From: Clostridia bacterium
GTDB lineage: Bacteria > Bacillota > Clostridia > Acetivibrionales > STF1-152
Direction of reading: 5' to 3'
Assembly (NCBI GenBank): GCA_028280575.1
Contig: JANQLN010000084.1
Coordinates: 1-63,103, forward strand
DNA: 63,103 nt
Part shown: in pieces, positions 1-63,103 of the stretch
Layout: each line of letters begins with the position of its first letter
Position numbering within the stretch: position 1 is the first letter of the stretch
The notes under the pieces: generated by a model
What the model saw: only the letters and a program-made list of their open reading frames with translations
Database searches by the model: none
What the model was told of the DNA's origin: nothing
Translations under genes and position numbers: made by a program

Positions 1-340
1 TTTCGAGAATATCTGCAAGCATTTTAACCACATCACCAGACTCAATAAAAAATGGCCATTCTTGATCTTCAGAATACTCAGCCACCAACACTTTATCGAT
101 AAATTCTTTTGAGTAAAAGAGTTTTTCGAATTCTGCTGTATCTTCACTAAAAGTATTATCTATGTTGTCGTATATTTCATTCAACATGTTTTGCGAATAT
201 TCGAAAGACTGTTGTCTCAACGTCGCTTGATACTGCGAAAAAAGAATGAATCCAAGTACTATAATGGGAATCAATATAACCAAAACAAATATTAAAATAA
301 ACTTGTTTTGTAATCGAATATCGCGAAAACGAAACTTCAT
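1..340 (-). CDS. Sensor histidine kinase, N-terminal part (cut by window edge)
   Basis: Only the first 113 residues are inside the window; the gene runs off the left edge. The ATG is at 340. A short basic N-terminus is followed by one strong membrane segment (about residues 12-34) and then a hydrophilic, presumably extracytoplasmic stretch. This is how YesM-type sensor kinases of sugar-responsive two-component systems begin, and the gene diverges from a glycosidase operon, as those often do. The kinase domains are not visible, so the family call is inferred from topology and context. A chemoreceptor or another Cache-type sensor is possible. Confidence 0.55.
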   Translation of the reverse strand, partial: MKFRFRDIRLQNKFILIFVLVILIPIIVLGFILFSQYQATLRQQSFEYSQNMLNEIYDNIDNTFSEDTAEFEKLFYSKEFIDKVLVAEYSEDQEWPFFIESGDVVKMLADILE

Positions 341-378
341 TAGTATATTGTCCTTATTTAATCTTATTGATAGTTGAT

Positions 379-407
379 ATTATATTCTTATAATTGTGTA
401 TTGTCAA
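379..407 (-). promoter_or_regulatory. Sigma-A promoter of the leftward sensor gene
   Basis: On the minus strand TTGACA (407-402) and TATAAT (384-379) are separated by 17 bases. Both hexamers match consensus perfectly. The start codon at 340 follows about 30 bases after the expected transcription start. Confidence 0.75.
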
Positions 408-441
408 CGGTAGTTTTGAAGCAGAATATAGCAATTCGCTG

Positions 442-470
442 TTGACAAGTTACTGGAATTGCAATATACT
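442..470 (+). promoter_or_regulatory. Sigma-A promoter of the GH2/sulfatase/symporter operon
   Basis: TTGACA (442-447), 17-base spacer, TATACT (465-470). It is back to back with the leftward promoter; the two -35 boxes form the inverted pair TTGTCAAC (401-408) and GTTGACAA (441-448). Confidence 0.75.
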
Positions 471-511
471 AAATATATAAATAGCCACACGTGTGGCATG
501 CAGGAGTTTTT

Positions 512-2923
512 ATGATTAATAGAGTTGAAAGTATTAATTTTGATTGGAAGCTAAAACAAGGATTTAGTGAAGATTATTTATCTCCTGGGTTTGACGCAAA
601 GGATTTTGATGATGTAAACATACCTCATACTACAAAGGAAGTACCATTCAATAATTTTGATGAAAAGATATATCAAATGGAATCTTCCTACAGAAAAAGT
701 TTTTTTGTAGATAAGCTGGAGGAAAATCAACAGGTATACATAAACTTTGACGGAGTCATGACCTATGCCAAGGTATATATAAACGGCAAATTTGTAGGAG
801 AGCATAAGGGAGGATATACTCCTTTCAGATTTAATATCACATATAGCATTATTGATAATTCAGAGAACATTTTATTTGTTTATGTTGACTCAACAAAGAG
901 AAAGGATATCCCGCCCTTTGGTTCCGTTATCGATTATTTAACATATGGTGGAATATATAGAGAAGTACAGCTGGAGTACACATCAAATATCCATGTCGAG
1001 ACTGCGTTAATCAAGCCATCTGACGTATCGGAGGATAAGGCACAGCTAAATGTTGATTTATATATGGTAAACATACCTAAACAAACAGTTGATATTGATT
1101 TTAAGTTTAATCTGTTCTTCCGGAATAAACTTGTGCATAGCTTTAGTAAAGCTTCCGGGCTTGGAAACGAAGAAAATGAAATGGTCACTTTATCAGAAGC
1201 TGTCAACAATATTCTTTTGTGGGATGTTGACGAACCTAATTTATACAATTTGCAGATTGTTACATCAGCTGGCGGAAAAACAGTTGATGACAAAACATAT
1301 CGATTTGGCTTTAGAGATATCAAGCTGACAGAACATGGATTCTATCTAAATGGGAGAAAGTTAAAAATACAAGGGCTGAACAGGCATCAATCATACCCAT
1401 ATGCAGGGTATGCTATGCCAAGGAGCGCACAATATAAAGATGCCGAAATATTAAAGCATGATTTAGGATTAAATGCAGTTAGGCTGTCTCACTATCCACA
1501 AAGCAAGCATTTCATGGATAGATGCGATGAACTGGGTTTGCTGGTATTTGACGAACTGCCCGGCTGGCAGCATATTGGCGATAAAGATTGGCAGGAGGTT
1601 GCTTTAAAAAACGTGGAAGAGATGATAAAGAAGGACTGTAATCATCCAAGTGTATTTATTTGGGGAGTACGAATAAATGAATCACAGGATAATGACTCGT
1701 TCTACGAGCAGACAAATAAGAAAGCTCATGATCTGGACTCCACAAGGCCGACTGGTGGTGTGAGATGCATCATGAACAGTTCCTTGCTGGAGGATGTATA
1801 CACATATAATGACTTTAGCCATACAGGAAACAATGCCGGGCTATTGCCTAAGAAAGACGTAACCAAAACACAAAAGCCTTATTTAATAACAGAATACAAC
1901 GGGCACATGTACCCCACAAAAAAATATGATGATGAACTGCATAGAGTAAACCAGCTTTCTCGCCATTTAAATGTTATAGAAGCAATTCAAAAGGACAATT
2001 TTATAGCCGGTGGTTTTGGATGGTGTATGTTTGACTATAATACCCACAAGGACTTTGGCAGTGGAGATAAAATATGTTATCACGGAGTTTTGGATATGTT
2101 CCGCATACCAAAACATGCGGCTTATGCATATGCTTCACAGCAAGATGAAAAGCCGGTAATGCATATTGCCAGCACTTTTGATATTGGAGAATATGCCGGA
2201 TCACTAATAAAGGATGTATATGTGTTAACTAACTGTGACTATATAAAATTCTATAAAAACGGCAAATATGTTAAGACATATTATCCTCGTACAGATATAT
2301 ACCCAAATCTAAAACACCCTCCTATGATAATTGATGATTACATTGGTGATGAAATAGAAAAAAACGAGAAGTTTACAAAAAAAGATGCTAAGGTAGTAAA
2401 GAGACTGCTAACCCAGGTGAGTAAACATGGTCAAAATTTATCTTTAATAAATAAATTAGCTATGGCAAGGATATTTATCAAGTACAAAATGAACTCACTG
2501 GATGCGGAAGATTTATATACCAAATACTTTGGTGGCTGGGGCGGCGAAGCTACCACCTATAAGTTCGAGGGATATATTGATGATGAATGTGTATTGGAAA
2601 CAACAAAGAGCCAAGTATTTAATCCCAGGCCAGATGTAAAAATTGACTCAAGGGAACTGTATGAAAAAGAGACATATGATACTGCAAGAGTAGTAATAAG
2701 ACTATTAGATGACCATGGCAACGAAATACACTATGCAAATGATGCATTTAATATTACCGTTGAAGGACCTATTGATGTAATCGGACCAAAGACTATATCA
2801 TTAGTTGGCGGTTCTACAGGCTTTTGGATAAAAAGCATTGGTAAAAAAGGCGAAGCAAAATTAATAATAAGATCAGAACGTTTTGGTGAAATTATTCAAC
2901 ATATTACAGTCAACAAGGATTAA
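512..2923 (+). CDS. Glycoside hydrolase family 2 (beta-galactosidase-like)
   Basis: 803 residues from the ATG at 512, chosen because GCAGGAG lies 5-7 bases upstream; the in-frame ATG at 491 has no ribosome binding site. The order is sugar-binding jelly roll, immunoglobulin-like domain, then TIM barrel. The barrel carries NHPSVFIWGVRINES with probable acid/base Glu390 and LITEYNGHMY with probable nucleophile Glu461. The usual WxxGNE is altered to WGVRINE, but the Glu is kept. A further beta-rich region follows. No signal peptide, so cytosolic. It is first in an operon with a sulfatase and a GPH symporter, suggesting import and breakdown of a (sulfated) beta-linked oligosaccharide. Exact sugar specificity (galactoside, glucuronide or other) cannot be read from the sequence. 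Confidence 0.85.
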   Translation: MINRVESINFDWKLKQGFSEDYLSPGFDAKDFDDVNIPHTTKEVPFNNFDEKIYQMESSYRKSFFVDKLEENQQVYINFDGVMTYAKVYINGKFVGEHKGGYTPFRFNITYSIIDNSENILFVYVDSTKRKDIPPFGSVIDYLTYGGIYREVQLEYTSNIHVETALIKPSDVSEDKAQLNVDLYMVNIPKQTVDIDFKFNLFFRNKLVHSFSKASGLGNEENEMVTLSEAVNNILLWDVDEPNLYNLQIVTSAGGKTVDDKTYRFGFRDIKLTEHGFYLNGRKLKIQGLNRHQSYPYAGYAMPRSAQYKDAEILKHDLGLNAVRLSHYPQSKHFMDRCDELGLLVFDELPGWQHIGDKDWQEVALKNVEEMIKKDCNHPSVFIWGVRINESQDNDSFYEQTNKKAHDLDSTRPTGGVRCIMNSSLLEDVYTYNDFSHTGNNAGLLPKKDVTKTQKPYLITEYNGHMYPTKKYDDELHRVNQLSRHLNVIEAIQKDNFIAGGFGWCMFDYNTHKDFGSGDKICYHGVLDMFRIPKHAAYAYASQQDEKPVMHIASTFDIGEYAGSLIKDVYVLTNCDYIKFYKNGKYVKTYYPRTDIYPNLKHPPMIIDDYIGDEIEKNEKFTKKDAKVVKRLLTQVSKHGQNLSLINKLAMARIFIKYKMNSLDAEDLYTKYFGGWGGEATTYKFEGYIDDECVLETTKSQVFNPRPDVKIDSRELYEKETYDTARVVIRLLDDHGNEIHYANDAFNITVEGPIDVIGPKTISLVGGSTGFWIKSIGKKGEAKLIIRSERFGEIIQHITVNKD

Positions 2924-2993
2924 GGCGTGGGCTATATAGAAGCTTCTGTTATATTCCCTGGCAAAGCAGCAAGTTTTAGTTAGGAGATAAGTT

Positions 2994-4373
2994 ATGGCAG
3001 ATAAAAGCAAACCAAATATCGTATTTATCCTAATCGACGATATGGGCTGGAAAGATATCGCTTGTTATGGCAGTGAGTTTTATGAAACTCCCAGCATTGA
3101 CAGATTGGCAAAAGAGGGTATGACTTTTACTGATGCATACGCTGCATGTCCTGTTTGTTCCCCTACCAGAGCCAGTATACTAAGTGGTAAATATCCGGCA
3201 AATGTAGGAGTTACAGATTGGATAGGCGCCCACTCTAGTGGTAAACTGATGGAAGTGCCGTATATTGACCATCTTCCGCTGGAGGAGAAAAGCTTGGCCG
3301 CAGCATTAAAAGAGGGTGGCTACAGCACCTGGCATGTGGGTAAGTGGCACTTAGGATCCAGTGAGTATTATCCGGAAAATCATGGCTTTGATGTAAATAT
3401 TGCAGGAGGACATTCAGGACGGCCAAGTATGGGGTATTTTTCACCATACTATTTAGCTAACTTGGACAATGGTCCAAGAGGTGAATACTTAACCGATAGG
3501 ATTACTGATGAAGCTATTAATTTAATAAATAATCATGATGCTGATATTCCTTATTTTTTGCATATGTCTCACTATGCCGTTCACACACCTATTCAGGCGA
3601 AGAGGAAAGATATTAAAAGATTTAGAAAAAAAGCAAAAACCATGAGGCTTAATAAGAAAAAAACCTTCAGTTTGGATGAGCATTTCCCATGTAAAGGTAA
3701 AAAGTTGTTTAGAGTAAGGAGAAGATTAGTACAGTCAAATGCCAGATATGCAGCAATGATATTTAATCTGGACTACAATATCGGACGTCTGCTGGATGCT
3801 ATAGAAGAATCCGGACAGGCTGATAATACTGTAATAGTCTTTACATCCGATAACGGTGGTTTGGCAACAGCAGAGGGTTCACCTACATGTAATGCCCCGC
3901 TTGCAGAAGGCAAGGGCTGGATGTATGAGGGCGGAGTGCGAGAGCCCCTGATAATTAAGTGGACTGGTAAAGTGAAAGCAGGAAGTGAATGCAGCACACC
4001 TGTAACCAGTCCTGACTTTTACCCTACTATTTTGGATATGGCAAATCTTCCGCTCATACCTGAACAGCATTCAGATGGTGAGAGTATTGTACCACTACTA
4101 AAGAATGACGGTGAACTAAAAAGAGAAGCAATATACTGGCACTATCCCCATTATGCCAATCAAGGCAGCACTCCGGGATCATCAATCAGGATGGGTGACT
4201 ATAAGCTCATTGAGTTTTTTGAAGATAATAGAATAGAGCTATATAACCTAAGAGAGGATTTATCAGAAGAGAATGATTTATCAAAAGTTAATCCTGAACT
4301 GGCACAAAATATGAGAAAAAAATTATCCGAATGGCGAAACAATGCAGGTGCACTTATTCCCATTCTTAAGTAA
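2994..4373 (+). CDS. Type I (formylglycine-dependent) sulfatase
   Basis: 459 residues, preceded by AGGAGATAAGTT. The N-terminus has the metal-binding IDDMGW (Asp15, Asp16). The maturation signature is C55-S-P-T-R59, so Cys55 would be converted to formylglycine. Downstream motifs GKWHLG and TSDNGG are typical of family S1 sulfatases. No signal peptide is seen, so it should act in the cytosol on imported sulfated sugars. An anaerobic sulfatase-maturating radical-SAM enzyme is required and is not encoded in this window. It lies 70 bases after the GH2 gene and before the symporter, in one operon. Confidence 0.9.
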   Translation: MADKSKPNIVFILIDDMGWKDIACYGSEFYETPSIDRLAKEGMTFTDAYAACPVCSPTRASILSGKYPANVGVTDWIGAHSSGKLMEVPYIDHLPLEEKSLAAALKEGGYSTWHVGKWHLGSSEYYPENHGFDVNIAGGHSGRPSMGYFSPYYLANLDNGPRGEYLTDRITDEAINLINNHDADIPYFLHMSHYAVHTPIQAKRKDIKRFRKKAKTMRLNKKKTFSLDEHFPCKGKKLFRVRRRLVQSNARYAAMIFNLDYNIGRLLDAIEESGQADNTVIVFTSDNGGLATAEGSPTCNAPLAEGKGWMYEGGVREPLIIKWTGKVKAGSECSTPVTSPDFYPTILDMANLPLIPEQHSDGESIVPLLKNDGELKREAIYWHYPHYANQGSTPGSSIRMGDYKLIEFFEDNRIELYNLREDLSEENDLSKVNPELAQNMRKKLSEWRNNAGALIPILK

Positions 4374-4501
4374 CAATGGCATAGGACAATAACCAAGTAT
4401 TTTTACTGCAATCAATAAATGATATATAAGACCAAAAGAGAAAATTAATAAGAAGGAGGCAAGTATAATATAGAGCAATAAAATATTATACGATAGGAGA
4501 A

Positions 4502-5974
4502 ATGAAATCTGAAAAAACAAACAATAAAGCACAGTTTACCGGTAATGGTAATTTGACCAGGGGGCAAAAGTTCTTTCTGTCATTCCCGGTAATGCCCCTA
4601 ATTATAAGCAACCTATTAATACATAAAGCATTTATCAAATATTACACAGATATTATTGGGTTGGATACATCATATGTAGCACTGGTTTACTTAGTGTTTG
4701 GTATATGGAATGCAATAAATGACCCTGCTATAGGCGTTTTAATTGACAGGCGTAAATATGATGCAAAAAGAGGCAAATTATTATACTTAATGAAAGTTAC
4801 AGCGCCAATAACAATATTTGCATCTTTTGCTATGATTTATGCGCAGCCATCATGGGAGCAATGGTTAATATTTGCATTTTTTATAACACTGTTGTTCATT
4901 TATGATACCAGCCATACAACATTTACTATCTCCTATAACTCTTTTGTGCTGCTTGCAGCACCTACAACAAGGGAACGTGTAGACGTTTCGGTATTTCACG
5001 TATATCTGGCAAATGCAGGCGGACTTTTGGCAACAATAGTACCTTCTTTGCTTTTGGTCGGAAATAGAAATCATACGCTTACTATAATATTACTTTCATC
5101 TCTCTTGCTGGTTAACTCGGTGCTATATTTCTTAGCTCTAAAACCACTGCAAGAGACAAAAGAAATGTATTTAAAGGAAAACGATGAGATTGATAAACGG
5201 GAAGGATTACTGAAAGATATTGTTTCTAATGTGTTAAGTGCACTTAAATCAAAGAGCTTTGTTACCTACACATTGTTTGTTTTAATTTCCTATGCTGTTG
5301 TACAGTTTTATATGGTGCCTTTCTGGTACCTGGCAGATCATGTTTGGGAATTTAGCGGATTACAGGCCTCTATAGCAGATATTATTCCAGGAGTAGCATT
5401 GCTCTTGGTAACACCTGTACTGGGAAAATATATTAAGAAAATGGGTGCGAAAAAATCAATGATTTTAGGGCAAATTCCCACTGCATTTGCATTCTTAATG
5501 CTTTTCTTTGTAAATAATTTAGTAACCGCAATACTTGTTTATTGCGCTGTTAGAATTTTTAGCAACTTCACAAGCATTTCTCAAGCACCAATGCTGGGTG
5601 CAATAATAGATGAGGACGAACAGCATACGGGACAAAGGAGAGCAGGCTTATACAATGGGGTATTTGCATTATTCTCAATTCCAGCTTCAGGAATTCAAAC
5701 TTCAATTTTTATGTTTGTTCTGACTGCATATTCTTATGTGGAGTCACTGGGAGCAGGTGAAGTACAGCCAGACTCTGCTTTGATGGGTATCAGGATAGGT
5801 GCGGCTATAGTACCATTTGTATTTATATTAGTTGGAATAATACCACTATTATTCTCACCACTTAATAAAAAGAAAGAACTGGAGCTGGCAGAGTTCACTA
5901 AAGACAAGTTAAATTACGCCAAACAAGTGAATGGCCAAATCAATGATAATTCTGTTTTATACAAGCAAGTGTAA
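4502..5974 (+). CDS. GPH-family sugar:cation symporter (MelB-like, MFS)
   Basis: 490 residues with about 12 hydrophobic segments. The early loop NDPAIGVLIDRRKYDAKRGK is the glycoside-pentoside-hexuronide signature (NDPxxGxxxDR). Third gene of the operon; it probably imports the oligosaccharide processed by the GH2 and sulfatase. The annotated ATG has AGGAG only two bases upstream, which is tight; no better in-frame start is visible. It ends 27 bases from a convergent gene, with only a weak AACATA/TATGTT hairpin between them. Confidence 0.85.
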   Translation: MKSEKTNNKAQFTGNGNLTRGQKFFLSFPVMPLIISNLLIHKAFIKYYTDIIGLDTSYVALVYLVFGIWNAINDPAIGVLIDRRKYDAKRGKLLYLMKVTAPITIFASFAMIYAQPSWEQWLIFAFFITLLFIYDTSHTTFTISYNSFVLLAAPTTRERVDVSVFHVYLANAGGLLATIVPSLLLVGNRNHTLTIILLSSLLLVNSVLYFLALKPLQETKEMYLKENDEIDKREGLLKDIVSNVLSALKSKSFVTYTLFVLISYAVVQFYMVPFWYLADHVWEFSGLQASIADIIPGVALLLVTPVLGKYIKKMGAKKSMILGQIPTAFAFLMLFFVNNLVTAILVYCAVRIFSNFTSISQAPMLGAIIDEDEQHTGQRRAGLYNGVFALFSIPASGIQTSIFMFVLTAYSYVESLGAGEVQPDSALMGIRIGAAIVPFVFILVGIIPLLFSPLNKKKELELAEFTKDKLNYAKQVNGQINDNSVLYKQV

Positions 5975-6001
5975 CATATAATGAATTTTATGTTAAATTA
6001 T

Positions 6002-8272
6002 TCATTTGTATTGAGGTTTTTTAGTAATGGGAATCCAAATCTCTACAACAGATTCAGGGTCATTATTTCCCTTAAATCTTTCACCATAGTATTCAACTGC
6101 AAAATACATACCATCTAGCTTGTACTGTTCATACTTATATTTGTTCTTTTCCAGCCAATTGTCAATGAATTTGTTTTGGCTTTCATACCCCTCTATTGGG
6201 TATATATCAAATACAGCATATAAAATGTTATCCGGAAGTACTATGCTGCTGTAACCAGGTTGAGTTTCTGATTTATCCACACAAGCTCCTACATGGCATT
6301 CACATTTTCCAGCCATATCATACAATCGAACTTCATACCCAAAATCATCAACTTTATTCATTAATGGATTACTTTTCTCCAGTTGCTCATATTCATGCCA
6401 CAGTTTTGCTGTTTGGTTTCCGTCTCCACATATCCCTGACACTACAATACCTTTTTTTCTTATGATTTTAGGTTCTAGCAGTTCAGGCTTTAACTGGTCT
6501 CTTTCTTTTTTAACCAGTATCAGAATCTCTTTGGCTTTTCCTTCAGCATTCTTCTCCAAAACCAATACCTTATCAAAAATATTTGCCTGCTCGTGACGAA
6601 GACCGTCCGTCCATATATTTCTTGCTTTTGTTTTATCAATATTTTTGGCACAAGGCAATTTATCATATAATTCATTGATATATTCATAAATTTCATTATA
6701 TATATCAGAAAGTTGAATTAATTTTTCTCTTGTTTGCCCTGTAAACAGTTTGGCACTATCTTTAATATACTCGTATGCACACCTTCTGGCATCTGCCAGA
6801 GACATCATGCAGTAGTAATTTACATCAAGTCTCCTTATAAAGTCCTCATTGTTTTTGCCGTTTTGTGAAAACAACTTGCTATTTTTAAGTGCTGCACTCC
6901 AGGTCCTATATGCTTCATAGCCCATAACATATCCACATTTGTTTTCCTTTTTATTATTACAATCAATCAAAACCTTTAAGGAGTTTATAAGATTTTCCCT
7001 ATCTGTTGGAGTACTGATTTTTTCTTTAAAGTGAGAAATTATAAATGGCCAGTTATTGGCAGGCAAGTACCTGTCATTACCAGAAAATTCACTATCGATT
7101 ATTTCTTTATCGTAATATGTTCTGCAAAGCAATGTTTTGCCTTGCTGCTCATATCCTGTTATAACACCCCATTCAGGAGCAAAACGGAGGTTTATTGCAA
7201 GTACAGGTATATTTTTATTCAGGTCTTTAATAATACAGTTTCTTTCATCCTCCCTATGTTCTTTTGGTACTCTATCAGCATGAATATGCTTATACCCAAA
7301 AGCTTTGTATCCCGGTGTAGCATAATCATATGCAACAAGACCATCTCCCGAACTGTAGTCCCATATCGGGTGAAATGCTATTCTATAACACGCACCGGAA
7401 GCCCCCATTACTTTTTCATATGTAGTATCTGCTCCCAGTGATTTTAAGGCTATGGTTAAAGCTCCTGCCCAGGTACAATCCATTTTCTCGCCAAACCCAA
7501 GGGCTTCTATTCCTTCTATTATCTTTTTGTCCGCCACAACTGGTACTCTATATAGCCTTTTTCTGTCAGACGAATAGGCAATACTTTCATTTTCTTCACA
7601 CACAGTCAAATTAATACCCTTGTTATTAATATAAATAATTGACAAATATTCTTTTTTTGAAGTAGCAGGATTGCTGGGGAAAGTTTCATCATTAACATTA
7701 TACTTTGACCAATTGAAGAAATCATAATGATTAATCTTATGCATAACATTACAAATTGCCTCACTATTGCCATAATAAGCATCAATAATCTTCAAGCTTT
7801 TTTCTTTTCCTACCATTTCCAGTTCTTTTTTATCGGTATCAATATATAAATATTCACCCTCTCTGGCATAGGTATAATAGATACCTTGTGTAATTTTATA
7901 TTTTATTAAAACAAACCATATTCTCTCCTTATTACTGACTTCCAAAAGGGCTTCATCTCCAATGGTTATAGAAAACCTTCTACTCTCTACCAGTCTATTA
8001 AGCTTTTGAGTAACATCAAACTTCGCAAATCCGTCAGTATATATTGCATCCAGTATCTGGAGTTCGCCTGGCATAAGAATATTATCAATAGAACATCCCA
8101 ATTTCTTAGCAAGTACAGGTAATAGAGATGTTTCAGGTAAGGAATGCCCATTTTCCCATTTACTGATTGCTTGTGGACTTATATTTATAAATTCTGCCAG
8201 CGCTTCCTGTGTATAACCCTTTTCTTTTCGTAAAAGCGCCAGCTGTTCTCCCACTTTTGTCATATCCAACAT
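6002..8272 (-). CDS. XRE HTH - papain/C39-like - GyrI-like fusion regulator
   Basis: 756 residues from the ATG at 8272, preceded by GAGGTGTTAT; upstream GTG 8281 is less likely. Residues 5-60 form an XRE/Cro helix-turn-helix (QLALLRKEKGYTQEALAEF then ISPQAISKWENG). A middle region with DCTWAGALTIALKSLG, and later WGVITGYEQQGKTLLCRTYY, resembles BtrH-N/C39 papain-like folds with a possible Cys at the DC and an HxxxDY/GY-type segment. The C-terminal ~150 residues look like a GyrI/AraC effector-binding domain (VRLYDMAGKCECHVGACV ... YFAVEYYGERF). The gene is single and convergent with the symporter. Only the HTH and the GyrI-like end are confident; the middle assignment is an inference. Confidence 0.7.
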   Translation of the reverse strand: MLDMTKVGEQLALLRKEKGYTQEALAEFINISPQAISKWENGHSLPETSLLPVLAKKLGCSIDNILMPGELQILDAIYTDGFAKFDVTQKLNRLVESRRFSITIGDEALLEVSNKERIWFVLIKYKITQGIYYTYAREGEYLYIDTDKKELEMVGKEKSLKIIDAYYGNSEAICNVMHKINHYDFFNWSKYNVNDETFPSNPATSKKEYLSIIYINNKGINLTVCEENESIAYSSDRKRLYRVPVVADKKIIEGIEALGFGEKMDCTWAGALTIALKSLGADTTYEKVMGASGACYRIAFHPIWDYSSGDGLVAYDYATPGYKAFGYKHIHADRVPKEHREDERNCIIKDLNKNIPVLAINLRFAPEWGVITGYEQQGKTLLCRTYYDKEIIDSEFSGNDRYLPANNWPFIISHFKEKISTPTDRENLINSLKVLIDCNNKKENKCGYVMGYEAYRTWSAALKNSKLFSQNGKNNEDFIRRLDVNYYCMMSLADARRCAYEYIKDSAKLFTGQTREKLIQLSDIYNEIYEYINELYDKLPCAKNIDKTKARNIWTDGLRHEQANIFDKVLVLEKNAEGKAKEILILVKKERDQLKPELLEPKIIRKKGIVVSGICGDGNQTAKLWHEYEQLEKSNPLMNKVDDFGYEVRLYDMAGKCECHVGACVDKSETQPGYSSIVLPDNILYAVFDIYPIEGYESQNKFIDNWLEKNKYKYEQYKLDGMYFAVEYYGERFKGNNDPESVVEIWIPITKKPQYK

Positions 8273-8463
8273 ATATAACACCTCATATCACAAGATTACC
8301 GGTACCGATATGAAAATTATACCATATACATAAATAAAAACCACATATTAATAGTTGAATAATATTTCAAAAACTTAACTATAGGTTTAGTTGACATGTT
8401 TTATAATTCTATCATATTACACAATTACTGGTACACTTAATACAAATATATTAATAAAGTATT

Positions 8464-9894
8464 TCAGATATCTTTTACTTTGGTTGAAAGCATTATTCTA
8501 GCTGAAATTTTCTCAAATAGTTCTTTTGGAAAATAACCAATACGATTATGACGATTAACCATGCTGGATAGAATATTGACATTACCGCGAGCAAGACCCA
8601 AATGCCGACTGACCGGTCCATGTCTTAATACCATTTTCTGTAATTTAGCATAATCTGCGGTAATATTGCGTTTATTAAATATTCCGGTGCTGATGCTGAT
8701 TTTGTTATCCAGCAAAGCAAGCTCTTTGGTGCTCCAGTGAAAAAAGCCGCTTACCAGTAAAGCCAGCATAATAAGCGCGCCAATCCACCAATAACCTGCA
8801 ATAATAGCTGCGGTCAAACCAACAATTCCACCAATCCCCCAGCTAATCAGAGTTGGCAATAAGGCTGATTTTGGTGATCTTTGCAATGGCTTTTTATCAC
8901 CGGTTTGAAGAGCCTCGGCATATTCCGGGGCAATAGCCAGGACAATATCATACATTTTATCAGGTGGTACCAGTAAACAAAAAAGCGGCGCTTGATTGTT
9001 CTCCCGGTCCCCCATACCGATATTGATGATCTCACCGCTGCATAGACCAAATATTCTAGCTAGTGCAGGACGCCTGATAATTATAGCATTGGTCTTATCC
9101 AGCGGCAGTGAAAAATGCTGATGAGAAATGAAACCATATGAAATTTCCAGATTACTGCCAGCTTTTTGCACCTTGAAATTATTATATAAAAAGAAAGGCC
9201 TGACAAATTGAAATATAGCAGGGAAAACAACTATTATAATCGGTATCCAAGACACGGAGCCATCCACACCAAAGTTAAGTGAGAAATACCAAATTATAAA
9301 ACCGACTGATGCAGCAAAAATACTGGGTACCGGTATGCTCAAAATGCAATGACGAATAACTTGGGGAAGATCAAAACTGCATATAGATTCTCCTGCTTCT
9401 TGTTTTTCTTCAGTAGGCCCGGCATCAGATACAGCATCCTTATTTAATAAAAGATTTCTTATCTCTTGGGCCCGCTCGCGCTTAAATACTAAATCAAAAT
9501 CTGTTCTTTCTGCCGTTGCCGAAGAATTGATATCTAATTGCAGGCGATAAGTTCCAAATGGCTTTTCTAATATCCCTTTTTTGATATTCACTGATGCTAT
9601 GGTAGACAATTTAACTGTAGTCTTTTTCCTATTAATTGTGCGCCTATCGACAACAAGGGAATCATCATCCAGATAAACAAATGTTTTGCGCCAACGAACA
9701 AAATTAAAGATCAAAGTAACCAGTAAAATTGTCAAAAGAACAATAAATATCCATAACCGGTAACCGCTGGCTTCGTTGACCAGACCATCATTACCCGACT
9801 GGAAAAGGAAGATGAAAATAGCAGTAAGAACACCCCACATGCCCTTAATAGTTTTAGTTATAAACATTGAGAAATGACAGCGTTGTTTAGGCAT
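8464..9894 (-). CDS. ydbT: Bacterial PH-domain membrane protein, YdbT-like
   Basis: 476 residues from the ATG at 9894, preceded by AGAGGTGTAAT and one base after the stop of the ydbS-like gene. The protein has several paired membrane segments and repeated bPH2 (DUF304) blocks recognisable by FGTYRLQLDI, FISHQHFSLPLDKTNAI and a final ISTGIFNKRN...LQKMVLRHGPVSRHLGLARGNV. The last matches the conserved DUF304 pattern ending in a short loop after the strand. The family role is poorly defined; in Bacillus the YdbS/YdbT pair is linked to envelope stress and antimicrobial resistance. Likely a membrane complex with its upstream partner. Confidence 0.85.
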   Translation of the reverse strand: MPKQRCHFSMFITKTIKGMWGVLTAIFIFLFQSGNDGLVNEASGYRLWIFIVLLTILLVTLIFNFVRWRKTFVYLDDDSLVVDRRTINRKKTTVKLSTIASVNIKKGILEKPFGTYRLQLDINSSATAERTDFDLVFKRERAQEIRNLLLNKDAVSDAGPTEEKQEAGESICSFDLPQVIRHCILSIPVPSIFAASVGFIIWYFSLNFGVDGSVSWIPIIIVVFPAIFQFVRPFFLYNNFKVQKAGSNLEISYGFISHQHFSLPLDKTNAIIIRRPALARIFGLCSGEIINIGMGDRENNQAPLFCLLVPPDKMYDIVLAIAPEYAEALQTGDKKPLQRSPKSALLPTLISWGIGGIVGLTAAIIAGYWWIGALIMLALLVSGFFHWSTKELALLDNKISISTGIFNKRNITADYAKLQKMVLRHGPVSRHLGLARGNVNILSSMVNRHNRIGYFPKELFEKISARIMLSTKVKDI

Positions 9895-9895
9895 A

Positions 9896-10447
9896 TTACA
9901 CCTCTTTTGAGTCTTCATCAATTGTAGTTTCGACCTTATTTGCCATACCTTCAAGAGTTATACCTTGTTTTTGCAGTAAATAGCGAACCTTGGCCTGGAG
10001 CGTATCTGCAATCTCTTCTGCAGCATCCCCTTGCAAAAAGCGAATAGCTACCGTGCCTCCGGCAGTAGTTGCAATCACATTAGCAAGACCAAATAAGCGA
10101 TCAATCGGACCGCTTTTAACAGTTATTTGATGCATCCTCTCAATTGGTGCAAATTCTTGTGTGACAAACAACAGCCCTTCCTTGACCACTACTTTTTCTT
10201 CATCTATCAAATATTGATATCTGCGATAGCGAATGATAGGAGCAACTATCAAATATATCAGCCAAAGCACAATCCAGACAATCAAAATAATAAAAGTCCA
10301 CTGCGGTAAATCAAGCACAAAACGATTGAGGATTAACCACGCCGCAAGGACAATCGCAATCATGATAATTGATGCTATAGCACCAGTCAGCTGCATGCAT
10401 TTTTTTGCCGCAGGAGATAAGTTGTTGAATTGATTTTCTAAAATCAA
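9896..10447 (-). CDS. ydbS: Bacterial PH-domain membrane protein, YdbS-like
   Basis: 183 residues. The best start is TTG at 10447, eight bases after GAGGTG; a TTG at 10465 is in frame but lies before that ribosome binding site. Two adjacent membrane segments (about residues 20-70) are followed by a single bPH2 domain (QYLIDEEKVVVKEGLLFV ... APIERMHQITVKSGPIDRLFGLANV). Translationally linked to ydbT: its TAA is one base from the next ATG. The genes are the usual pair of this family. Confidence 0.85.
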   Translation of the reverse strand: MILENQFNNLSPAAKKCMQLTGAIASIIMIAIVLAAWLILNRFVLDLPQWTFIILIVWIVLWLIYLIVAPIIRYRRYQYLIDEEKVVVKEGLLFVTQEFAPIERMHQITVKSGPIDRLFGLANVIATTAGGTVAIRFLQGDAAEEIADTLQAKVRYLLQKQGITLEGMANKVETTIDEDSKEV

Positions 10448-10818
10448 AATTTTATCACCTCGCAAACATTATATTACTAATATTCAAAGAATACAATATG
10501 AGAAAATGATTCAGGTGTTCCAAGTTTTCATTGGCGCCAGAGATAAATTTAACACCAATGATTGCTGCTATTATAAATATGGCTAAAGGTGTCAGAATGA
10601 TTTTCTTTATTAGTGAATTTTTTCTATGTATTTTCAATATACAAAGCAAGCTTTATCTTGATTGTCTTTTCTTCCGGAAAAGTCGAAGTACATATGGACA
10701 AAATCGCTGTGTCTGCATTGAACAAGCAATTTATGGAGGATTAATTCTTGCTTATAGTATTAAATTTGTTTATAATAAATCAGGTAGTTGTTTAATCTAA
10801 ATCTATCGGAGGACTATT
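10448..10818. other. Intergenic region between ydbS and the TPR gene
   Basis: 371 bases with divergent genes on both sides. The only clear element is the rightward promoter at 10748-10776. Open frames here are short and lack ribosome binding sites in sensible positions. Confidence 0.6.
10748..10776 (+). promoter_or_regulatory. Sigma-A promoter of the TPR gene
   Basis: TTGCTT (10748-10753), 17-base spacer, perfect TATAAT (10771-10776), 42 bases before the ATG. Confidence 0.65.
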
Positions 10819-11646
10819 ATGAAGAATTTACTGGTTGGCATAATTACAAAATTCATACTGCCTTTGCTGGTGCTGTATTTTGCATTTAGAACCAATATAC
10901 TTTTAGGATTTGCCGCAATCATAGCCCTTGCAGCATACTTTTTTACCAAAAGAAAGGAGGGTTTATATGGAACAGTAGGCAAATACCATTATTCAAAGGG
11001 CAATATGGAAAATGCTATCAAATGGTATGAAAAGGCAGCAAGCGTTGAGTTTCCATCTACCAATACACTTGTATCCTATGGTTATCTGCTGCTGAAAACA
11101 GGTGAAACTGAAAAACCGGCCAAAATGATGGACAGGCTTATGAATAGGAGTATTCCCGAAAACGAGAAAATGCTGGCCAAATCGATCAAAGCCCTTGTAA
11201 CATGGAAGAAAGGCAATCTTGATGAAGCCATTGAAATGCTGGAGGATGTTATAACAAAATTCGAAACATCAAATATATATGGAAGTCTGGGTTATATGTA
11301 CATACTGAAAGGGGACATGGACAAAGCCCTTGAATTTAATTTAAAAGCCTATGGCTACAATGACGACCATGATGTTATACTCGATAACCTGGGTCAGACA
11401 TATTATTTAATGGGGTATCTTGAAAAAGCTAAAGATATATATGAGAAGCTCATAAACAAAAAAATCAAGCCCACATTTCCTGAGGTTTATTACAATTACG
11501 GGCTGCTTCTTCACAAAATGGATGAAAAAGAAGATGCCCTGGAAAATTTCAACAAAGCATTGAATTATAAAACTACATTCTTAAGCACAATTTCAAAAGA
11601 AGAAATAATAAACAGGATAAATGAAATCAAAGGGGAAATCGCGTGA
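10819..11646 (+). CDS. Membrane-anchored tetratricopeptide repeat protein
   Basis: 275 residues, RBS CGGAGGACTATT. Two hydrophobic segments at residues 5-45 anchor a cytosolic array of about five to six TPR units. Examples are the repeat starting GKYHYSKGNMENAIKWYEKA and those with NIYGSLGYMYILKGDMDKAL and YYNYGLLLHKMDEKEDALENF. It presumably scaffolds protein-protein contacts; no partner is evident. It ends 3 bases from the stop of the convergent pseudouridine synthase, leaving no room for a terminator between them. Confidence 0.8.
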   Translation: MKNLLVGIITKFILPLLVLYFAFRTNILLGFAAIIALAAYFFTKRKEGLYGTVGKYHYSKGNMENAIKWYEKAASVEFPSTNTLVSYGYLLLKTGETEKPAKMMDRLMNRSIPENEKMLAKSIKALVTWKKGNLDEAIEMLEDVITKFETSNIYGSLGYMYILKGDMDKALEFNLKAYGYNDDHDVILDNLGQTYYLMGYLEKAKDIYEKLINKKIKPTFPEVYYNYGLLLHKMDEKEDALENFNKALNYKTTFLSTISKEEIINRINEIKGEIA

Positions 11647-11649
11647 ATT

Positions 11650-12336
11650 TTAAAGGCCCTGTGTTTGTTCTTTGGAAAACATATTCCAGGGGTATATATT
11701 CCCGGGGGGCATGCTTTTAAAGGTTATCCGGTTTTTCAATGTGGGATGGTAAAAGCTTAAAGCCGAAGCCCAGAGGGCTATCCTGCCTTTGTCTCCTGTA
11801 TTGCCGTATTTAACATCCCCATATAAAGGGTATCCCCTTATTGAAAACTGGACCCTTATCTGGTGGGGTCTGCCTGTTACCAATTTAATAATTACCCGGC
11901 TTAATCCGCCGGCAATATTTAAGACCTTATAATGCAAAATTGCTTCCTTTGCCCCCGCTGTACTTGACGGAACAGATTTAACAATGTTCTTATTATTGTC
12001 TTTTAAAAGATAGTTCTTTAGAGTACCTGAAAGCAATTTTGGCACACCATGAATTACTCCAATATAGTTTTTCTCAAAAGACCTGTTTCTGACCTGTGCA
12101 CAAAGCCTGGATGCAGCCTTTGATGTACGTGCAAATACCATAATACCTCCAACCTGCCTGTCCAAACGGTGCACCAGGCCCATATACACTTCACCGGGTT
12201 TATTATACTTATGCTTTATATATTTTTTAACAAGGCAAAGCATGTCCTCATCACCGGTTTTGTCGCCCTGGCTGAGCACATTAGGAGGTTTTTCCACAAC
12301 AATAATATGATTGTCTTCGTAAAACACATTTAACAT
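11650..12336 (-). CDS. RluA-family RNA pseudouridine synthase
   Basis: 228 residues from the ATG at 12336, ten bases after the stop of the upstream PQ-loop gene, with a weak AGG upstream. The catalytic motif is HRLDR with Asp59, flanked by YMGLV and VGGIMVFARTSKAA. The later TGRPHQIRVQF is the family's RNA-binding/active-site strand. It lacks an N-terminal S4 domain, as in RluA/RluC-like short forms. It should isomerise uridines in rRNA or tRNA; which site cannot be said. Confidence 0.88.
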   Translation of the reverse strand: MLNVFYEDNHIIVVEKPPNVLSQGDKTGDEDMLCLVKKYIKHKYNKPGEVYMGLVHRLDRQVGGIMVFARTSKAASRLCAQVRNRSFEKNYIGVIHGVPKLLSGTLKNYLLKDNNKNIVKSVPSSTAGAKEAILHYKVLNIAGGLSRVIIKLVTGRPHQIRVQFSIRGYPLYGDVKYGNTGDKGRIALWASALSFYHPTLKNRITFKSMPPGNIYPWNMFSKEQTQGL

Positions 12337-12346
12337 AGTTTTAAAC

Positions 12347-12598
12347 CTAAAAACGCCTGTTCCTAATATATAAACCAATATCTGCCGATACCATCAAAAG
12401 GTTTAATATGTAAAGTATTATAACCAAATCGGTGCTGCAAAAAACTTTGTGAAGTATTCCTGCACAATATCCTGTAAAAACTATCAGCAAAAACAAAATA
12501 CTTTTGCCTTTATTTGATTTTGCTTTATAGGACCTGTATATAGATGCAGGCCACGCCGCCCCGAAACATACCAGCATAATTATCTCAAAAATACTCAT
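12347..12598 (-). CDS. Small PQ-loop-type membrane protein
   Basis: 83 residues, RBS AAAGGGGTTAGG next to the ATG. Three hydrophobic segments; the first contains CFGAAWPASIYRSYKAKSNKG, with the Pro and small residues of a PQ-loop/semiSWEET-like repeat followed by a cationic loop. Proteins of this size and sequence are common and uncharacterised in Clostridia. It precedes the pseudouridine synthase by ten bases and probably shares its transcript. Confidence 0.65.
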   Translation of the reverse strand: MSIFEIIMLVCFGAAWPASIYRSYKAKSNKGKSILFLLIVFTGYCAGILHKVFCSTDLVIILYILNLLMVSADIGLYIRNRRF

Positions 12599-12684
12599 CC
12601 TAACCCCTTTTACAAAAAACCTTCCAGATTTATAAAGCTATGAGTATTCTACCACTTTGTTAACCGGGTATCAATAATTTTTGC

Positions 12685-13518
12685 TCATTCTTTTACCGCT
12701 CCCATAGTCATGCCTCTTACAAGATATTTCTGAACCAGCAGGCCGGCAGTGAATATTGGTACGGTAGCCATTACAGCCGCCGCCGAGCTTCCTCCCCAAT
12801 CTACTGAAACCGATCCGATAAATGATGATATTCCAACAGGTATTGTTTTTGTTGTCCTGGCAGTCAATACAAGCGCATACATAAACTCATTCCAGGAAGT
12901 AAGCAATGTTAGAATTGCCGTAGCGGTGAGTCCTGGCGCAGTTAAGGGAAGGGCAACATTAAAAAACGTTTTTACTATTGAACAACCGTCAATCATTGCC
13001 GCATATTCAAGGTCCTTTGGGATATCTTGAAAAAAGCTTCTCATCATCCATATTGTAAATGGAAGGCTAAATGTAGTATGTGCAATAATAACACCCAAAT
13101 ACGGGATTCTGATTATTCCCGAATGATTCATAAAAGTATACATAGGTACGACTAATGCAGCTGCTGGAACCATTCGTGCCAGTAATATTATAATTGCAAT
13201 AAAACCGGCTCCTTTCACCTTAAACCTTGCAAGGCTGTATGCCGCCATGGAACCAAGCAATACGCACACTGCCGTTGCAGCAACCCCCACAATCAAACTA
13301 TTTATTAAATAACCTGGAATTTGCTGCTTAGCAAAAATATTTGCAAAATGCTGTATGGTTGGTTTAAAAAATAAAGTGGGCGGAGTAGTAAACATAAGAA
13401 GCCTTGGTTTTATCGACTGAAGAACTACCATAGCTATAGGAACAATAGTCCATACTGTAAAAACCGTTATGATTAATACGGTTATTAATTTACCAACATT
13501 GTATTTTCCTTTTTTCAA
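12685..13518 (-). CDS. Sugar ABC transporter permease, MalG family
   Basis: 277 residues, six membrane segments. The EAA loop is EYAAMIDGCSIVKTFFNVALP, the coupling site for the ATPase. The first codon is TTG at 13518 with only a weak upstream purine stretch, 38 bases after the MalF-type gene. Ends with RGMTMGAVKE, typical of the family. Last gene of the importer; no ATPase gene is in the operon, so a shared MsmX/MsiK-type ATPase must be supplied from elsewhere. Confidence 0.9.
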   Translation of the reverse strand: MKKGKYNVGKLITVLIITVFTVWTIVPIAMVVLQSIKPRLLMFTTPPTLFFKPTIQHFANIFAKQQIPGYLINSLIVGVAATAVCVLLGSMAAYSLARFKVKGAGFIAIIILLARMVPAAALVVPMYTFMNHSGIIRIPYLGVIIAHTTFSLPFTIWMMRSFFQDIPKDLEYAAMIDGCSIVKTFFNVALPLTAPGLTATAILTLLTSWNEFMYALVLTARTTKTIPVGISSFIGSVSVDWGGSSAAAVMATVPIFTAGLLVQKYLVRGMTMGAVKE

Positions 13519-13556
13519 GGCTACATCACATCCGTTATATCTTTTTACAAGCTTTG

Positions 13557-14462
13557 CTATATGTCTTTCTTGACTTTTTTAAAATAAATTGAACTTAGTA
13601 TGAATATAAACACCAATGTCACTATTGACAAAGCCATTGCATAACCCATTTGATAATATGAAAAACCAGTTTTATACGTATAGAGGGCTATTGTCTCGGT
13701 AGTATATCCGGGTCCTCCTTTGGTTAATGCATAAACAGTATCAAATATTTTATAAAGGTCCATGGTTCTCATTATCAACACAATTATAACCAGTGGAAAA
13801 ATATATGGAATAACAATTGATTTTACAATTTTCCAGCCGTTTGCGCCGTCAACACGTGCAGCCTCCAGGTTTTCATGAGGAATTGCAGCCATTCCTGCGT
13901 GCAGCACCAATATTACAAAGGGGGTCATCTGCCATACTTCAACAATAATGATGCTCACAAATGCAAGGCTATGTGAGCCCAGCCAGCTAATTTCTCCCGT
14001 ATTAAAAAATACATTCAACGTATAATTTAAAATCCCGAATTGAGGGTCATAAATATATCTCCAAATCAAGCCCACTATAACCGGTGCGGTAATCATGGGA
14101 AGTAAAATAACAGATTGTATCAGCTTTTTCATTCTCTTTATATTCCACAATCCAAGAGCTATAAAAAAACCGATTACAAGCTCAATAATAATACTTATGA
14201 AGGTAAATTTCAATGTGTTCATTAATGCGGTTTTGAAAATACTGTCGGTGAGCATATTGATGTAATTGGACAGTCCTACAAAAGTTTTAAGCCTTCCAAG
14301 GTCAAATAATTTCCAATCATAGAAGCTGAGATAGAAAGCATAAATAAGCATACCGAAGATAAAAATACACAAAAATATGAGTGAAGGTGCAACAAATGCA
14401 TAACCTGTTTTATTATTAAATATACTGCTAAGTTTTTTTTTCATTCTCACTTTGCCTTGCAA
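13557..14462 (-). CDS. Sugar ABC transporter permease, MalF family
   Basis: 301 residues. The start is TTG at 14462, supported by GGGAGGGATATAA; an ATG at 14444 is the alternative. Six membrane segments, with EAA loop EAARVDGANGWKIVKSIVIP. Lies between the solute-binding lipoprotein and the MalG-type partner, with which it forms the membrane heterodimer. Confidence 0.9.
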   Translation of the reverse strand: MQGKVRMKKKLSSIFNNKTGYAFVAPSLIFLCIFIFGMLIYAFYLSFYDWKLFDLGRLKTFVGLSNYINMLTDSIFKTALMNTLKFTFISIIIELVIGFFIALGLWNIKRMKKLIQSVILLPMITAPVIVGLIWRYIYDPQFGILNYTLNVFFNTGEISWLGSHSLAFVSIIIVEVWQMTPFVILVLHAGMAAIPHENLEAARVDGANGWKIVKSIVIPYIFPLVIIVLIMRTMDLYKIFDTVYALTKGGPGYTTETIALYTYKTGFSYYQMGYAMALSIVTLVFIFILSSIYFKKVKKDI

Positions 14463-14534
14463 TTATATCCCTCCCGGTAATCAGGCAGGCAAGACCAAAA
14501 ATATTTTAGCCCCGCCGGCCTGAAAAGCCCTGTA

Positions 14535-15818
14535 TCAATTACTCATTTTAGCTGCCAAAGCTTTAATTACAGCCTCGGGAGTCTGCCTGTCGGCAATCAT
14601 GTTTTGGAGCTCTGTTTCCAAAACTTCCTGCTGCTCCGGCCAATTTCCCCATGAGGGGGCCTGCATTCCGTTTGTAAATGCTTGGTTCATGGCCTGGGCA
14701 GACGGCAATAGCTCAATTACGCTGGAATCTTCATAGTATCCCTTTGTAGCACCACAGGTACCCTGGGCTTTAGTCAAGTAAATCTGCTGGGGTGTTTCAC
14801 TGAGAAATTTAATCAAATCAATTGCTTCCGCTTGATATTCAGAATCACTGGCAACAGACCAGGTATAATTGACTATAATTCCACCGGGATTTCCCTTATA
14901 GCTTAGCGGAACGTAATCCCATAAACCTACGGTTTGTGATTTTTCAGGGTCGTCAAGCCAGCTTGCATTAGAAGACATACATATAACCATTGGCGTTTTT
15001 CCTGTCATAGCGATATTAACTGTTTCGTCCCAATGAAAATTCATCAGACCCTCCGCGGCATATCCGGATAAATCTAAAACAAACTGGGCTGCTTCTACAG
15101 CCTGGGCCGTATCAATGGCAATATTTCCATCATTATCATAGTACCAAGTGCCGGTTCCTGCCAAAAGGCTTGAGAACACATCTCCAAGCGTGCCCCCTTT
15201 TTTGGCCGGAAAACTAATGCCGTACATGTCTTCGGACTTAAAATGTCTTGCAGCATTTAAAATGTCATCCCAGCCGGAAGGCGGCGCAATATCTGCTTCT
15301 TTGAAAAGGTCAGTACGGTAAGCAAGCAGAATTGTACCTATCCACTCGGGAATTCCGTATATTTTTCCATCAGCTTTCGATGTATCCATGAGAGACGGGA
15401 CATACTCATCAATGTATCCGGCTCCCAGCTTATCCGTAAGGTCAACAACATACCCATTGCTTACAAATTCAGAGAACCAAAAGGGATGCAAATACAAAAT
15501 ATCGTATGTCCCATTCTTACTTGCCATCTCTAATGCCTGCTTTTCACGCAGATTTTCCCAGGGAACAGCATCAATCTCCACATTAATGCCGGTCTCTTTT
15601 GTAAATCTTTTGCACAATTCATAAGTTGCAGCTTCGTAAGGGTCACCGGCCCAGCGGGAAAGAACTAAAGATACATCTTCCTTTTGCTCTTCTTCAGTTT
15701 TGTTATCCTGTCCGTTACTCTCTTCGGGTTTCGTTTGATTATCTCCGGAGCAGCCATAAATGCCAACCATAGTTAAAATAATCAAAAAACACACCACAGT
15801 AAAAACACTTTTTTTCAT
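14535..15818 (-). CDS. Sugar ABC transporter solute-binding lipoprotein
   Basis: 427 residues. The signal peptide ends in a lipobox with lipidated Cys23 (VGIYGC), followed by an acidic low-complexity linker (residues 25-48) and a family 1 extracellular solute-binding fold starting VSLVLSRWAGDPYE. RBS AGGTAAGGATT. It captures the sugar for the two permeases downstream. The operon context (GH4 6-phospho-glycosidase, PfkB kinase, RpiR) suggests a di- or oligosaccharide or glycoside ligand. Confidence 0.9.
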   Translation of the reverse strand: MKKSVFTVVCFLIILTMVGIYGCSGDNQTKPEESNGQDNKTEEEQKEDVSLVLSRWAGDPYEAATYELCKRFTKETGINVEIDAVPWENLREKQALEMASKNGTYDILYLHPFWFSEFVSNGYVVDLTDKLGAGYIDEYVPSLMDTSKADGKIYGIPEWIGTILLAYRTDLFKEADIAPPSGWDDILNAARHFKSEDMYGISFPAKKGGTLGDVFSSLLAGTGTWYYDNDGNIAIDTAQAVEAAQFVLDLSGYAAEGLMNFHWDETVNIAMTGKTPMVICMSSNASWLDDPEKSQTVGLWDYVPLSYKGNPGGIIVNYTWSVASDSEYQAEAIDLIKFLSETPQQIYLTKAQGTCGATKGYYEDSSVIELLPSAQAMNQAFTNGMQAPSWGNWPEQQEVLETELQNMIADRQTPEAVIKALAAKMSN

Positions 15819-15916
15819 AATCCTTACCTCCTATTTTTTTACAATAGCATTATATCTATTTAAATTATAAACAGATTTTAAATATTGCTTTTTAAAAAGG
15901 CCCTGGGGCAATAGTT

Positions 15917-16921
15917 TTATCTTAACGGTGAAAGGGCCGCTCTCCTTAAATAATGACGCCTTCCCTTTATTGCGGCAGCAAAAGCCATTACATTTTCAGG
16001 AGTCGATATACCGCTGTATACACCATCACCAATTTGGTAAAGGTCTGCTCCTGTCATTTTGCTGTCTATAGCCATTCGATTTATTACAGTTTTTTCAGCA
16101 CCCTCCTGGGATGTACCAATGGTTACTTCGGCCAGTAAATTTTGTTCATGTATGATTCCGACCCAGTTTTTTACTACTTCAATGGTAAGTCCCGGAATAG
16201 TTCCGGGTGCAGGGATGATTACGACATCCGCCCCCGCATTTGCCAGTACCTTGATTTCTTCACGGGATATAAATTTCTCCCCGTTGTCTTTAAAAATTCC
16301 CCCCCAGGGCATTTTTCCCGCTTTTACAAGCCCTTTTTCATCAACGCCTTTTCTGACTGAGGCAACACACGATGCAAATTCATTGCCCGGCATTGAAGGA
16401 ACACGGATAATTGTTATATAATTAACGCCTTGTTTAACTGCAGCTCTTGCATTATCTTCTGTTGCCAAACGTCCTAAGGATACGTTATCACTTTCAATTA
16501 CCGGTTCCAGTGTTGTACCTACCGGAATACCTACAAGACGCCTGATTTCACTTATAGTTCTCCCGAATCCAAAAGACTTGAAATAGACTTGCTGTGAGGG
16601 TTCAATAAGCTGAGGGTCCGGCAAACAGCCTTTTTCATTGCTTACATTCCACGCAGCCGCCCATTTGGAAATACCTTCTCCAGTAGATTCAAGGCCAGGA
16701 ATCATAGGCATATCCACGTCATAATGGTTAATTGTTACCATATCGACACCAAAGCTTTTCAATAATTCCATATTGGATACTCCGTCTATCAAAGGTGCTT
16801 TAAATGCAACGGTTTCTCCAACTATAATCCTTCCGCTTGTCGCCTTAATAGTATTAACCAAATCGGACCTGTCCAGTGATATTAATTTTTCCCCAATTTC
16901 ATTAAGATAATTTATTTTCAT
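15917..16921 (-). CDS. Conserved TIM-barrel-like protein of sugar operons (DUF7916-like)
   Basis: 334 residues from the ATG at 16921, preceded by CAGGAGAAAAAATAT; the longer frame reaches into the upstream GH4 gene and is not needed. Alternating strand/helix segments (GVDMVTINHYDVDMPMIPG, ADVVIIPAPGTIPG, LLAEVTIGTSQEG) suggest a barrel. I recognise the family only as one of unknown function found in sugar-transport operons, often mislabelled as a haloacid dehalogenase-like hydrolase; I believe it is catalogued as DUF7916 but cannot confirm that here. The reaction is unknown. It sits directly after the GH4 gene, so a role in handling the released sugar product is plausible. Confidence 0.6.
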   Translation of the reverse strand: MKINYLNEIGEKLISLDRSDLVNTIKATSGRIIVGETVAFKAPLIDGVSNMELLKSFGVDMVTINHYDVDMPMIPGLESTGEGISKWAAAWNVSNEKGCLPDPQLIEPSQQVYFKSFGFGRTISEIRRLVGIPVGTTLEPVIESDNVSLGRLATEDNARAAVKQGVNYITIIRVPSMPGNEFASCVASVRKGVDEKGLVKAGKMPWGGIFKDNGEKFISREEIKVLANAGADVVIIPAPGTIPGLTIEVVKNWVGIIHEQNLLAEVTIGTSQEGAEKTVINRMAIDSKMTGADLYQIGDGVYSGISTPENVMAFAAAIKGRRHYLRRAALSPLR

Positions 16922-16940
16922 ATATTTTTTCTCCTGTCTT

Positions 16941-18227
16941 TTAATTATTAAGCTGAACATATTCTTCATTTGCTTCAAGCAGCTCTTCAAACATTCTTTC
17001 CGCATCATCAACCGATTTAACGAAAGGATGGTTTACAAGTGCCAAAAAAGCTATTTCTTTTGACCTTTCTGCTCCGGCTTTTACGGTCAAAGATTCATAT
17101 TCCTTGACATGCTTTATCAATCCGGCAATACCGGGCGGAATAGAACCAATTGATAGCGGCTTTATGCAGGACCCGCATGTCAGTGCCGGAGCTTCTATAA
17201 CCGCATCGCCTGCCAAATCTCCCAACGTGCCGTTATTCACCACATTGACAATATGGATTTCCTTTTTGTCATTTACTATAGAATCTATAAGTGCAACGGC
17301 AGCTTCAGAATACCACGCCCCTCCCCTTTGCTCCAATCCTGCCGGTTTCTTTCTAAGATTGGGGTCGGAATAATCTATAAGCAGCTGCTTGTCCACATCT
17401 ATAAGCTGTTGTCCCCTGGATACCTTTGCTGCCTTTAGTTTTTCCAAAATCTCATCTGTGTGATAGTAATATTGAAGATAGCCGCATGGAAGCATTTTCA
17501 AAGCTTTTATAAGCCTCTTATTAAAAGGGTAGCCAAGCATATATGCGATTTTTTTACTATTGGCTATTTTTTCAAACAATTCTTCGGACCGGTCTTCTCC
17601 GTCAACAAATAATCCTCTTATCCAACCCAGATGATTCAGCCCTATATAATCTAAATAAAGGGATTCACGGGGAATATCCAAAACTTCACAAATTGCATGT
17701 TTTATTGTAATAGGGGAATTACACAATCCGGCAACTTTGATATTTGAATATTTTGTAACTGCTTCCGTAATTATTCCCGAAGGATTGGTAAAATTGATAA
17801 GATAAGCATTCGGAGCTTTTTCTTCAATGCATTTTGCAATCTTGAGAATATGGGGTATTGTTCTCAGTGCCTTCATAAAACCACCCGGCCCTGTTGTTTC
17901 CTGGCCTATGATACAATATTTCAGCGGAATTATTTCATCCTGGGCTCTTGCAGGCATACCGCCTACCCTCAACTGTGTTACTACATAGTCAGCACCTGTT
18001 AATGCACTTTCAATACTGTCATGAAATGTAACCTCCGGCAAATCTTCAAAGCCTTCCCGGCACATCCTCTTAATCAAGCCGCCTACAATCTTAAGCCTTT
18101 CCAGGTTTACATCCATAAGGGCAAACTCTTTTACCTTCATTGAATCCTGACGCTTAATAAATCCATCAACCAATTCGGGACTATATGTACTCCCTGCACC
18201 TATAATTGTTATTTTCAAAGAACGCAT
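16941..18227 (-). CDS. GH4 family 6-phospho-beta-glucosidase-like enzyme
   Basis: 428 residues, RBS GGAGTGGTGATTC. The N-terminal Rossmann motif is IIGAGSTYSPELVDG for NAD+. The metal site is CNSP (cysteine) with NHLGW (histidine) later, and GQETTGPGGF lies in the active-site loop; these match the CelF/LicH subgroup acting on 6-phospho-beta-glucosides by the redox-elimination mechanism with Mn2+. No PTS gene is present nearby. Instead the gene overlaps a module of ABC importer and PfkB kinase, which leaves open how a phosphorylated substrate would arise. Confidence 0.88.
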   Translation of the reverse strand: MRSLKITIIGAGSTYSPELVDGFIKRQDSMKVKEFALMDVNLERLKIVGGLIKRMCREGFEDLPEVTFHDSIESALTGADYVVTQLRVGGMPARAQDEIIPLKYCIIGQETTGPGGFMKALRTIPHILKIAKCIEEKAPNAYLINFTNPSGIITEAVTKYSNIKVAGLCNSPITIKHAICEVLDIPRESLYLDYIGLNHLGWIRGLFVDGEDRSEELFEKIANSKKIAYMLGYPFNKRLIKALKMLPCGYLQYYYHTDEILEKLKAAKVSRGQQLIDVDKQLLIDYSDPNLRKKPAGLEQRGGAWYSEAAVALIDSIVNDKKEIHIVNVVNNGTLGDLAGDAVIEAPALTCGSCIKPLSIGSIPPGIAGLIKHVKEYESLTVKAGAERSKEIAFLALVNHPFVKSVDDAERMFEELLEANEEYVQLNN

Positions 18228-18230
18228 GAA

Positions 18231-19163
18231 TCACCACTCCATTTCGTTTATAATAGTTTTGACATCATTTAAAGAAGGATATTCTTTATAATGTTCATAT
18301 TTTGTCAGGGAAAGTGCCGAGAACACTGTTGAAAACTTGATGCATTCTAGTATATCCCAATTTTTCATAACTCCGTAAGCATACCCCGCACCATATATAT
18401 CACCGGCTCCCACGTTATCAAAAGCATTGACCTTGTAGCCTTTGACAAAAAACCCCTTATTCTTGCCCAATAACTCACTGCCCTTATCTCCATGCTTTAG
18501 AATAATATTTTGAACACCTAACGGCAGTATTTTTTTTAAAATCATATCCCTGTCAATGCTGCCAAAGATATGAGCTGCTTCTTTTTCAGCCATAAAAAAC
18601 GTATGGGTTAGCCGAAGAAGCTCTGAAATTTTTGACAGCTTAAAAGAATCATTCAAGGTTGGATTTAACTGGCAGTCCAAAAGTATTGGTATTTTAATTT
18701 TGTTGGCTTTTTCAAGAAAATCAAATATATCCTTTGACCATAATTCCGGATAGAGCATATATCCTGCAATATATATAAGACAGGTATTTTCAAGTACGGA
18801 GCAGGAAGGCAATACCATCGGAAGCATAGGTGAACAGCCTATAAATTCTTTTTTAGAATATTTGGAAACAATCATGCTTCGTGTAGTTTTCATCCCCTTT
18901 AATACTTTTACATGGCTTAAGTCTACCCCCAATTTTTCAATATTTGCGGTAATATGTAATCCCGTATCGTCGTCGCCTACAGTAGACCAGAGGTCCACTT
19001 CCATTCCCAAATGCTCCAAAGCTGTTGAAACGTAGGCAGCCGATCCTCCAAATGTAACAATTATATCCTCAGCCCATACATTTTGCCCCATAACCGAAAC
19101 ACTTTGCGGGTTGTGCATTATTATATCCTGGCATAATTGACCAATAATCAAAATTTTTTTCAT
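18231..19163 (-). CDS. PfkB/ribokinase-family carbohydrate kinase
   Basis: 310 residues, RBS GGAGTTATAAAG. N-terminal pattern KILIIGQLCQDII, then GGSAAYVSTALEHLG (sugar pocket), and the C-terminal signature NVGAGDIYGAGYAYG with catalytic Asp near residue 255. It transfers phosphate from ATP to a sugar or nucleoside. It is placed between RpiR and GH4 with a three-base gap to GH4, so tight co-expression is likely. It may phosphorylate the imported glycoside before hydrolysis, or the released monosaccharide afterwards. Confidence 0.85.
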   Translation of the reverse strand: MKKILIIGQLCQDIIMHNPQSVSVMGQNVWAEDIIVTFGGSAAYVSTALEHLGMEVDLWSTVGDDDTGLHITANIEKLGVDLSHVKVLKGMKTTRSMIVSKYSKKEFIGCSPMLPMVLPSCSVLENTCLIYIAGYMLYPELWSKDIFDFLEKANKIKIPILLDCQLNPTLNDSFKLSKISELLRLTHTFFMAEKEAAHIFGSIDRDMILKKILPLGVQNIILKHGDKGSELLGKNKGFFVKGYKVNAFDNVGAGDIYGAGYAYGVMKNWDILECIKFSTVFSALSLTKYEHYKEYPSLNDVKTIINEMEW

Positions 19164-19185
19164 CTTTATAACTCCTGTTAAATTA

Positions 19186-20055
19186 TTAGTACTTTTCTTC
19201 AGCCATAAACTTATCTGTAATTTTCAAGTAATTTTTAGACTCGCTAAGCCGCATAAATGCGGCACTTACATAAATTGCGTCAATCAGGCATACCTGGGCT
19301 GTCCTTGCAGACATGCCAACATCCCTAAACATTTTTTCCTGGGTTTCGCTTATAAGGGATATATCAGCTGCTTTAGTGATTGGAGAATCTGTGTATCCGG
19401 TTATTGCAATGGTGACAGCACCCCTGTTTTGTGCCAATTGAAGTGCCTCCACCGTATGCCTGGTGCTACCGGAATGGGAAATGCCAATTGCTACATCTCT
19501 TGGCGTAAGCATATTTGCCTGGATAAGGGAATTAGAAAAATCAACGGCAACAAAACTGGGAATGCCAATACGCAAGAAACGATAATTTGCATCATAAGCT
19601 ATGTTTCTTGTGTTGCCATACGCATAGAATTCGACTTTTTGCGCGTTAGCAATGCAATCGACCGCCTTTTCAAACTCTTTTATATCCACTGAACGCAATG
19701 TTGATTGAATGGCCTGAATTTCTGCATTGAATACTTTTTTTAAAATATCGCCTGCCTTATCATTCTCCTGAATATTTTCATGAATTTCTGCATTTGAAAG
19801 CTCCAGCTCACTTGCAATGTATATTTTCATCTCGTTAAATCCGCTGTAACCAAGGGTTTTGTAAAATCTCACTATACTAGCCTCACTGGTATCAGTATAT
19901 CTTGCCATTTCCACAATGGTCATATGTACAAGCTTTTCAGGGTCATCAATAATTTTACTGGCTATTTTTTTGATAGTCCCCGACGAATTATCATATAACG
20001 TTTTTATTCTTGTTAAGCATGACATATTTTTTTTTATGCTATAGTTATCACCCAC
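19186..20055 (-). CDS. RpiR-family transcriptional regulator (HTH + SIS)
   Basis: 289 residues. I choose the GTG at 20055 because TTGGAGGATTAATT precedes it; the ATG at 20088 lies before that ribosome binding site. Residues ~10-85 are an RpiR HTH (MARYTDTSEASIVRFYKTLGYSGFNEMK). Residues ~125-270 are a SIS sugar-phosphate-binding domain (VEFYAYGNTRNIA, VAIGISHSGSTRHTVEAL). It would sense a phosphosugar and control this operon and perhaps the divergent one. Confidence 0.9.
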   Translation of the reverse strand: MGDNYSIKKNMSCLTRIKTLYDNSSGTIKKIASKIIDDPEKLVHMTIVEMARYTDTSEASIVRFYKTLGYSGFNEMKIYIASELELSNAEIHENIQENDKAGDILKKVFNAEIQAIQSTLRSVDIKEFEKAVDCIANAQKVEFYAYGNTRNIAYDANYRFLRIGIPSFVAVDFSNSLIQANMLTPRDVAIGISHSGSTRHTVEALQLAQNRGAVTIAITGYTDSPITKAADISLISETQEKMFRDVGMSARTAQVCLIDAIYVSAAFMRLSESKNYLKITDKFMAEEKY

Positions 20056-20115
20056 AATTAATCCTCCAATAATGTTTAAATTTTTCATGATATGAAAATA
20101 TTTTTTATATTTTTA

Positions 20116-20144
20116 ATGATAACACCAGTATTTTTAGTTGTCAA
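20116..20144 (-). promoter_or_regulatory. Sigma-A promoter of the rpiR/kinase/GH4/ABC operon
   Basis: Minus strand TTGACA (20144-20139), 17-base spacer, TATCAT (20121-20116). Imperfect TGAAAAT-type half sites lie both upstream (20151-20173) and downstream (about 20090-20110) of it. Confidence 0.65.
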
Positions 20145-20150
20145 GTCTTA

Positions 20151-20173
20151 TTTATGAAAATAATTTTCATAAA
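20151..20173. promoter_or_regulatory. Perfect palindrome, probable RpiR operator
   Basis: A 23-bp perfect palindrome with arms TTTATGAAAAT and ATTTTCATAAA around a central A. TGAAA/TTTCA dyads are usual for RpiR-family operators. It abuts the -35 box of the rpiR promoter and lies ~60 bases upstream of the rightward promoter, so it could control both directions. Confidence 0.6.
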
Positions 20174-20232
20174 TATAAAAATATTATACAATGTTAACTA
20201 TAAATAATAAAAAAATGGTGTATTCTGGATTA

Positions 20233-20261
20233 TTGTATGAGTAATCTGTTCATGTTAAAAT
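20233..20261 (+). promoter_or_regulatory. Promoter of the rightward kinase/ABC/AcnX operon
   Basis: TTGTAT (20233-20238), 17-base spacer, TAAAAT (20256-20261), 23 bases before the ATG at 20285. Moderate match. Confidence 0.45.
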
Positions 20262-20284
20262 AAGGTTAAAGGGGGTTTTATAAA

Positions 20285-20857
20285 ATGAAGAATCACTCTT
20301 TGACCGAACTCATATCCCAGCTTAACTGCGTATACATGATTGCAGCCCTTGAGGACGCTCCGCAATCACAGGAATTAATTAGACAGGTGATCGACATTTT
20401 GCGCTATAAGATGGACAGAAAGGGACATATAATTAAGGTTTCAGAAGAATTAACTGCGGTAGATAATTTTATTTCAATATTTAAGCTGCGGTTTAATGAT
20501 ATGCTGCAATATGATAATGAAATTGACCAATCATGTCTGGATGTCTATATCTCCCATTATACAATCATGGCTTTTATTGAGAATTCTTTATACCATGCAT
20601 TTAAAAACAAAGAAGGTATATGGAAGATTAAAATATGTATGAAAAAGCAGGGTAGTTTTTTACACATAAAGATTGACGATAATGGTTCGGGATTCGATAT
20701 AGATAAATATATGCAAAAGGACATGCCCGATATTGAGTATGGAACTATTTTATCCACTATATCAAGGCTGGCCGGATATTATAAAAAGGAAGATGTGATA
20801 AAAATCAAAAGCTCTATAGACAAAGGTACTTCTGTAGAGGTGAATATTCCTATATAA
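20285..20857 (+). CDS. Stand-alone YesM-like catalytic domain lacking the phospho-acceptor His
   Basis: 190 residues, no membrane segment. Residues 5-70 align with the His_kinase helix of YesM proteins, but where INPHFLFN is expected there is QLNCVYMI, so the phosphorylated histidine is absent. Residues 95-190 are a HATPase_c domain with N box ENSLYHAF and G1 box DDNGSGFD; the G2 glycines are poor (GTILSTISRL). It lies 14 bases before the full YesM kinase and should be co-translated with it. It might bind ATP and dimerise with or modulate the kinase; its function is not established. Confidence 0.7.
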   Translation: MKNHSLTELISQLNCVYMIAALEDAPQSQELIRQVIDILRYKMDRKGHIIKVSEELTAVDNFISIFKLRFNDMLQYDNEIDQSCLDVYISHYTIMAFIENSLYHAFKNKEGIWKIKICMKKQGSFLHIKIDDNGSGFDIDKYMQKDMPDIEYGTILSTISRLAGYYKKEDVIKIKSSIDKGTSVEVNIPI

Positions 20858-20871
20858 TCGGAGGAGCAGCT

Positions 20872-22377
20872 ATGGTTTTGAAGGCAATTAAAAATAACTG
20901 GTACAGGTTTTCTATCAAAAATAAACAGCTTATATTCATAGGTATTATCATTTTATGCGTGAGTTTCATAAGCATCTATATACACGCCGTCACGCACAAA
21001 TCCATAGAACAGCTCAGCAAAAGCGTTACAGACTATTCAAGAATCAATAATCTTTTAGTACAACTTCGCATAAACAAGCTCTTTGTTGAAAGCTATCTTA
21101 AAGAAAAAAAAGACAAGGATTTGAATGAATACAAGCAAAGCAAGGATATAATTAAATTGGTGCTTGACCAGATTGAAGCAAAGCAGGATACAACACAATC
21201 ATATTTTTTAATTGCAGCAATAAAAAACGGGCTTGTTTCTTATTATGAAGGATGTAATACAGCTCTTGAAATAAGGCAGAGCGGGGATGAAAACTATTAT
21301 GTGCACTTTTTTCAGGCAGCCCGTATATATGAATATATAGAACACTATATCAGGCAGCTTCTGCATATCAAATTAAGTGAAAACAGCCGGTTTTACGACC
21401 GGTTGATAGACCGGGCAAGTATTATGAGAACTATCACTTTTGCGGGCATTCTTGCAATGTCTATAATATGCCTTGGATTTGGACTGCTTTTTTCCAATTA
21501 TCTTACAAAACCTGTCAGAAAACTGGCTGCGGCTTCACTCCAGATGTCAAAAGGAAACCTTGATGTAAAACAAATAGAGGTTAGATCGTTAGATGAAGTG
21601 GCCGTACTTGCAAATGCTTTTAATAAAATGAGTATGAGCATCAGACGGTTAGTTACCGATTTAAAACAAAAGTCTGCAATTGAAAAGAGGCTTTATGAAG
21701 AAAAATTAAAGAATATAACAATGCAGCAGCTGCTTAAAGAAGCAAACTTTCTTGCACTTCAATCACAGATCAACCCTCACTTTTTGTTCAACACATTAAA
21801 CATAATTTCCAGGACTTCTATGTTTGAACAGGCTGTAAACACTACAAACCTTATCCAATCATTATCAAAATTGTTCAGGTACAGCATAACGAATCAAAAC
21901 AGCAATGTTACACTCACGGAAGAAATAAAAATTGTAGAGGAATACATGCACATTCAAATGTACCGTTTTGGCAGCAGGATAAAATTTGACTTAAGATGCG
22001 ACATAGACACCGACGACATCATAGTGCCTTGCTTCATACTTCAGCCGTTGGTGGAAAATGCAATCATTCACGGAATTGAATCTAAAGAAAATGGTGGAAT
22101 GGTACGTGTAAAAATAGTTAAACGTGACGAAATAGTATTAGTCAAAATCATAGACAATGGAGCAGGAATTCCAAAAAGCAGGCTTGAAGAAGTACTAAAC
22201 CGTGAAAAGGAAACCCATATGGGCCACACCAACAGTATAGGAATTATGAATGTATTAAACAGGGTAAATCTTTACTGCAACGATAAGAAATGTTTTAAGA
22301 TTAAAAGTAAAGTAAACCTGGGTACTTTGGTAGTTATTGCATTTCCTGCAAAAGGAGGGGAAAGAAAGATTGTATAA
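20872..22377 (+). CDS. YesM-type sensor histidine kinase
   Basis: 501 residues, RBS GGAGGAGCAGCT. Membrane segments at about residues 20-40 and 185-207 bracket an extracytoplasmic sensor. A HAMP domain follows (SNYLTKPVRKLAAASLQMSKG), then the His_kinase motif QSQINPHFLFNTLN with phospho-acceptor His303, and a HATPase_c domain (VENAIIHGIE, DNGAGIP). Its stop overlaps the response-regulator start. It likely senses a sugar or its binding protein and controls the adjacent ABC/AcnX genes. Confidence 0.92.
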   Translation: MVLKAIKNNWYRFSIKNKQLIFIGIIILCVSFISIYIHAVTHKSIEQLSKSVTDYSRINNLLVQLRINKLFVESYLKEKKDKDLNEYKQSKDIIKLVLDQIEAKQDTTQSYFLIAAIKNGLVSYYEGCNTALEIRQSGDENYYVHFFQAARIYEYIEHYIRQLLHIKLSENSRFYDRLIDRASIMRTITFAGILAMSIICLGFGLLFSNYLTKPVRKLAAASLQMSKGNLDVKQIEVRSLDEVAVLANAFNKMSMSIRRLVTDLKQKSAIEKRLYEEKLKNITMQQLLKEANFLALQSQINPHFLFNTLNIISRTSMFEQAVNTTNLIQSLSKLFRYSITNQNSNVTLTEEIKIVEEYMHIQMYRFGSRIKFDLRCDIDTDDIIVPCFILQPLVENAIIHGIESKENGGMVRVKIVKRDEIVLVKIIDNGAGIPKSRLEEVLNREKETHMGHTNSIGIMNVLNRVNLYCNDKKCFKIKSKVNLGTLVVIAFPAKGGERKIV

Positions 22378-23971
22378 ACTGTTAATAGTTGACGATGAAT
22401 TTATTGAAAGAAATGCTCTGAAATTTATTATCAATAAAAGCTTATTATTGATAGGGGATATTGAAGAAACCTCAAATGGCCGTGAGGCAATATCAAAATG
22501 TTCTACATTTAAACCCGATATAATCCTTATGGATATTAAGATGCCCGGAATTAATGGAGTTGAGGCTGCAAAGATTATTAAAAAAAGCCGGCCGGACTGT
22601 AAAATTATTTTTTTAACGGCTTTTAATTACTTCGACTATGCACAGGAGGCAATCAAAATAGGTGTAGAAGATTTTATTGTAAAACCCGCTGCAAACGAGC
22701 AGGTGATAGGGATTTTGAAGAAAACAATAGACACCCTTGACATTGAGCTGGGCCGGAAAGTAAAACAAAAGGAAACGGAAGACAAGCTTGAACGGATTAT
22801 ACATTATCTTGAGGATGAGCTGATAGCTTCTTTAGCAGCAGGAGAAATTGAAGAGAATCATATAAAAGAGTATCTGTCTGCCATGGGTATTGAATACAAA
22901 ACAGGATTTGGTCTCATTGCGGCAATAGATTATGGCTCATGTCCTTTACAGCCTGCTTCCCAACTGCAAAAAAATATGATAAAGAAAAGGTGTATTGAAA
23001 AGCTGAGGTCCGAGATACAAAAGCATCAGGTCAAATGCCTTATAAATAGTATAGGCAGTGATATATATGCTCTTTTGGTATTTAAAGAGAGTTTGGAGCA
23101 GTTAAATGAATGGGTTTTAAAGCTTGCTGATAAAATACATAAAACTGTATATGAGCAGATGTCGGTAAATATATGCATTGGAATTGGTCTTGGTAATGCT
23201 GATCCCTTTCTAATAAGCCGTTCTTTTTCCCAGGCTAAAATCGCCAATAGATATGGAGCAGTTGCGAATGAGCCGGTTACTCACTTTAAAGATGTGGAGC
23301 AAAACCAACAATTTTTGGAATATCCGCTGGAAAAAGAGAAGCAGTTGTGTGAGAAAATTATCAGGTGCGACAGGGAACGGGTATTAATTATACTGGATGA
23401 GATTCTTGATTGGGCGGGCCAGTTTTTTAATTCTATGGAAGATATACAAAGAAAGGCTTATGAGTTAGTGTCAGCTATTAATAGGGCAGTGCCGCAGGAA
23501 GCCGGGATCAATGAATATACTATGTCCGGCTACTACAGGGAAATAATGCAAACAGCTTCAATAGGAGAAATAAGGAGATTGGTTAAAACTGTATTAAAAA
23601 ACCTTATGGACCGTATAGAAAATACAAGGTCGGATAGGACCAACGCACTTATAGATAAAGTATGCCTGTACATTAATCAAAATTACACCCGGGAAATCAA
23701 CCTGGAACAGATGTCGTCCATGATAGGCTTCAGCAGTTATTATTTAAGTAAATTATTTAAAAAGTACAAAAAAATGAATTTTGTAGATTATATAACTGCT
23801 GCAAGAATCGATAAAGCCAGGGAGCTTTTAGAAAATCCAATAATAAATATCAAAGAGATCAGCAGCCTGGTGGGATATAATGACCCGAATTATTTTACCA
23901 GGGTATTCAAAAGAGCAGAAGGTATTACTCCTACAGAATATAGGAACAAAAAAATGCTATCAGGACAATAA
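22370..23971 (+). CDS. YesN-type response regulator (REC + AraC HTH)
   Basis: 533 residues from TTG at 22370, supported by AGGAGGGG and an 8-base overlap with the kinase stop. The receiver domain has DD at residues 8-9, phospho-acceptor Asp55 (ILMDIKMPG) and Lys in IVKPA. A long linker of about 300 residues follows, then two AraC helix-turn-helices at the C-terminus (MSSMIGFSSYYLSKLFKKY and ISSLVGYNDPNYFTRVFKR). It should activate the permease/AcnX operon downstream. Confidence 0.92.
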   Translation: MYKLLIVDDEFIERNALKFIINKSLLLIGDIEETSNGREAISKCSTFKPDIILMDIKMPGINGVEAAKIIKKSRPDCKIIFLTAFNYFDYAQEAIKIGVEDFIVKPAANEQVIGILKKTIDTLDIELGRKVKQKETEDKLERIIHYLEDELIASLAAGEIEENHIKEYLSAMGIEYKTGFGLIAAIDYGSCPLQPASQLQKNMIKKRCIEKLRSEIQKHQVKCLINSIGSDIYALLVFKESLEQLNEWVLKLADKIHKTVYEQMSVNICIGIGLGNADPFLISRSFSQAKIANRYGAVANEPVTHFKDVEQNQQFLEYPLEKEKQLCEKIIRCDRERVLIILDEILDWAGQFFNSMEDIQRKAYELVSAINRAVPQEAGINEYTMSGYYREIMQTASIGEIRRLVKTVLKNLMDRIENTRSDRTNALIDKVCLYINQNYTREINLEQMSSMIGFSSYYLSKLFKKYKKMNFVDYITAARIDKARELLENPIINIKEISSLVGYNDPNYFTRVFKRAEGITPTEYRNKKMLSGQ

Positions 23972-24099
23972 AGTAATGCAGGGTATCATGTTTTTTTTAT
24001 TTTCCCAATAAGTGAACAAAATATAAAGGCAATTAACAAGATATTATAGTGATAGGTTAAAGAAAACGCTGTACTATATACATAGAGGTGATGACTACA

Positions 24100-24996
24100 T
24101 TGAAAAAAATCAGAAAAAAGCGTTTTCTTAATTCCATGTTCATTTTTTTCATACCGGGTACTTTATATTTGCTGGTTACCGTAATTTATCCGCTGTTGTA
24201 TTCACTGCAGCTGAGCTTTACAAGCTGGAATCTTGTAAGGCCTGAAATTGAACCGTCTTTTGTAGGCCTGGAAAACTTCATATGGGTTTTTACACAATCT
24301 GGTTTCTGGTGGAATTTACTGCGGACATTTTATTTTGTAGTTTTAGCCATTAGTTTGGAAATTTTACTGGGTTTTTTGTTAGCCCTTTTGCTGAATAGAG
24401 AATTTTATGGAAAGAAACTAAGCCGTACCCTTTTAACCCTGCCCATGGTTATGACTCCCGGGGTGGTTGGTCTTATTTGGAAATGGATATACAATCCGGA
24501 GTTTGGCATTATAAACTACTTTATGTCTCTTTTTGGAGCAGATCCCGTCAGCTTTCTTGGTAATCCTGATACTGCAATGCTTGCCCTGGTTCTGGTAGAT
24601 GTGTGGCAGATGACTTCATTCATGTTTCTGATGATGCTGGCAGGCCTGCAGGGTGTTCCCCAGGAGCTCTACGATTCAAGTTCCATAGACGGCGCATCAG
24701 GCTGGCAGCGTTTGATCAATGTTATTATCCCTGTTTTGAAGCCGGTTATCTTAATTGCTGCAATGATCCGTACAATGGAGGGTTTTAGGATTTTCGACCT
24801 CGTCTACGTTTTGACGGAAGGCGGACCCAGCAATTCAACGGAGGTTATCAGTCTAAAAGCTTATAATATTGCCTTTAGACAGTTTGAAATGGGCCGGGCT
24901 GCCGCATACTCTTATGTCATAGTTGGCATTATGATATTTATAGGACTTGTTTACGGGCGTTACCTGCAAAAAAGCGAACGGCTGTATTCAGGTTAA
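24100..24996 (+). CDS. Sugar ABC transporter permease, MalF family
   Basis: 298 residues from TTG at 24100, placed nine bases after AGAGGTG; GTG 24088 and ATG 24091 overlap or abut that ribosome binding site. Six membrane segments, EAA loop DSSSIDGASGWQRLINVIIP. Partner of the next permease; the solute-binding protein is the last gene of the same operon and no ATPase is present. Confidence 0.88.
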   Translation: MKKIRKKRFLNSMFIFFIPGTLYLLVTVIYPLLYSLQLSFTSWNLVRPEIEPSFVGLENFIWVFTQSGFWWNLLRTFYFVVLAISLEILLGFLLALLLNREFYGKKLSRTLLTLPMVMTPGVVGLIWKWIYNPEFGIINYFMSLFGADPVSFLGNPDTAMLALVLVDVWQMTSFMFLMMLAGLQGVPQELYDSSSIDGASGWQRLINVIIPVLKPVILIAAMIRTMEGFRIFDLVYVLTEGGPSNSTEVISLKAYNIAFRQFEMGRAAAYSYVIVGIMIFIGLVYGRYLQKSERLYSG

Positions 24997-25060
24997 CAGG
25001 TCCCATTTAATTATATGTAAAAAATTGCAAATAGTACTGCCATAGGAGGAAATATAAATT

Positions 25061-25885
25061 ATGGATAAAGGTTGGCTGCAAAAAACAATAATCATCTTTT
25101 TTATAACACTTGCTTGCGTTGTTTTCTTTTTTCCGCTGCTGTTTACTTTCTTTATGTCTTTAAAACCTTACATGCAGCTATTTGAAGAACCAACGGCATT
25201 TTTTGTACCAACACTGAAAAATTATATTAATGCCTTTGGGCAAAGAGATGATTTCTTCCGGGCCCTTACCAATAGCCTGGTGATTTCAAGTGCCACCACA
25301 ATTTTGGCAATAGTCTTTGGTTCACCTCTTGCTTATTGGCTTAGCAGAACTCAATTCCGCGGGAAAAACCTTATTGCGGTAGCCATTTTAATGATTAGAA
25401 TGATTCCCATGGTGTCCCTGGCACTTCCAATTTATCTTTTGGCGGATAATCTGGGAATTCTGGATACGCACCTTGTAATGATTTTAGCTCATACCAGCAT
25501 CACCATGCCTCTGATCGTATGGGTTATGCGGGGTTTCTTTTTTACAATTCCTGTTGAACTGGAGGAAAGCGCCGTAATAGACGGGTGCAGCAGGCTGAGA
25601 GCGTTTATATCGGTCATTATGCCTTTAACTTTGCCAGGTCTCGCCGCAACTTCAATCTTTGGTTTTTTATCATCATGGAATGACTTGGGGTATGCCCTTA
25701 TATTAGGAACTTTTAACGCAAAGACCTTACCCGTATCGGTACAAGGATTTGTTACCCCCATAGGAACATTATGGGGAGAAATATTTGCCGGTTCTGTTAT
25801 TATAGTTGCTCCCGTTTTTATATTCATTCTTCTGGTACAAAAACATTTTATCCGCGGTTTGACAATGGGGGCAGTTAAAGGGTAG
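25061..25885 (+). CDS. Sugar ABC transporter permease, MalG family
   Basis: 274 residues, RBS AGGAGGAAATATAAATT. Six membrane segments, EAA loop ESAVIDGCSRLRAFISVIMP and the family ending RGLTMGAVKG. Forms the channel with the MalF-type protein 64 bases upstream. Confidence 0.9.
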   Translation: MDKGWLQKTIIIFFITLACVVFFFPLLFTFFMSLKPYMQLFEEPTAFFVPTLKNYINAFGQRDDFFRALTNSLVISSATTILAIVFGSPLAYWLSRTQFRGKNLIAVAILMIRMIPMVSLALPIYLLADNLGILDTHLVMILAHTSITMPLIVWVMRGFFFTIPVELEESAVIDGCSRLRAFISVIMPLTLPGLAATSIFGFLSSWNDLGYALILGTFNAKTLPVSVQGFVTPIGTLWGEIFAGSVIIVAPVFIFILLVQKHFIRGLTMGAVKG

Positions 25886-26034
25886 CTGCCAAAGGCTTGC
25901 CAAATATGGAGGTAGATGGCGGCTCCCTGCTTCAAAACATTGCCATACTTATACTACAGCTTAAAAGCTGCACTGCTGCAGCGAAAAATATTTTTATGAA
26001 TGTTCAATAAATTTACAGGGCAGGAGGTTTTTTC

Positions 26035-27294
26035 ATGAAACTCACAAGGGAAGAACAGGAAATGCTGGAGGGCAAAAAAGGTCCTGCAGTACAAAAAGCG
26101 ATGGAAATGCTGGTTGAATACGGAGAAGGCTTCAATGCAGAATGCATGGTTGACGTAAATTATGTACACGCCGACGGGGGCCAGGTAGTTTTCCATAAAA
26201 CCGTAGACCATATAGAAGAATATCACAGCCGGGGTGCGCTTGCCCGTGTACCTGCAAGTACTGAGGTAACAGCTATGGATATGTCACAATGGAAAGAAAT
26301 GGGTATTCCTGAGGACTACGCTCAAAGGCAAAAAGATGTGGACAAAAAACTAAAAGAAATGAATTTTGCCTGCACATATACATGTACACCATACCTGGCC
26401 GGATACATTCCGCCCAAGGGCAGCCATATTGCTTCCGTAGAATCTTCCAACCAGACTTTTATGAATTCTGTGCTTGGTGTGCGGAGCAACCGGGACGGCG
26501 GCCAGTTTACAAGCTTATCGGCTTTTACGGGCAAGTATCCTAAGTTTGGATATCATCTGGATGAAAACCGTAAGGGGACCCATTTAATAAATGTCCGGGC
26601 CGAATTGAAGGACAGTACGGATTATGGTGCTCTTGGACTGCATATAGGGCGTTACGTGGTTGGTTCGGGGGTGCCGGTTTTAAAGGGAATTAAAAATCCT
26701 ACCTTCGAAGACCTTAAGGCATTAAGCGCATTAATGGCGCAGGGAGCCGTGGCCCTGTACCACATCCCTGGTGTTACTGCGGAAGCACAGACACTGGAAG
26801 AAGCTTTCCATGGTCAAATTCCCAAAGATGAAATTGTAGTAACCCAAAAGGACATTGAGGCCGTCTACGAACGCTTGAAAACAGCTAAAGACCCCAGGGT
26901 CAATATTGTAGACCTTGGCTGTCCCCATTATACCTTGGAAGAAATAAGGAAAGTTGCAAGCCTTGTAAGGGGCAGGAAAAAGCATACCGACGTGATCTTT
27001 AACGTGTGGACGGTACGAACTGTTAAGATACTGGCCGACAGTATGGGATACACTGGGGCTATCGAAGATTTTGGAGGCAGGATTTTTACCGATTCATGCA
27101 TAACTTCCTGCCAGTGGAGCCCTACATCCAGACCCTGTTCCAATATAACTGTTCCGAAACGTCCAAATTTCGGCACTTTTGTTACTGATTCGGTAAAACA
27201 TGGATGGGGCGGGCCTTTGCAGCTTGAATGCGAAGGTGTGGTTCTAAAGCTGGAAGATTGTATCAAGGCGGCAATAACGGGAAGATGGTGTTAA
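26035..27294 (+). CDS. Aconitase X catalytic (large) subunit
   Basis: 419 residues, RBS AGGAGGTTTTTTC. Diagnostic segments are CTPYLAGYIPPKG, SSNQTFMNSVLGVRSNRDGG and the C-terminal GTFVTDSVKHGWGG, matching AcnX (formerly DUF521) proteins, which hold an Fe-S cluster and dehydrate hydroxy acids. Known members are bacterial cis-3-hydroxy-L-proline dehydratase and archaeal phosphomevalonate dehydratase. Here it is in a sugar-import operon with an SDR dehydrogenase, so the substrate may be a sugar-derived acid. That is inference. The small swivel subunit follows at once. Confidence 0.88.
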   Translation: MKLTREEQEMLEGKKGPAVQKAMEMLVEYGEGFNAECMVDVNYVHADGGQVVFHKTVDHIEEYHSRGALARVPASTEVTAMDMSQWKEMGIPEDYAQRQKDVDKKLKEMNFACTYTCTPYLAGYIPPKGSHIASVESSNQTFMNSVLGVRSNRDGGQFTSLSAFTGKYPKFGYHLDENRKGTHLINVRAELKDSTDYGALGLHIGRYVVGSGVPVLKGIKNPTFEDLKALSALMAQGAVALYHIPGVTAEAQTLEEAFHGQIPKDEIVVTQKDIEAVYERLKTAKDPRVNIVDLGCPHYTLEEIRKVASLVRGRKKHTDVIFNVWTVRTVKILADSMGYTGAIEDFGGRIFTDSCITSCQWSPTSRPCSNITVPKRPNFGTFVTDSVKHGWGGPLQLECEGVVLKLEDCIKAAITGRWC

Positions 27295-27327
27295 CGGTCT
27301 GTTAACTTATACTAGGAGGATACCTTA

Positions 27328-27750
27328 ATGATAGAAATGAAAGCAAAATGCATAGTAAAAGGTTATGGTGAGGGGGAAGCCATAGTACTCAACCAGTCTT
27401 TATCAATATTTGGACAGATCAATATGCTGACGGGTGAGCTTATGGGACACGATGTCGGAGAACTCCGCGGCAAATGCGTAAAGGGAAAAATCCTGTTTTT
27501 TACCCATGGGATGGCTGCGTCCGGGACGGTAATAGCAGTCAATGAAATCGCTTCCAATGGGGTTGCGCCTGCGGCTATCGTGCAGGTTACCTATCCGGAT
27601 ACACCTACGGTCCAGGGGTGCATAATGTCTGGAATTCCTGTTGTAAGCCAGCCCGACATGAACCCTTTTGACCATGTAAAGACAGGTGACTGGGTGGAAG
27701 TTGATTCCACCAGAGGAATTGTCAGGGTAATACCCAAAAAAAATAAATAA
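27328..27750 (+). CDS. Aconitase X swivel (small) subunit
   Basis: 140 residues, RBS TAGGAGGATACCTTA. Matches the DUF126 swivel domain: GYGEGEAIVL near the start, HDVGELRGKCVKGKILFF, then THGMAASGT, where AcnX proteins carry an active-site loop with serine. A separate small subunit is the two-gene form of AcnX. It lies 33 bases after the large subunit and should form a heterodimer with it. Confidence 0.88.
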   Translation: MIEMKAKCIVKGYGEGEAIVLNQSLSIFGQINMLTGELMGHDVGELRGKCVKGKILFFTHGMAASGTVIAVNEIASNGVAPAAIVQVTYPDTPTVQGCIMSGIPVVSQPDMNPFDHVKTGDWVEVDSTRGIVRVIPKKNK

Positions 27751-27769
27751 GCTTAAAGGAGAAAAAATA

Positions 27770-28234
27770 ATGCTCCGGGTATCAGTCAATTGCTTCAGCA
27801 AAAGCGGCGCTTACCATGTAGTGGGCCGCCGGTCGGAAAACGGCCCTGCATTGCTAACAGCAGCCAATATTGACGGGAAGATGAGTTGTGACAGGATAGT
27901 ATTTAACAGCAGTGAAAAATATATATTTCCCAACAGGACTTTTTTAAGACTTAAAGCTAAAGAAATCCGGAGCTTATGGGTGGACATGCCCATGGGAGAA
28001 GTAACAGTATGCTATTGTACAAGTGAGTACACTTATGACCGGTCTGCCGGTGAGCTGCTATTGTACGGGCCTGAACATGAGGAAGGTGAAATTGCCTTTA
28101 ACCGGCCTGTAGAGTTGTTCATGGATGGAAAGCCTGTGTGTGTAAAAAAATGCGGAAACATATGGATTGGAGTTTATGTACATGACAGTAAACCAATACG
28201 TTGTTCAATAAACTGCAAAAAACCTTTAACTTAA
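27770..28234 (+). CDS. Conserved-looking protein of unknown function in the AcnX operon
   Basis: 154 residues, RBS AAAGGAGAAAAAATA. I do not recognise the family. It has no signal peptide or membrane segment, is beta-rich by composition and has six cysteines (residues 8, 41, 80, 122, 126 and 148), a possible metal or Fe-S feature. Its position 19 bases after the AcnX small subunit and 12-20 bases before the SDR, with good ribosome binding sites throughout, argues that it is a real gene of the same pathway. Confidence 0.6.
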   Translation: MLRVSVNCFSKSGAYHVVGRRSENGPALLTAANIDGKMSCDRIVFNSSEKYIFPNRTFLRLKAKEIRSLWVDMPMGEVTVCYCTSEYTYDRSAGELLLYGPEHEEGEIAFNRPVELFMDGKPVCVKKCGNIWIGVYVHDSKPIRCSINCKKPLT

Positions 28235-28255
28235 ATTGCATGGGGGGTGAAAACA

Positions 28256-29020
28256 TTGGGAAGACTGGAAAACAAGTCTGTGTTGATTACCGGTGCGGCT
28301 TCAGGTATAGGACGTGCTGCCGCCCGGTTATTTGCAAAAGAAGGGGCCAAACTGCTTTTGGCGGATATACAGGAAAAAGCCGGCCGGGAAACTGCTAAAA
28401 TGATTGGTAGAGACGGTGGAAAGGCAGTATTTCAGCTTAGCGACGTAACAAAAGAAGACAATGTCAGGAAAATGGTTGAAAAAACAGTTGATTTATACGG
28501 CAGTCTGGATGTCCTGTTCAACAACGCCGGCGTGGAGCTTTTAAAGCCTTTGCACGAAACCAGTGAAGCTGAGTATGACCGTGTAATTAATATTAATCTA
28601 AGGGGTGTTTTCTTAGGCTGCAAGTATGGCATACGCCAAATGCTTAAACAGGGCCGCGGGATTATTGTAAATACCGCTTCAGCCGGAGGAATTATAGCCA
28701 GTACGGACGCGCCTGTATACAGTGCCTCCAAAGGTGGGGTAATTATGCTTACCAAGACTTTAGCCGTAGACTATGGCAATTATAATATAAGGGCCAACTG
28801 CCTGTGTCCCGGCTTTGTCCGGACTGCGATGAATGACCGTTTCCTTGAGCACTATGAGGTTGTGGACCCAATCCAAAACCGTTTTTGTGATTGTGTCCCG
28901 ATCAAACGTCCCGGTACTCCGGAAGAGGCAGCCAGAGTAGCTTTATTCCTGGCCTGTGAAGATTCTTCTTATGTCAATGGTACGGCATTGGTCATGGATG
29001 GCGGTATTGCTGCGGGATAG
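28256..29020 (+). CDS. Short-chain dehydrogenase/reductase
   Basis: 254 residues from TTG at 28256, six bases after GGGGGGTG; the GTG at 28247 is part of that ribosome binding site. Classical SDR: ITGAASGIGRAAARLF (cofactor), acidic residue in LLADIQEKAG (suggests NAD+), NNAGVE, catalytic Ser/Tyr/Lys in NTASAGG and YSASKGG. C-terminal YVNGTALVMDGG. In this operon it probably oxidises or reduces a sugar or sugar acid upstream or downstream of the AcnX step. Confidence 0.9.
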   Translation: MGRLENKSVLITGAASGIGRAAARLFAKEGAKLLLADIQEKAGRETAKMIGRDGGKAVFQLSDVTKEDNVRKMVEKTVDLYGSLDVLFNNAGVELLKPLHETSEAEYDRVININLRGVFLGCKYGIRQMLKQGRGIIVNTASAGGIIASTDAPVYSASKGGVIMLTKTLAVDYGNYNIRANCLCPGFVRTAMNDRFLEHYEVVDPIQNRFCDCVPIKRPGTPEEAARVALFLACEDSSYVNGTALVMDGGIAAG

Positions 29021-29228
29021 ATATACTTTTTATATGAAACGGCTTTAATTCCTTAAATTATGGTCTTTGAAATACACAAAGGCTTTAGCGGATTTCAAAG
29101 GCTATAATGCTTGGAATTATGACGTTACATATAGTAAATATTATAAAGCACAGGGGAAAGGGGGCTGGAAAATCAGTTTTTTTACATTTGACGTATTCGG
29201 CAAAAAAATAATTAGGAGGTTGGATTTA

Positions 29229-30473
29229 ATGAAAAAATTTGGATTAGGTTTCACAGTCAATCATTCATTTAAGCTTTTAACCTTATTTGCCCTGGCGGCT
29301 GTAATGATTCTTACAGCCGGTTGTAAGGCAAAAACAATTAGAATACTTACAGCAACAGGCAGTGACGTTTACTCAAGGGCCGTAGCCGAAGTATATGAAA
29401 AAGAGAAGGGGACAAAAGTTGAAATTGAGCATGTGCCATATCACCAGCTTTACGAAAAAATAATGATCAGTCTTACAAAAGGCTCAGGTGTATATGACCT
29501 GGTTGATGTCCCCAGTGAATGGATAGATGGCCTTGCGTCAAATTTCATCCCTTTAAATTCCTATATGAAATCACCTGAAAAGTTTATCGGCGAATTTTAC
29601 GGTATTGACTATTACTCCATAGGAGGAAACTATCTTGCTATTCCATGGTATGGTAACGCCAACATAGGATATTACAGGACCGACCTGTTTGAAGAAGCAG
29701 GACTTGAACTTCCGAAAACATGGGATGATTATATTGATGTTGCTAAAAAGCTTACCAGGGACAATATCTATGGAGCAACTGTTCCAGGTAAGCGTTCCAG
29801 GCACCTGGCAATGGAGTTTATGTCACTTGTTCAGGACTTCGGGGGAGAATTCCTTGATAAAAACAATAAGCCAGTGTTTAACAGCGATGCAGGTGTTAAA
29901 GCTTTAGAGCTTCTGAGGTCATTGATTTATGAACATAAGGTAACGCCGCCCGGCGCCCTTGAAATGACCTATGATGAAAGCTTGACTCTTTTCCAGCAGG
30001 GAAGGGCGGCAATGACTTTGAATTATCCATGGGCCGTAGGCCTGCTGGAGGATAAGTCATCATCCAATGTTGTAGGCAAATGGGGCATGTTTGCACGCCC
30101 GGGTCATTCCCAGCTTGGCATGTGGGGTTGGGCAATTCCCTCCGATTCCAAAAACAAGGACCAGGCATGGAAATTCCTGGAGTTCCTGTTGACCCCGGAA
30201 ATGCAGAAGAAAGCAGCAATGGAAGGATTGTCGGTAGCTTCACGTACTGTACTTGCTGATCCTGAAGTACTGGCAAAGCATCCTAACCTTGAAGCTGTAA
30301 AAGGCGGCTTTGAAAACGGATTCCATCCCCCCCGCCTTGCTGAGTTAGAAGGAATTCTAGATGTTGTAGCCCAGCACTTTTCCACCGCTTTAGCAAGCCG
30401 TGACAGCAATCCCGATTTAAAGAAAATTCTTGACGATGCGGTTAATGAAGTAAACAGCATACTTGAAAAATAA
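29229..30473 (+). CDS. Sugar ABC transporter solute-binding lipoprotein
   Basis: 414 residues from the ATG at 29229, supported by AGGAGG nine bases upstream; the open frame extends further 5' without a ribosome binding site. Signal peptide with lipobox LTAGC, then a family 1 solute-binding fold (IRILTATGSDVYSRAVAEVYE; LPKTWDDYIDVAKKL; GWAIPSDSKNKDQAWKFLEFL). It is the last gene of the operon and feeds the two permeases encoded 3-5 kb upstream, an unusual order. Confidence 0.88.
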   Translation: MKKFGLGFTVNHSFKLLTLFALAAVMILTAGCKAKTIRILTATGSDVYSRAVAEVYEKEKGTKVEIEHVPYHQLYEKIMISLTKGSGVYDLVDVPSEWIDGLASNFIPLNSYMKSPEKFIGEFYGIDYYSIGGNYLAIPWYGNANIGYYRTDLFEEAGLELPKTWDDYIDVAKKLTRDNIYGATVPGKRSRHLAMEFMSLVQDFGGEFLDKNNKPVFNSDAGVKALELLRSLIYEHKVTPPGALEMTYDESLTLFQQGRAAMTLNYPWAVGLLEDKSSSNVVGKWGMFARPGHSQLGMWGWAIPSDSKNKDQAWKFLEFLLTPEMQKKAAMEGLSVASRTVLADPEVLAKHPNLEAVKGGFENGFHPPRLAELEGILDVVAQHFSTALASRDSNPDLKKILDDAVNEVNSILEK

Positions 30474-30483
30474 GTGTAGGGCA

Positions 30484-30512
30484 AAAATGGGGGGATATTT
30501 TCCCCCCATTTT
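30484..30512. terminator. Bidirectional intrinsic terminator
   Basis: AAAATGGGGGG, seven-base loop, CCCCCCATTTT: an 11-bp perfect stem flanked by A and T runs. It sits between convergent stop codons of the lipoprotein gene and the GH4 gene. Confidence 0.9.
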
Positions 30513-30521
30513 ATTATCCCG

Positions 30522-31844
30522 CTAATTGTCAAATTTGAATTGGGGCAGCCAATCTTTATTCTTTTCAAACATTTCATCCACCATATTTTTTGTTTCCTGC
30601 ATACTAAGCACCGAAGAAGTAAGCGGGTCAAAAAGAACGGCATGGAATACCTTTCTGGGGTCTCCTTCCAGGGCACCCTCTACCGCCAGTTCTTCACATC
30701 TTGAGCTTGTATTATTCAAAATAGCCAGATGGTCGGGGAGAGGGCCTACGTGTAATGCGGATAGTCCTTTTTTGGATGCCAGTATAGGCACCTCCACACA
30801 GCAGCCCCTTGGAAGGTTGTCAATTAAACCGGTGTTTCTTACATTACCATTAAACTCAAACATTTCATTATCACCAAATACCGCATTAAAAATGTATGCG
30901 GCATATTCATTTCCTCTTGTAAGGTCAATTTCATCTTTTGAAAGCCATTCATCTATTTCCTTCTTCCACATGGTTTCACGTTTTAAATACGAATTAAGTA
31001 TGAAAGCGTATTCTCCCGGATTCCATCCTGTTCCATGGATACAATATTTTTCTATAAGGTCAGGCCTTTTTCTAAACCATGCATTATACTCGGAATTGTG
31101 GCCGCTGGATTCGGTTACATAATAATCTAAATGCATGAACATTTCATTCCTTACAATTTCTTCATTGTATATTTCTTCTTTTTCAATAGCTTTCCTAATA
31201 AGCGGGTACGCATCTTTTCCATTCCACTTGTATTCTAAATAAAATGCCTGGTGGTTGATACCTGCGCAGGTATATGTTATTTCATCCATTGGGGCTCCAA
31301 TCCATTTCGCAAGCATTTTAGCAGTACCCTGTACACTATGGCAAAGTCCGGTTACATTGACTTTTGATTGCCCCTGCATGGCTCTGCATAACATTGCCAT
31401 TGGATTGGTATAGTTTAAAACTACTGCTTCCGGACAATAATTTTCAATATCACGGCAAATATCAAGCATAACAGGAATTGTTCTTAGAGTTCTGAAAATA
31501 CCTGCAGGTCCTCTGGTATCTCCAACATTTATATCCACTCCATATTTTTTGGGAATTTCTATATCATGCCTCCAAACGAAAACCCCTCCCTGCAATATTG
31601 TAATAACTACTCCGTCCGCACCCTTAAGAGCTTCGGTCCTGTCGGTGGTAGCCACAATTTTCGCCGGATATTTTCCCTTTTCAGCAATCAAATCACATGC
31701 TTTTTTTATTGCAGAAAGCCGTTCCTCATCAATATCCATTAATGCAATTGTGCTGTCTTTAAAAGCAGGAAACGTAAGGATATCTTTCACAAGTTTTCTG
31801 GTAAATCCAAAGCTTCCTGCACCTATAAATGCAATTTTTCTCAT
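30522..31844 (-). CDS. GH4 family alpha-galactosidase/alpha-glucosidase-like enzyme
   Basis: 440 residues, RBS AAGGAGTGTAGAAAAG. Rossmann motif [33 protein letters not shown]; metal-binding GLCHSVQG and INHQAF. CHSV with this spacing is typical of the MelA/AglA subgroup, which acts on alpha-linked, usually non-phosphorylated glycosides using NAD+ and Mn2+. Single gene with its own promoter region. A 30-bp element directly upstream is shared with the AraC gene at 44600, suggesting AraC control. Confidence 0.88.
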
Positions 31845-31910
31845 CTTTTCTACACTCCTTCACCAAATATATTCATATTATTATTCTACATTAACAATAA
31901 TAATAGTAAA

Positions 31911-31940
31911 TGGAATAATGCTGGATTCATATGTTATAAT
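31911..31940. repeat. 30-bp exact repeat, copy 1 (upstream of GH4 gene)
   Basis: Begins TGGAATAATGCTGG and ends CATATGTTATAAT; identical over 30 bases to 44534-44563. On the minus strand it abuts a possible -35/-10 pair (TTTACT at 31910-31905, 16-base spacer, TAGAAT) of the GH4 gene, where an activator would bind. Confidence 0.7.
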
Positions 31941-31992
31941 GATGTAATGTAAATAATTTTGCTGGGTTTGGAAAAGGTCTGTTGGCATATAC

Positions 31993-32037
31993 AAGCCTTA
32001 AACCTTGTAATGTCTTATTTTACAGGGTTTAAGGCTT
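31993..32037. terminator. Long hairpin downstream of the hydrogenase operon
   Basis: An 18-bp stem with one G-U-type mismatch (31993-32010 with 32020-32037, arms starting AAGCCTTAAACC) and a nine-base loop. It is the probable end of the leftward hydrogenase transcript. A short T run follows only on the plus strand (ATTTTC), so it may instead or also stop a rightward transcript starting near 31947. Confidence 0.55.
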
Positions 32038-32068
32038 ATTTTCGGTAAAGGCGTGCTAAACTCACATT

Positions 32069-32314
32069 TTATATTCTCTTCATTATCATGTCCTCAAAAA
32101 ACTTTTCCATATTCTCTTCATGAACCGTCCAAACAGGTCCGTCATTGACCTTGACCGACACCGCTTTGGTACATTCTCCAAGGCAAAAGGCCGCTTTAAC
32201 GGTTACCTTGTCTCCCACTTTGTTCCTGTCAATCATCTCCTGCAGCCCGTTGATGATATTATAAGAACCTTTCAAGTGGCAGGCACTTCCAATACATATA
32301 TGAATGGTTATCAT
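32069..32314 (-). CDS. Small thioredoxin-like [2Fe-2S] ferredoxin of the hydrogenase operon
   Basis: 81 residues from the ATG at 32314, RBS AAAAAGGAGTGAAAAA. Cysteine pattern CIGSACHLKG then AFCLGECTKAVSV matches the NuoE-type/thioredoxin-like [2Fe-2S] fold (C-x4-C ... C-x3-C). Four bases after the hydA stop, so co-transcribed. It likely carries electrons to or from the hydrogenase complex; it is much shorter than HydC, which contains the same fold plus a helical N-terminus. Confidence 0.85.
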   Translation of the reverse strand: MITIHICIGSACHLKGSYNIINGLQEMIDRNKVGDKVTVKAAFCLGECTKAVSVKVNDGPVWTVHEENMEKFFEDMIMKRI

Positions 32315-32318
32315 TTTT

Positions 32319-34031
32319 TCACTCCTTTTTACATGCATGGCATTCCCGTGATACATGAAGAAGATGTCGCTTGTTTTGCAGTATGCCATTGTATAATGCC
32401 ATAATCATAGGGTTTTCTTCCGATCTTTTTATTTGGGAGGTTCGATCCACCTCGTAAATACCTTTTGCCCTTAATTTTTTGGTGCCGGCAGATGCGGGAA
32501 TCGGTTGTCCGGCTCCCCCAATGCAGCCCCCGGGACATGCCATGACTTCAACAAAGTCATATTGCTTTTCTCCGCTTTTGATAAGCTTTACAATTTTTTG
32601 TGCGTTATTTAATCCATGGACCACCGCAACTCTCATAGACCTCCCCTCCAGATCAATCTCAGCTTCTTTAATCCCTTCCATTCCACGGACACCGGTAAAG
32701 ATAATTTCTTTTAGAGTTTTAGCTGTTTTTTGCTTGTAGCATCTTCTCAGCACCGCTTCGGCCACTCCTCCCGTCACCCCGAATATCAGGCCGGCCCCGC
32801 TGGCAAGTCCAAAGGGCATATCCATGGATTCAGCCTCCAATTCATTAAAAACAATTCCTGCTTCTTTGATCATAAATGCCAGTTCCTGGGTAGTAATGAC
32901 AATATCCACATCCCTTTCTCCATGTACTTCAAGCTCCGGTCTGGATGCTTCAAATTTTTTAGCCGTACATGGCATAATAGAAACCATGACCGTATCTCTA
33001 CCGTCAATTTCCCGGGTATTGCGGTAGTGTTCCTTGATAACGGCTCCGAACATCTGCTGGGGAGAACGGCAGCTGGATATATTGCAAAGTAATTCAGGAT
33101 ATTTATGCTCCGCATATCTCACCCACGCGGGACAGCAAGAAGTAAACAGCGGGAAAGTGCCTCCCTCCTTGAATTTTTCCGTGAATTCTTTAGTCTCTTC
33201 CATTACGGTTAAATCTGCTGCTATGCCCGTATCATATATTTCATCAAATCCCAATTTTCTCATTGCGGCTACAATTTTTCCTGTTACTATTTCCCCCGGC
33301 TCCAATCCAAACTCTTCTCCCAAAGCTATCCTTAATGCAGGTGCAATCTGGGCTACGACTCTTTTATTTTTATTGGATAATACATCCCATACTTTTTTGG
33401 TCTCGTTTTTGACATGCAGTGCTCCGGTTGGGCAAACGGCGGTACATTGCCCGCAATTGACACATTGAACTTGAGCAAGCTGCCTGTTAAAAGCCGATGT
33501 TACCTTGATTTTAGAACCCCTATAGGCCAATCCCAGCACACCCACACCTTGTACTTCCTCGCACATCCTGATACAGTCACCGCACATGATGCATTTATTA
33601 GGATTCCTGACAATTGACGCACTGCTGTCATCCAATTCCTGATTATCCGGCATTGCTGAGAATCTTATACCTTTAATCCCAAACCGGACGGCCAAATCCT
33701 GCAGCTTGCATTTCCCATTCTTTTCACACACCGTACAATCCCTATGGTGATTGGATAGCAGCAATTCCAATATCATGCACCTGTGCTTTTGGATTTTAGG
33801 GGTATTGGTATATATGACCATCCCATCTTTGGGAGGAGTTGAACATGAAGCAATGGTTCCGCCCCATTGGTCTTCTACAATACACATCCGGCACGCGCCG
33901 TAAATGCTTAATTCGGAATGGTAGCAAAAAGTAGGCAGCTCAATGCCCGCTTTTCTGACTACTTCCAGAATATTTTTTTCTCCTTCATATGCTATCTTGT
34001 ACCCATCTATAATCATTGTTCCTTTCTTCAT
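32319..34031 (-). CDS. hydA: [FeFe]-hydrogenase catalytic subunit (bifurcating type)
   Basis: 570 residues from the ATG at 34031, seven bases after AAGGAGG. N-terminal [2Fe-2S] ligands Cys36, Cys47, Cys50 and Cys63, then a His-Cys3 cluster region (HRCMILELLLSNHHRDCTVCEKNGKC), two [4Fe-4S] sites (CIMCGDCIRMC, CVNCGQCTAVCP) and the H-cluster domain. All three H-cluster motifs are intact: FTSCCPAWV, MPCTAKKFE and MACPGGCIGG. Together with HydB and HydC it would form the NADH- (or NADPH-) and ferredoxin-coupled hydrogenase. Expressed from the operon promoter at 36458-36486 with a Rex site. Confidence 0.95.
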   Translation of the reverse strand: MKKGTMIIDGYKIAYEGEKNILEVVRKAGIELPTFCYHSELSIYGACRMCIVEDQWGGTIASCSTPPKDGMVIYTNTPKIQKHRCMILELLLSNHHRDCTVCEKNGKCKLQDLAVRFGIKGIRFSAMPDNQELDDSSASIVRNPNKCIMCGDCIRMCEEVQGVGVLGLAYRGSKIKVTSAFNRQLAQVQCVNCGQCTAVCPTGALHVKNETKKVWDVLSNKNKRVVAQIAPALRIALGEEFGLEPGEIVTGKIVAAMRKLGFDEIYDTGIAADLTVMEETKEFTEKFKEGGTFPLFTSCCPAWVRYAEHKYPELLCNISSCRSPQQMFGAVIKEHYRNTREIDGRDTVMVSIMPCTAKKFEASRPELEVHGERDVDIVITTQELAFMIKEAGIVFNELEAESMDMPFGLASGAGLIFGVTGGVAEAVLRRCYKQKTAKTLKEIIFTGVRGMEGIKEAEIDLEGRSMRVAVVHGLNNAQKIVKLIKSGEKQYDFVEVMACPGGCIGGAGQPIPASAGTKKLRAKGIYEVDRTSQIKRSEENPMIMALYNGILQNKRHLLHVSRECHACKKE

Positions 34032-34033
34032 GC

Positions 34034-35905
34034 TCATACCTCCTTGATTGCAGAAAATGGACAGGCTTCTATACAGGCCCCGCATTTGATGCATTGATCC
34101 TGGTTAATCCTGTATGGCTGTCTAACCTTCCCCTTGACGGCATCTACGGGACATGCCCGGGCACATTTGCTGCAGCCTTTGCACAAGTCCTGATCAATTG
34201 TGATTATTTTTAATGCCTGACAGCTTCCTGCCGGACACCTTTTGTCCACAACATGGGCAAGATACTCATCTTTAAAATATTTTAATGTACTGACCACAGG
34301 ATTGCCGGCAGTTTTACCCAAACCGCAGAGCGACGCACTGCTTACGGTATCTGCTATATCATACAGCAGGTCCAGGTCTTTAACCATCCCTTTTCCTTCT
34401 ACGATTCTTTCGAGAATTTCCTGCATTCTCCTGGTTCCCTCACGGCAGGGCACACATTTGCCGCAGGATTCATTCTGTGTAAAATTCATAAAAAACCTTG
34501 CGACTTCTACCATGCAGGTTTCTTCATCCATGACCACCAATCCTCCGGAGCCGATCATTGCACCTACTTTTTTCAAGGAGTCAAAATCCAGCGGTAAATC
34601 CAAATGTTCCTCCGTTAAGCAAGCTCCGGACGGGCCTCCGATTTGTACGGCCTTAAATCCATTGCCGTCTCTGATGCCGCCGCCAATTTCAAAAATAACT
34701 TCTCTCAATGTGGTGCCCATGGGCACTTCAATCAGCCCCGTATTATTCACGTTTCCGGTAATGGCAAAAGCTTTGGTGCCCGGACTTTTTTCCGGTCCCA
34801 TTGATTTGTACCATTCACTGCCATTTTGAATGATCAGGGATACATTGGCAAAGGTCTCCACATTGTTCAGCACCGTCGGCCTGCCCCATAGCCCGGCTTC
34901 TGTTGTCCTGGGCGGCCTTACTCTGGGCATTCCGCGCTTTCCTTCAATGGAAGCTGTCAATGCGCTCCCTTCACCGCATACAAAGGCACCTGCACCCTGG
35001 TTGATAAAAACATCAAAATCAAACCCGGACCCCAGTATATCCCTTCCAAGCAAACCGTATTCCCTGGCCTGTTCTACGGCGGTATTCAGCCTTTCTACCG
35101 CCAATGGGTATTCGGCCCTTACATATACGTATCCTTCGGACGCTCCTGTAGCATATCCCGCAATTATCATTCCCTCAATCATCCTGTGGGGATCGCCTTC
35201 CATTATACTCCGGTCCATAAATGCACCCGGGTCTCCTTCGTCACCGTTGCAAACCACATATTTGATTTTACTTTTCTGTGCCAGTACCTGGGACCATTTT
35301 CTCCCGGTGGGGAAGCCTCCCCCGCCTCTTCCTCTTAAATTGGAATCCGACACAATCTTGCATATTTCATCCGGTTCCATGGTTTGAAGTGCTCCGGCCA
35401 GTGCTTTATACCCGCTTTTTGCAATGTATTCCTGTATTGATTCCGCATCCATGTGCCCGCAATTTTCCAGGACAAGCCTTGTCTGCTTTTTATAAAAAAG
35501 AATTTCTTCCTGTGTAGGATATACTTTGCCTTCCCAACTGTACATGAGCCTTTCGACAGGCTTTCCTTCAATTAAGGTAGTTTGGACAACCTCCTCACAA
35601 TCCTGCGGCTTCACATTTATATATAAATATCCCTGGGGCTCAATTCTTACCAAAGGCCCCATTTCACAAAAACCATGGCATCCGCTTCTTTTAACGCCTA
35701 TGCCTTCCTTCTCCTCAGCCAGTTCCACTGACGCCAGCAATCCTGATTTATCAACTATTTGCTTGATTTTTTGGTAAATTTCTATGGAGCCTCCGGCAAC
35801 ACAACCTGTTCCGGCGCATATCAGTACTTTTTGAGACTGTTTTTTTAAAGCACCGGCATATAATTGCCCCATCTCTTCCAATTGCCGTACGGTTTTTATC
35901 TTCAT
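34034..35905 (-). CDS. hydB: Hydrogenase NuoF-like flavoprotein subunit
   Basis: 623 residues. N-terminal thioredoxin-like [2Fe-2S] domain (CAGTGCVAGGS ... GCHGFCEMGPL), then the FMN/NAD(H) domain (RGRGGGGFPTGRKW; NGDEGDPGAFMDR), the [4Fe-4S] site SCGKCVPCREGT, and two C-terminal ferredoxin clusters (CKGCSKCARACP, CIKCGACIEACP). This architecture is that of HydB/HndC, where electrons are split between NAD(P)H and ferredoxin. Its start overlaps the hydC stop by four bases (ATGA) and its stop is two bases from hydA. Confidence 0.95.
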   Translation of the reverse strand: MKIKTVRQLEEMGQLYAGALKKQSQKVLICAGTGCVAGGSIEIYQKIKQIVDKSGLLASVELAEEKEGIGVKRSGCHGFCEMGPLVRIEPQGYLYINVKPQDCEEVVQTTLIEGKPVERLMYSWEGKVYPTQEEILFYKKQTRLVLENCGHMDAESIQEYIAKSGYKALAGALQTMEPDEICKIVSDSNLRGRGGGGFPTGRKWSQVLAQKSKIKYVVCNGDEGDPGAFMDRSIMEGDPHRMIEGMIIAGYATGASEGYVYVRAEYPLAVERLNTAVEQAREYGLLGRDILGSGFDFDVFINQGAGAFVCGEGSALTASIEGKRGMPRVRPPRTTEAGLWGRPTVLNNVETFANVSLIIQNGSEWYKSMGPEKSPGTKAFAITGNVNNTGLIEVPMGTTLREVIFEIGGGIRDGNGFKAVQIGGPSGACLTEEHLDLPLDFDSLKKVGAMIGSGGLVVMDEETCMVEVARFFMNFTQNESCGKCVPCREGTRRMQEILERIVEGKGMVKDLDLLYDIADTVSSASLCGLGKTAGNPVVSTLKYFKDEYLAHVVDKRCPAGSCQALKIITIDQDLCKGCSKCARACPVDAVKGKVRQPYRINQDQCIKCGACIEACPFSAIKEV

Positions 35906-36384
35906 TTCCCCGCCTCCTTCTGCAAAGCCTGCAACAGCTCTAAAGCCGTTTTAGGAGTCATTTTGGCATATACTTTGTCATTGACCGTAATTACGGGTGC
36001 AAGCCCGCACGCTCCCAGACAGGATACCGTTTCAACGGTAAACAGCAGGTCATCGGTGCTGTGCTTCTCTTCACTGAGGTTAAGTTCCTTGCGAAGGGCA
36101 TTTAAAATAGGAATGGACTTTCTAACGTGGCAAGCCGTCCCGTCGCAGATTTTAATAACATATTTCCCTTTAGGCTCCAATGAAAAGTTTTCATAAAATG
36201 TTGCCACGCTGAAAATTTTTGCGGGGCTTATCTCCATCTCGGAGGATATATGCATTAATAAAGGTTCTGGAAGATATCTGTATTCTTTCTGTACTTCCTG
36301 CAAAACAGCAATTAACGCGGATTTTTTTCGCTGGTGCTTTTCAATGATTTCATTGGCTTTTTCTATCTGACAATTTGTTAACAT
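35902..36384 (-). CDS. hydC: Hydrogenase NuoE-like [2Fe-2S] subunit
   Basis: 160 residues, RBS ATGGAGGTCGCCC. Helical N-terminus (VLQEVQKEYRYLPEPLLMHIS) followed by a thioredoxin-like [2Fe-2S] domain with CDGTACHVRKS and CLGACGLAPVITVN. First gene of the hydCBA operon. The 338-base gap upstream contains its promoter, a Rex operator, and the structured 3' region of the TnpB-like gene. Confidence 0.95.
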   Translation of the reverse strand: MLTNCQIEKANEIIEKHQRKKSALIAVLQEVQKEYRYLPEPLLMHISSEMEISPAKIFSVATFYENFSLEPKGKYVIKICDGTACHVRKSIPILNALRKELNLSEEKHSTDDLLFTVETVSCLGACGLAPVITVNDKVYAKMTPKTALELLQALQKEAGK

Positions 36385-36435
36385 GGGCGACCTCCATTTC
36401 TTTTATTTTACTGCTTAACAATAACGTGCAGAATA

Positions 36436-36453
36436 TTGTTAAAATAATAACAA
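36436..36453. promoter_or_regulatory. Rex operator at the hydrogenase promoter
   Basis: TTGTTAAAATAATAACAA, one mismatch from the clostridial Rex consensus TTGTTAA-N4-TTAACAA. It covers the expected transcription start, five bases downstream of the -10 box, so NADH-free Rex would block transcription. Confidence 0.8.
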
Positions 36454-36457
36454 TTTC

Positions 36458-36486
36458 ATTATACATTGCCTGGTATGGCTTATCAA
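36458..36486 (-). promoter_or_regulatory. Sigma-A promoter of the hydrogenase operon
   Basis: Minus strand TTGATA (36486-36481), 17-base spacer, TATAAT (36463-36458). Confidence 0.8.
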
Positions 36487-36524
36487 ACACTTAAGATTTT
36501 TTATTTTGGCAGTCGCGGCATGTG

Positions 36525-36546
36525 CCGTATTATAGATACGGTTTTT
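36525..36546 (-). promoter_or_regulatory. Putative guide segment / ATACGG dyad upstream of hyd promoter
   Basis: On the minus strand this reads AAAAACCGTATCTATAATACGG. Its first 14 bases (36546-36533) recur exactly at 44411-44398 upstream of hydS. CCGTAT and ATACGG form a dyad with a five-base centre. It begins ten bases after the CCCGGG hairpin, where a TnpB-type guide would start. It may be a guide, a protein operator, or both. Confidence 0.45.
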
Positions 36547-36723
36547 GGCTAGCATCCTCCCCCGGGAAAATTAATTCCCGGGAGATTCAGCAATTATCAG
36601 ATAGCTGCACTCTCATGAATAGTAATTCATGCTTACCATGTAAGGTTTAATCCGTCTATAAGCAGATGCCTGTAAACAGATCATGGTGCGGCAGCAAAAA
36701 CACCATTATACACTCAACATATA
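36547..36723 (-). ncRNA. Putative omegaRNA-like structured 3' region of the TnpB-like gene
   Basis: Immediately after the stop codon the minus strand folds into successive hairpins: ATGGTG/CACCAT (36683-36706), CATGAAT/ATTCATG (36614-36631) and CTCCCGGGAA/TTCCCGGGGGAG (36557-36584). The last lacks a T run, so it is not an ordinary terminator. The end GGGGGAGGATGC resembles right ends of clostridial IS605-type elements as I remember them, where the omegaRNA scaffold ends and the guide begins. Transcript existence is inferred. Confidence 0.4.
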
Positions 36724-38328
36724 TTAAATGATTTGTATGAGCCCGTTAAAATCTTCAGTATTCTCTATTTTCTTAATCAAGCTGTATTTTTTCTTAAAAT
36801 TTTTATGTTCCGCATGCTTATGGATGTTGTCGTAAAATTCACTAATTATTCTTTTTATTTCGTCCCGGAATTCATCCATACAATGGTTGGGGTTTGCAGG
36901 TGAATAATCCAATCCCAGTATCTGGTTTTTTAGCTTAATCCCCTTAATAGTCCTTTCCATTTTTATTTTGATGGTTCCGCTCCTGTGTTGATTCAGTCTT
37001 CTTGCAATATTGAAGCTTCCTAATCTTTCAATGTCCGTCGCAAGTCCACAGGCTACACAGATGAACATATCGGCGGAAAACCGGTTTTGCCCGGTGTGCA
37101 GCCCACAGTTGGGACATGTGTGGAATATTCCCACCGGGCTTACTTTGATTGGGGAAGGCAGCCTTTTACCATTCAGCTTATATTCAAGCATGGAAACCAG
37201 CCGGGTATAAGTGTAAGGGCTTAAAATAGGCCGGCAGCTTCCCCTTTCCTTTCTCCAATTTAACTTATCTGTTTTTTTACTTAAATCCTGCACCACTACT
37301 TGGGCCTTTTGCCTTACGGCAATATCGACAATCATATTTGCCATCCTATGCAGCATTGGCTCCCGCGTAAAATGTTCTTCTGCTTTTTGGCCTGCGGTAC
37401 CCATTGCCGGAGAACCATCCTTTAGAACATTGTTTCCACTGTCAACCACAGCATAAAAAACCGGATTTTTAAGCCCTCTGGCAACCCCCATGTAATTTTC
37501 AGTCTTGATCTCTTTTTCCTGTCCGGTATTTATGCTTACCGATAAATAATAATCTTTTTTCTTTTTATTCAGCCTTGCGGTTTTGAGCATGTCCGGCTTA
37601 TCAAGCGCTTTTTTTAAATAGGACTCCTGCCAGCTCCCGAAGGAAAGTGGAACCAGTATAAACCTTTCTTTTTTTTGAGTGTTCTCCAGTGCTTTTCCCT
37701 CTTTATAGATATAATACAGCTTTCTTTTGCCATTACCGCATACTTTTTTTCTATTGGGGTCTTTGCCGTTCATCAGGTATAATTTGGCATAGTAACGGTT
37801 GTTTTCCGGGTCATGGAGCAAGCAATAATCCCTGTTGCTTGCATACCGGCAAAAGAATACGGGCCGATATCTCAGGGTTTTCCGTATAATCTTATCAATC
37901 CGCCGCTCACACTGCCTTAAGCTTTTTTCTCCTTTTAGCAGTTTGGCCATTTCTTCGTCATATCTTTGCTGCCACTGATGTTCCGATAAATAGGCAGCAG
38001 GATACTGGACGGCCTGCTTTGACTCGCTGGTGCTTAAATAGCTTGCCAATGTCATGCCAAAATCAAGCTTGAGAGAGTCCTTAAAGGGTTGAACGCCAAA
38101 TTGGTTCAGTTCTCTGCTGATGTTTTTGTCAACCCATTTTGCAATGGACGCCGCTTTATAGTTCCCTTTCCCGTCAATATGGGTCCTGCGTATTTGCCCA
38201 ATTTGTGTATGGGCCTTGTCCAGCAGGTACTGATAGGCCTGGGAGTAATTCAGCATTGCCCGGTCAATCACATGCTTTTTCCTTCTGCCGGGCTTGTGAA
38301 GCTTCATGGTGATGGTTAGCATTGCCAT
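36724..38328 (-). CDS. Nuclease-dead TnpB-family protein (candidate RNA-guided regulator)
   Basis: 534 residues, RBS AAAGGGGAATACTC. The C-terminal half is TnpB-like: RuvC-I region YMGVARGLKNP, RuvC-II VVVQDLSKKTDKLNW, zinc ribbon Cys405/408/424/427 (CPNC, CVAC) and RuvC-III TDIERLGSFNIARR. The catalytic positions are replaced: Asp to Ala283, Glu to Gln347 and Asp to Glu434, while the fold-defining residues and zinc ligands remain. About 94 residues follow RuvC-III, an unusual tail, and the whole is longer than ordinary TnpB (~400). No TnpA and no CRISPR array nearby. It lies 107 bases after adhE and upstream of the hydrogenase operon, same strand. Retention of a long intact frame with dead catalysis suggests exaptation, as described for TldR proteins. 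Confidence 0.8.
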   Translation of the reverse strand: MAMLTITMKLHKPGRRKKHVIDRAMLNYSQAYQYLLDKAHTQIGQIRRTHIDGKGNYKAASIAKWVDKNISRELNQFGVQPFKDSLKLDFGMTLASYLSTSESKQAVQYPAAYLSEHQWQQRYDEEMAKLLKGEKSLRQCERRIDKIIRKTLRYRPVFFCRYASNRDYCLLHDPENNRYYAKLYLMNGKDPNRKKVCGNGKRKLYYIYKEGKALENTQKKERFILVPLSFGSWQESYLKKALDKPDMLKTARLNKKKKDYYLSVSINTGQEKEIKTENYMGVARGLKNPVFYAVVDSGNNVLKDGSPAMGTAGQKAEEHFTREPMLHRMANMIVDIAVRQKAQVVVQDLSKKTDKLNWRKERGSCRPILSPYTYTRLVSMLEYKLNGKRLPSPIKVSPVGIFHTCPNCGLHTGQNRFSADMFICVACGLATDIERLGSFNIARRLNQHRSGTIKIKMERTIKGIKLKNQILGLDYSPANPNHCMDEFRDEIKRIISEFYDNIHKHAEHKNFKKKYSLIKKIENTEDFNGLIQII

Positions 38329-38435
38329 GAGTATTCCCCTTTAGCTTTTTACTTTTTGCCATAGCAGATTTCCGGGACAGCTCAATTAGCATATTTACTG
38401 CTATGCATTATGACATTGCATCCATAATGTTTTAC

Positions 38436-41042
38436 TTATGACCCATATGCCTTTATATATATTTCCTCAAGCTCCTTTACAAGGGGCATTCTCGGATTGG
38501 CATTGGTGCACTGGTCTTCAAAAGCCCTGTCTGCAAGTCCCGGAACTTTTTCCATAAATTTCTTTTTATCTATACCGCATTGTCCGATGGTTGACGGCAT
38601 TTTAATTTCTTTCATCAGGTCCTTAATACCTTTAATAAGGCTGTCCACTCCCTGCCTGGTTGTGGATGCGGGCAAGCCCAGTGCTTTTGCAATCTCCGCA
38701 TATTTTTTATCGGCAATAAATGTTTCGTATTTCGGGAATGAAACAAATTTAGTGGGCTTTTTCGAATTGTATTCGATAACATAAGGCAGCAAAATAGCGT
38801 TGGCCCTCCCATGGGGTATATGGAATTCTCCGCCCAGTTTATGTGCCAGGCTGTGGTTAATCCCCAAAAATGCATTGGTAAATGCCATTCCGGCAATACA
38901 GGATGCATTGTGCATTTTTTCTCTTGCAACACTGTCACTGCCGTTTTTATATGACCTGTGCAGGTATTCAAAGACCATTTGGATGGCCTTGATGGCCAAC
39001 CCGTCGGTGAAGTCCGATGCCAGAACGGAAACATAGGCTTCAATAGCATGAGTTAATACATCCATTCCCGTATCGGCCGTAACAGAAGCCGGCACCGTCA
39101 TAACAAATTCAGGATCAATGATGGCAACATCGGGTGTTAATTCATAGTCGGCAAGGGGATATTTGATATTGTGCTTTTTGTCGGTGATGACCGAAAATGA
39201 TGTTACTTCCGACCCGGTTCCCGAAGTGGTTGGAATAGCTACCATTCTAGCCCGGTTGCCCAGCTTGGGAAATTTGAAAACCCTTTTACGTATATCCATA
39301 AACTTTAGCCTCAGGGAATGAAAGTTGGTTTCCGGATGTTCATAGAACAGCCACATTCCCTTTGCAGCGTCCATGGCAGACCCTCCGCCCAGTGCTATAA
39401 TGACATCCGGCTGGAACTTGTTCATAGCCTCACAACCCTTCATGACAGTATCTACAGACGGGTCAGGCTCCACCTCCGAAAATATTTCAAAATGAACATG
39501 CTCTTCTCTTTTCCTCAGGTAGTAAAGTATCTTTTCTACATAACCTAGCTTGACCATATAAGCATCTGTGACAATAAATGCTTTTTTGATATCAGGCATT
39601 TTTTCAAGATATTGTGTAGAACCGTATTCAAAGTATATCCTTTCCGGTATCTTAAACCACTGCATATTGACTCTCCTATTTGCCACTCTTTTTTTGTTGA
39701 TAAGATTAACTGCCGACACATTGGAGGTTGTGGAATTTTTCCCAAATGAACCACACCCTAATGTTAAAGACGGCATATTGGTATTATAAATATCTCCGAT
39801 TGCCCCATGGGTAGATGGAGAATTGATGATTAACCGTCCGGCCTTGATTCTGTTTGAGAAGGCTTCAATAACATCCGGATCTTCCGAATGAATAACCGCC
39901 GAGTGCCCCAGCCCTCCAAATTCAACCATTTCCTCAGCACGCTTGATTCCCTGCCGTGAATTTTCGACAACATAGTATGCCAATATTGGACTTAGTTTTT
40001 CACGGGATAAGGGATATTCAGGTCCCACCCCATCCAGAAGGGCTATGAGGATTTTTGTATCTTTGGGCACATTGATTCCTGCCATTTTTCCAATTATATG
40101 TGCGGATTGCCCTACCACCTCAGGATTCATTGCAGACTTCTTTTCATCGATTGCCAGCTTTTCCAGCCTGGATATTTCATCCCCTTTTAGGAAATAGCAA
40201 TTATTTTCCTTCATAAAGGCTTCGAATTCCTGGGCAATATCTTTGTCCACAATAACTGCTTGTTCTGAAGCGCAAATCATTCCGTTATCAAAGGTTTTAG
40301 ACATGATAAGGTCGGTTGCCGCCCTTTTCACATTGGCTGTTTTTTCAATATAGCAGGGCACATTACCCGGACCTACACCCAGTGCAGGTTTTCCTGTACT
40401 GTAAGCTGCCTTCACCATACCTGCGCCGCCTGTGGCAAGTATAAGTGCTACACTGGGATGATTCATCAGGGCCTGGGTAGCTTCCAGTGAAGGCTTTTCA
40501 ATCCACAGGATGCAATCCTTCGGAGCTCCTGCTTTGACAGCAGCGTCCCTGACTACCCTGGCAGCTTCGGTGCTGCATTTCTGGGCAGAAGGGTGGAATG
40601 CAAATATGATGGGATTTCTGGTTTTCATAGCTATGATGCATTTAAACATTGTAGTGGATGTAGGATTGGTGACCGGTGTTACTCCTGCAATAATACCTAC
40701 CGGTTCGGCCACTTCCACATAATCCTCAAAGTCGTTTTCACATATAACGCCAACGGTTTTGTCATATTTGATGCTGTGATAAACATATTCGGTGGCAAAG
40801 ATGTTCTTGGTAATTTTGTCCTCATATACTCCCCTGCCTGTTTCATCCACTGCCAGCTTTGCCAGGTGCATATGATCTTCCAAACCGGCCATTGCCATCT
40901 CTTTAATGATATGGTTTACCTTTTCCTGGTCAAGGGCCATCATTTTTTCCAATGCGGACCGGGCTCCGGTCACCAGGTTGTCAATGACTGTTTGAATGTC
41001 TTTTTGCCTATTTTCTTGATTTCGGGTAATCTTTTCTGCCAT
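38436..41042 (-). CDS. adhE: Bifunctional acetaldehyde-CoA/alcohol dehydrogenase
   Basis: 868 residues, RBS TAGGAGGTCATTTAA. Residues ~1-440 are the CoA-acylating aldehyde dehydrogenase with catalytic Cys in GMICASEQAV. Residues ~455-868 are an iron-dependent alcohol dehydrogenase (GGGSAMDAAKGMW; TTSGTGSEVT; iron ligands in DTGMDVLTHAIEAY and NHSLAHKLGGEFHIPHG). It converts acetyl-CoA to ethanol with two NADH. Full family length. Its promoter carries two Rex sites; the leader also contains a 24-bp dyad. Confidence 0.97.
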   Translation of the reverse strand: MAEKITRNQENRQKDIQTVIDNLVTGARSALEKMMALDQEKVNHIIKEMAMAGLEDHMHLAKLAVDETGRGVYEDKITKNIFATEYVYHSIKYDKTVGVICENDFEDYVEVAEPVGIIAGVTPVTNPTSTTMFKCIIAMKTRNPIIFAFHPSAQKCSTEAARVVRDAAVKAGAPKDCILWIEKPSLEATQALMNHPSVALILATGGAGMVKAAYSTGKPALGVGPGNVPCYIEKTANVKRAATDLIMSKTFDNGMICASEQAVIVDKDIAQEFEAFMKENNCYFLKGDEISRLEKLAIDEKKSAMNPEVVGQSAHIIGKMAGINVPKDTKILIALLDGVGPEYPLSREKLSPILAYYVVENSRQGIKRAEEMVEFGGLGHSAVIHSEDPDVIEAFSNRIKAGRLIINSPSTHGAIGDIYNTNMPSLTLGCGSFGKNSTTSNVSAVNLINKKRVANRRVNMQWFKIPERIYFEYGSTQYLEKMPDIKKAFIVTDAYMVKLGYVEKILYYLRKREEHVHFEIFSEVEPDPSVDTVMKGCEAMNKFQPDVIIALGGGSAMDAAKGMWLFYEHPETNFHSLRLKFMDIRKRVFKFPKLGNRARMVAIPTTSGTGSEVTSFSVITDKKHNIKYPLADYELTPDVAIIDPEFVMTVPASVTADTGMDVLTHAIEAYVSVLASDFTDGLAIKAIQMVFEYLHRSYKNGSDSVAREKMHNASCIAGMAFTNAFLGINHSLAHKLGGEFHIPHGRANAILLPYVIEYNSKKPTKFVSFPKYETFIADKKYAEIAKALGLPASTTRQGVDSLIKGIKDLMKEIKMPSTIGQCGIDKKKFMEKVPGLADRAFEDQCTNANPRMPLVKELEEIYIKAYGS

Positions 41043-41063
41043 TTAAATGACCTCCTATCTGGT

Positions 41064-41087
41064 GGTCTGTAACATATATTACAGACC
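41064..41087. promoter_or_regulatory. Perfect dyad in the adhE leader
   Basis: GGTCTGTAA and TTACAGACC, nine-base arms with a six-base centre (CATATA), ending only about nine bases before the adhE AGGAGG. It could be a repressor operator or a mRNA hairpin; no U-run follows. Confidence 0.5.
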
Positions 41088-41117
41088 CATTACTATAAAA
41101 TATAATTACTTTTAATA

Positions 41118-41135
41118 TTGTTAAATTTTTATCAA
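41118..41135. promoter_or_regulatory. Rex operator at the adhE transcription start
   Basis: TTGTTAAATTTTTATCAA, one mismatch from consensus, five bases downstream of the -10 box: the same geometry as at hyd and hydS. Confidence 0.7.
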
Positions 41136-41139
41136 TGTC

Positions 41140-41168
41140 ACTATACGCTATTGTTTCCTTTTTGTCAA
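41140..41168 (-). promoter_or_regulatory. Sigma-A promoter of adhE
   Basis: Minus strand TTGACA (41168-41163), 17-base spacer, TATAGT (41145-41140). Confidence 0.8.
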
Positions 41169-41175
41169 TAGTTTT

Positions 41176-41193
41176 TTGTTAAAAGTTTAACAA
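41176..41193. promoter_or_regulatory. Perfect Rex operator upstream of adhE
   Basis: TTGTTAAAAGTTTAACAA is an exact TTGTTAA-N4-TTAACAA match, seven bases upstream of the -35 box. Confidence 0.85.
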
Positions 41194-41216
41194 TTTTTAT
41201 CACATGCCCTCCCAAA

Positions 41217-42389
41217 TCAGTAATACTCTATATCGACAGCCTTACCCATTCCTTTCAAGAGCGCCGCCATCTCATTTACCAATTTGAGCTTTATACTCAA
41301 ATCCAGGGGAAGGTCCGGATTCTGGTGGGCAGGGTTCATAGCCCTTCCCATAAAGAAATGGATTTTTGTCCCCTGCTCCAGAAGCATCCTGGACAATCTG
41401 GATACCCCGTCTTTTTGATTGAGTTTTAAAATATCGTTGATACTGTTTTCGGAGGATGAGTATTTTTTAATATATTCCAGTGTCTTACCCAGTGTCAATA
41501 CACCCTCCGTTGTTAAATCAATGCCTTCAATATCTGCAGTTGGGGGAATCGAAGGATTAAAATAATTGAAATTGGTTATAAGCTCCCTTCCAAGCACTCT
41601 GCTGACAATTTGTGACGTGGTCCCCCCGCAAACTACCTTCTTACCCTCTTGAGACAGGAATTTTCCGACCACAGCATGGTCTTCATTACGGTTTACCGGC
41701 GGGCCAACCATTACATTGACCGTTAATGGCTTTCTGACCTTGACCGCGGCTACAGAAGTGTCGTCCCCCGGTTTTTGCATATATAGATTATCACATACCG
41801 ATAAAAGAAGCTTTACCATGTTTTTAGCCGTCATGTCCCGCTTATAGATACGACCGACATATTCTTTGATATTATCCCATTGCCATCCCAGATTTAATGT
41901 CCCCCCTATACCTGCATGTACCGCACCATCACTCATTATTATAAACATATCTCCGGGCTGTGCATTAAACCTGCTTTCTCGGATTGTTTTTCCATAGACG
42001 CTTCGTACCTGCTTTTTTATTTCTGCAAACCGGCCTTTTTTCAACATCAAGGTGGAAGGATTGTCAAATTCCACCAGATAAACCTCTCCGGTGTGAAACA
42101 GCTGCAATATGGTAAATGTAGAATAAGCAATTCCCCTTTCTTTACACTCAGGCAGCGTACTTGCAATGGTTTCTACCGCTTGTTCGATATTAGCGCCGCC
42201 GACAAGCATTGTACCTATAATCTTGCTTGTCAGTGTTGCAAGTATGTTGGCTTTTACCCCGCTCCCCAGTCCATCGGCCAGAACCACTATAACAAAGTTT
42301 TCATTTCTGATAACCTCCACCTTGTCGCCGCATAACTCCTCATCATATTTATTCAGGCCTTCAAAGCTGGCTTCAATATATAAACTCAT
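41217..42389 (-). CDS. SpoIIE-type (PP2C) serine phosphatase of the HydS module
   Basis: 390 residues from the ATG at 42389, whose ATGA overlaps the hydS stop; RBS AGGTGATTGCGA. Residues ~30-215 form the phosphatase domain: VVLADGLGSGVKAN, SDGAVHAGIGGTL and KPGDDTSVAAVKV supply the metal-binding aspartates. The C-terminal ~170 residues are an additional domain of unknown role, starting VNVMVGPPVNRNEDHAVV. It should be the output of the hydrogen-sensing protein encoded just upstream, dephosphorylating an unidentified partner. Confidence 0.88.
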   Translation of the reverse strand: MSLYIEASFEGLNKYDEELCGDKVEVIRNENFVIVVLADGLGSGVKANILATLTSKIIGTMLVGGANIEQAVETIASTLPECKERGIAYSTFTILQLFHTGEVYLVEFDNPSTLMLKKGRFAEIKKQVRSVYGKTIRESRFNAQPGDMFIIMSDGAVHAGIGGTLNLGWQWDNIKEYVGRIYKRDMTAKNMVKLLLSVCDNLYMQKPGDDTSVAAVKVRKPLTVNVMVGPPVNRNEDHAVVGKFLSQEGKKVVCGGTTSQIVSRVLGRELITNFNYFNPSIPPTADIEGIDLTTEGVLTLGKTLEYIKKYSSSENSINDILKLNQKDGVSRLSRMLLEQGTKIHFFMGRAMNPAHQNPDLPLDLSIKLKLVNEMAALLKGMGKAVDIEYY

Positions 42390-44107
42390 TCGCAATCACC
42401 TATATCCGAAAGAATGGAATTTTTTAGCTTTGTCAATGCGATTTTGGTTTCCGCAGTTGTTTCTCCCAATAAGCTCGCTATTTCCTGTACCACCCTCATC
42501 TGCTTTTCAATAACCTTCTGGGCGACATCAACGGTCTCCGAACGGGCCTTGTATATTTTCTGCTGCTGTTTTTCCTCTTTTGATATATCCTTCATCAGTA
42601 CAATAATCAATTGCTGCTCTTCAATATATAATAATGACTGCTCAACCATCACATCATATTTTTCATAATAATATTTGTGATTTAATATGTTTTCTCCCGT
42701 TTCACTTATATTTACAAAATTCGAACAGTCCAATATATCATAAACATGCCTTCCCAATACCTCCCGCTTTTTCAATCCGAACATCTGCTGTGCGCTCTGG
42801 TTGATTTCCTGGATTTTGAGCTCCTTATTCATTGCGATAATGGCATTTGGCGTGGATTGGATAATAATATTGGAAATGGATTCGGCCCTTTCTCTCATAT
42901 AAGGTAAGCACATATGCAGCTCGGCTTTGTTGTTATAAACCGCAATTGCCTTTTCCCTGCAAGTAGAATATCCGCAGGCACTGCAGTTGAGCTCTTTTTC
43001 CTCCGTCCATTTTCCAATTTTCCCTAATATTTCTCTTATGCTTGCATCGTCAGGCATTTGAAGGTATTTAGACCTGTTCACAAACCTTTTAGACATATCA
43101 ATGGATACATCTGCCGCAAGAGTAACATCTTTATCCCTGACACTGCTTTTTACATATTCTATCAAACGGTCCCTTGCTTTTAACAATCCTCCCCGGATAG
43201 AAGTCATGCAAGGCCCTCCCAGGCATCCGCCCGTACATGCATTCATTTCTATGAAATACCTCCGGACCTCTCCTTCTCTAATTGCATTGAGCACATCAAT
43301 AGACCTGTCTATTCCATCAATGCTGACAGTTCTGTATTTTTTACGGGATTCGGAGCCCAGGGTTTTGATAATACCGCCGGGTGCCGGGTAAAATCTTGCC
43401 AGCTCATTTTTTGCAGCCTTTATCTCCGACCTATCTTCCCGTTCCAGCTCAATTTTTTCCGATGCCACCCATTCACACAGCTCTTCAAATGTGATAATGG
43501 CATCTACGGCTCCGTCGTTTTGAAAATCGTTGCATTCTCCCTTTTTAGAAAGACAGGGACCTATAAATACTACTTTTATCCTGGAACCGTAGACTGCTCG
43601 CATCATTTTAGCATGAGCAATCATTGGCGAAACAACAGGCGCCATAAAATCAATCAATTCAGGATAATATTTTTCAATTAACAATACGGTAGTAGGACAG
43701 GCAGTTGTAATAATGTTTTCCATATTACCCTGGTTTAAAAGCTTTTTATACTCGCTGGTTACCTGGGATGCCCCTATGGCCGTTTCCTCAATATGTGTAA
43801 ATCCCAGCTTTTTCAGTATGCCTGCCACTTTTGCACCGTTTTGTATTTCAAATACCGATACAAAGGATGGAGCAAGGCTGACATAGACCTTTTCCTTCTT
43901 TTCAATAAAATCTTTAACTCTTTCAATGTCACTTCTGACCTTCTTTGCGTTTTGCGGGCATACCAGCAGGCATTGTCCGCACAATATGCATTCCTCCTGC
44001 ACTATTTGAGCCTGTTCCTTTTTGAATGAGATTGCTTTTATCGGGCAGCTTCGAATACATTTATAACAGTTTTTGCAATTTGCTTCCTTAAACTGGATAA
44101 TGCTCAT
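42386..44107 (-). CDS. hydS: Sensory [FeFe]-hydrogenase with PAS domain (group C, HydS)
   Basis: 573 residues from the ATG at 44107, RBS GGGGAGGTTGTAA. Two N-terminal [4Fe-4S] motifs (CKNCYKCIRSCP, CILCGQCLLVCP), then an H-cluster domain with modified motifs TTACPTTV, GPCLSKKGEC and MNACTGGCLGG. All four cluster cysteines are kept, but the proton-relay Cys of TSCCP is Ala, and MPC is GPC. A CxxCGYxxC...C cluster site follows (CSACGYSTCREKA, then CLPY), then a PAS domain (about residues 410-520) and a helical tail. Family knowledge: such proteins are proposed H2 sensors. Co-translated with the phosphatase. Confidence 0.9.
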   Translation of the reverse strand: MSIIQFKEANCKNCYKCIRSCPIKAISFKKEQAQIVQEECILCGQCLLVCPQNAKKVRSDIERVKDFIEKKEKVYVSLAPSFVSVFEIQNGAKVAGILKKLGFTHIEETAIGASQVTSEYKKLLNQGNMENIITTACPTTVLLIEKYYPELIDFMAPVVSPMIAHAKMMRAVYGSRIKVVFIGPCLSKKGECNDFQNDGAVDAIITFEELCEWVASEKIELEREDRSEIKAAKNELARFYPAPGGIIKTLGSESRKKYRTVSIDGIDRSIDVLNAIREGEVRRYFIEMNACTGGCLGGPCMTSIRGGLLKARDRLIEYVKSSVRDKDVTLAADVSIDMSKRFVNRSKYLQMPDDASIREILGKIGKWTEEKELNCSACGYSTCREKAIAVYNNKAELHMCLPYMRERAESISNIIIQSTPNAIIAMNKELKIQEINQSAQQMFGLKKREVLGRHVYDILDCSNFVNISETGENILNHKYYYEKYDVMVEQSLLYIEEQQLIIVLMKDISKEEKQQQKIYKARSETVDVAQKVIEKQMRVVQEIASLLGETTAETKIALTKLKNSILSDIGDCE

Positions 44108-44144
44108 TTTACAACCTCCCCTATGATACACTCATAAATCTGTT

Positions 44145-44159
44145 CCGTATTTAATACGG
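44145..44159. promoter_or_regulatory. ATACGG palindrome in the hydS leader
   Basis: CCGTATTTAATACGG, seven-base arms around one central base, ending 38 bases before the hydS ATG. The same half sites (CCGTAT/ATACGG) occur as a dyad upstream of the hydrogenase promoter at 36525-36541. Confidence 0.5.
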
Positions 44160-44298
44160 TAATCTTATTGTTAGAATTATTACCATTTATTACACTTTAC
44201 TGCCAAATACAATATCCGGACTAAAAAGCTTCCCATATATGGGCGGCAATTCTTAAAACAGCTGCAGTATCAACTTCAGAACCTGCATTCATCATTCT

Positions 44299-44316
44299 TT
44301 GTTAATTTATTATCAA
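44299..44316. promoter_or_regulatory. Rex operator at the hydS promoter
   Basis: TTGTTAATTTATTATCAA, one mismatch from consensus, five bases downstream of the -10 box. Confidence 0.7.
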
Positions 44317-44320
44317 TCTT

Positions 44321-44349
44321 ATTATAAAGTACTGTTAATTTACCGTCAA
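44321..44349 (-). promoter_or_regulatory. Sigma-A promoter of hydS/phosphatase
   Basis: Minus strand TTGACG (44349-44344), 17-base spacer, TATAAT (44326-44321). The leader to the ATG is about 200 bases. Confidence 0.75.
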
Positions 44350-44397
44350 TAAAATGTGTTTTTTTTTACAATATGAGATTGGGCGGCGCTCATTATT

Positions 44398-44411
44398 TAG
44401 ATACGGTTTTT
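44398..44411 (-). promoter_or_regulatory. 14-base match to the putative guide, upstream of hydS
   Basis: Minus strand AAAAACCGTATCTA, identical to 36546-36533. It lies 48 bases upstream of the hydS -35 box (46 bases at the hyd promoter). A second TTGACA occurs just 5' of it at 44424-44419, so it could also overlap an alternative promoter. Confidence 0.5.
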
Positions 44412-44533
44412 CTGCTCCTGTCAAAAAACATTTATGGTTTAAAACAGTTTTTATATGTTATTATTTTTTAAGCAGAATATACTAAATCCATAAAAAAAGA
44501 TAGCAACAGCAATTTGCCCGTTTATATTATAAT

Positions 44534-44563
44534 TGGAATAATGCTGGATTCATATGTTATAAT
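44534..44563. repeat. 30-bp exact repeat, copy 2 (AraC gene promoter)
   Basis: Identical to 31911-31940. Here its TATAAT end (44558-44563) would serve as the -10 box for the AraC gene at 44600 with a poor TTGGAA at -35, so a protein bound to it would compete with RNA polymerase (autoregulation). Confidence 0.7.
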
Positions 44564-44599
44564 TAATAGCAAAACCAAAAGCATTGGGAGAGGGATTTT

Positions 44600-45406
44600 A
44601 TGGGAATCAGAAACATAAATCTTATAGATTTAAGCGTATACCAGTGCGGTACTCAAAACTGCACGCCCGGATACAGCTACGGACCCGCTATCAGAGATTT
44701 TTTTTTAATACACTATATTATGGGCGGAGAAGGAATATTTAAAACCGGCAAAAAGACATACGCCTTAAAAAAAGACAATGGCTTTTTAATTTGTCCGGAA
44801 CAGGTAACCTACTACGAAGCAAATTCAGTCAATCCCTGGCAGTATGCATGGATAGGCTTTAACGGCAGCAAAGCAAAAGAATATCTGGAAATAGCAGGCC
44901 TTGGTACAGAGCAGCCTATATTTGAGTGTAATAACGGATATATACGAAAATGCTTTGAAGATATGAGTTTGACGGCAGATATGGGACCGGGTAAGGAAAT
45001 ACGCCTCACAGGACTTTTATATATGTTTTTCTCACAATTGATCGAAAACCAAGGCCCCGGAGTTTTATATGACGCAAAATCCAACAGAAAGGTTTTATAT
45101 GTAAACAAGGCTATTGAATTTATTCGGCGTAATTTTTCAAGCAATATATCGGTGAGCGATATTTCAAAAAGTACTAATCTTGACAGGAGCTACCTGGGAA
45201 GTATTTTTAAAGATATAACAGGAGTGAGCCCCCAGCAGTACCTTATAAACTTTAGAGTGGCCAGGGCATGCCTGCTTATGAAAAATGACGAGCTGTCTAT
45301 CGGCGACATCGCAAGGTCCGTAGGATATAAAGACCCTATGCTTTTTTCAAAAATATTCAAGAAGCTAAAAAAAATATCTCCAAGCCAGTATCGAAAAAAC
45401 AGCTAA
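44600..45406 (+). CDS. AraC-family regulator, raffinose/melibiose type (MsmR-like)
   Basis: 268 residues, RBS GAGAGGGATTTT. N-terminal cupin (AraC_binding) domain, residues ~10-150, with FFLIHYIMGGEGIFKTG and ICPEQVTYYEAN. C-terminal double helix-turn-helix, residues ~170-268 (STNLDRSYLGSIFKD; ARSVGYKDPMLFSKIFKKL). The cupin sequence pattern is that of MsmR/RafR regulators of alpha-galactoside use. Together with the shared 30-bp element it points to the GH4 gene at 30522-31844 as a target. Confidence 0.88.
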   Translation: MGIRNINLIDLSVYQCGTQNCTPGYSYGPAIRDFFLIHYIMGGEGIFKTGKKTYALKKDNGFLICPEQVTYYEANSVNPWQYAWIGFNGSKAKEYLEIAGLGTEQPIFECNNGYIRKCFEDMSLTADMGPGKEIRLTGLLYMFFSQLIENQGPGVLYDAKSNRKVLYVNKAIEFIRRNFSSNISVSDISKSTNLDRSYLGSIFKDITGVSPQQYLINFRVARACLLMKNDELSIGDIARSVGYKDPMLFSKIFKKLKKISPSQYRKNS

Positions 45407-45465
45407 GTGACAGACCAGATAAATATTGACGGATATAAGGTTATTTGTGTTGAACTATAATTATT

Positions 45466-46305
45466 TTAGCCATATAGCCTGGACACCATATAAATATAAA
45501 TCCTGTTGGGCACAAATCTTTTCAATAAAACAATAAGCTTATATTGGAATCCTGCTGCTACTTTAACGGGAGGATTCCTTTTGCTGATGACCTTTGATAT
45601 AGTATTACCAACAATCTCAGGAGGACATCCTCCTTTTTCGTCCGCTTCCATTTTGTGAACAGAAGCTTTAAGTCTTTTTGAATACACCGAATTTTCTTTA
45701 GCTCCATGGACAAACTGCCTGTTGTCTCCAAATCCGGTTTTTGTATCTCCGGGCTGTATGACTGCAACCTTTACTCCATATGGAGCAGCTTCCATCCTTA
45801 TAGCCTCTGAAACAGACTCCAAAGCACTTTTTGATGCACTGTACATTGACTGGAAAGGTATGGTAACAGGAGCCGCAATAGAGCTTATATTAATAACAAT
45901 TCCTTTGCCTTTACGCCGCATTATGGGGAGTACTTCCCTGCACATGCGAATCACACCAAAAAAATTTGTTTCAAACAATTCTTTCGCTTCCGTTACGGAC
46001 GTGTCTTCAGCGGCTCCCGCAATACCATAACCTGCATTATTCACAAGTATACCGATATAACCTTCCTTATCAATAATATGCTTAACGGTATTTTTAACTG
46101 AAATATCATCTTTTACATCCAGGTTAACAAGCTTGAAAAACCCCCCGTTACTATATTCAGATATAATCCTCTCTTGTCCTTCTTCCACTCTCCTGGACGT
46201 ACCGTAGACCTTATACCCTTTTTTCGACAGTATTTCTGCCGCACTCCTGCCGATACCCGATGAACCGCCTGTAATAAGCACAACTTCACCATAAACAAAT
46301 CCCAT
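45466..46305 (-). CDS. Short-chain dehydrogenase/reductase
   Basis: 279 residues, RBS AGGGGGTCTTTTTAAAA. Cofactor motif ITGGSSGIGRSAAEIL, basic residues after the second strand (TSRRVEEGQ) suggesting NADPH, NNAGYGIAG, and catalytic NISSIAA ... YSASKSAL. A C-terminal hydrophobic/basic extension (FQYKLIVLLKRFVPNRIYIYMVSRLYG region) is typical of the broad retinol-dehydrogenase-like group. Substrate unknown. Monocistronic, convergent with the AraC gene. Confidence 0.87.
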   Translation of the reverse strand: MGFVYGEVVLITGGSSGIGRSAAEILSKKGYKVYGTSRRVEEGQERIISEYSNGGFFKLVNLDVKDDISVKNTVKHIIDKEGYIGILVNNAGYGIAGAAEDTSVTEAKELFETNFFGVIRMCREVLPIMRRKGKGIVINISSIAAPVTIPFQSMYSASKSALESVSEAIRMEAAPYGVKVAVIQPGDTKTGFGDNRQFVHGAKENSVYSKRLKASVHKMEADEKGGCPPEIVGNTISKVISKRNPPVKVAAGFQYKLIVLLKRFVPNRIYIYMVSRLYG

Positions 46306-46482
46306 TTTTAAAAAGACCCCCTATTTTGTATGCTGTTTCCCTTTCAGTTATGATTCAGTTGTTCTGCTTCAAATACTTTTATAGCCATAGAACATCTCCA
46401 TTTATCATTATTTTAATAATATTATAACATTTTTTTATACTCTCTACTACATAGATAAACATATTGACTTTTTCTAAGCGTC

Positions 46483-48150
46483 TCACAGGGAAACTCGATA
46501 TTCCTGAGGAGTCATTTGCATATGCTTCTTGAAAAACTTGCAGAAATAAGCATGGGAACCAAAACCTAATTTTACGGCTATCTTATTGATTTTAATGGTT
46601 TTATTGCTCAACATCTCACGGGCCTTACACAATTTTATATCCAAGATATACTCATTAAGCCCCTGACCAGTTGTTTGTTTATATAACCTGGACAGGTAGG
46701 CTGGATTTAAATACACTACATCAGCCAGAGCTGTAAGGGATAAATCTTCATAAAGATGCTCTAGTATGTAAGTCTGAACTTTTTTTATAATCTTATAATT
46801 GTTTTCACTATTTCTTTCAGTTCTATACTCAAAAACATATTTGGCAAGCTGTTGAAAATACTCATTGATTTCATTCCAAGAAGCGTGTTTATCCATATTC
46901 ATAAGTTTACTTAAGTCCATCTTATCAGCAATTTTCCGGAGAATCACCATTTTGTTCAGACAGGATTGGAAAACCAGAGCTATAGAATAATATACCTCTG
47001 CCGCCAATCCATACTTCATATACTTTTCACCAGACATATATTCTATAATGGAAGAAAAGACCTTTTTGAACTCTTCTTTTTGCCCAATCTCTAAATACAG
47101 AGATAACATAGGCAGCTTTTTTAGATGCTGTTGGACTGCTATAACACAGCTTATATATTCTTCATATCTGGTATCTCCAGCTAAGTTCCCGATCTGGGAG
47201 TCGGTCAATATCATTTCCTGACCGAACCCAAAATCCCGGTTCAATATCAATTTCAGCATTTCAAATCTATATGCCAGTTCTTCCCATTGGCAAAACCCTT
47301 TACTTACTGCATGGGATATCGAAACGCCAAGTAAATCCCTGCAAGATTTTTGAGTGGAAGTCAATGTCCCATGTACGAAGGATAAAACTTTGTTCCATTC
47401 ATCTTCTCGTGCTTTATCCAAGACTTTTTGTCTGGGTTGGATAAACCATAGCATCATTGAATCATCCATGAAAATCGAAAAGTAATTTACCATGGACTTC
47501 AAATATTCTTCAAATATACTTTGAATTTTATATATTACCTCCAAGTTTCTCTCGGAATATCCGTAATTCTTCCAATTATCTACCCTGGTTAATAAAATAA
47601 GTACCGGCCAATCGGATTTAAGGGGAATTTTTAACTCAGAAAATCTATTCATACGTTCTTCTGGAAAATAAGAAAGCCCTTGCAGCATCTCAATGAAAAA
47701 CTCCTTTTGCATAAAAGGTAGCATCTTACTCATTTGTTCCTTAGCCATAAGAATTAGCTTTTCACTGGCTTCTTCCTCAGAAATCTTCTCAATAGCTTTT
47801 TTTATTGCCTCGCATATAACCTCATCCCCTTCAATTTTTAATACATAGTCTACTCCGCCTTTTCGAATAGCCCCTTGTGCATAATTAAAGTCATCATATC
47901 CCGTAAGAAGTATCACCTTGCAGCGGGGCCAATGTTGTACAATCTCCTCCTGTAACTTTATCCCGTCAATTTTAGGCATGCATATGTCTGTTATAATAAT
48001 ATCGATCTTTATTTTCTTCAATTTCTCCATAGCCTCACTGCCGGAATAAGCCTTATATACATTTAGATTAAATTCCTCGGAATGCTTAAATAAATTATAC
48101 AGGCTATTTACAATAATAGGTTCATCATCCACAATTAATAAGCTGTACAT
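46483..48150 (-). CDS. YesN-type response regulator (REC + AraC HTH)
   Basis: 555 residues. Receiver: DD at residues 9-10, phospho-acceptor Asp55 (IIITDICMPK), Lys in VLKIE. Long middle region, then AraC helix-turn-helices at the C-terminus (LADVVYLNPAYLSRLYKQTT; AVKLGFGSHAYFCKFFKKH). One base separates it from the upstream kinase stop. It should control the neighbouring Lpl-type ABC importer operon. Confidence 0.92.
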   Translation of the reverse strand: MYSLLIVDDEPIIVNSLYNLFKHSEEFNLNVYKAYSGSEAMEKLKKIKIDIIITDICMPKIDGIKLQEEIVQHWPRCKVILLTGYDDFNYAQGAIRKGGVDYVLKIEGDEVICEAIKKAIEKISEEEASEKLILMAKEQMSKMLPFMQKEFFIEMLQGLSYFPEERMNRFSELKIPLKSDWPVLILLTRVDNWKNYGYSERNLEVIYKIQSIFEEYLKSMVNYFSIFMDDSMMLWFIQPRQKVLDKAREDEWNKVLSFVHGTLTSTQKSCRDLLGVSISHAVSKGFCQWEELAYRFEMLKLILNRDFGFGQEMILTDSQIGNLAGDTRYEEYISCVIAVQQHLKKLPMLSLYLEIGQKEEFKKVFSSIIEYMSGEKYMKYGLAAEVYYSIALVFQSCLNKMVILRKIADKMDLSKLMNMDKHASWNEINEYFQQLAKYVFEYRTERNSENNYKIIKKVQTYILEHLYEDLSLTALADVVYLNPAYLSRLYKQTTGQGLNEYILDIKLCKAREMLSNKTIKINKIAVKLGFGSHAYFCKFFKKHMQMTPQEYRVSL

Positions 48151-48151
48151 A

Positions 48152-49909
48152 CTATTGCCTCCCCATATTAATATCTATAATTACACAGGTACCGCCCATA
48201 GCCCCCTGGGATATTCGAATGCCACTTCCGGAACCATATTTGATTCTTAAGCGCTGGTGGACATTTACCAGTCCTGTTGTCAACTGTTGACTGCTTTTAT
48301 CATGGTTGAGTTTTTTTTGCAGGTCACAAAGCTTTTTTTCCTGCATGCCAATGCCATTGTCTTCTATGGTGATATGGAGAAAATTCCTTTCCGTATTAAT
48401 GCGTACACTAATTTTTCCATCTCTCTCAACCGATTTTAAACCGTGCTGATAAGCATTTTCAATTAAAGGCTGAACAATTAGGAAAGGTATCCTAAACTCC
48501 TCCAATCCCGGAGGAATATCACCAAAGGATACTAATATGCGATTAGCAAAACGAATGCTTTGAATTTCTACATAGGCCCTGGCATGCTCTATCTCATCTA
48601 TAAAAAGAATCTCATCCGATTTATTTCGTGTAATGAATTTATAGTAATTTCCCAGGTGTAAAGAGAACCTTTCAATATTTTCACATTCATTATCTTTGGC
48701 CATACGGTATATTAAAAAAATACTGTTATATAGGAAGTGGGGTTTTATATGGTACTGAAGTTGTTTGAGCTCAGCATGCTGCATCTGTATTTGCTGAATA
48801 TAGATTTGCTGAATATAATCTTTAAGCTTATCTATCATAATATTGAATTGACCATACAGGTATCGGAACTCATCATTGCTTCTATGCTGGATACAAAAAT
48901 CCAGATTCCCTTCCTCTACCTCTTTAAAGGCAATCACAAACTTATTTAAAGGAACTGCAAAAAGCCGGCGTATCCAAAAATTGTACAAAAGAACCATCAA
49001 GATTGAAAACACCGACAGATACCAAACCCAGTGTCTGAAGTGGGTATAGGAGCGCAATACTATCCTGGTGGGAATATAGGTAAAAAAATAAATACCCAAA
49101 TAATTGGAATAGCTTCCCATTAACCATAATTCTTCATTATTCACTCTAATTTTATTCACTATTTTTTCATCGGTAGGCTTAATAATATCCGGATGGATAA
49201 AAAAATCTTTTAACTCATTCCACATCTCAAAATCGGTTGCTAATGCCCAACTGCCCCTATTTTCAAACAATACCGTACCTCCTTCGGTACTGCTGAAAAC
49301 ATCAAAAAGTTGTTGGTACAATTTATCTTTGGATAATTTAATTGTAACAATGTAAAGTGGCAGACGACTTCCCTTCTCTGTATATTCTCCATATGGATAT
49401 GCCAAATTTAGATAAAGCTCACCATCCTTTGATATAATCAATCCTTTGTCATTATTAAATGCTTTAAATACAGATACATACTTTTCGGGCTGTAAATTAC
49501 TGATAGATGAATCGCTGCATATTGTTCTGTTCAAAATGGGAATGTGGACATCGATGTTTGATATGTAACTGCTGCTCATCTTTAACTCAATAAGACGGTG
49601 CTGTAGATTTTGTATGAGATGAATCTTTTGATAGTCTGTCATTGTATTTGCAGCAATGCTTAGTTTCTGCAGTTCATAGTCATTGATGAACTGTTTCTTA
49701 GCCTCGTTAATTCTTAAGATGTCCCCTTCAAGAGTCCTTGAAAAAAAACGGATATTGTCCAATGTGGACCGAGATACCTCTTGTTCCAAGTGCTTGGCTC
49801 CTTGTATATTGGCGTATAAAGAAACACCATAGAAGGTTACAATAACAGCCAGAAAAACAAAAAAGAGCTTATGAAAAACCGATACCTTCATATTTCTATG
49901 CATCTTCAT
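48152..49909 (-). CDS. YesM-type sensor histidine kinase
   Basis: 585 residues. The first ATG at 49909 has AAGGG four bases upstream; the ATG at 49903 is also possible. Membrane segments at ~15-32 and ~290-312 flank a dCache-like sensor. HAMP follows (FAVPLNKFVIAFKEVEEGNL), then QYHIKPHFLYNSIF with phospho-acceptor His391 and a HATPase_c domain (ENAYQHGLK, EDNGIGM). Adjacent to its response regulator and downstream of a three-gene ABC importer. Confidence 0.92.
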   Translation of the reverse strand: MKMHRNMKVSVFHKLFFVFLAVIVTFYGVSLYANIQGAKHLEQEVSRSTLDNIRFFSRTLEGDILRINEAKKQFINDYELQKLSIAANTMTDYQKIHLIQNLQHRLIELKMSSSYISNIDVHIPILNRTICSDSSISNLQPEKYVSVFKAFNNDKGLIISKDGELYLNLAYPYGEYTEKGSRLPLYIVTIKLSKDKLYQQLFDVFSSTEGGTVLFENRGSWALATDFEMWNELKDFFIHPDIIKPTDEKIVNKIRVNNEELWLMGSYSNYLGIYFFTYIPTRIVLRSYTHFRHWVWYLSVFSILMVLLYNFWIRRLFAVPLNKFVIAFKEVEEGNLDFCIQHRSNDEFRYLYGQFNIMIDKLKDYIQQIYIQQIQMQHAELKQLQYHIKPHFLYNSIFLIYRMAKDNECENIERFSLHLGNYYKFITRNKSDEILFIDEIEHARAYVEIQSIRFANRILVSFGDIPPGLEEFRIPFLIVQPLIENAYQHGLKSVERDGKISVRINTERNFLHITIEDNGIGMQEKKLCDLQKKLNHDKSSQQLTTGLVNVHQRLRIKYGSGSGIRISQGAMGGTCVIIDINMGRQ

Positions 49910-50009
49910 CGCACCCTTCCAGGAAATCCAGTAGTGCCATTATACTAAATAAATCATAAAAAAACAAATTTGAAAAACCGGGCGCACAAACTTTATACCT
50001 TAAAATCCA

Positions 50010-50891
50010 TTAACCTTTTATACTTCCCAGAACAATTCCCTTTACAAAATACCGCTGCAAGAATGGATAAACCGATAGGATAGGAAGAGCGCCCAGGAAT
50101 ATTTGAGCAGCTTTAACGGTTCGGTCCGAAACCTCCATCAAGTCCTTCCATTCATCATCTCCGACCAGTGATAAATCCCGCTGAATAACCACTGTTTGCA
50201 AATAGCTCTGCAGGGGATAATGTTCAGGCCGATTCATGTATATCAAACCATCAAACCAACTGTTCCAGTGACCAACCAATGCAAAAAGCGTAAGGGTAGC
50301 CAGTGCCGGTACCGAAGTAGGTACATAAATCCTCCACAAAGTAGCCCAGTGGTTCGCACCGTCAATAAAAGCGGCTTCCTCGAGTTCTTTGGGAATTTGC
50401 CGGTAGAAATTTAAAAGCAGTATCACGTTGAATACCGGAACAGCTCCCGGTAATATCAAAGACCATATAGTATCAATAAGACCGATTCTATTGATAAGCA
50501 TATAACCAGGAATCAAACCACCATTAAATAGGGTTGTGATAAAAAAAAGCCATACATAGAATGTACGAAACGGAAAGCTCCTGTTCTCCTTTGAAAGGGG
50601 ATAGGCAATTATTATGGTCAGCAGCATATTGATGCTTCCTCCCAAAGTGATACGTCTTAAGGAAACACCCATGGATCTCCAGAACTCTACCCGTTTGAAA
50701 ACATAATCATAAGAATTCAATGTAAAATTAACCGGCCATAGTCTTACAAGACCGGCTGTTGCTGCCGAACTTGAACTAAAAGAAACAGCCGCAATATGTA
50801 TAATCGGCAATAAACAAAGCAGCGATGCTGCAATAAGGAAAATATTATTTGTAATCAAAAATACTTTTCTTCCCCTTGAATCCTTTATCAT
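50010..50891 (-). CDS. ABC transporter permease, LplC/YtcP type
   Basis: 293 residues from the ATG at 50891, eight bases after GGAGG; a TTG codon just before it (50894) is also in frame. Six membrane segments, EAA loop EEAAFIDGANHWATLWRIYVP, ending RYFVKGIVLGSIKG. Pairs with the LplB-type permease 12 bases upstream. Confidence 0.9.
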   Translation of the reverse strand: MIKDSRGRKVFLITNNIFLIAASLLCLLPIIHIAAVSFSSSSAATAGLVRLWPVNFTLNSYDYVFKRVEFWRSMGVSLRRITLGGSINMLLTIIIAYPLSKENRSFPFRTFYVWLFFITTLFNGGLIPGYMLINRIGLIDTIWSLILPGAVPVFNVILLLNFYRQIPKELEEAAFIDGANHWATLWRIYVPTSVPALATLTLFALVGHWNSWFDGLIYMNRPEHYPLQSYLQTVVIQRDLSLVGDDEWKDLMEVSDRTVKAAQIFLGALPILSVYPFLQRYFVKGIVLGSIKG

Positions 50892-50905
50892 CAAATTCTT
50901 CCTCC

Positions 50906-51838
50906 TTAAAATATACGGTAATCAGCATATCGATAAGCTAAAAAATAGGAAACCGATATAAAAATAAAAGAGACAACCGATTTGAACAATCCAATAGCCG
51001 TAGCCACACCAAATTGAGCGTTAATCAAACCAATACGATAGACCAGTGTGTCAATAATGTCCCCTGTCTCATATACAATGGGACCATACAGGTTAAATAT
51101 CTGGTCAAATCCTGCATTCAATACATTACCCAGGCTTAGTAACATAAGCAGAACAATTACCATGCGCATGCCGGGAAGCGTAATGTGCCAGGTCTGTTTC
51201 CAACGATTTGCACCATCAATTATAGATGCTTCATATAAATTTGGATCAATTACTGTAATTGCAGATAAATATACAATTGTTCCAAATCCAAATCCCTTCC
51301 ATATATCTGTGACAATCAGTGTAATACGGAACCAGGCATTGTCTCCCAGGAAAAAAATTGGTTTTATGCCAATTAACCCTAATGCTTTGTTTACAATCCC
51401 GTTAGAGGGAGATAGAACATCAATCAATATACCTCCCAAAATAATCCAAGATAAAAAATGAGGGAGGTAGATCAGGGTCTGCACCGTCTTTTTTAGAATC
51501 GTTTTGCGGACCTCATTAATTAGTATTGCAAAAGTCAAGGGAACAATGAGTCCTGTAACAATTTTAAAGAATGCAATGATAATTGTATTCCATAATACCT
51601 GCAGACTATCAGGCATATTCCATACATATATAAAATTTTCAAACCCTACCCATTTTTGCGCACCAAACAATCCTTTGGCCGGTATGAATTTCTGAAAAGC
51701 AATGATAATCCCAGCCATCGGGCCATAGCTAAACAATAAAATGATTAGCAGACCCGGCAGGACCATCAAATGCAGGGGCAGCTCCCGGAGAATGGTTTCA
51801 CGCGATCGCTTTTTTGACCCTTTAAAATGTCTAAACAA
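50906..51838 (-). CDS. ABC transporter permease, LplB type
   Basis: 310 residues, TTG start at 51838 eight bases after GGAGAGGAG. Six membrane segments; EAA loop EASIIDGANRWKQTWHITLP; early FSYGPMAGIIIAFQKF is typical of LplB-like permeases. No ATPase gene nearby. Confidence 0.9.
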   Translation of the reverse strand: MFRHFKGSKKRSRETILRELPLHLMVLPGLLIILLFSYGPMAGIIIAFQKFIPAKGLFGAQKWVGFENFIYVWNMPDSLQVLWNTIIIAFFKIVTGLIVPLTFAILINEVRKTILKKTVQTLIYLPHFLSWIILGGILIDVLSPSNGIVNKALGLIGIKPIFFLGDNAWFRITLIVTDIWKGFGFGTIVYLSAITVIDPNLYEASIIDGANRWKQTWHITLPGMRMVIVLLMLLSLGNVLNAGFDQIFNLYGPIVYETGDIIDTLVYRIGLINAQFGVATAIGLFKSVVSFIFISVSYFLAYRYADYRIF

Positions 51839-51924
51839 TGGATTTACTCCTCTCCATAGACCATAATATAGGATAGAGGGAAGATGAAAATTTTTTCATC
51901 CTCCTCTAATCAATTCATAGTTTG

Positions 51925-53664
51925 TTATTTTGTAGATTGATACCAATCATTAACCTCCTGGGTAATAGCCTCTCCACCAAGTTTATTCCAATCAATTATA
52001 AATTTATCGAATTCTTCTATAGATGATTCCCCCATAATTATTCTAATCAATATTTCATGCTGCATTTTGTTCAATGTACTCATCTTATCAACCATGGTGG
52101 GAGTGGGAGCTCCGATAAAACTCTCCATCAAGAACAGGTTATTTTTGTTATATTGGTTTATAATCGACCATGAACCTTCTATACCTTTCGTTCCATTCCA
52201 TCCCCAGTAGCCATCGTCACCATCCAAATATCTTTTGACAAAACCATAGTTGGCTCTGGCTTCACCCCATAACCCCTCCGGATTTCCAGTTTTTAAAGGT
52301 TCTTTAATAGTTCTCCAGATTTCCAGGCAGTAATTTTCACCTTCACCATTACCGGTTATGACAGGGGATAGTTTCCAAATACCTTCTGCATTAGAATTAT
52401 TTGCATATATGCTATATTCCTGTTTATCTTTATCATAGTTCTTCTCCATGAATAGGTTATACATTTTCATCAATGCTTCAGGATGTTTCATATTCTTGCT
52501 GATAGCATACCAGCCCGAGCTGCCCATTGGAATTTGGTTATAAGCAGGCTCACCATCTATCGAAACGATGGGGAATGCCTTCCAGTCTGCTTTGGGATCA
52601 TTATCCCTATTAGCTTGTAAGGGCCACAAGGAATTCCACTGCTGGCCATAATGTACTCCACTGCGACCGGAGGCAGGAGCTTCTGCTACTTTACCGCCGT
52701 CCTTAACTGCAAATTCTTTATCCAGGTATCCCTCCCTGTACATTTCCGCCAGTTTCACTAGAGGCTGCCTCATTTCGGGCTGGATGCTTCCATATACCAG
52801 CTGCCCCTCCTTCTCAATCCATATTGCCGGATATGCATGGTAGCCGTTAAAGAATCCCTCCAATCCGGCATATCCGTTCCACAGTTCTTTGGATATTGCC
52901 AAACCAATGGTATCATCTTCTCCGTTCCCATCCGGGTCACTTTTCACAAAAGTTTTGATGATATTAAATAAATCATCCATGGTTTTAGGGGCAGGCAACC
53001 CATATCTCTCCAACCAATCGGTACGGAGCCATATAAGATGTGCTGCTCCTTTGCCGGAGCCCACTTGCGGGATACCAAACAGCTTGCCGTTAAAGGTAGC
53101 AGCCATAAAAGGTTCATCTCCTGTACTATGTATAATTTCATTGCAAAGGGGAGAAGTATATTCCATTATAGCTGATACATCATGAATCAAGTCATTCTCA
53201 GCCAGTTGTTTTAATTGGGTAAGATTCACATTAACGATATCGGGAATATCTCCTGAAGCTATAGCAACATTGAACTTCTGCTGGTATTGCTCTTGTCCCT
53301 TGGCAATCCAGAGGTATCGTGCTTTAATACCCAACCGTTCTTCATAGAGTCTTGTGTAGAGGTTTTCATCTATGGTTTCACCCTCCAGCCTGGACAAGAC
53401 ATTAGACTCCAGAGCATCATCAGTTCTTCTTACAAAAGTCACCTCAATGGGGGGATCATATTTTCCAAACGGATCGATTTTCTTACTTTCTTCCCCTTCA
53501 TCCTTAGCGCCTCCATTACTCTCAATCTTTGCCGTCCCATCTTTTCCAACCTGCTCATTGTCTACCACTTTATCCTGTCCGTTGTCCCCACAGCCGACTG
53601 CGGTAAACAGCATAGCAACAGCCAGAATAATAAATACGGTAAAAAACAGCTTGCCTCTCTTCAT
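51925..53664 (-). CDS. ABC transporter solute-binding lipoprotein, LplA type
   Basis: 579 residues, RBS AAGGAGGAATTAGT. Signal peptide with lipobox TAVGCG (Cys25), a charged linker, then the large (about 500-residue) solute-binding fold of the LplA type used for complex oligosaccharides. Segments SDPDGNGEDDTIGLAIS and GSSGWYAISKNMKHPEALM are typical. First gene of the importer/two-component operon. Confidence 0.9.
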   Translation of the reverse strand: MKRGKLFFTVFIILAVAMLFTAVGCGDNGQDKVVDNEQVGKDGTAKIESNGGAKDEGEESKKIDPFGKYDPPIEVTFVRRTDDALESNVLSRLEGETIDENLYTRLYEERLGIKARYLWIAKGQEQYQQKFNVAIASGDIPDIVNVNLTQLKQLAENDLIHDVSAIMEYTSPLCNEIIHSTGDEPFMAATFNGKLFGIPQVGSGKGAAHLIWLRTDWLERYGLPAPKTMDDLFNIIKTFVKSDPDGNGEDDTIGLAISKELWNGYAGLEGFFNGYHAYPAIWIEKEGQLVYGSIQPEMRQPLVKLAEMYREGYLDKEFAVKDGGKVAEAPASGRSGVHYGQQWNSLWPLQANRDNDPKADWKAFPIVSIDGEPAYNQIPMGSSGWYAISKNMKHPEALMKMYNLFMEKNYDKDKQEYSIYANNSNAEGIWKLSPVITGNGEGENYCLEIWRTIKEPLKTGNPEGLWGEARANYGFVKRYLDGDDGYWGWNGTKGIEGSWSIINQYNKNNLFLMESFIGAPTPTMVDKMSTLNKMQHEILIRIIMGESSIEEFDKFIIDWNKLGGEAITQEVNDWYQSTK

Positions 53665-54439
53665 ACTAATTCCTCCTTTTTAATAAGTTTGTAATTAATG
53701 CAGCTACTTAACCAAATGAAGCTAAATGTACATTTTTTAAGATACATTTTCCTGATCCACCATGATGTATTATATCAGCTAAAGCTATCACTCCAGCGGC
53801 CATGTAAATTCTTTATCTAATAAAATTTTCTAAATTTTTTGAGAAACCCTTTACAATTATTTGCTATATGTATTTTTATAATTCTAAGCCTTATGGCCGT
53901 TTCATATAGTACTCTATCCTAAGTATGAATAGATTATAAAACAATTACGATGGGATAACAATAGTACTTTCTTTACATTCCTTTAACTTTTTCTACGCTT
54001 TTGTAACATATCATAAATGAACTATTTATTCATTCCATAATATCCATTTTCCGATGTTGCATAGTAAGACATTCTCAATTAAAGGCTGTCCCATCACCTT
54101 TCAAATCCTTTGAGTATACATTACCTGTATTGAACAGTCTTAAAGTGAATTCTAATATGACAATAAGTCGTCATATTAGATATATTATAATGTTTATAAA
54201 ACAGACCGATTGGTAAAAACAAAAAAACAGGAAATTTAAAACAGTAGAAATACTTACTGAAAAAAATTCCTGAAAATAGTGTCAGAAAATAAGCCTTTGC
54301 TTTGACAGCCGTATTCATTTCATAGGATTACAAATAAAGATATTGATGCAAGGTCCTGCACGCAGCTTTTCATACCTTTATTCCGCTTTGCTGAAGTTTA
54401 TCAAGAAAATCTTATATCGATTTTGATTCATTCATAACA
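53665..54439. other. 775-base intergenic region
   Basis: AT-rich. A TATAAT at 53774-53769 (minus) could be the -10 box for the LplA-type operon, but its -35 is poor. A perfect 11-bp inverted repeat, TCTAATATGAC/GTCATATTAGA, lies at 54151-54180 with an 8-base loop. The small open frames here look non-coding. No further element seen. Confidence 0.5.
54151..54180. repeat. Perfect 11-bp inverted repeat
   Basis: Arms TCTAATATGAC and GTCATATTAGA, loop AATAAGTC. It is between divergently arranged ends (a leftward gene stop at 54440 and the leftward LplA start), no T run of terminator length. Could be an operator or weak terminator. Confidence 0.4.
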
Positions 54440-57346
54440 TCAGGCCAAAAAATCACGCTGTATCAATCCTTGTAATTCGTCTATTTCCTTAAAGCACTCC
54501 CTAAGAACAACTTCCTCCAAATCGCTTAATTGGTTTGGATCAATCCAGTTGTCCAATTGCTGATTGTTTTTGATTGACAGGGCCTGATTCCATAAACGCA
54601 ACCGCATCAAAGTCTCATAAGCAGTAACAATATCCCGGTGTTTAGAGTCCAAAATAACTCCCAGGCTTTTGATTGCGTCAAGCTGAAGCAGTGTATTTGA
54701 TTCCTGGATTTTGTTTTTCAAGGAATATAAACGTGCAAAGCTGACAATTGCCATTGCGGGTGTTTTAACATCTATTCGCCCCGGATGGTTTTTCCCGCCT
54801 GATGTCATAATATTACCAAACAAACGCATTGGCGTTTTAAAAATCAAGGCATTTTGTGCAATTTGAGATAAAAAAAACGGTGTGTCATGAATTTCAGAAT
54901 AGATAAATTTACGCAGCTCCGATGCCAACTCCGGATTTCCGGAAACCGTACGAAAATCAAACAGGATACTGAACTCAACAACCTGCTGCGGTTCAGAATT
55001 GCGAATCCATTCTTCAAAGTATGACTTCCAGACAGGTAAAGGCTTGCACCACTTGGGGTTACTGGCAATCTTCTTCCCTATGCATTTATGGAATCCTGCC
55101 AGCTCTAATGCATCACATACAATTGCTGCCAGTTTCAAAAAGTATTCCTGAGCGGCTTTCTCATTTTCTTCACCGGTCAACCGGTAAACAATTGCATTAT
55201 CCTGGTCACTGAAAAGAGTTTGTGATTGTCTCCCATGGCTTCCCAATGCCAAAAATGCAAAAGGTACGGGCGGCTTTCCAATCTTATCAATACTGAGCTC
55301 AATAATTTTTTGCGTGACCAAATCTGATATTACTGAAATCATATAGGATATTGCAATTGAAGAAGTTGCATTTTCTAGTAGTGAAACAACAAGACCGGAT
55401 GTTTTTTTGCACAAAAGTGCAACTTCATTCACCTGGTAAGCGTTTTTTATGGAATCGGCCAGGTCCGAAGCTATACTGCTGGGGATATGCAAGAGCCGGT
55501 TGAGTGCTACATGAGCACCTGTGTGTTCGGTTAAATCGACTGAGCGCCTTACAAGGATCATGAAGCCGGCTTCCGGATTATTCAATCCGTTTTTAACAGA
55601 CAGGCTGCAGCTTAACATAGTGCCGTCACATCGCCTTATGACGCCATTGAATATTTGAGGTGCATCGCCTATATGGCCTGCAGACAGAAAATCCAGCCAT
55701 TCCCTGTTTGCTTTTACATCAGGAAAAACATCATTCATGTTAAGCAGTTCAATTTTATCCGATGTGCATCCCAGCAATTCATATACCACTGTGTTTGCAT
55801 ATCTGCATCGTCCGTCATAAACAAACAAAGCACCTTCCGTTGCAGCTTCACTTAAAGCCTGGTATCGGTCTACCGATTCAATTAGTAATTTTTCGGCTTC
55901 ATTGCGTGATTTTTCCAGAAGCATACCTTGCCGAATCAAATAAAGCAATAATACTGCTACAATGCCTATGATGGCAAATGATATTTTTACTATATGGCTG
56001 CGCAAATTGGCTATTTCAGCTTGAACATCGTAAATATATATTCCTGTTCCAATAATCCATCCCCACGGCTCATATAATCTTATATAAGATTCTTTTGGCT
56101 CCATCCGGTCGGTATCACCCATCCACTGCCACACATAACTTACGTATCCTTCTCCCTTTTCCTTTACAAGATCTGAAAATGCAACAAATATTTTAGTGCC
56201 TTGTGCATCCTGGAATTCCGATACATCCTGGTTGTTCAAATCTGTCCTGTAAGGATGCATGAGTATTCGCGGTGAAGTATCCTGCAGCCAAAAATAATCC
56301 TTATTGTCAATGCCATAGCGCATTGCTGCTATACGGTCTTTAGCCAGAGTCTGGGCCTGTTCTAAGGTGACTTGTCCGTTTTTCACTTCTTCATTAGCTT
56401 CATTAAGTACACCCCAGGCGACTTGAGTCAGTTGACGGATATTCTCGCGCTTCCGTTCCAGCAAGGTTTCTTCAAAATATGGCAATAGAAACAAAAATAA
56501 TGCAAAAATGAATAATGCCAGGGAGAAAAATGCCGGCAGGAATATATCCATAATAAATGAAAACCATTGATTTTTTTGTTTTTTAGAAAGTTGTGACGGT
56601 TTTATGGCCGTACGTTCAATAAACCTGGATGAAGCTTTCAACAGTGCATCACGAAACAAATTCCATTGATTTGCGGTTATTGATATGCCCGGTTCGGTTT
56701 CCTTTGGCGTATGGTAATCCGTTCCTGCCGTTACAACAAGATTCAGTTTAGCTGCAATCTCAAGTAATATTCTTTCATCATCAGGAGAATTAGGTCCGTA
56801 GATTGCCTCGATTCCATCTAATCCAAGTTTTTTCAGTCCATTAACCAATATATAAAGCTTTTCAATATCCGGTTCGGTCTGCAAAGGATGTGCTAATGAG
56901 ATTATGCCTCCGCAGCCATGAATGATTTTTATGACTTCAGATGCATTCAGAAAGCTTTGCAGTGTTTCATATGCGGATACGCCGTTGTTGTTTTTCTTAC
57001 CTAACATGGAGTTAAGCTCAGGGCAATTGGGATCAAATCCATATGCCAATAAATGTATTACATTGTCATCATGCTCTGTAGTTATCTCAATTCCGGAAAC
57101 AAAGCCAATGCCGAATTTCGTGAGTGCCTGCCGGAATGAAATCAATCCCTCCAGGGAATCGTGGTCGGTAAGCGCAGCATATTTAACTCCGGAATCATAC
57201 AGGTTTTTTGCTATTTGTTCCGGTTGTAATACCCCGTCACTAAATGTTGAATGGCAGTGCATGTCAACGCATATCCGTGCATTTGCAGTCCCATCCCTTA
57301 AGTTATTTTTTTGTGTCAATTTTTTTTGAATCTTCTTAAACATCAT
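54440..57346 (-). CDS. PHP phosphoesterase - sCache - PAS - DUF294 nucleotidyltransferase fusion
   Basis: 968 residues. Residues ~26-245: PHP domain with VDMHCHSTFSDG, LTDHDS, SLAHP and TAGTDYHTP, the metal-binding set of PHP phosphoesterases. About 265-290: membrane segment. About 300-435: single Cache sensor (YGIDNKDYFWLQD ... MHPYRTDLNNQ ... EPWGWIIGTGIYI), then a second membrane segment (~440-465). About 490-600: PAS. About 640-780: DUF294 nucleotidyltransferase with LGSHGRQSQTLFSDQDNAIVY, the GlnD-like G-S...D-x-D signature; then the DUF294_C helical domain. The usual cNMP/CBS domains of DUF294 proteins are absent. It follows a sodium symporter operon and may regulate transport; its chemistry is unknown. 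Confidence 0.88.
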   Translation of the reverse strand: MMFKKIQKKLTQKNNLRDGTANARICVDMHCHSTFSDGVLQPEQIAKNLYDSGVKYAALTDHDSLEGLISFRQALTKFGIGFVSGIEITTEHDDNVIHLLAYGFDPNCPELNSMLGKKNNNGVSAYETLQSFLNASEVIKIIHGCGGIISLAHPLQTEPDIEKLYILVNGLKKLGLDGIEAIYGPNSPDDERILLEIAAKLNLVVTAGTDYHTPKETEPGISITANQWNLFRDALLKASSRFIERTAIKPSQLSKKQKNQWFSFIMDIFLPAFFSLALFIFALFLFLLPYFEETLLERKRENIRQLTQVAWGVLNEANEEVKNGQVTLEQAQTLAKDRIAAMRYGIDNKDYFWLQDTSPRILMHPYRTDLNNQDVSEFQDAQGTKIFVAFSDLVKEKGEGYVSYVWQWMGDTDRMEPKESYIRLYEPWGWIIGTGIYIYDVQAEIANLRSHIVKISFAIIGIVAVLLLYLIRQGMLLEKSRNEAEKLLIESVDRYQALSEAATEGALFVYDGRCRYANTVVYELLGCTSDKIELLNMNDVFPDVKANREWLDFLSAGHIGDAPQIFNGVIRRCDGTMLSCSLSVKNGLNNPEAGFMILVRRSVDLTEHTGAHVALNRLLHIPSSIASDLADSIKNAYQVNEVALLCKKTSGLVVSLLENATSSIAISYMISVISDLVTQKIIELSIDKIGKPPVPFAFLALGSHGRQSQTLFSDQDNAIVYRLTGEENEKAAQEYFLKLAAIVCDALELAGFHKCIGKKIASNPKWCKPLPVWKSYFEEWIRNSEPQQVVEFSILFDFRTVSGNPELASELRKFIYSEIHDTPFFLSQIAQNALIFKTPMRLFGNIMTSGGKNHPGRIDVKTPAMAIVSFARLYSLKNKIQESNTLLQLDAIKSLGVILDSKHRDIVTAYETLMRLRLWNQALSIKNNQQLDNWIDPNQLSDLEEVVLRECFKEIDELQGLIQRDFLA

Positions 57347-57429
57347 AGCTTCATCCTGTAACTTTTTTATCAGGTCATGATTATTAACCCAAACAGTCTT
57401 TTCCTATTCCAACACATATCCATTATTTT

Positions 57430-57771
57430 TTACGGCTTCTTTTTCATATGTGCATGTCTGCTTAATATGAACTCGGAAAAAATCTTCATCCAAATTGTTG
57501 TTCCGGAAATTGATGTCCATGCATCATATTTTAATCCGATAATTGATACCAGCAAAATAACTGTTACCAGGACCAAACCTGATATAAGATTTATAGCTAC
57601 GGAAAACACGGCATAACGTTGCGGATTTTCCGGAGGAAGGCCTTGCTTTAAGGCAACGTAAGAGTAGTCTTTTTTAATACCAATAAGCCAGGCTCTTCTC
57701 AGCCAAAAATAAGATATTGCGATAAGACCTATAAACATCATCCAGCTTATTACAGTAAATATATTATTCAT
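57430..57771 (-). CDS. Small membrane protein of the symporter operon
   Basis: 113 residues, RBS AAAAGGAATATAGCC. Two membrane segments (about residues 5-24 and 57-83) separated by a basic loop RRAWLIGIKKDYSYVALKQG. Family not recognised. It lies between the symporter and the PHP/DUF294 protein on the same strand, so it may be an accessory subunit. Confidence 0.65.
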   Translation of the reverse strand: MNNIFTVISWMMFIGLIAISYFWLRRAWLIGIKKDYSYVALKQGLPPENPQRYAVFSVAINLISGLVLVTVILLVSIIGLKYDAWTSISGTTIWMKIFSEFILSRHAHMKKKP

Positions 57772-57849
57772 AAGGCTATATTCCTTTTATAATAGCGGTG
57801 TAGATAAAGAGTATTCTTTATCTACATCACTCTTAATATCTTTGCTAAA

Positions 57850-59655
57850 TTAATGGCTGCCCTTAATTTTCTTTGAGCCTCTGGGTATGCGAACAGATTG
57901 AACCAACTCCTGCACATCAACCGGCGGCCGCTTGGAAAACCTGCTGACAGCTAAGGCAACAATAAAGTTTACAGCAGCGCCGACAGCACCGAAGGCTTCC
58001 GGAGAAATATCAAAAAAGCTGTTTGGTCCGCCAATCAAATCTACATATTGAGTACCTTGAATGAAAAAGATGCCTTTGTGTGCAAATACATAAAACAAGG
58101 TAACCAAAAGACCTGACAGCATACCTGCAATTGCACCTTCCTTGTTCATCTTTATGGAGAAAATACCCATCATCAGTGCAGGGAATAAAGTGCTTGCCGC
58201 TATGCCAAAGGCCAGCGCCACAGTCCCTGCTGCAAATCCCGGCGGATTAAGGCCTAACCATCCTGCAAAAACTATTGATAGAGCCATGGCAATTCTCCCC
58301 AGCCACAACTCCTGTTTATCAGACATATTGGGTTTAATAATACCTTTCACCAAATCATGAGAAATGGCAGATGAAATTACCATAAGCAAACCGGCAGCAG
58401 TAGAAAGTGCAGCAGCAAGTCCTCCGGCTGCAACCAGTGCGATTACCCAATTAGGAAGTATTGCTATCTCGGGATTTGCAAGTACTATGATATCAGCATT
58501 AACCGATAACTCATTGCCTTGCCAGCCTGCTTCTTTTGCATTATCCAAAACTTCTTTATCAGTAGTTTTATCATTATAATACTGTATACGTCCATCATTA
58601 TTTTTATCTTCCCATTTTAAAAGTCCTGTGTTTTCCCACCGCTTCATCCAATCAGGGCGTTTTTCCGCTTCAAGACTTGATTCCGGCTCAAAGACACTCA
58701 TATTTTTTTCAATTCCGGGAGCAATGGTAGTATGAAGGTTATATTTTGCCATAGCTGCAACGGCAGGTGCAGTTGTATAAAGCAAAGCAATAAATATCAG
58801 TGCCCAACCGGCAGATTGCCGAGCCGCTTTTACCGTAGGAACTGTAAAAAACCTGACAATAACATGAGGCAAACCGGCAGTACCTATCATAAGTGATAGA
58901 GTAAAGAGCACCATATTGAGCTTTGTGCCCGCTACACTAGTTGTATACTGTTTAAAACCAAGATCAGTAATGATTTGATCAAGCCGGGTAAGTAATAAAG
59001 TATCCGACCCTACAAGTTTTGAACCCAGACCAAGCTGTGGTATAGGATTTCCCGTAAGCTGCAGTGAAATAAATACTGCCGGTATAATGTAAGCCATTAT
59101 TAACACACAATATTGAGCAACCTGAGTGTATGTAATGCCCTTCATGCCCCCCAAAACAGCATATGCAAAAACAACAGCCATTCCTATGTATATACCGCTG
59201 CTGCTTGACACTTCCAGAAAACGTGAGAAAGCAACACCGACTCCTGTCATTTGTCCGATAATATATGTCAGTGATGCAACCAACAGACAAATAACCGCTA
59301 CAGTGGAAGCCGATTTGGAATAAAACCTGTCTCTTATAAACTGCGGAACGGTAAATTTTCCAAACTTTCTTAAATATGGTGCAAGCAGCATGGCTAATAA
59401 TACATAGCCTCCTGTCCATCCCATCAGGAAAACACCGCCGCCATAGCCCATAATGGATATCATACCGGCCATTGAAATAAATGATGCAGCGGACATCCAG
59501 TCGGCAGCTGTCGCCATAGCATTGGCAATGGGATTAATTTTACCGCCTGCTACATAAAAATCACTTGTTGATTTGGCACGTGACCAGACAGCTATGCCAA
59601 TGTACAGCAAAAAAGTAATACCTACTACAATATAAGTTGTTGTTTGAAGACCCAT
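57850..59655 (-). CDS. Sodium:solute symporter, VC_2705/ActP-like subfamily
   Basis: 601 residues, RBS GGGGGGGTAACTAGTTAATT. About 13 membrane segments of the SSS family; GTAGLPHVIVRFFTVPTVKAAR is the family signature, with a long soluble loop (about residues 320-390) characteristic of the VC_2705 subgroup. Such transporters move acetate or other short carboxylates and need a DUF4212 small subunit, which is encoded 26 bases upstream. Confidence 0.92.
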   Translation of the reverse strand: MGLQTTTYIVVGITFLLYIGIAVWSRAKSTSDFYVAGGKINPIANAMATAADWMSAASFISMAGMISIMGYGGGVFLMGWTGGYVLLAMLLAPYLRKFGKFTVPQFIRDRFYSKSASTVAVICLLVASLTYIIGQMTGVGVAFSRFLEVSSSSGIYIGMAVVFAYAVLGGMKGITYTQVAQYCVLIMAYIIPAVFISLQLTGNPIPQLGLGSKLVGSDTLLLTRLDQIITDLGFKQYTTSVAGTKLNMVLFTLSLMIGTAGLPHVIVRFFTVPTVKAARQSAGWALIFIALLYTTAPAVAAMAKYNLHTTIAPGIEKNMSVFEPESSLEAEKRPDWMKRWENTGLLKWEDKNNDGRIQYYNDKTTDKEVLDNAKEAGWQGNELSVNADIIVLANPEIAILPNWVIALVAAGGLAAALSTAAGLLMVISSAISHDLVKGIIKPNMSDKQELWLGRIAMALSIVFAGWLGLNPPGFAAGTVALAFGIAASTLFPALMMGIFSIKMNKEGAIAGMLSGLLVTLFYVFAHKGIFFIQGTQYVDLIGGPNSFFDISPEAFGAVGAAVNFIVALAVSRFSKRPPVDVQELVQSVRIPRGSKKIKGSH

Positions 59656-59680
59656 AATTAACTAGTTACCCCCCCTCTTT

Positions 59681-59944
59681 TCAGTTTTCGTGAACATCGT
59701 ATTTTTTGTCAATTTTCCCCATGAAGTAAGTGTAAGTAAAGATAAGAATTATAAAAACATAAATTGATCCCTGCTGAGCAAACCAAAAGCCTAAAGGATA
59801 TCCGCCCAAATGAATTTTATTAAGGGCTTCAACAAAGACTATGCTTGCACCTAGTGAAACAATAGCCCATAACGCCAGAACTATTCCCAACAGCCTAAGT
59901 GTAGCAAACCAATAAGATTTGTCCTTACTCTCTTTTTTTGACAT
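59681..59944 (-). CDS. DUF4212 small subunit of the sodium symporter
   Basis: 87 residues, RBS AGGTGAATATTC. Two membrane segments; motif GGYPLGFWFAQQGSIYVFIILI is diagnostic of DUF4212, the accessory subunit found with VC_2705-type symporters. Confidence 0.92.
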   Translation of the reverse strand: MSKKESKDKSYWFATLRLLGIVLALWAIVSLGASIVFVEALNKIHLGGYPLGFWFAQQGSIYVFIILIFTYTYFMGKIDKKYDVHEN

Positions 59945-60359
59945 GAATATTCACCTTCTTCAAATATATTTTAAAATAAGTATATACTAAATTCAACATG
60001 TAATCAAATTCTATTGTCTTTTGAAGGTTTGCAGGTGCTTCATCATGATCTTATTATACAGAAAATATATTCTATAATCCACAAATATTTTAATCAAACC
60101 CATATGATCACTTGCAATTCATATTTTATAAGTTTATTGTGCATTGGAAGTTGTGATGGCAAATAATAGCTGACAGATTTAAGACCGCAGCTAAAAACAC
60201 GTAATACTTCATCGGACTCTATTAGCGAAGCGGCTGATAGAATATAAGAGGCAATAATGCTGCTGCAGTCTGTCCGGAAGCGGGTAACCGGTACAGTCCG
60301 TTTTTGCAAAGTCTTAAAATTACCCGCGGGACATTCTTTAAGCTTTTATAAGCCTAATG
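59945..60359. other. 415-base intergenic region
   Basis: It holds the expected promoter region of the DUF4212/symporter operon. A 71-codon leftward open frame at 60094-60309 has protein-like composition but no good ribosome binding site and no recognised family. It may be a remnant of a gene; I cannot assign it. Confidence 0.35.
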
Positions 60360-60686
60360 TTAATCCAAATAGAACACTTCATTCATAAACTTAATAGGCT
60401 CATCTTCTTCCAGGTCAAATGATCCTTCCACCATCTTACTGGTAATAGCATTCCATTTCTTACATGGTGTACTTTTCCCGAGATATTCAAATGCATTTTT
60501 TATATTATCGCACTCAAAACAGTAAAAAAACTGGTTGCCATTTTGAAAAATTGAATAATTCCTTATTCCTGCCTTTGTGTGTTCTTCCATTATTTCCGGC
60601 CAGGGGTCCAGGTGCATTTTAACATATTCATCCAAACATTCCTCTTTTATCTTCCATGTCCAAGCATATCGATTTCTTTTTGCCAT
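60360..60686 (-). CDS. L-rhamnose mutarotase family protein
   Basis: 108 residues, RBS GGAGGGGAGATTTAA. Full family length with the conserved pattern RYAWTWKIKEECLDEYVKMH (catalytic His), WPEIMEEHTKAGIRNYSIF and a C-terminal MNEVFYLD (normally MEEVFHLD). It interconverts anomers of L-rhamnose or a related sugar. No other rhamnose genes are in the window, so it may serve another pathway. Confidence 0.88.
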   Translation of the reverse strand: MAKRNRYAWTWKIKEECLDEYVKMHLDPWPEIMEEHTKAGIRNYSIFQNGNQFFYCFECDNIKNAFEYLGKSTPCKKWNAITSKMVEGSFDLEEDEPIKFMNEVFYLD

Positions 60687-60797
60687 TTAAATCTCCCCTC
60701 CATTTATATTATTACTTTTTTTACACCTAACAGCTTCATTATGTCCACATTTTCCTCCCCTTTCTTAATTGAAATATTGTTCATGTATAATTATATA

Positions 60798-60945
60798 TTA
60801 AAATATTGGTTCAATATATTCTTTTATAAGTTCTATTCTATCTTTAGCATTTTTTACAAAAAGAGAAGCAATAGAAACTACTATTTTTTTCTTTTTATTA
60901 AAATAAATCACATTTCCCCCATCTCCCATAGCTGCACAGGCATGT
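60798..60945 (-). pseudogene. Remnant: C-terminus of a serine hydrolase (beta-lactamase-like)
   Basis: A leftward frame ending at the TAA 60800-60798 reads CAAMGDGGNVIYFN ... VVSIASLFVKNAKDRIELIKEYIEPIF in part. The GDGGN / VVSIAS pattern is the C-terminal strand and helix of class C beta-lactamase-like serine hydrolases. No start codon or remaining domains exist; the frame joins the MerR remnant out of phase. Confidence 0.5.
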
Positions 60946-61009
60946 ACCCTATTTCGGCATAATAACGAAGCGTCTTTGTAGAAACTTTACATATTTTTGA
61001 AAACTCTCC
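60908..61009 (-). pseudogene. Remnant: MerR-family helix-turn-helix
   Basis: 33 codons read GEFSKICKVSTKTLRYYAEI and then diverge, ending in TGA. This is the textbook MerR N-terminal HTH, with neither a start codon nor the downstream domain. Confidence 0.55.
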
Positions 61010-61078
61010 TCCAGGAGTTCTGTTTTATTACCTTTAAACATATTCAATCAACACAGAGGTATCAAGAAATATTCTCAC
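60990..61078 (-). pseudogene. Remnant: PIN-domain toxin N-terminus, frameshifted
   Basis: GTG at 61078 begins VRIFLDTSVLIEYV, the first strand of a PIN ribonuclease with its acidic residue (LDTS), then stops. One base later the frame continues FKGNKTELLEE, as expected for the protein after a single frameshift. No antitoxin is visible. Confidence 0.5.
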
Positions 61079-61224
61079 AAGCGTCTATTTTAGCTACTTC
61101 TGAACAGCATATTTTTTGACAAAATTACGTAAATCAAATTATTCTGATGTGCTTTAATATGATGTTAATAGTTCAAATTCATCTGCCAATTGGTATAACA
61201 CATTTGGATATTAAATAACAGTTA

Positions 61225-61869
61225 CTAATCCGAATACTTTTTCATGAACTTCCGAGCGGCGGCACTTGCCTTTGCTCTTGTATTGTCTAATTGCCTTGCT
61301 ATAAAATCCATGACTTCCTTCTTACGTGATGTTTTGACATAGAGCATATAAAAAGCATTGATTGCTTCCTGATAAGCTACGTTTTTGCACTCAGATGATA
61401 CTTCTCCTTTATATACATAAGTCGCGTCATCCACTTTTAATATTGCATCCACTATTCTGTCAGTAAGCTCCGGCAAATTTTCCGCTATCTTAATACTGCT
61501 TCCTATCACATTGCCTGCTGCGGCTATCTGTGGTCCTTTAATAAAAGAATAGTATTTTTCAAAGGCTGCCTCAAATTTCCCATTTTTATCCACAGCTGTA
61601 AGGTTGGCTATGGTTAAAATAGCTCCCCATTTTAAGAAGCTGTTTTCCGAATCCATAAGCTCCACAAAGAAATCAAAGTCTGGATAGATTAATTCCGGAT
61701 GTCTTTCGCTTACTATACGCAGAGCTTTTTCGCATCCAAACTTAATGCTTCCCTTTTCATTTTTTATTGTGTCAATTAACAAAGCAATATTGCCGTCATC
61801 ATTAATCGTATCTTGAACAATAACTTCCATATCAGTCTTTTGCATCATCTTATCTAATATTGTTTTCAT
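61225..61869 (-). CDS. HEAT/armadillo-like repeat protein
   Basis: 214 residues, RBS TAGGAGGTAATT. All-helical, with repeated patterns such as VELMDSENSFLKWGAILTIANL and YQEAINAFYMLYVKTSRKKEVMDFI resembling HEAT repeats. No catalytic motif. Nine bases downstream of the AraC-type gene and therefore co-transcribed; function unknown. Confidence 0.7.
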   Translation of the reverse strand: MKTILDKMMQKTDMEVIVQDTINDDGNIALLIDTIKNEKGSIKFGCEKALRIVSERHPELIYPDFDFFVELMDSENSFLKWGAILTIANLTAVDKNGKFEAAFEKYYSFIKGPQIAAAGNVIGSSIKIAENLPELTDRIVDAILKVDDATYVYKGEVSSECKNVAYQEAINAFYMLYVKTSRKKEVMDFIARQLDNTRAKASAAARKFMKKYSD

Positions 61870-61878
61870 AATTACCTC

Positions 61879-62745
61879 CTATGTCACAGGTACCCAATAC
61901 TCTATCTTGCTCTGCCCCTTTTCATTAATCTCCTCACCGTACTTTAAAAAATCATACATTGCATCTTCATTAAACCTATATGTACTCTGCGGAAACCATT
62001 TCTCATATATATACATTGAAATATTCTTTGTGGAAGCTTTTTTATTACCAAAAAATGAAAAGACTACATATTTTGAAGGCGGCATGATTTTTGATGTTAT
62101 TCCGTCAGGCAAGCTTACGGTAGACGATACCTCGACTGCCGCATAATAATTATATGCCAATTGCTCATCTTCTAGGCTAAAGCTTGTATAATCATTAAGT
62201 CCTATTATACAATTTGAATCCACTCTGTTTTTAATATCATCCAATACCTTGTTGAGCTTGCCATGGCAGGGGCCAATTACCCAGAAGCCTTTTGCCGTAT
62301 TTGCCATGTAGCCGATTATTATGATTTCTTCTCCGTCAACCTCTTTGACATCCATTACTCTATCCCCATTAAGTTCGGCATTTTCATCCACCTGGTATTT
62401 CAGCTGGATAGGCATGAAGTTGTTTTTCTTTCTGTATTTATCCGGACTTTTTTTATGAATCTTTTTAAAGCTGTTTGTAAAAGCCTGCTGTGATTCATAA
62501 CCCGCGTCAAGGGCGATGTCGATAATGGATTTTTCCGTTTTCACCAAAGCCCTTGCAGCCTCTGTAAGCTTGCGTCTTTTAATATATGAGTTAAGCGGCA
62601 TGCCTGTGATGAAAGAAAACATCCTGTGGAGATGGTATTTTGAATATCCAAAAATCTCAGCTATAGTATCAAGCCGCAAATCCCCGTCCAAATTGTCGTC
62701 AATATAATCTATGACTTGAGATATAATCTCAATGTTTGTATGCAT
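61879..62745 (-). CDS. AraC-family regulator with GyrI-like effector domain
   Basis: 288 residues, RBS GGAGGTGTATT. N-terminal AraC double helix-turn-helix, residues ~5-105 (IAEIFGYSKYHLHRMFSFITG; ALDAGYESQQAFTNSFKKIHKKSP). C-terminal ~170 residues form a GyrI-like/SOUL small-molecule binding domain (GFWVIGPCHGKLNKVLDDI ... YAAVEVSSTVSLPDGI). This is the Rob/MarA-like arrangement used for drug or metabolite sensing. Operon with the HEAT-like protein. Confidence 0.9.
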   Translation of the reverse strand: MHTNIEIISQVIDYIDDNLDGDLRLDTIAEIFGYSKYHLHRMFSFITGMPLNSYIKRRKLTEAARALVKTEKSIIDIALDAGYESQQAFTNSFKKIHKKSPDKYRKKNNFMPIQLKYQVDENAELNGDRVMDVKEVDGEEIIIIGYMANTAKGFWVIGPCHGKLNKVLDDIKNRVDSNCIIGLNDYTSFSLEDEQLAYNYYAAVEVSSTVSLPDGITSKIMPPSKYVVFSFFGNKKASTKNISMYIYEKWFPQSTYRFNEDAMYDFLKYGEEINEKGQSKIEYWVPVT

Positions 62746-63103
62746 AATACACCTCCATCATCCATTATACTATATATCAGAAAAATATTTTAATCGTTCT
62801 TGCGGTTTTTATAAGTAAAGTAGTTAAATTTAATGTTGAGGCTATTGAAAAATGTTCGGCCTTCATGCCACAAAGGTTTATAACACCATAGAAGGAAGAG
62901 CGGTAGTCGTTTCGGATGTTTCCGCCCTTCATGCAGTCATGTGCAGGCCGTCAAAAATCATGAATTTTGATTCCTAGTGGTCTGTTAGTCAATAAAAATT
63001 TTCTAAAAAATTGCCAGAAATTGTTGCAATTTTCCTTGGTTTTTTATACAATATTGTATGGAGAAAATTAAATAAGGTTACCATGATTCCCTGGTGCCGA
63101 AAA
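62746..63103. other. 358-base region at the right edge
   Basis: No complete gene. A 41-codon rightward open frame (62852-62977) has a coding-like look but no ribosome binding site or recognised family. The bases near 62832-62853 (TGAGGCTATTGAAAAATG) resemble the terminal repeat of some IS1182-type elements, but no partner repeat is visible. Confidence 0.3.

What the first reader, a model, noticed from the sequence alone, without database searches (positions are those of the whole stretch)
36724..38328. TnpB-family protein with all three RuvC catalytic residues replaced, embedded in a hydrogen/ethanol locus
Seen: RuvC-I GVARG (Asp to Ala283), RuvC-II VVVQDL (Glu to Gln347), RuvC-III TDIERLGSFN (Asp to Glu434). 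The zinc ribbon CPNC...CVAC and surrounding conserved residues are intact, the frame is full length, and a ~94-residue C-terminal tail follows RuvC-III. Known: TnpB is an RNA-guided nuclease, and nuclease-dead TnpB descendants (TldR) repress genes using an adjacent guide RNA. Inference: this is an exapted, RNA-guided DNA-binding regulator of fermentation, lying between adhE and hydCBA. A TldR controlling hydrogenase or alcohol dehydrogenase genes would be new to my knowledge.
Basis: partly seen in the sequence, partly recalled or inferred. Interest (0 to 1): 0.92.

Follow-up and report, generated by a model that had tools for sequence, protein, structure and literature searches.

The report
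RNA-guided regulator in hydrogen-sensing operon
A disarmed relative of the TnpB/Cas12 gene scissors, with its own small guide-like RNA, is built into a putative hydrogen-sensing gene cluster of fermenting bacteria, and the RNA matches short sites in front of the hydrogenase genes, so it may be the missing switch that turns sensed hydrogen into gene control.

Summary
The 534-aa ORF at 36724-38328 (-) is a TnpB/Cas12f-fold protein with RuvC Asp/Glu/Asp replaced by Ala283/Gln347/Glu434. It belongs to a conserved, single-copy family under purifying selection; the RuvC-I Asp is lost in 24/24 aligned members.

In all 24 scanned loci the gene follows hydS (PAS-linked, putatively H2-sensing [FeFe]-hydrogenase) and a SpoIIE-type phosphatase, sometimes with adhE between. 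A structured RNA with a pseudoknot, absent from Rfam, lies directly 3' of the gene: 28/28 genomes with the gene, 0/18 without. It ends in UAUCU[A/G], mostly followed within about 20 nt by a strong hairpin.

The same hexamer after ACC[G/T/A] occurs upstream of hydCBA and/or hydS: 22/64 promoter regions versus 0.19 in shuffles. The exact 13-mer occurs twice in the whole genome, both at these promoters. RNA and site vary together at positions 1-6. Sites lie 23, 33, 42 or 53 nt from the -35 box, in helical steps, as upstream activators do.

Best reading: a TldR-like RNA-guided transcription factor with a nearly fixed 6-nt guide, probably an activator and the output of the H2 sensor. RNA binding, DNA binding, direction and phosphatase control are inferred.

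The parts
36724..38328 (-). Nuclease-dead TnpB/Cas12f-like protein, 534 aa (Ala283/Gln347/Glu434 at the RuvC positions; zinc ribbon intact; extra C-terminal domain from about residue 455)
36599..36708 (-). Structured RNA (guide RNA scaffold) with hairpins and a pseudoknot, ending in UAUCU
36598..36603 (-). Inferred 6-nt guide UAUCUG, directly after the pseudoknot strand GCAGC
36557..36584 (-). Hairpin 3' of the guide (CTCCCGGGAA...TTCCCGGGGGAG); no T-run after it here, unlike in relatives
36533..36545 (-). Predicted target site AAAACCG|TATCTA in the hydCBA promoter
36458..36486 (-). Predicted hydCBA core promoter TTGATA-N17-TATAAT, -35 box 52 nt from guide position 1 of the site
36437..36453 (-). 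Rex-like operator TTGTTATTATTTTAACA at the start region of hydCBA (pattern match only)
44398..44410 (-). Predicted target site AAAACCG|TATCTA upstream of the hydS operon; -35 box 54 nt from guide position 1
42386..44131 (-). hydS: [FeFe]-hydrogenase domain plus FeS and PAS domains, putative H2 sensor
41217..42395 (-). SpoIIE-type (PP2C-like) phosphatase
38436..41042 (-). adhE, between the phosphatase and the TnpB-like gene in this lineage
35902..36384 (-). hydC (2Fe-2S thioredoxin-like subunit), first gene of the predicted target operon
34034..35905 (-). hydB (NuoF-like subunit) of the predicted target operon
32319..34094 (-). hydA ([FeFe]-hydrogenase catalytic subunit) of the predicted target operon

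Best explanation
The gene encodes a domesticated, nuclease-dead TnpB/Cas12f-type protein that uses the structured RNA encoded at its own 3' end. The protein-RNA complex recognises ACC[G/T/A] (TAM-like) plus a 6-bp match to the nearly fixed guide UAUCU[A/G] at sites upstream of hydCBA and of its own hydS operon (which includes adhE here). Bound roughly 58-89 bp upstream of the start site, on one helical face, it most likely activates these promoters. HydS and the SpoIIE-type phosphatase of the same operon probably set its activity according to H2, and Rex probably adds the NADH signal at the start region. Shown here by computation: protein family, catalytic loss, operon, RNA structure and one-to-one linkage, sites, guide-site covariation, spacing. 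Inferred: RNA and DNA binding, activation, control by HydS and phosphatase.
For: Cas12f/TnpB fold with dead RuvC-I in 24/24; purifying selection; hydS + phosphatase upstream in 24/24 scanned loci and HydS orthologs in exactly the genomes that have the gene; covarying RNA with pseudoknot next to the gene in 28/28 genomes with it and 0/18 without; own-guide sites after CC[AGT] in 22/64 hyd promoter regions versus 0.19 in shuffles; AAAACCGTATCTA twice in the genome, both here; RNA and site co-vary at positions 1-6, permutation p 0.0002; site to -35 spacing 23, 33, 42, 53 nt; a 6-nt guide suffices for a characterised TldR (PMC13418256).
Against: No experiment. Six loci (L033, L056, L062, L071, L152, L153) show no clear site in view; L038 and L057 mismatch at guide position 4 and L034/L149 at position 5. 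Only about 6 bp are matched. The permutation and phasing tests are not corrected for shared ancestry. Three sites (L045, L149, L151) were read by eye. Nothing shows that the phosphatase acts on this protein.
Confidence: 0.7

Rival explanations
1. Same protein-RNA complex and same sites, but it represses hydCBA and hydS, as known TldRs repress their targets, and HydS/phosphatase signalling relieves the repression.
For: Characterised TldRs repress (PMC13418256); the complex would also bind its own operon promoter, as autorepressors do.
Against: Sites do not overlap the -35/-10 boxes and keep helical steps of distance to them; overlap or roadblock positions would be expected.
Confidence: 0.2
2. 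The protein keeps TnpB-type RNA binding but another regulator owns the ACCGTATCTA motif; the hexamer shared by RNA and site is a coincidence, and the RNA serves protein stability or an unrelated role.
For: Short match; several loci lack or mismatch the site.
Against: Guide and site change together in L066/L067 (TATTT) and L032/L151 (TATCTT); own-guide excess over shuffles; no such site in the hydC promoters of 14 genomes without the gene.
Confidence: 0.08
3. A decaying transposon-borne TnpB that happens to lie in the hydrogenase locus.
For: It descends from the TnpB superfamily.
Against: Single copy, same operon in all loci, dN/dS about 0.08, one-to-one RNA, no tnpA seen among the neighbours.
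Confidence: 0.02

Closest known systems
TldR (TnpB-like nuclease-dead repressors; fliC- and csrA-associated, and from memory oppF-associated)
   Same: TnpB-derived, RuvC dead, guide RNA encoded next to the gene, short seed, sites in promoters of functionally linked genes (PMC13418256)
   Different: Hydrogenase/H2-sensing operon; nearly fixed guide of about 6 nt across genera, mostly followed closely by a hairpin; extra C-terminal domain; geometry of an activator rather than a repressor
Natural dCas12f used for RNA-guided transcription (PDB 9n9c/9n9m; its sigma-factor partner is from memory, not tested)
   Same: Nuclease-dead Cas12f-type fold (Z 14.3); possible RNA-guided activation
   Different: No sigma-factor gene seen in the neighbourhood; partners are HydS and a SpoIIE-type phosphatase; own RNA family
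HydS/HfsB-type putative sensory [FeFe]-hydrogenase clusters (Thermoanaerobacterium hfsABCD, Ruminococcus albus)
   Same: PAS-hydrogenase with phosphatase, linked to adhE and hydrogenase expression; output regulator unknown (PMC5707799, PMC6776011)
   Different: Here a TnpB-derived protein with its RNA is a constant further part; relatives with a low-identity HydS lack it
IS200/IS605-type TnpB and Cas12f nucleases
   Same: Fold, zinc ribbon, adjacent structured RNA
   Different: Catalytic residues lost, single copy, no transposase gene seen, vertical operon conservation

Membership tests
TldR | TnpB-superfamily protein | tested here: met
TldR | RuvC nuclease site inactivated | tested here: met
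   RuvC-I Asp lost in 24/24; no member has D/E/D
TldR | Conserved guide RNA encoded beside the gene | tested here: met
   (sequence and structure only; expression not tested)
TldR | Guide matches the promoter of a linked gene, next to a TAM | tested here: met
   About 6 nt after ACCN at hydC/hydS; not seen in six loci
TldR | Stable association with non-transposon genes | tested here: met
   hydS + phosphatase in 24/24 scanned loci
TldR | Represses its target | not testable with these tools
   Site geometry suggests activation instead
TldR | Phylogenetic grouping with known TldR clades | not tested
   No TldR sequences were compared; the 2024 paper is not held
Active TnpB nuclease | Intact D/E/D | tested here: not met
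IS200/IS605 transposon | Mobile multicopy element with tnpA or element ends | tested here: not met
   One PF07282 copy in the genome, same operon in all loci, no tnpA noticed among the neighbours; element ends not searched
Type V-F CRISPR-Cas (Cas12f) | CRISPR array and adaptation genes | not tested
   No array search was run; none noticed while reading the locus
Putative sensory [FeFe]-hydrogenase (group C, HydS) operon | Hydrogenase domain plus PAS, next to a phosphatase or kinase gene | tested here: met
   H2 sensing itself is not shown

The most novel reading that the evidence does not exclude
A TnpB-derived protein-RNA complex with a nearly fixed 6-nt guide acts as an RNA-guided transcription activator and is the missing output of a sensory hydrogenase/phosphatase pathway that couples H2 to hydrogenase and ethanol genes.
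Probability: 0.5. Interest if true: 0.95.

Novelty: new variant of a known kind. Interest (0 to 1): 0.92.

Why it matters
RNA-guided transcription factors derived from TnpB are a recent discovery, and the TldRs in the paper read here act on flagellin genes. This would be one wired into central metabolism and a signal pathway, possibly as an activator, conserved across several families of Clostridia that include cellulose degraders used in biofuel work. It makes a standing question testable: how putative sensory [FeFe]-hydrogenases pass the H2 signal to hydrogenase and adhE genes, where the papers read here leave the downstream regulator unknown (PMC5707799, PMC6776011). A dedicated 6-nt guide also bears on how programmable RNA-guided proteins harden into ordinary regulators.

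Tried and rejected
TTACCGTATCTA hits shared by several Ruminiclostridium genomes looked like a distal target but lie inside a NuoE-like coding sequence. Counts of a looser motif over 20 genomes did not exceed the reversed-pattern control, so a wide regulon is not supported. Guide complementarity beyond about position 8 is no better than swapped pairs. Rfam gave nothing at its thresholds. The C-terminal domain found no sequence relative; its fold search gave one notable hit, 3k6q (Z 8.4, 89 residues, rmsd 3.2), too little to name a function. The first collection scan with the single protein found nothing; the alignment did. The 2024 TldR paper and the 2023 TnpB/Cas12 classification paper are not held, so an earlier mention of this clade cannot be excluded; a search for TnpB together with hydrogenase gave no relevant title or abstract. 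A decaying transposon copy was rejected because of conservation and synteny.

Full report
1. Observation. The ORF at 36724-38328 (-) is open for 534 codons and belongs to the TnpB/Cas12f superfamily. It is the only PF07282 protein in its 4.35-Mb genome. AlphaFold (pLDDT 84) gives the full Cas12f/TnpB architecture for residues 1-454: AsCas12f 7wju Z 19.1 over 345 residues, rmsd 3.3; ISDra2 TnpB 8h1j Z 14.8; a natural dCas12f 9n9c Z 14.3. The C-terminal residues from about 455 form a separate, confidently modelled domain (pLDDT 88) without a clear known relative.

2. A conserved family, not a wreck. Sixteen orthologs besides the window occur among 58 genomes of the order, one per genome. A collection scan gave 24 loci, including named Ruminiclostridium, Pseudobacteroides, Petroclostridium, Anaerobacterium and Caproiciproducens. 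Wider searches added members outside the order, among them one genus of another order. The RuvC-I Asp is Ser, Ala, Thr or Gly in 24/24; the other two positions vary. dN/dS between close pairs is 0.07-0.15. Among the order's genomes, a HydS of 57% identity or more occurs in exactly the 17 genomes with the gene; five others have only a HydS of at most 47% identity and no such gene.

3. Neighbourhood. In all 24 scanned loci the gene follows, on the same strand, hydS ([FeFe]-hydrogenase with PAS) and a SpoIIE-type phosphatase, with adhE between in the window and several relatives; hydCBA lies close by in most loci where enough sequence is held. Gaps to the preceding gene are mostly short, often 16-40 nt, so cotranscription is likely. 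Published work links this hydrogenase type to adhE and hydrogenase expression but leaves the output regulator open: hfsB deletion raises adhE expression (PMC5707799), and the R. albus cluster with a sensory hydrogenase, a phosphatase and adhE falls 111-fold in co-culture with an H2 consumer (PMC6776011).

4. The RNA. Directly 3' of the stop codon lies a conserved element. On the MAFFT alignment of 26 sequences a five-helix structure, including a pseudoknot between the first loop and the 3' end, is 89.9% paired; 17 of 28 pairs change on both sides, with 105 such cells against 41 in shuffles and at most 40 in slid versions. The pseudoknot helix covaries (GCUGC/GCAGC to GCUAC/GUAGC), and RNAalifold finds that helix unaided. 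Four single sequences with their 3' hairpin fold with z of -4.4 to -6.2. A covariance model finds one strong copy in each of 28 genomes with the gene, beside it, and none in 18 genomes without it; one genus with strong hits was not in the training set. Nothing in Rfam covers it. This is the layout of a TnpB-type guide RNA.

5. The targets. After the pseudoknot strand the RNA reads UAUCU[A/G] in nearly all loci and UAUUUA in three, mostly followed within about 20 nt (as little as 5-8 in some) by a strong hairpin. The same hexamer after ACC[G/T/A] occurs upstream of hydC and/or hydS. In 64 promoter regions the locus's own guide after CC[AGT] occurs in 22, against 0.19 in dinucleotide shuffles (maximum 3) and 2 on the opposite strand; 14 of 18 hydC regions have it. 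In the window's genome AAAACCGTATCTA occurs twice, both here. The hydC-like promoters of 14 genomes without the gene have no such site. Where the guide differs, the site tends to follow: TATTT in both partners (L066, L067), TATCTT in both (L032/L151), TATCTG sites only where the guide has G (L049, L155). Swapping guides among loci lowers the match at positions 1-6 (p 0.0002) but not at 7-12, so the working guide is about 6 nt. For a characterised TldR, 6-nt guides sufficed and the seed was 6 nt (PMC13418256). Exceptions: L038 and L057 (position 4), L034/L149 (position 5), and six loci without a site in view.

6. Direction. Guide position 1 of the site lies 23, 33, 41-42 or 52-54 nt upstream of good sigma-70-type -35 boxes (about -58, -68, -77 and -88 from the predicted start) in most promoters, and several promoters carry two sites about 30 bp apart. 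Such helical phasing is typical of class I activators (general knowledge) and is not needed for a roadblock. Over 29 sites R is 0.73 at 10.5 bp; with seven values, one per lineage and promoter, p is about 0.005; neither is fully free of shared ancestry. A Rex-like operator overlaps the start region in many of these promoters. Activation is favoured, not shown.

7. Verdict. Best explanation: a TldR-like, RNA-guided transcription factor with a nearly fixed 6-nt guide, probably an activator of hydCBA and of its own hydS operon (with adhE in this lineage), and probably the output of HydS and the phosphatase. It meets the tested features of TldR; repression is untested and grouping with known TldR clades was not examined, so 'works like a TldR' is better supported than 'is a TldR repressor'. 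The main alternatives are repression from the same sites, or another factor owning the motif.

Noticed in passing
window 36437-36453; hydC/hydS promoters of many relatives: A Rex-like operator (TTGTTA-N-TAACA) sits right after the -10 box of the predicted hydC and hydS promoters, so NADH and H2 signals may meet there.
   Followed up: partly
L207 (G040:C27:51129-51143): In R. hungatei a site ATACCTTATCTATAA lies upstream of a second hydC-like gene elsewhere in the genome, with a -35 spacing of 33 nt: a possible target in trans.
   Followed up: partly
L036:8561-8833 (-) and L047:12897-13178 (+): A 90-93-aa protein without a Pfam match follows the TnpB-like gene in two genomes and has its own ACC[GT]TATCTA site upstream.
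   Followed up: partly
L152, L153, L223-L228: One genus of another order has the gene and the RNA (UAUCUG in the two read), but no ACCNTATCT site was seen near hydC or hydS in the two loci read.
   Followed up: partly
G027:C1:1916304, 1923617 and 1930930: Three equally scoring weak model hits exactly 7313 bp apart in the R. cellulolyticum-sized genome, a sign of a long tandem repeat there.
   Followed up: no
window 36727-36996 (residues 445-534 of the TnpB-like protein): The C-terminal domain (beta-hairpin plus helices) resembles 3k6q, annotated as the antitoxin of a putative toxin/antitoxin pair, in a single structural hit.
   Followed up: partly
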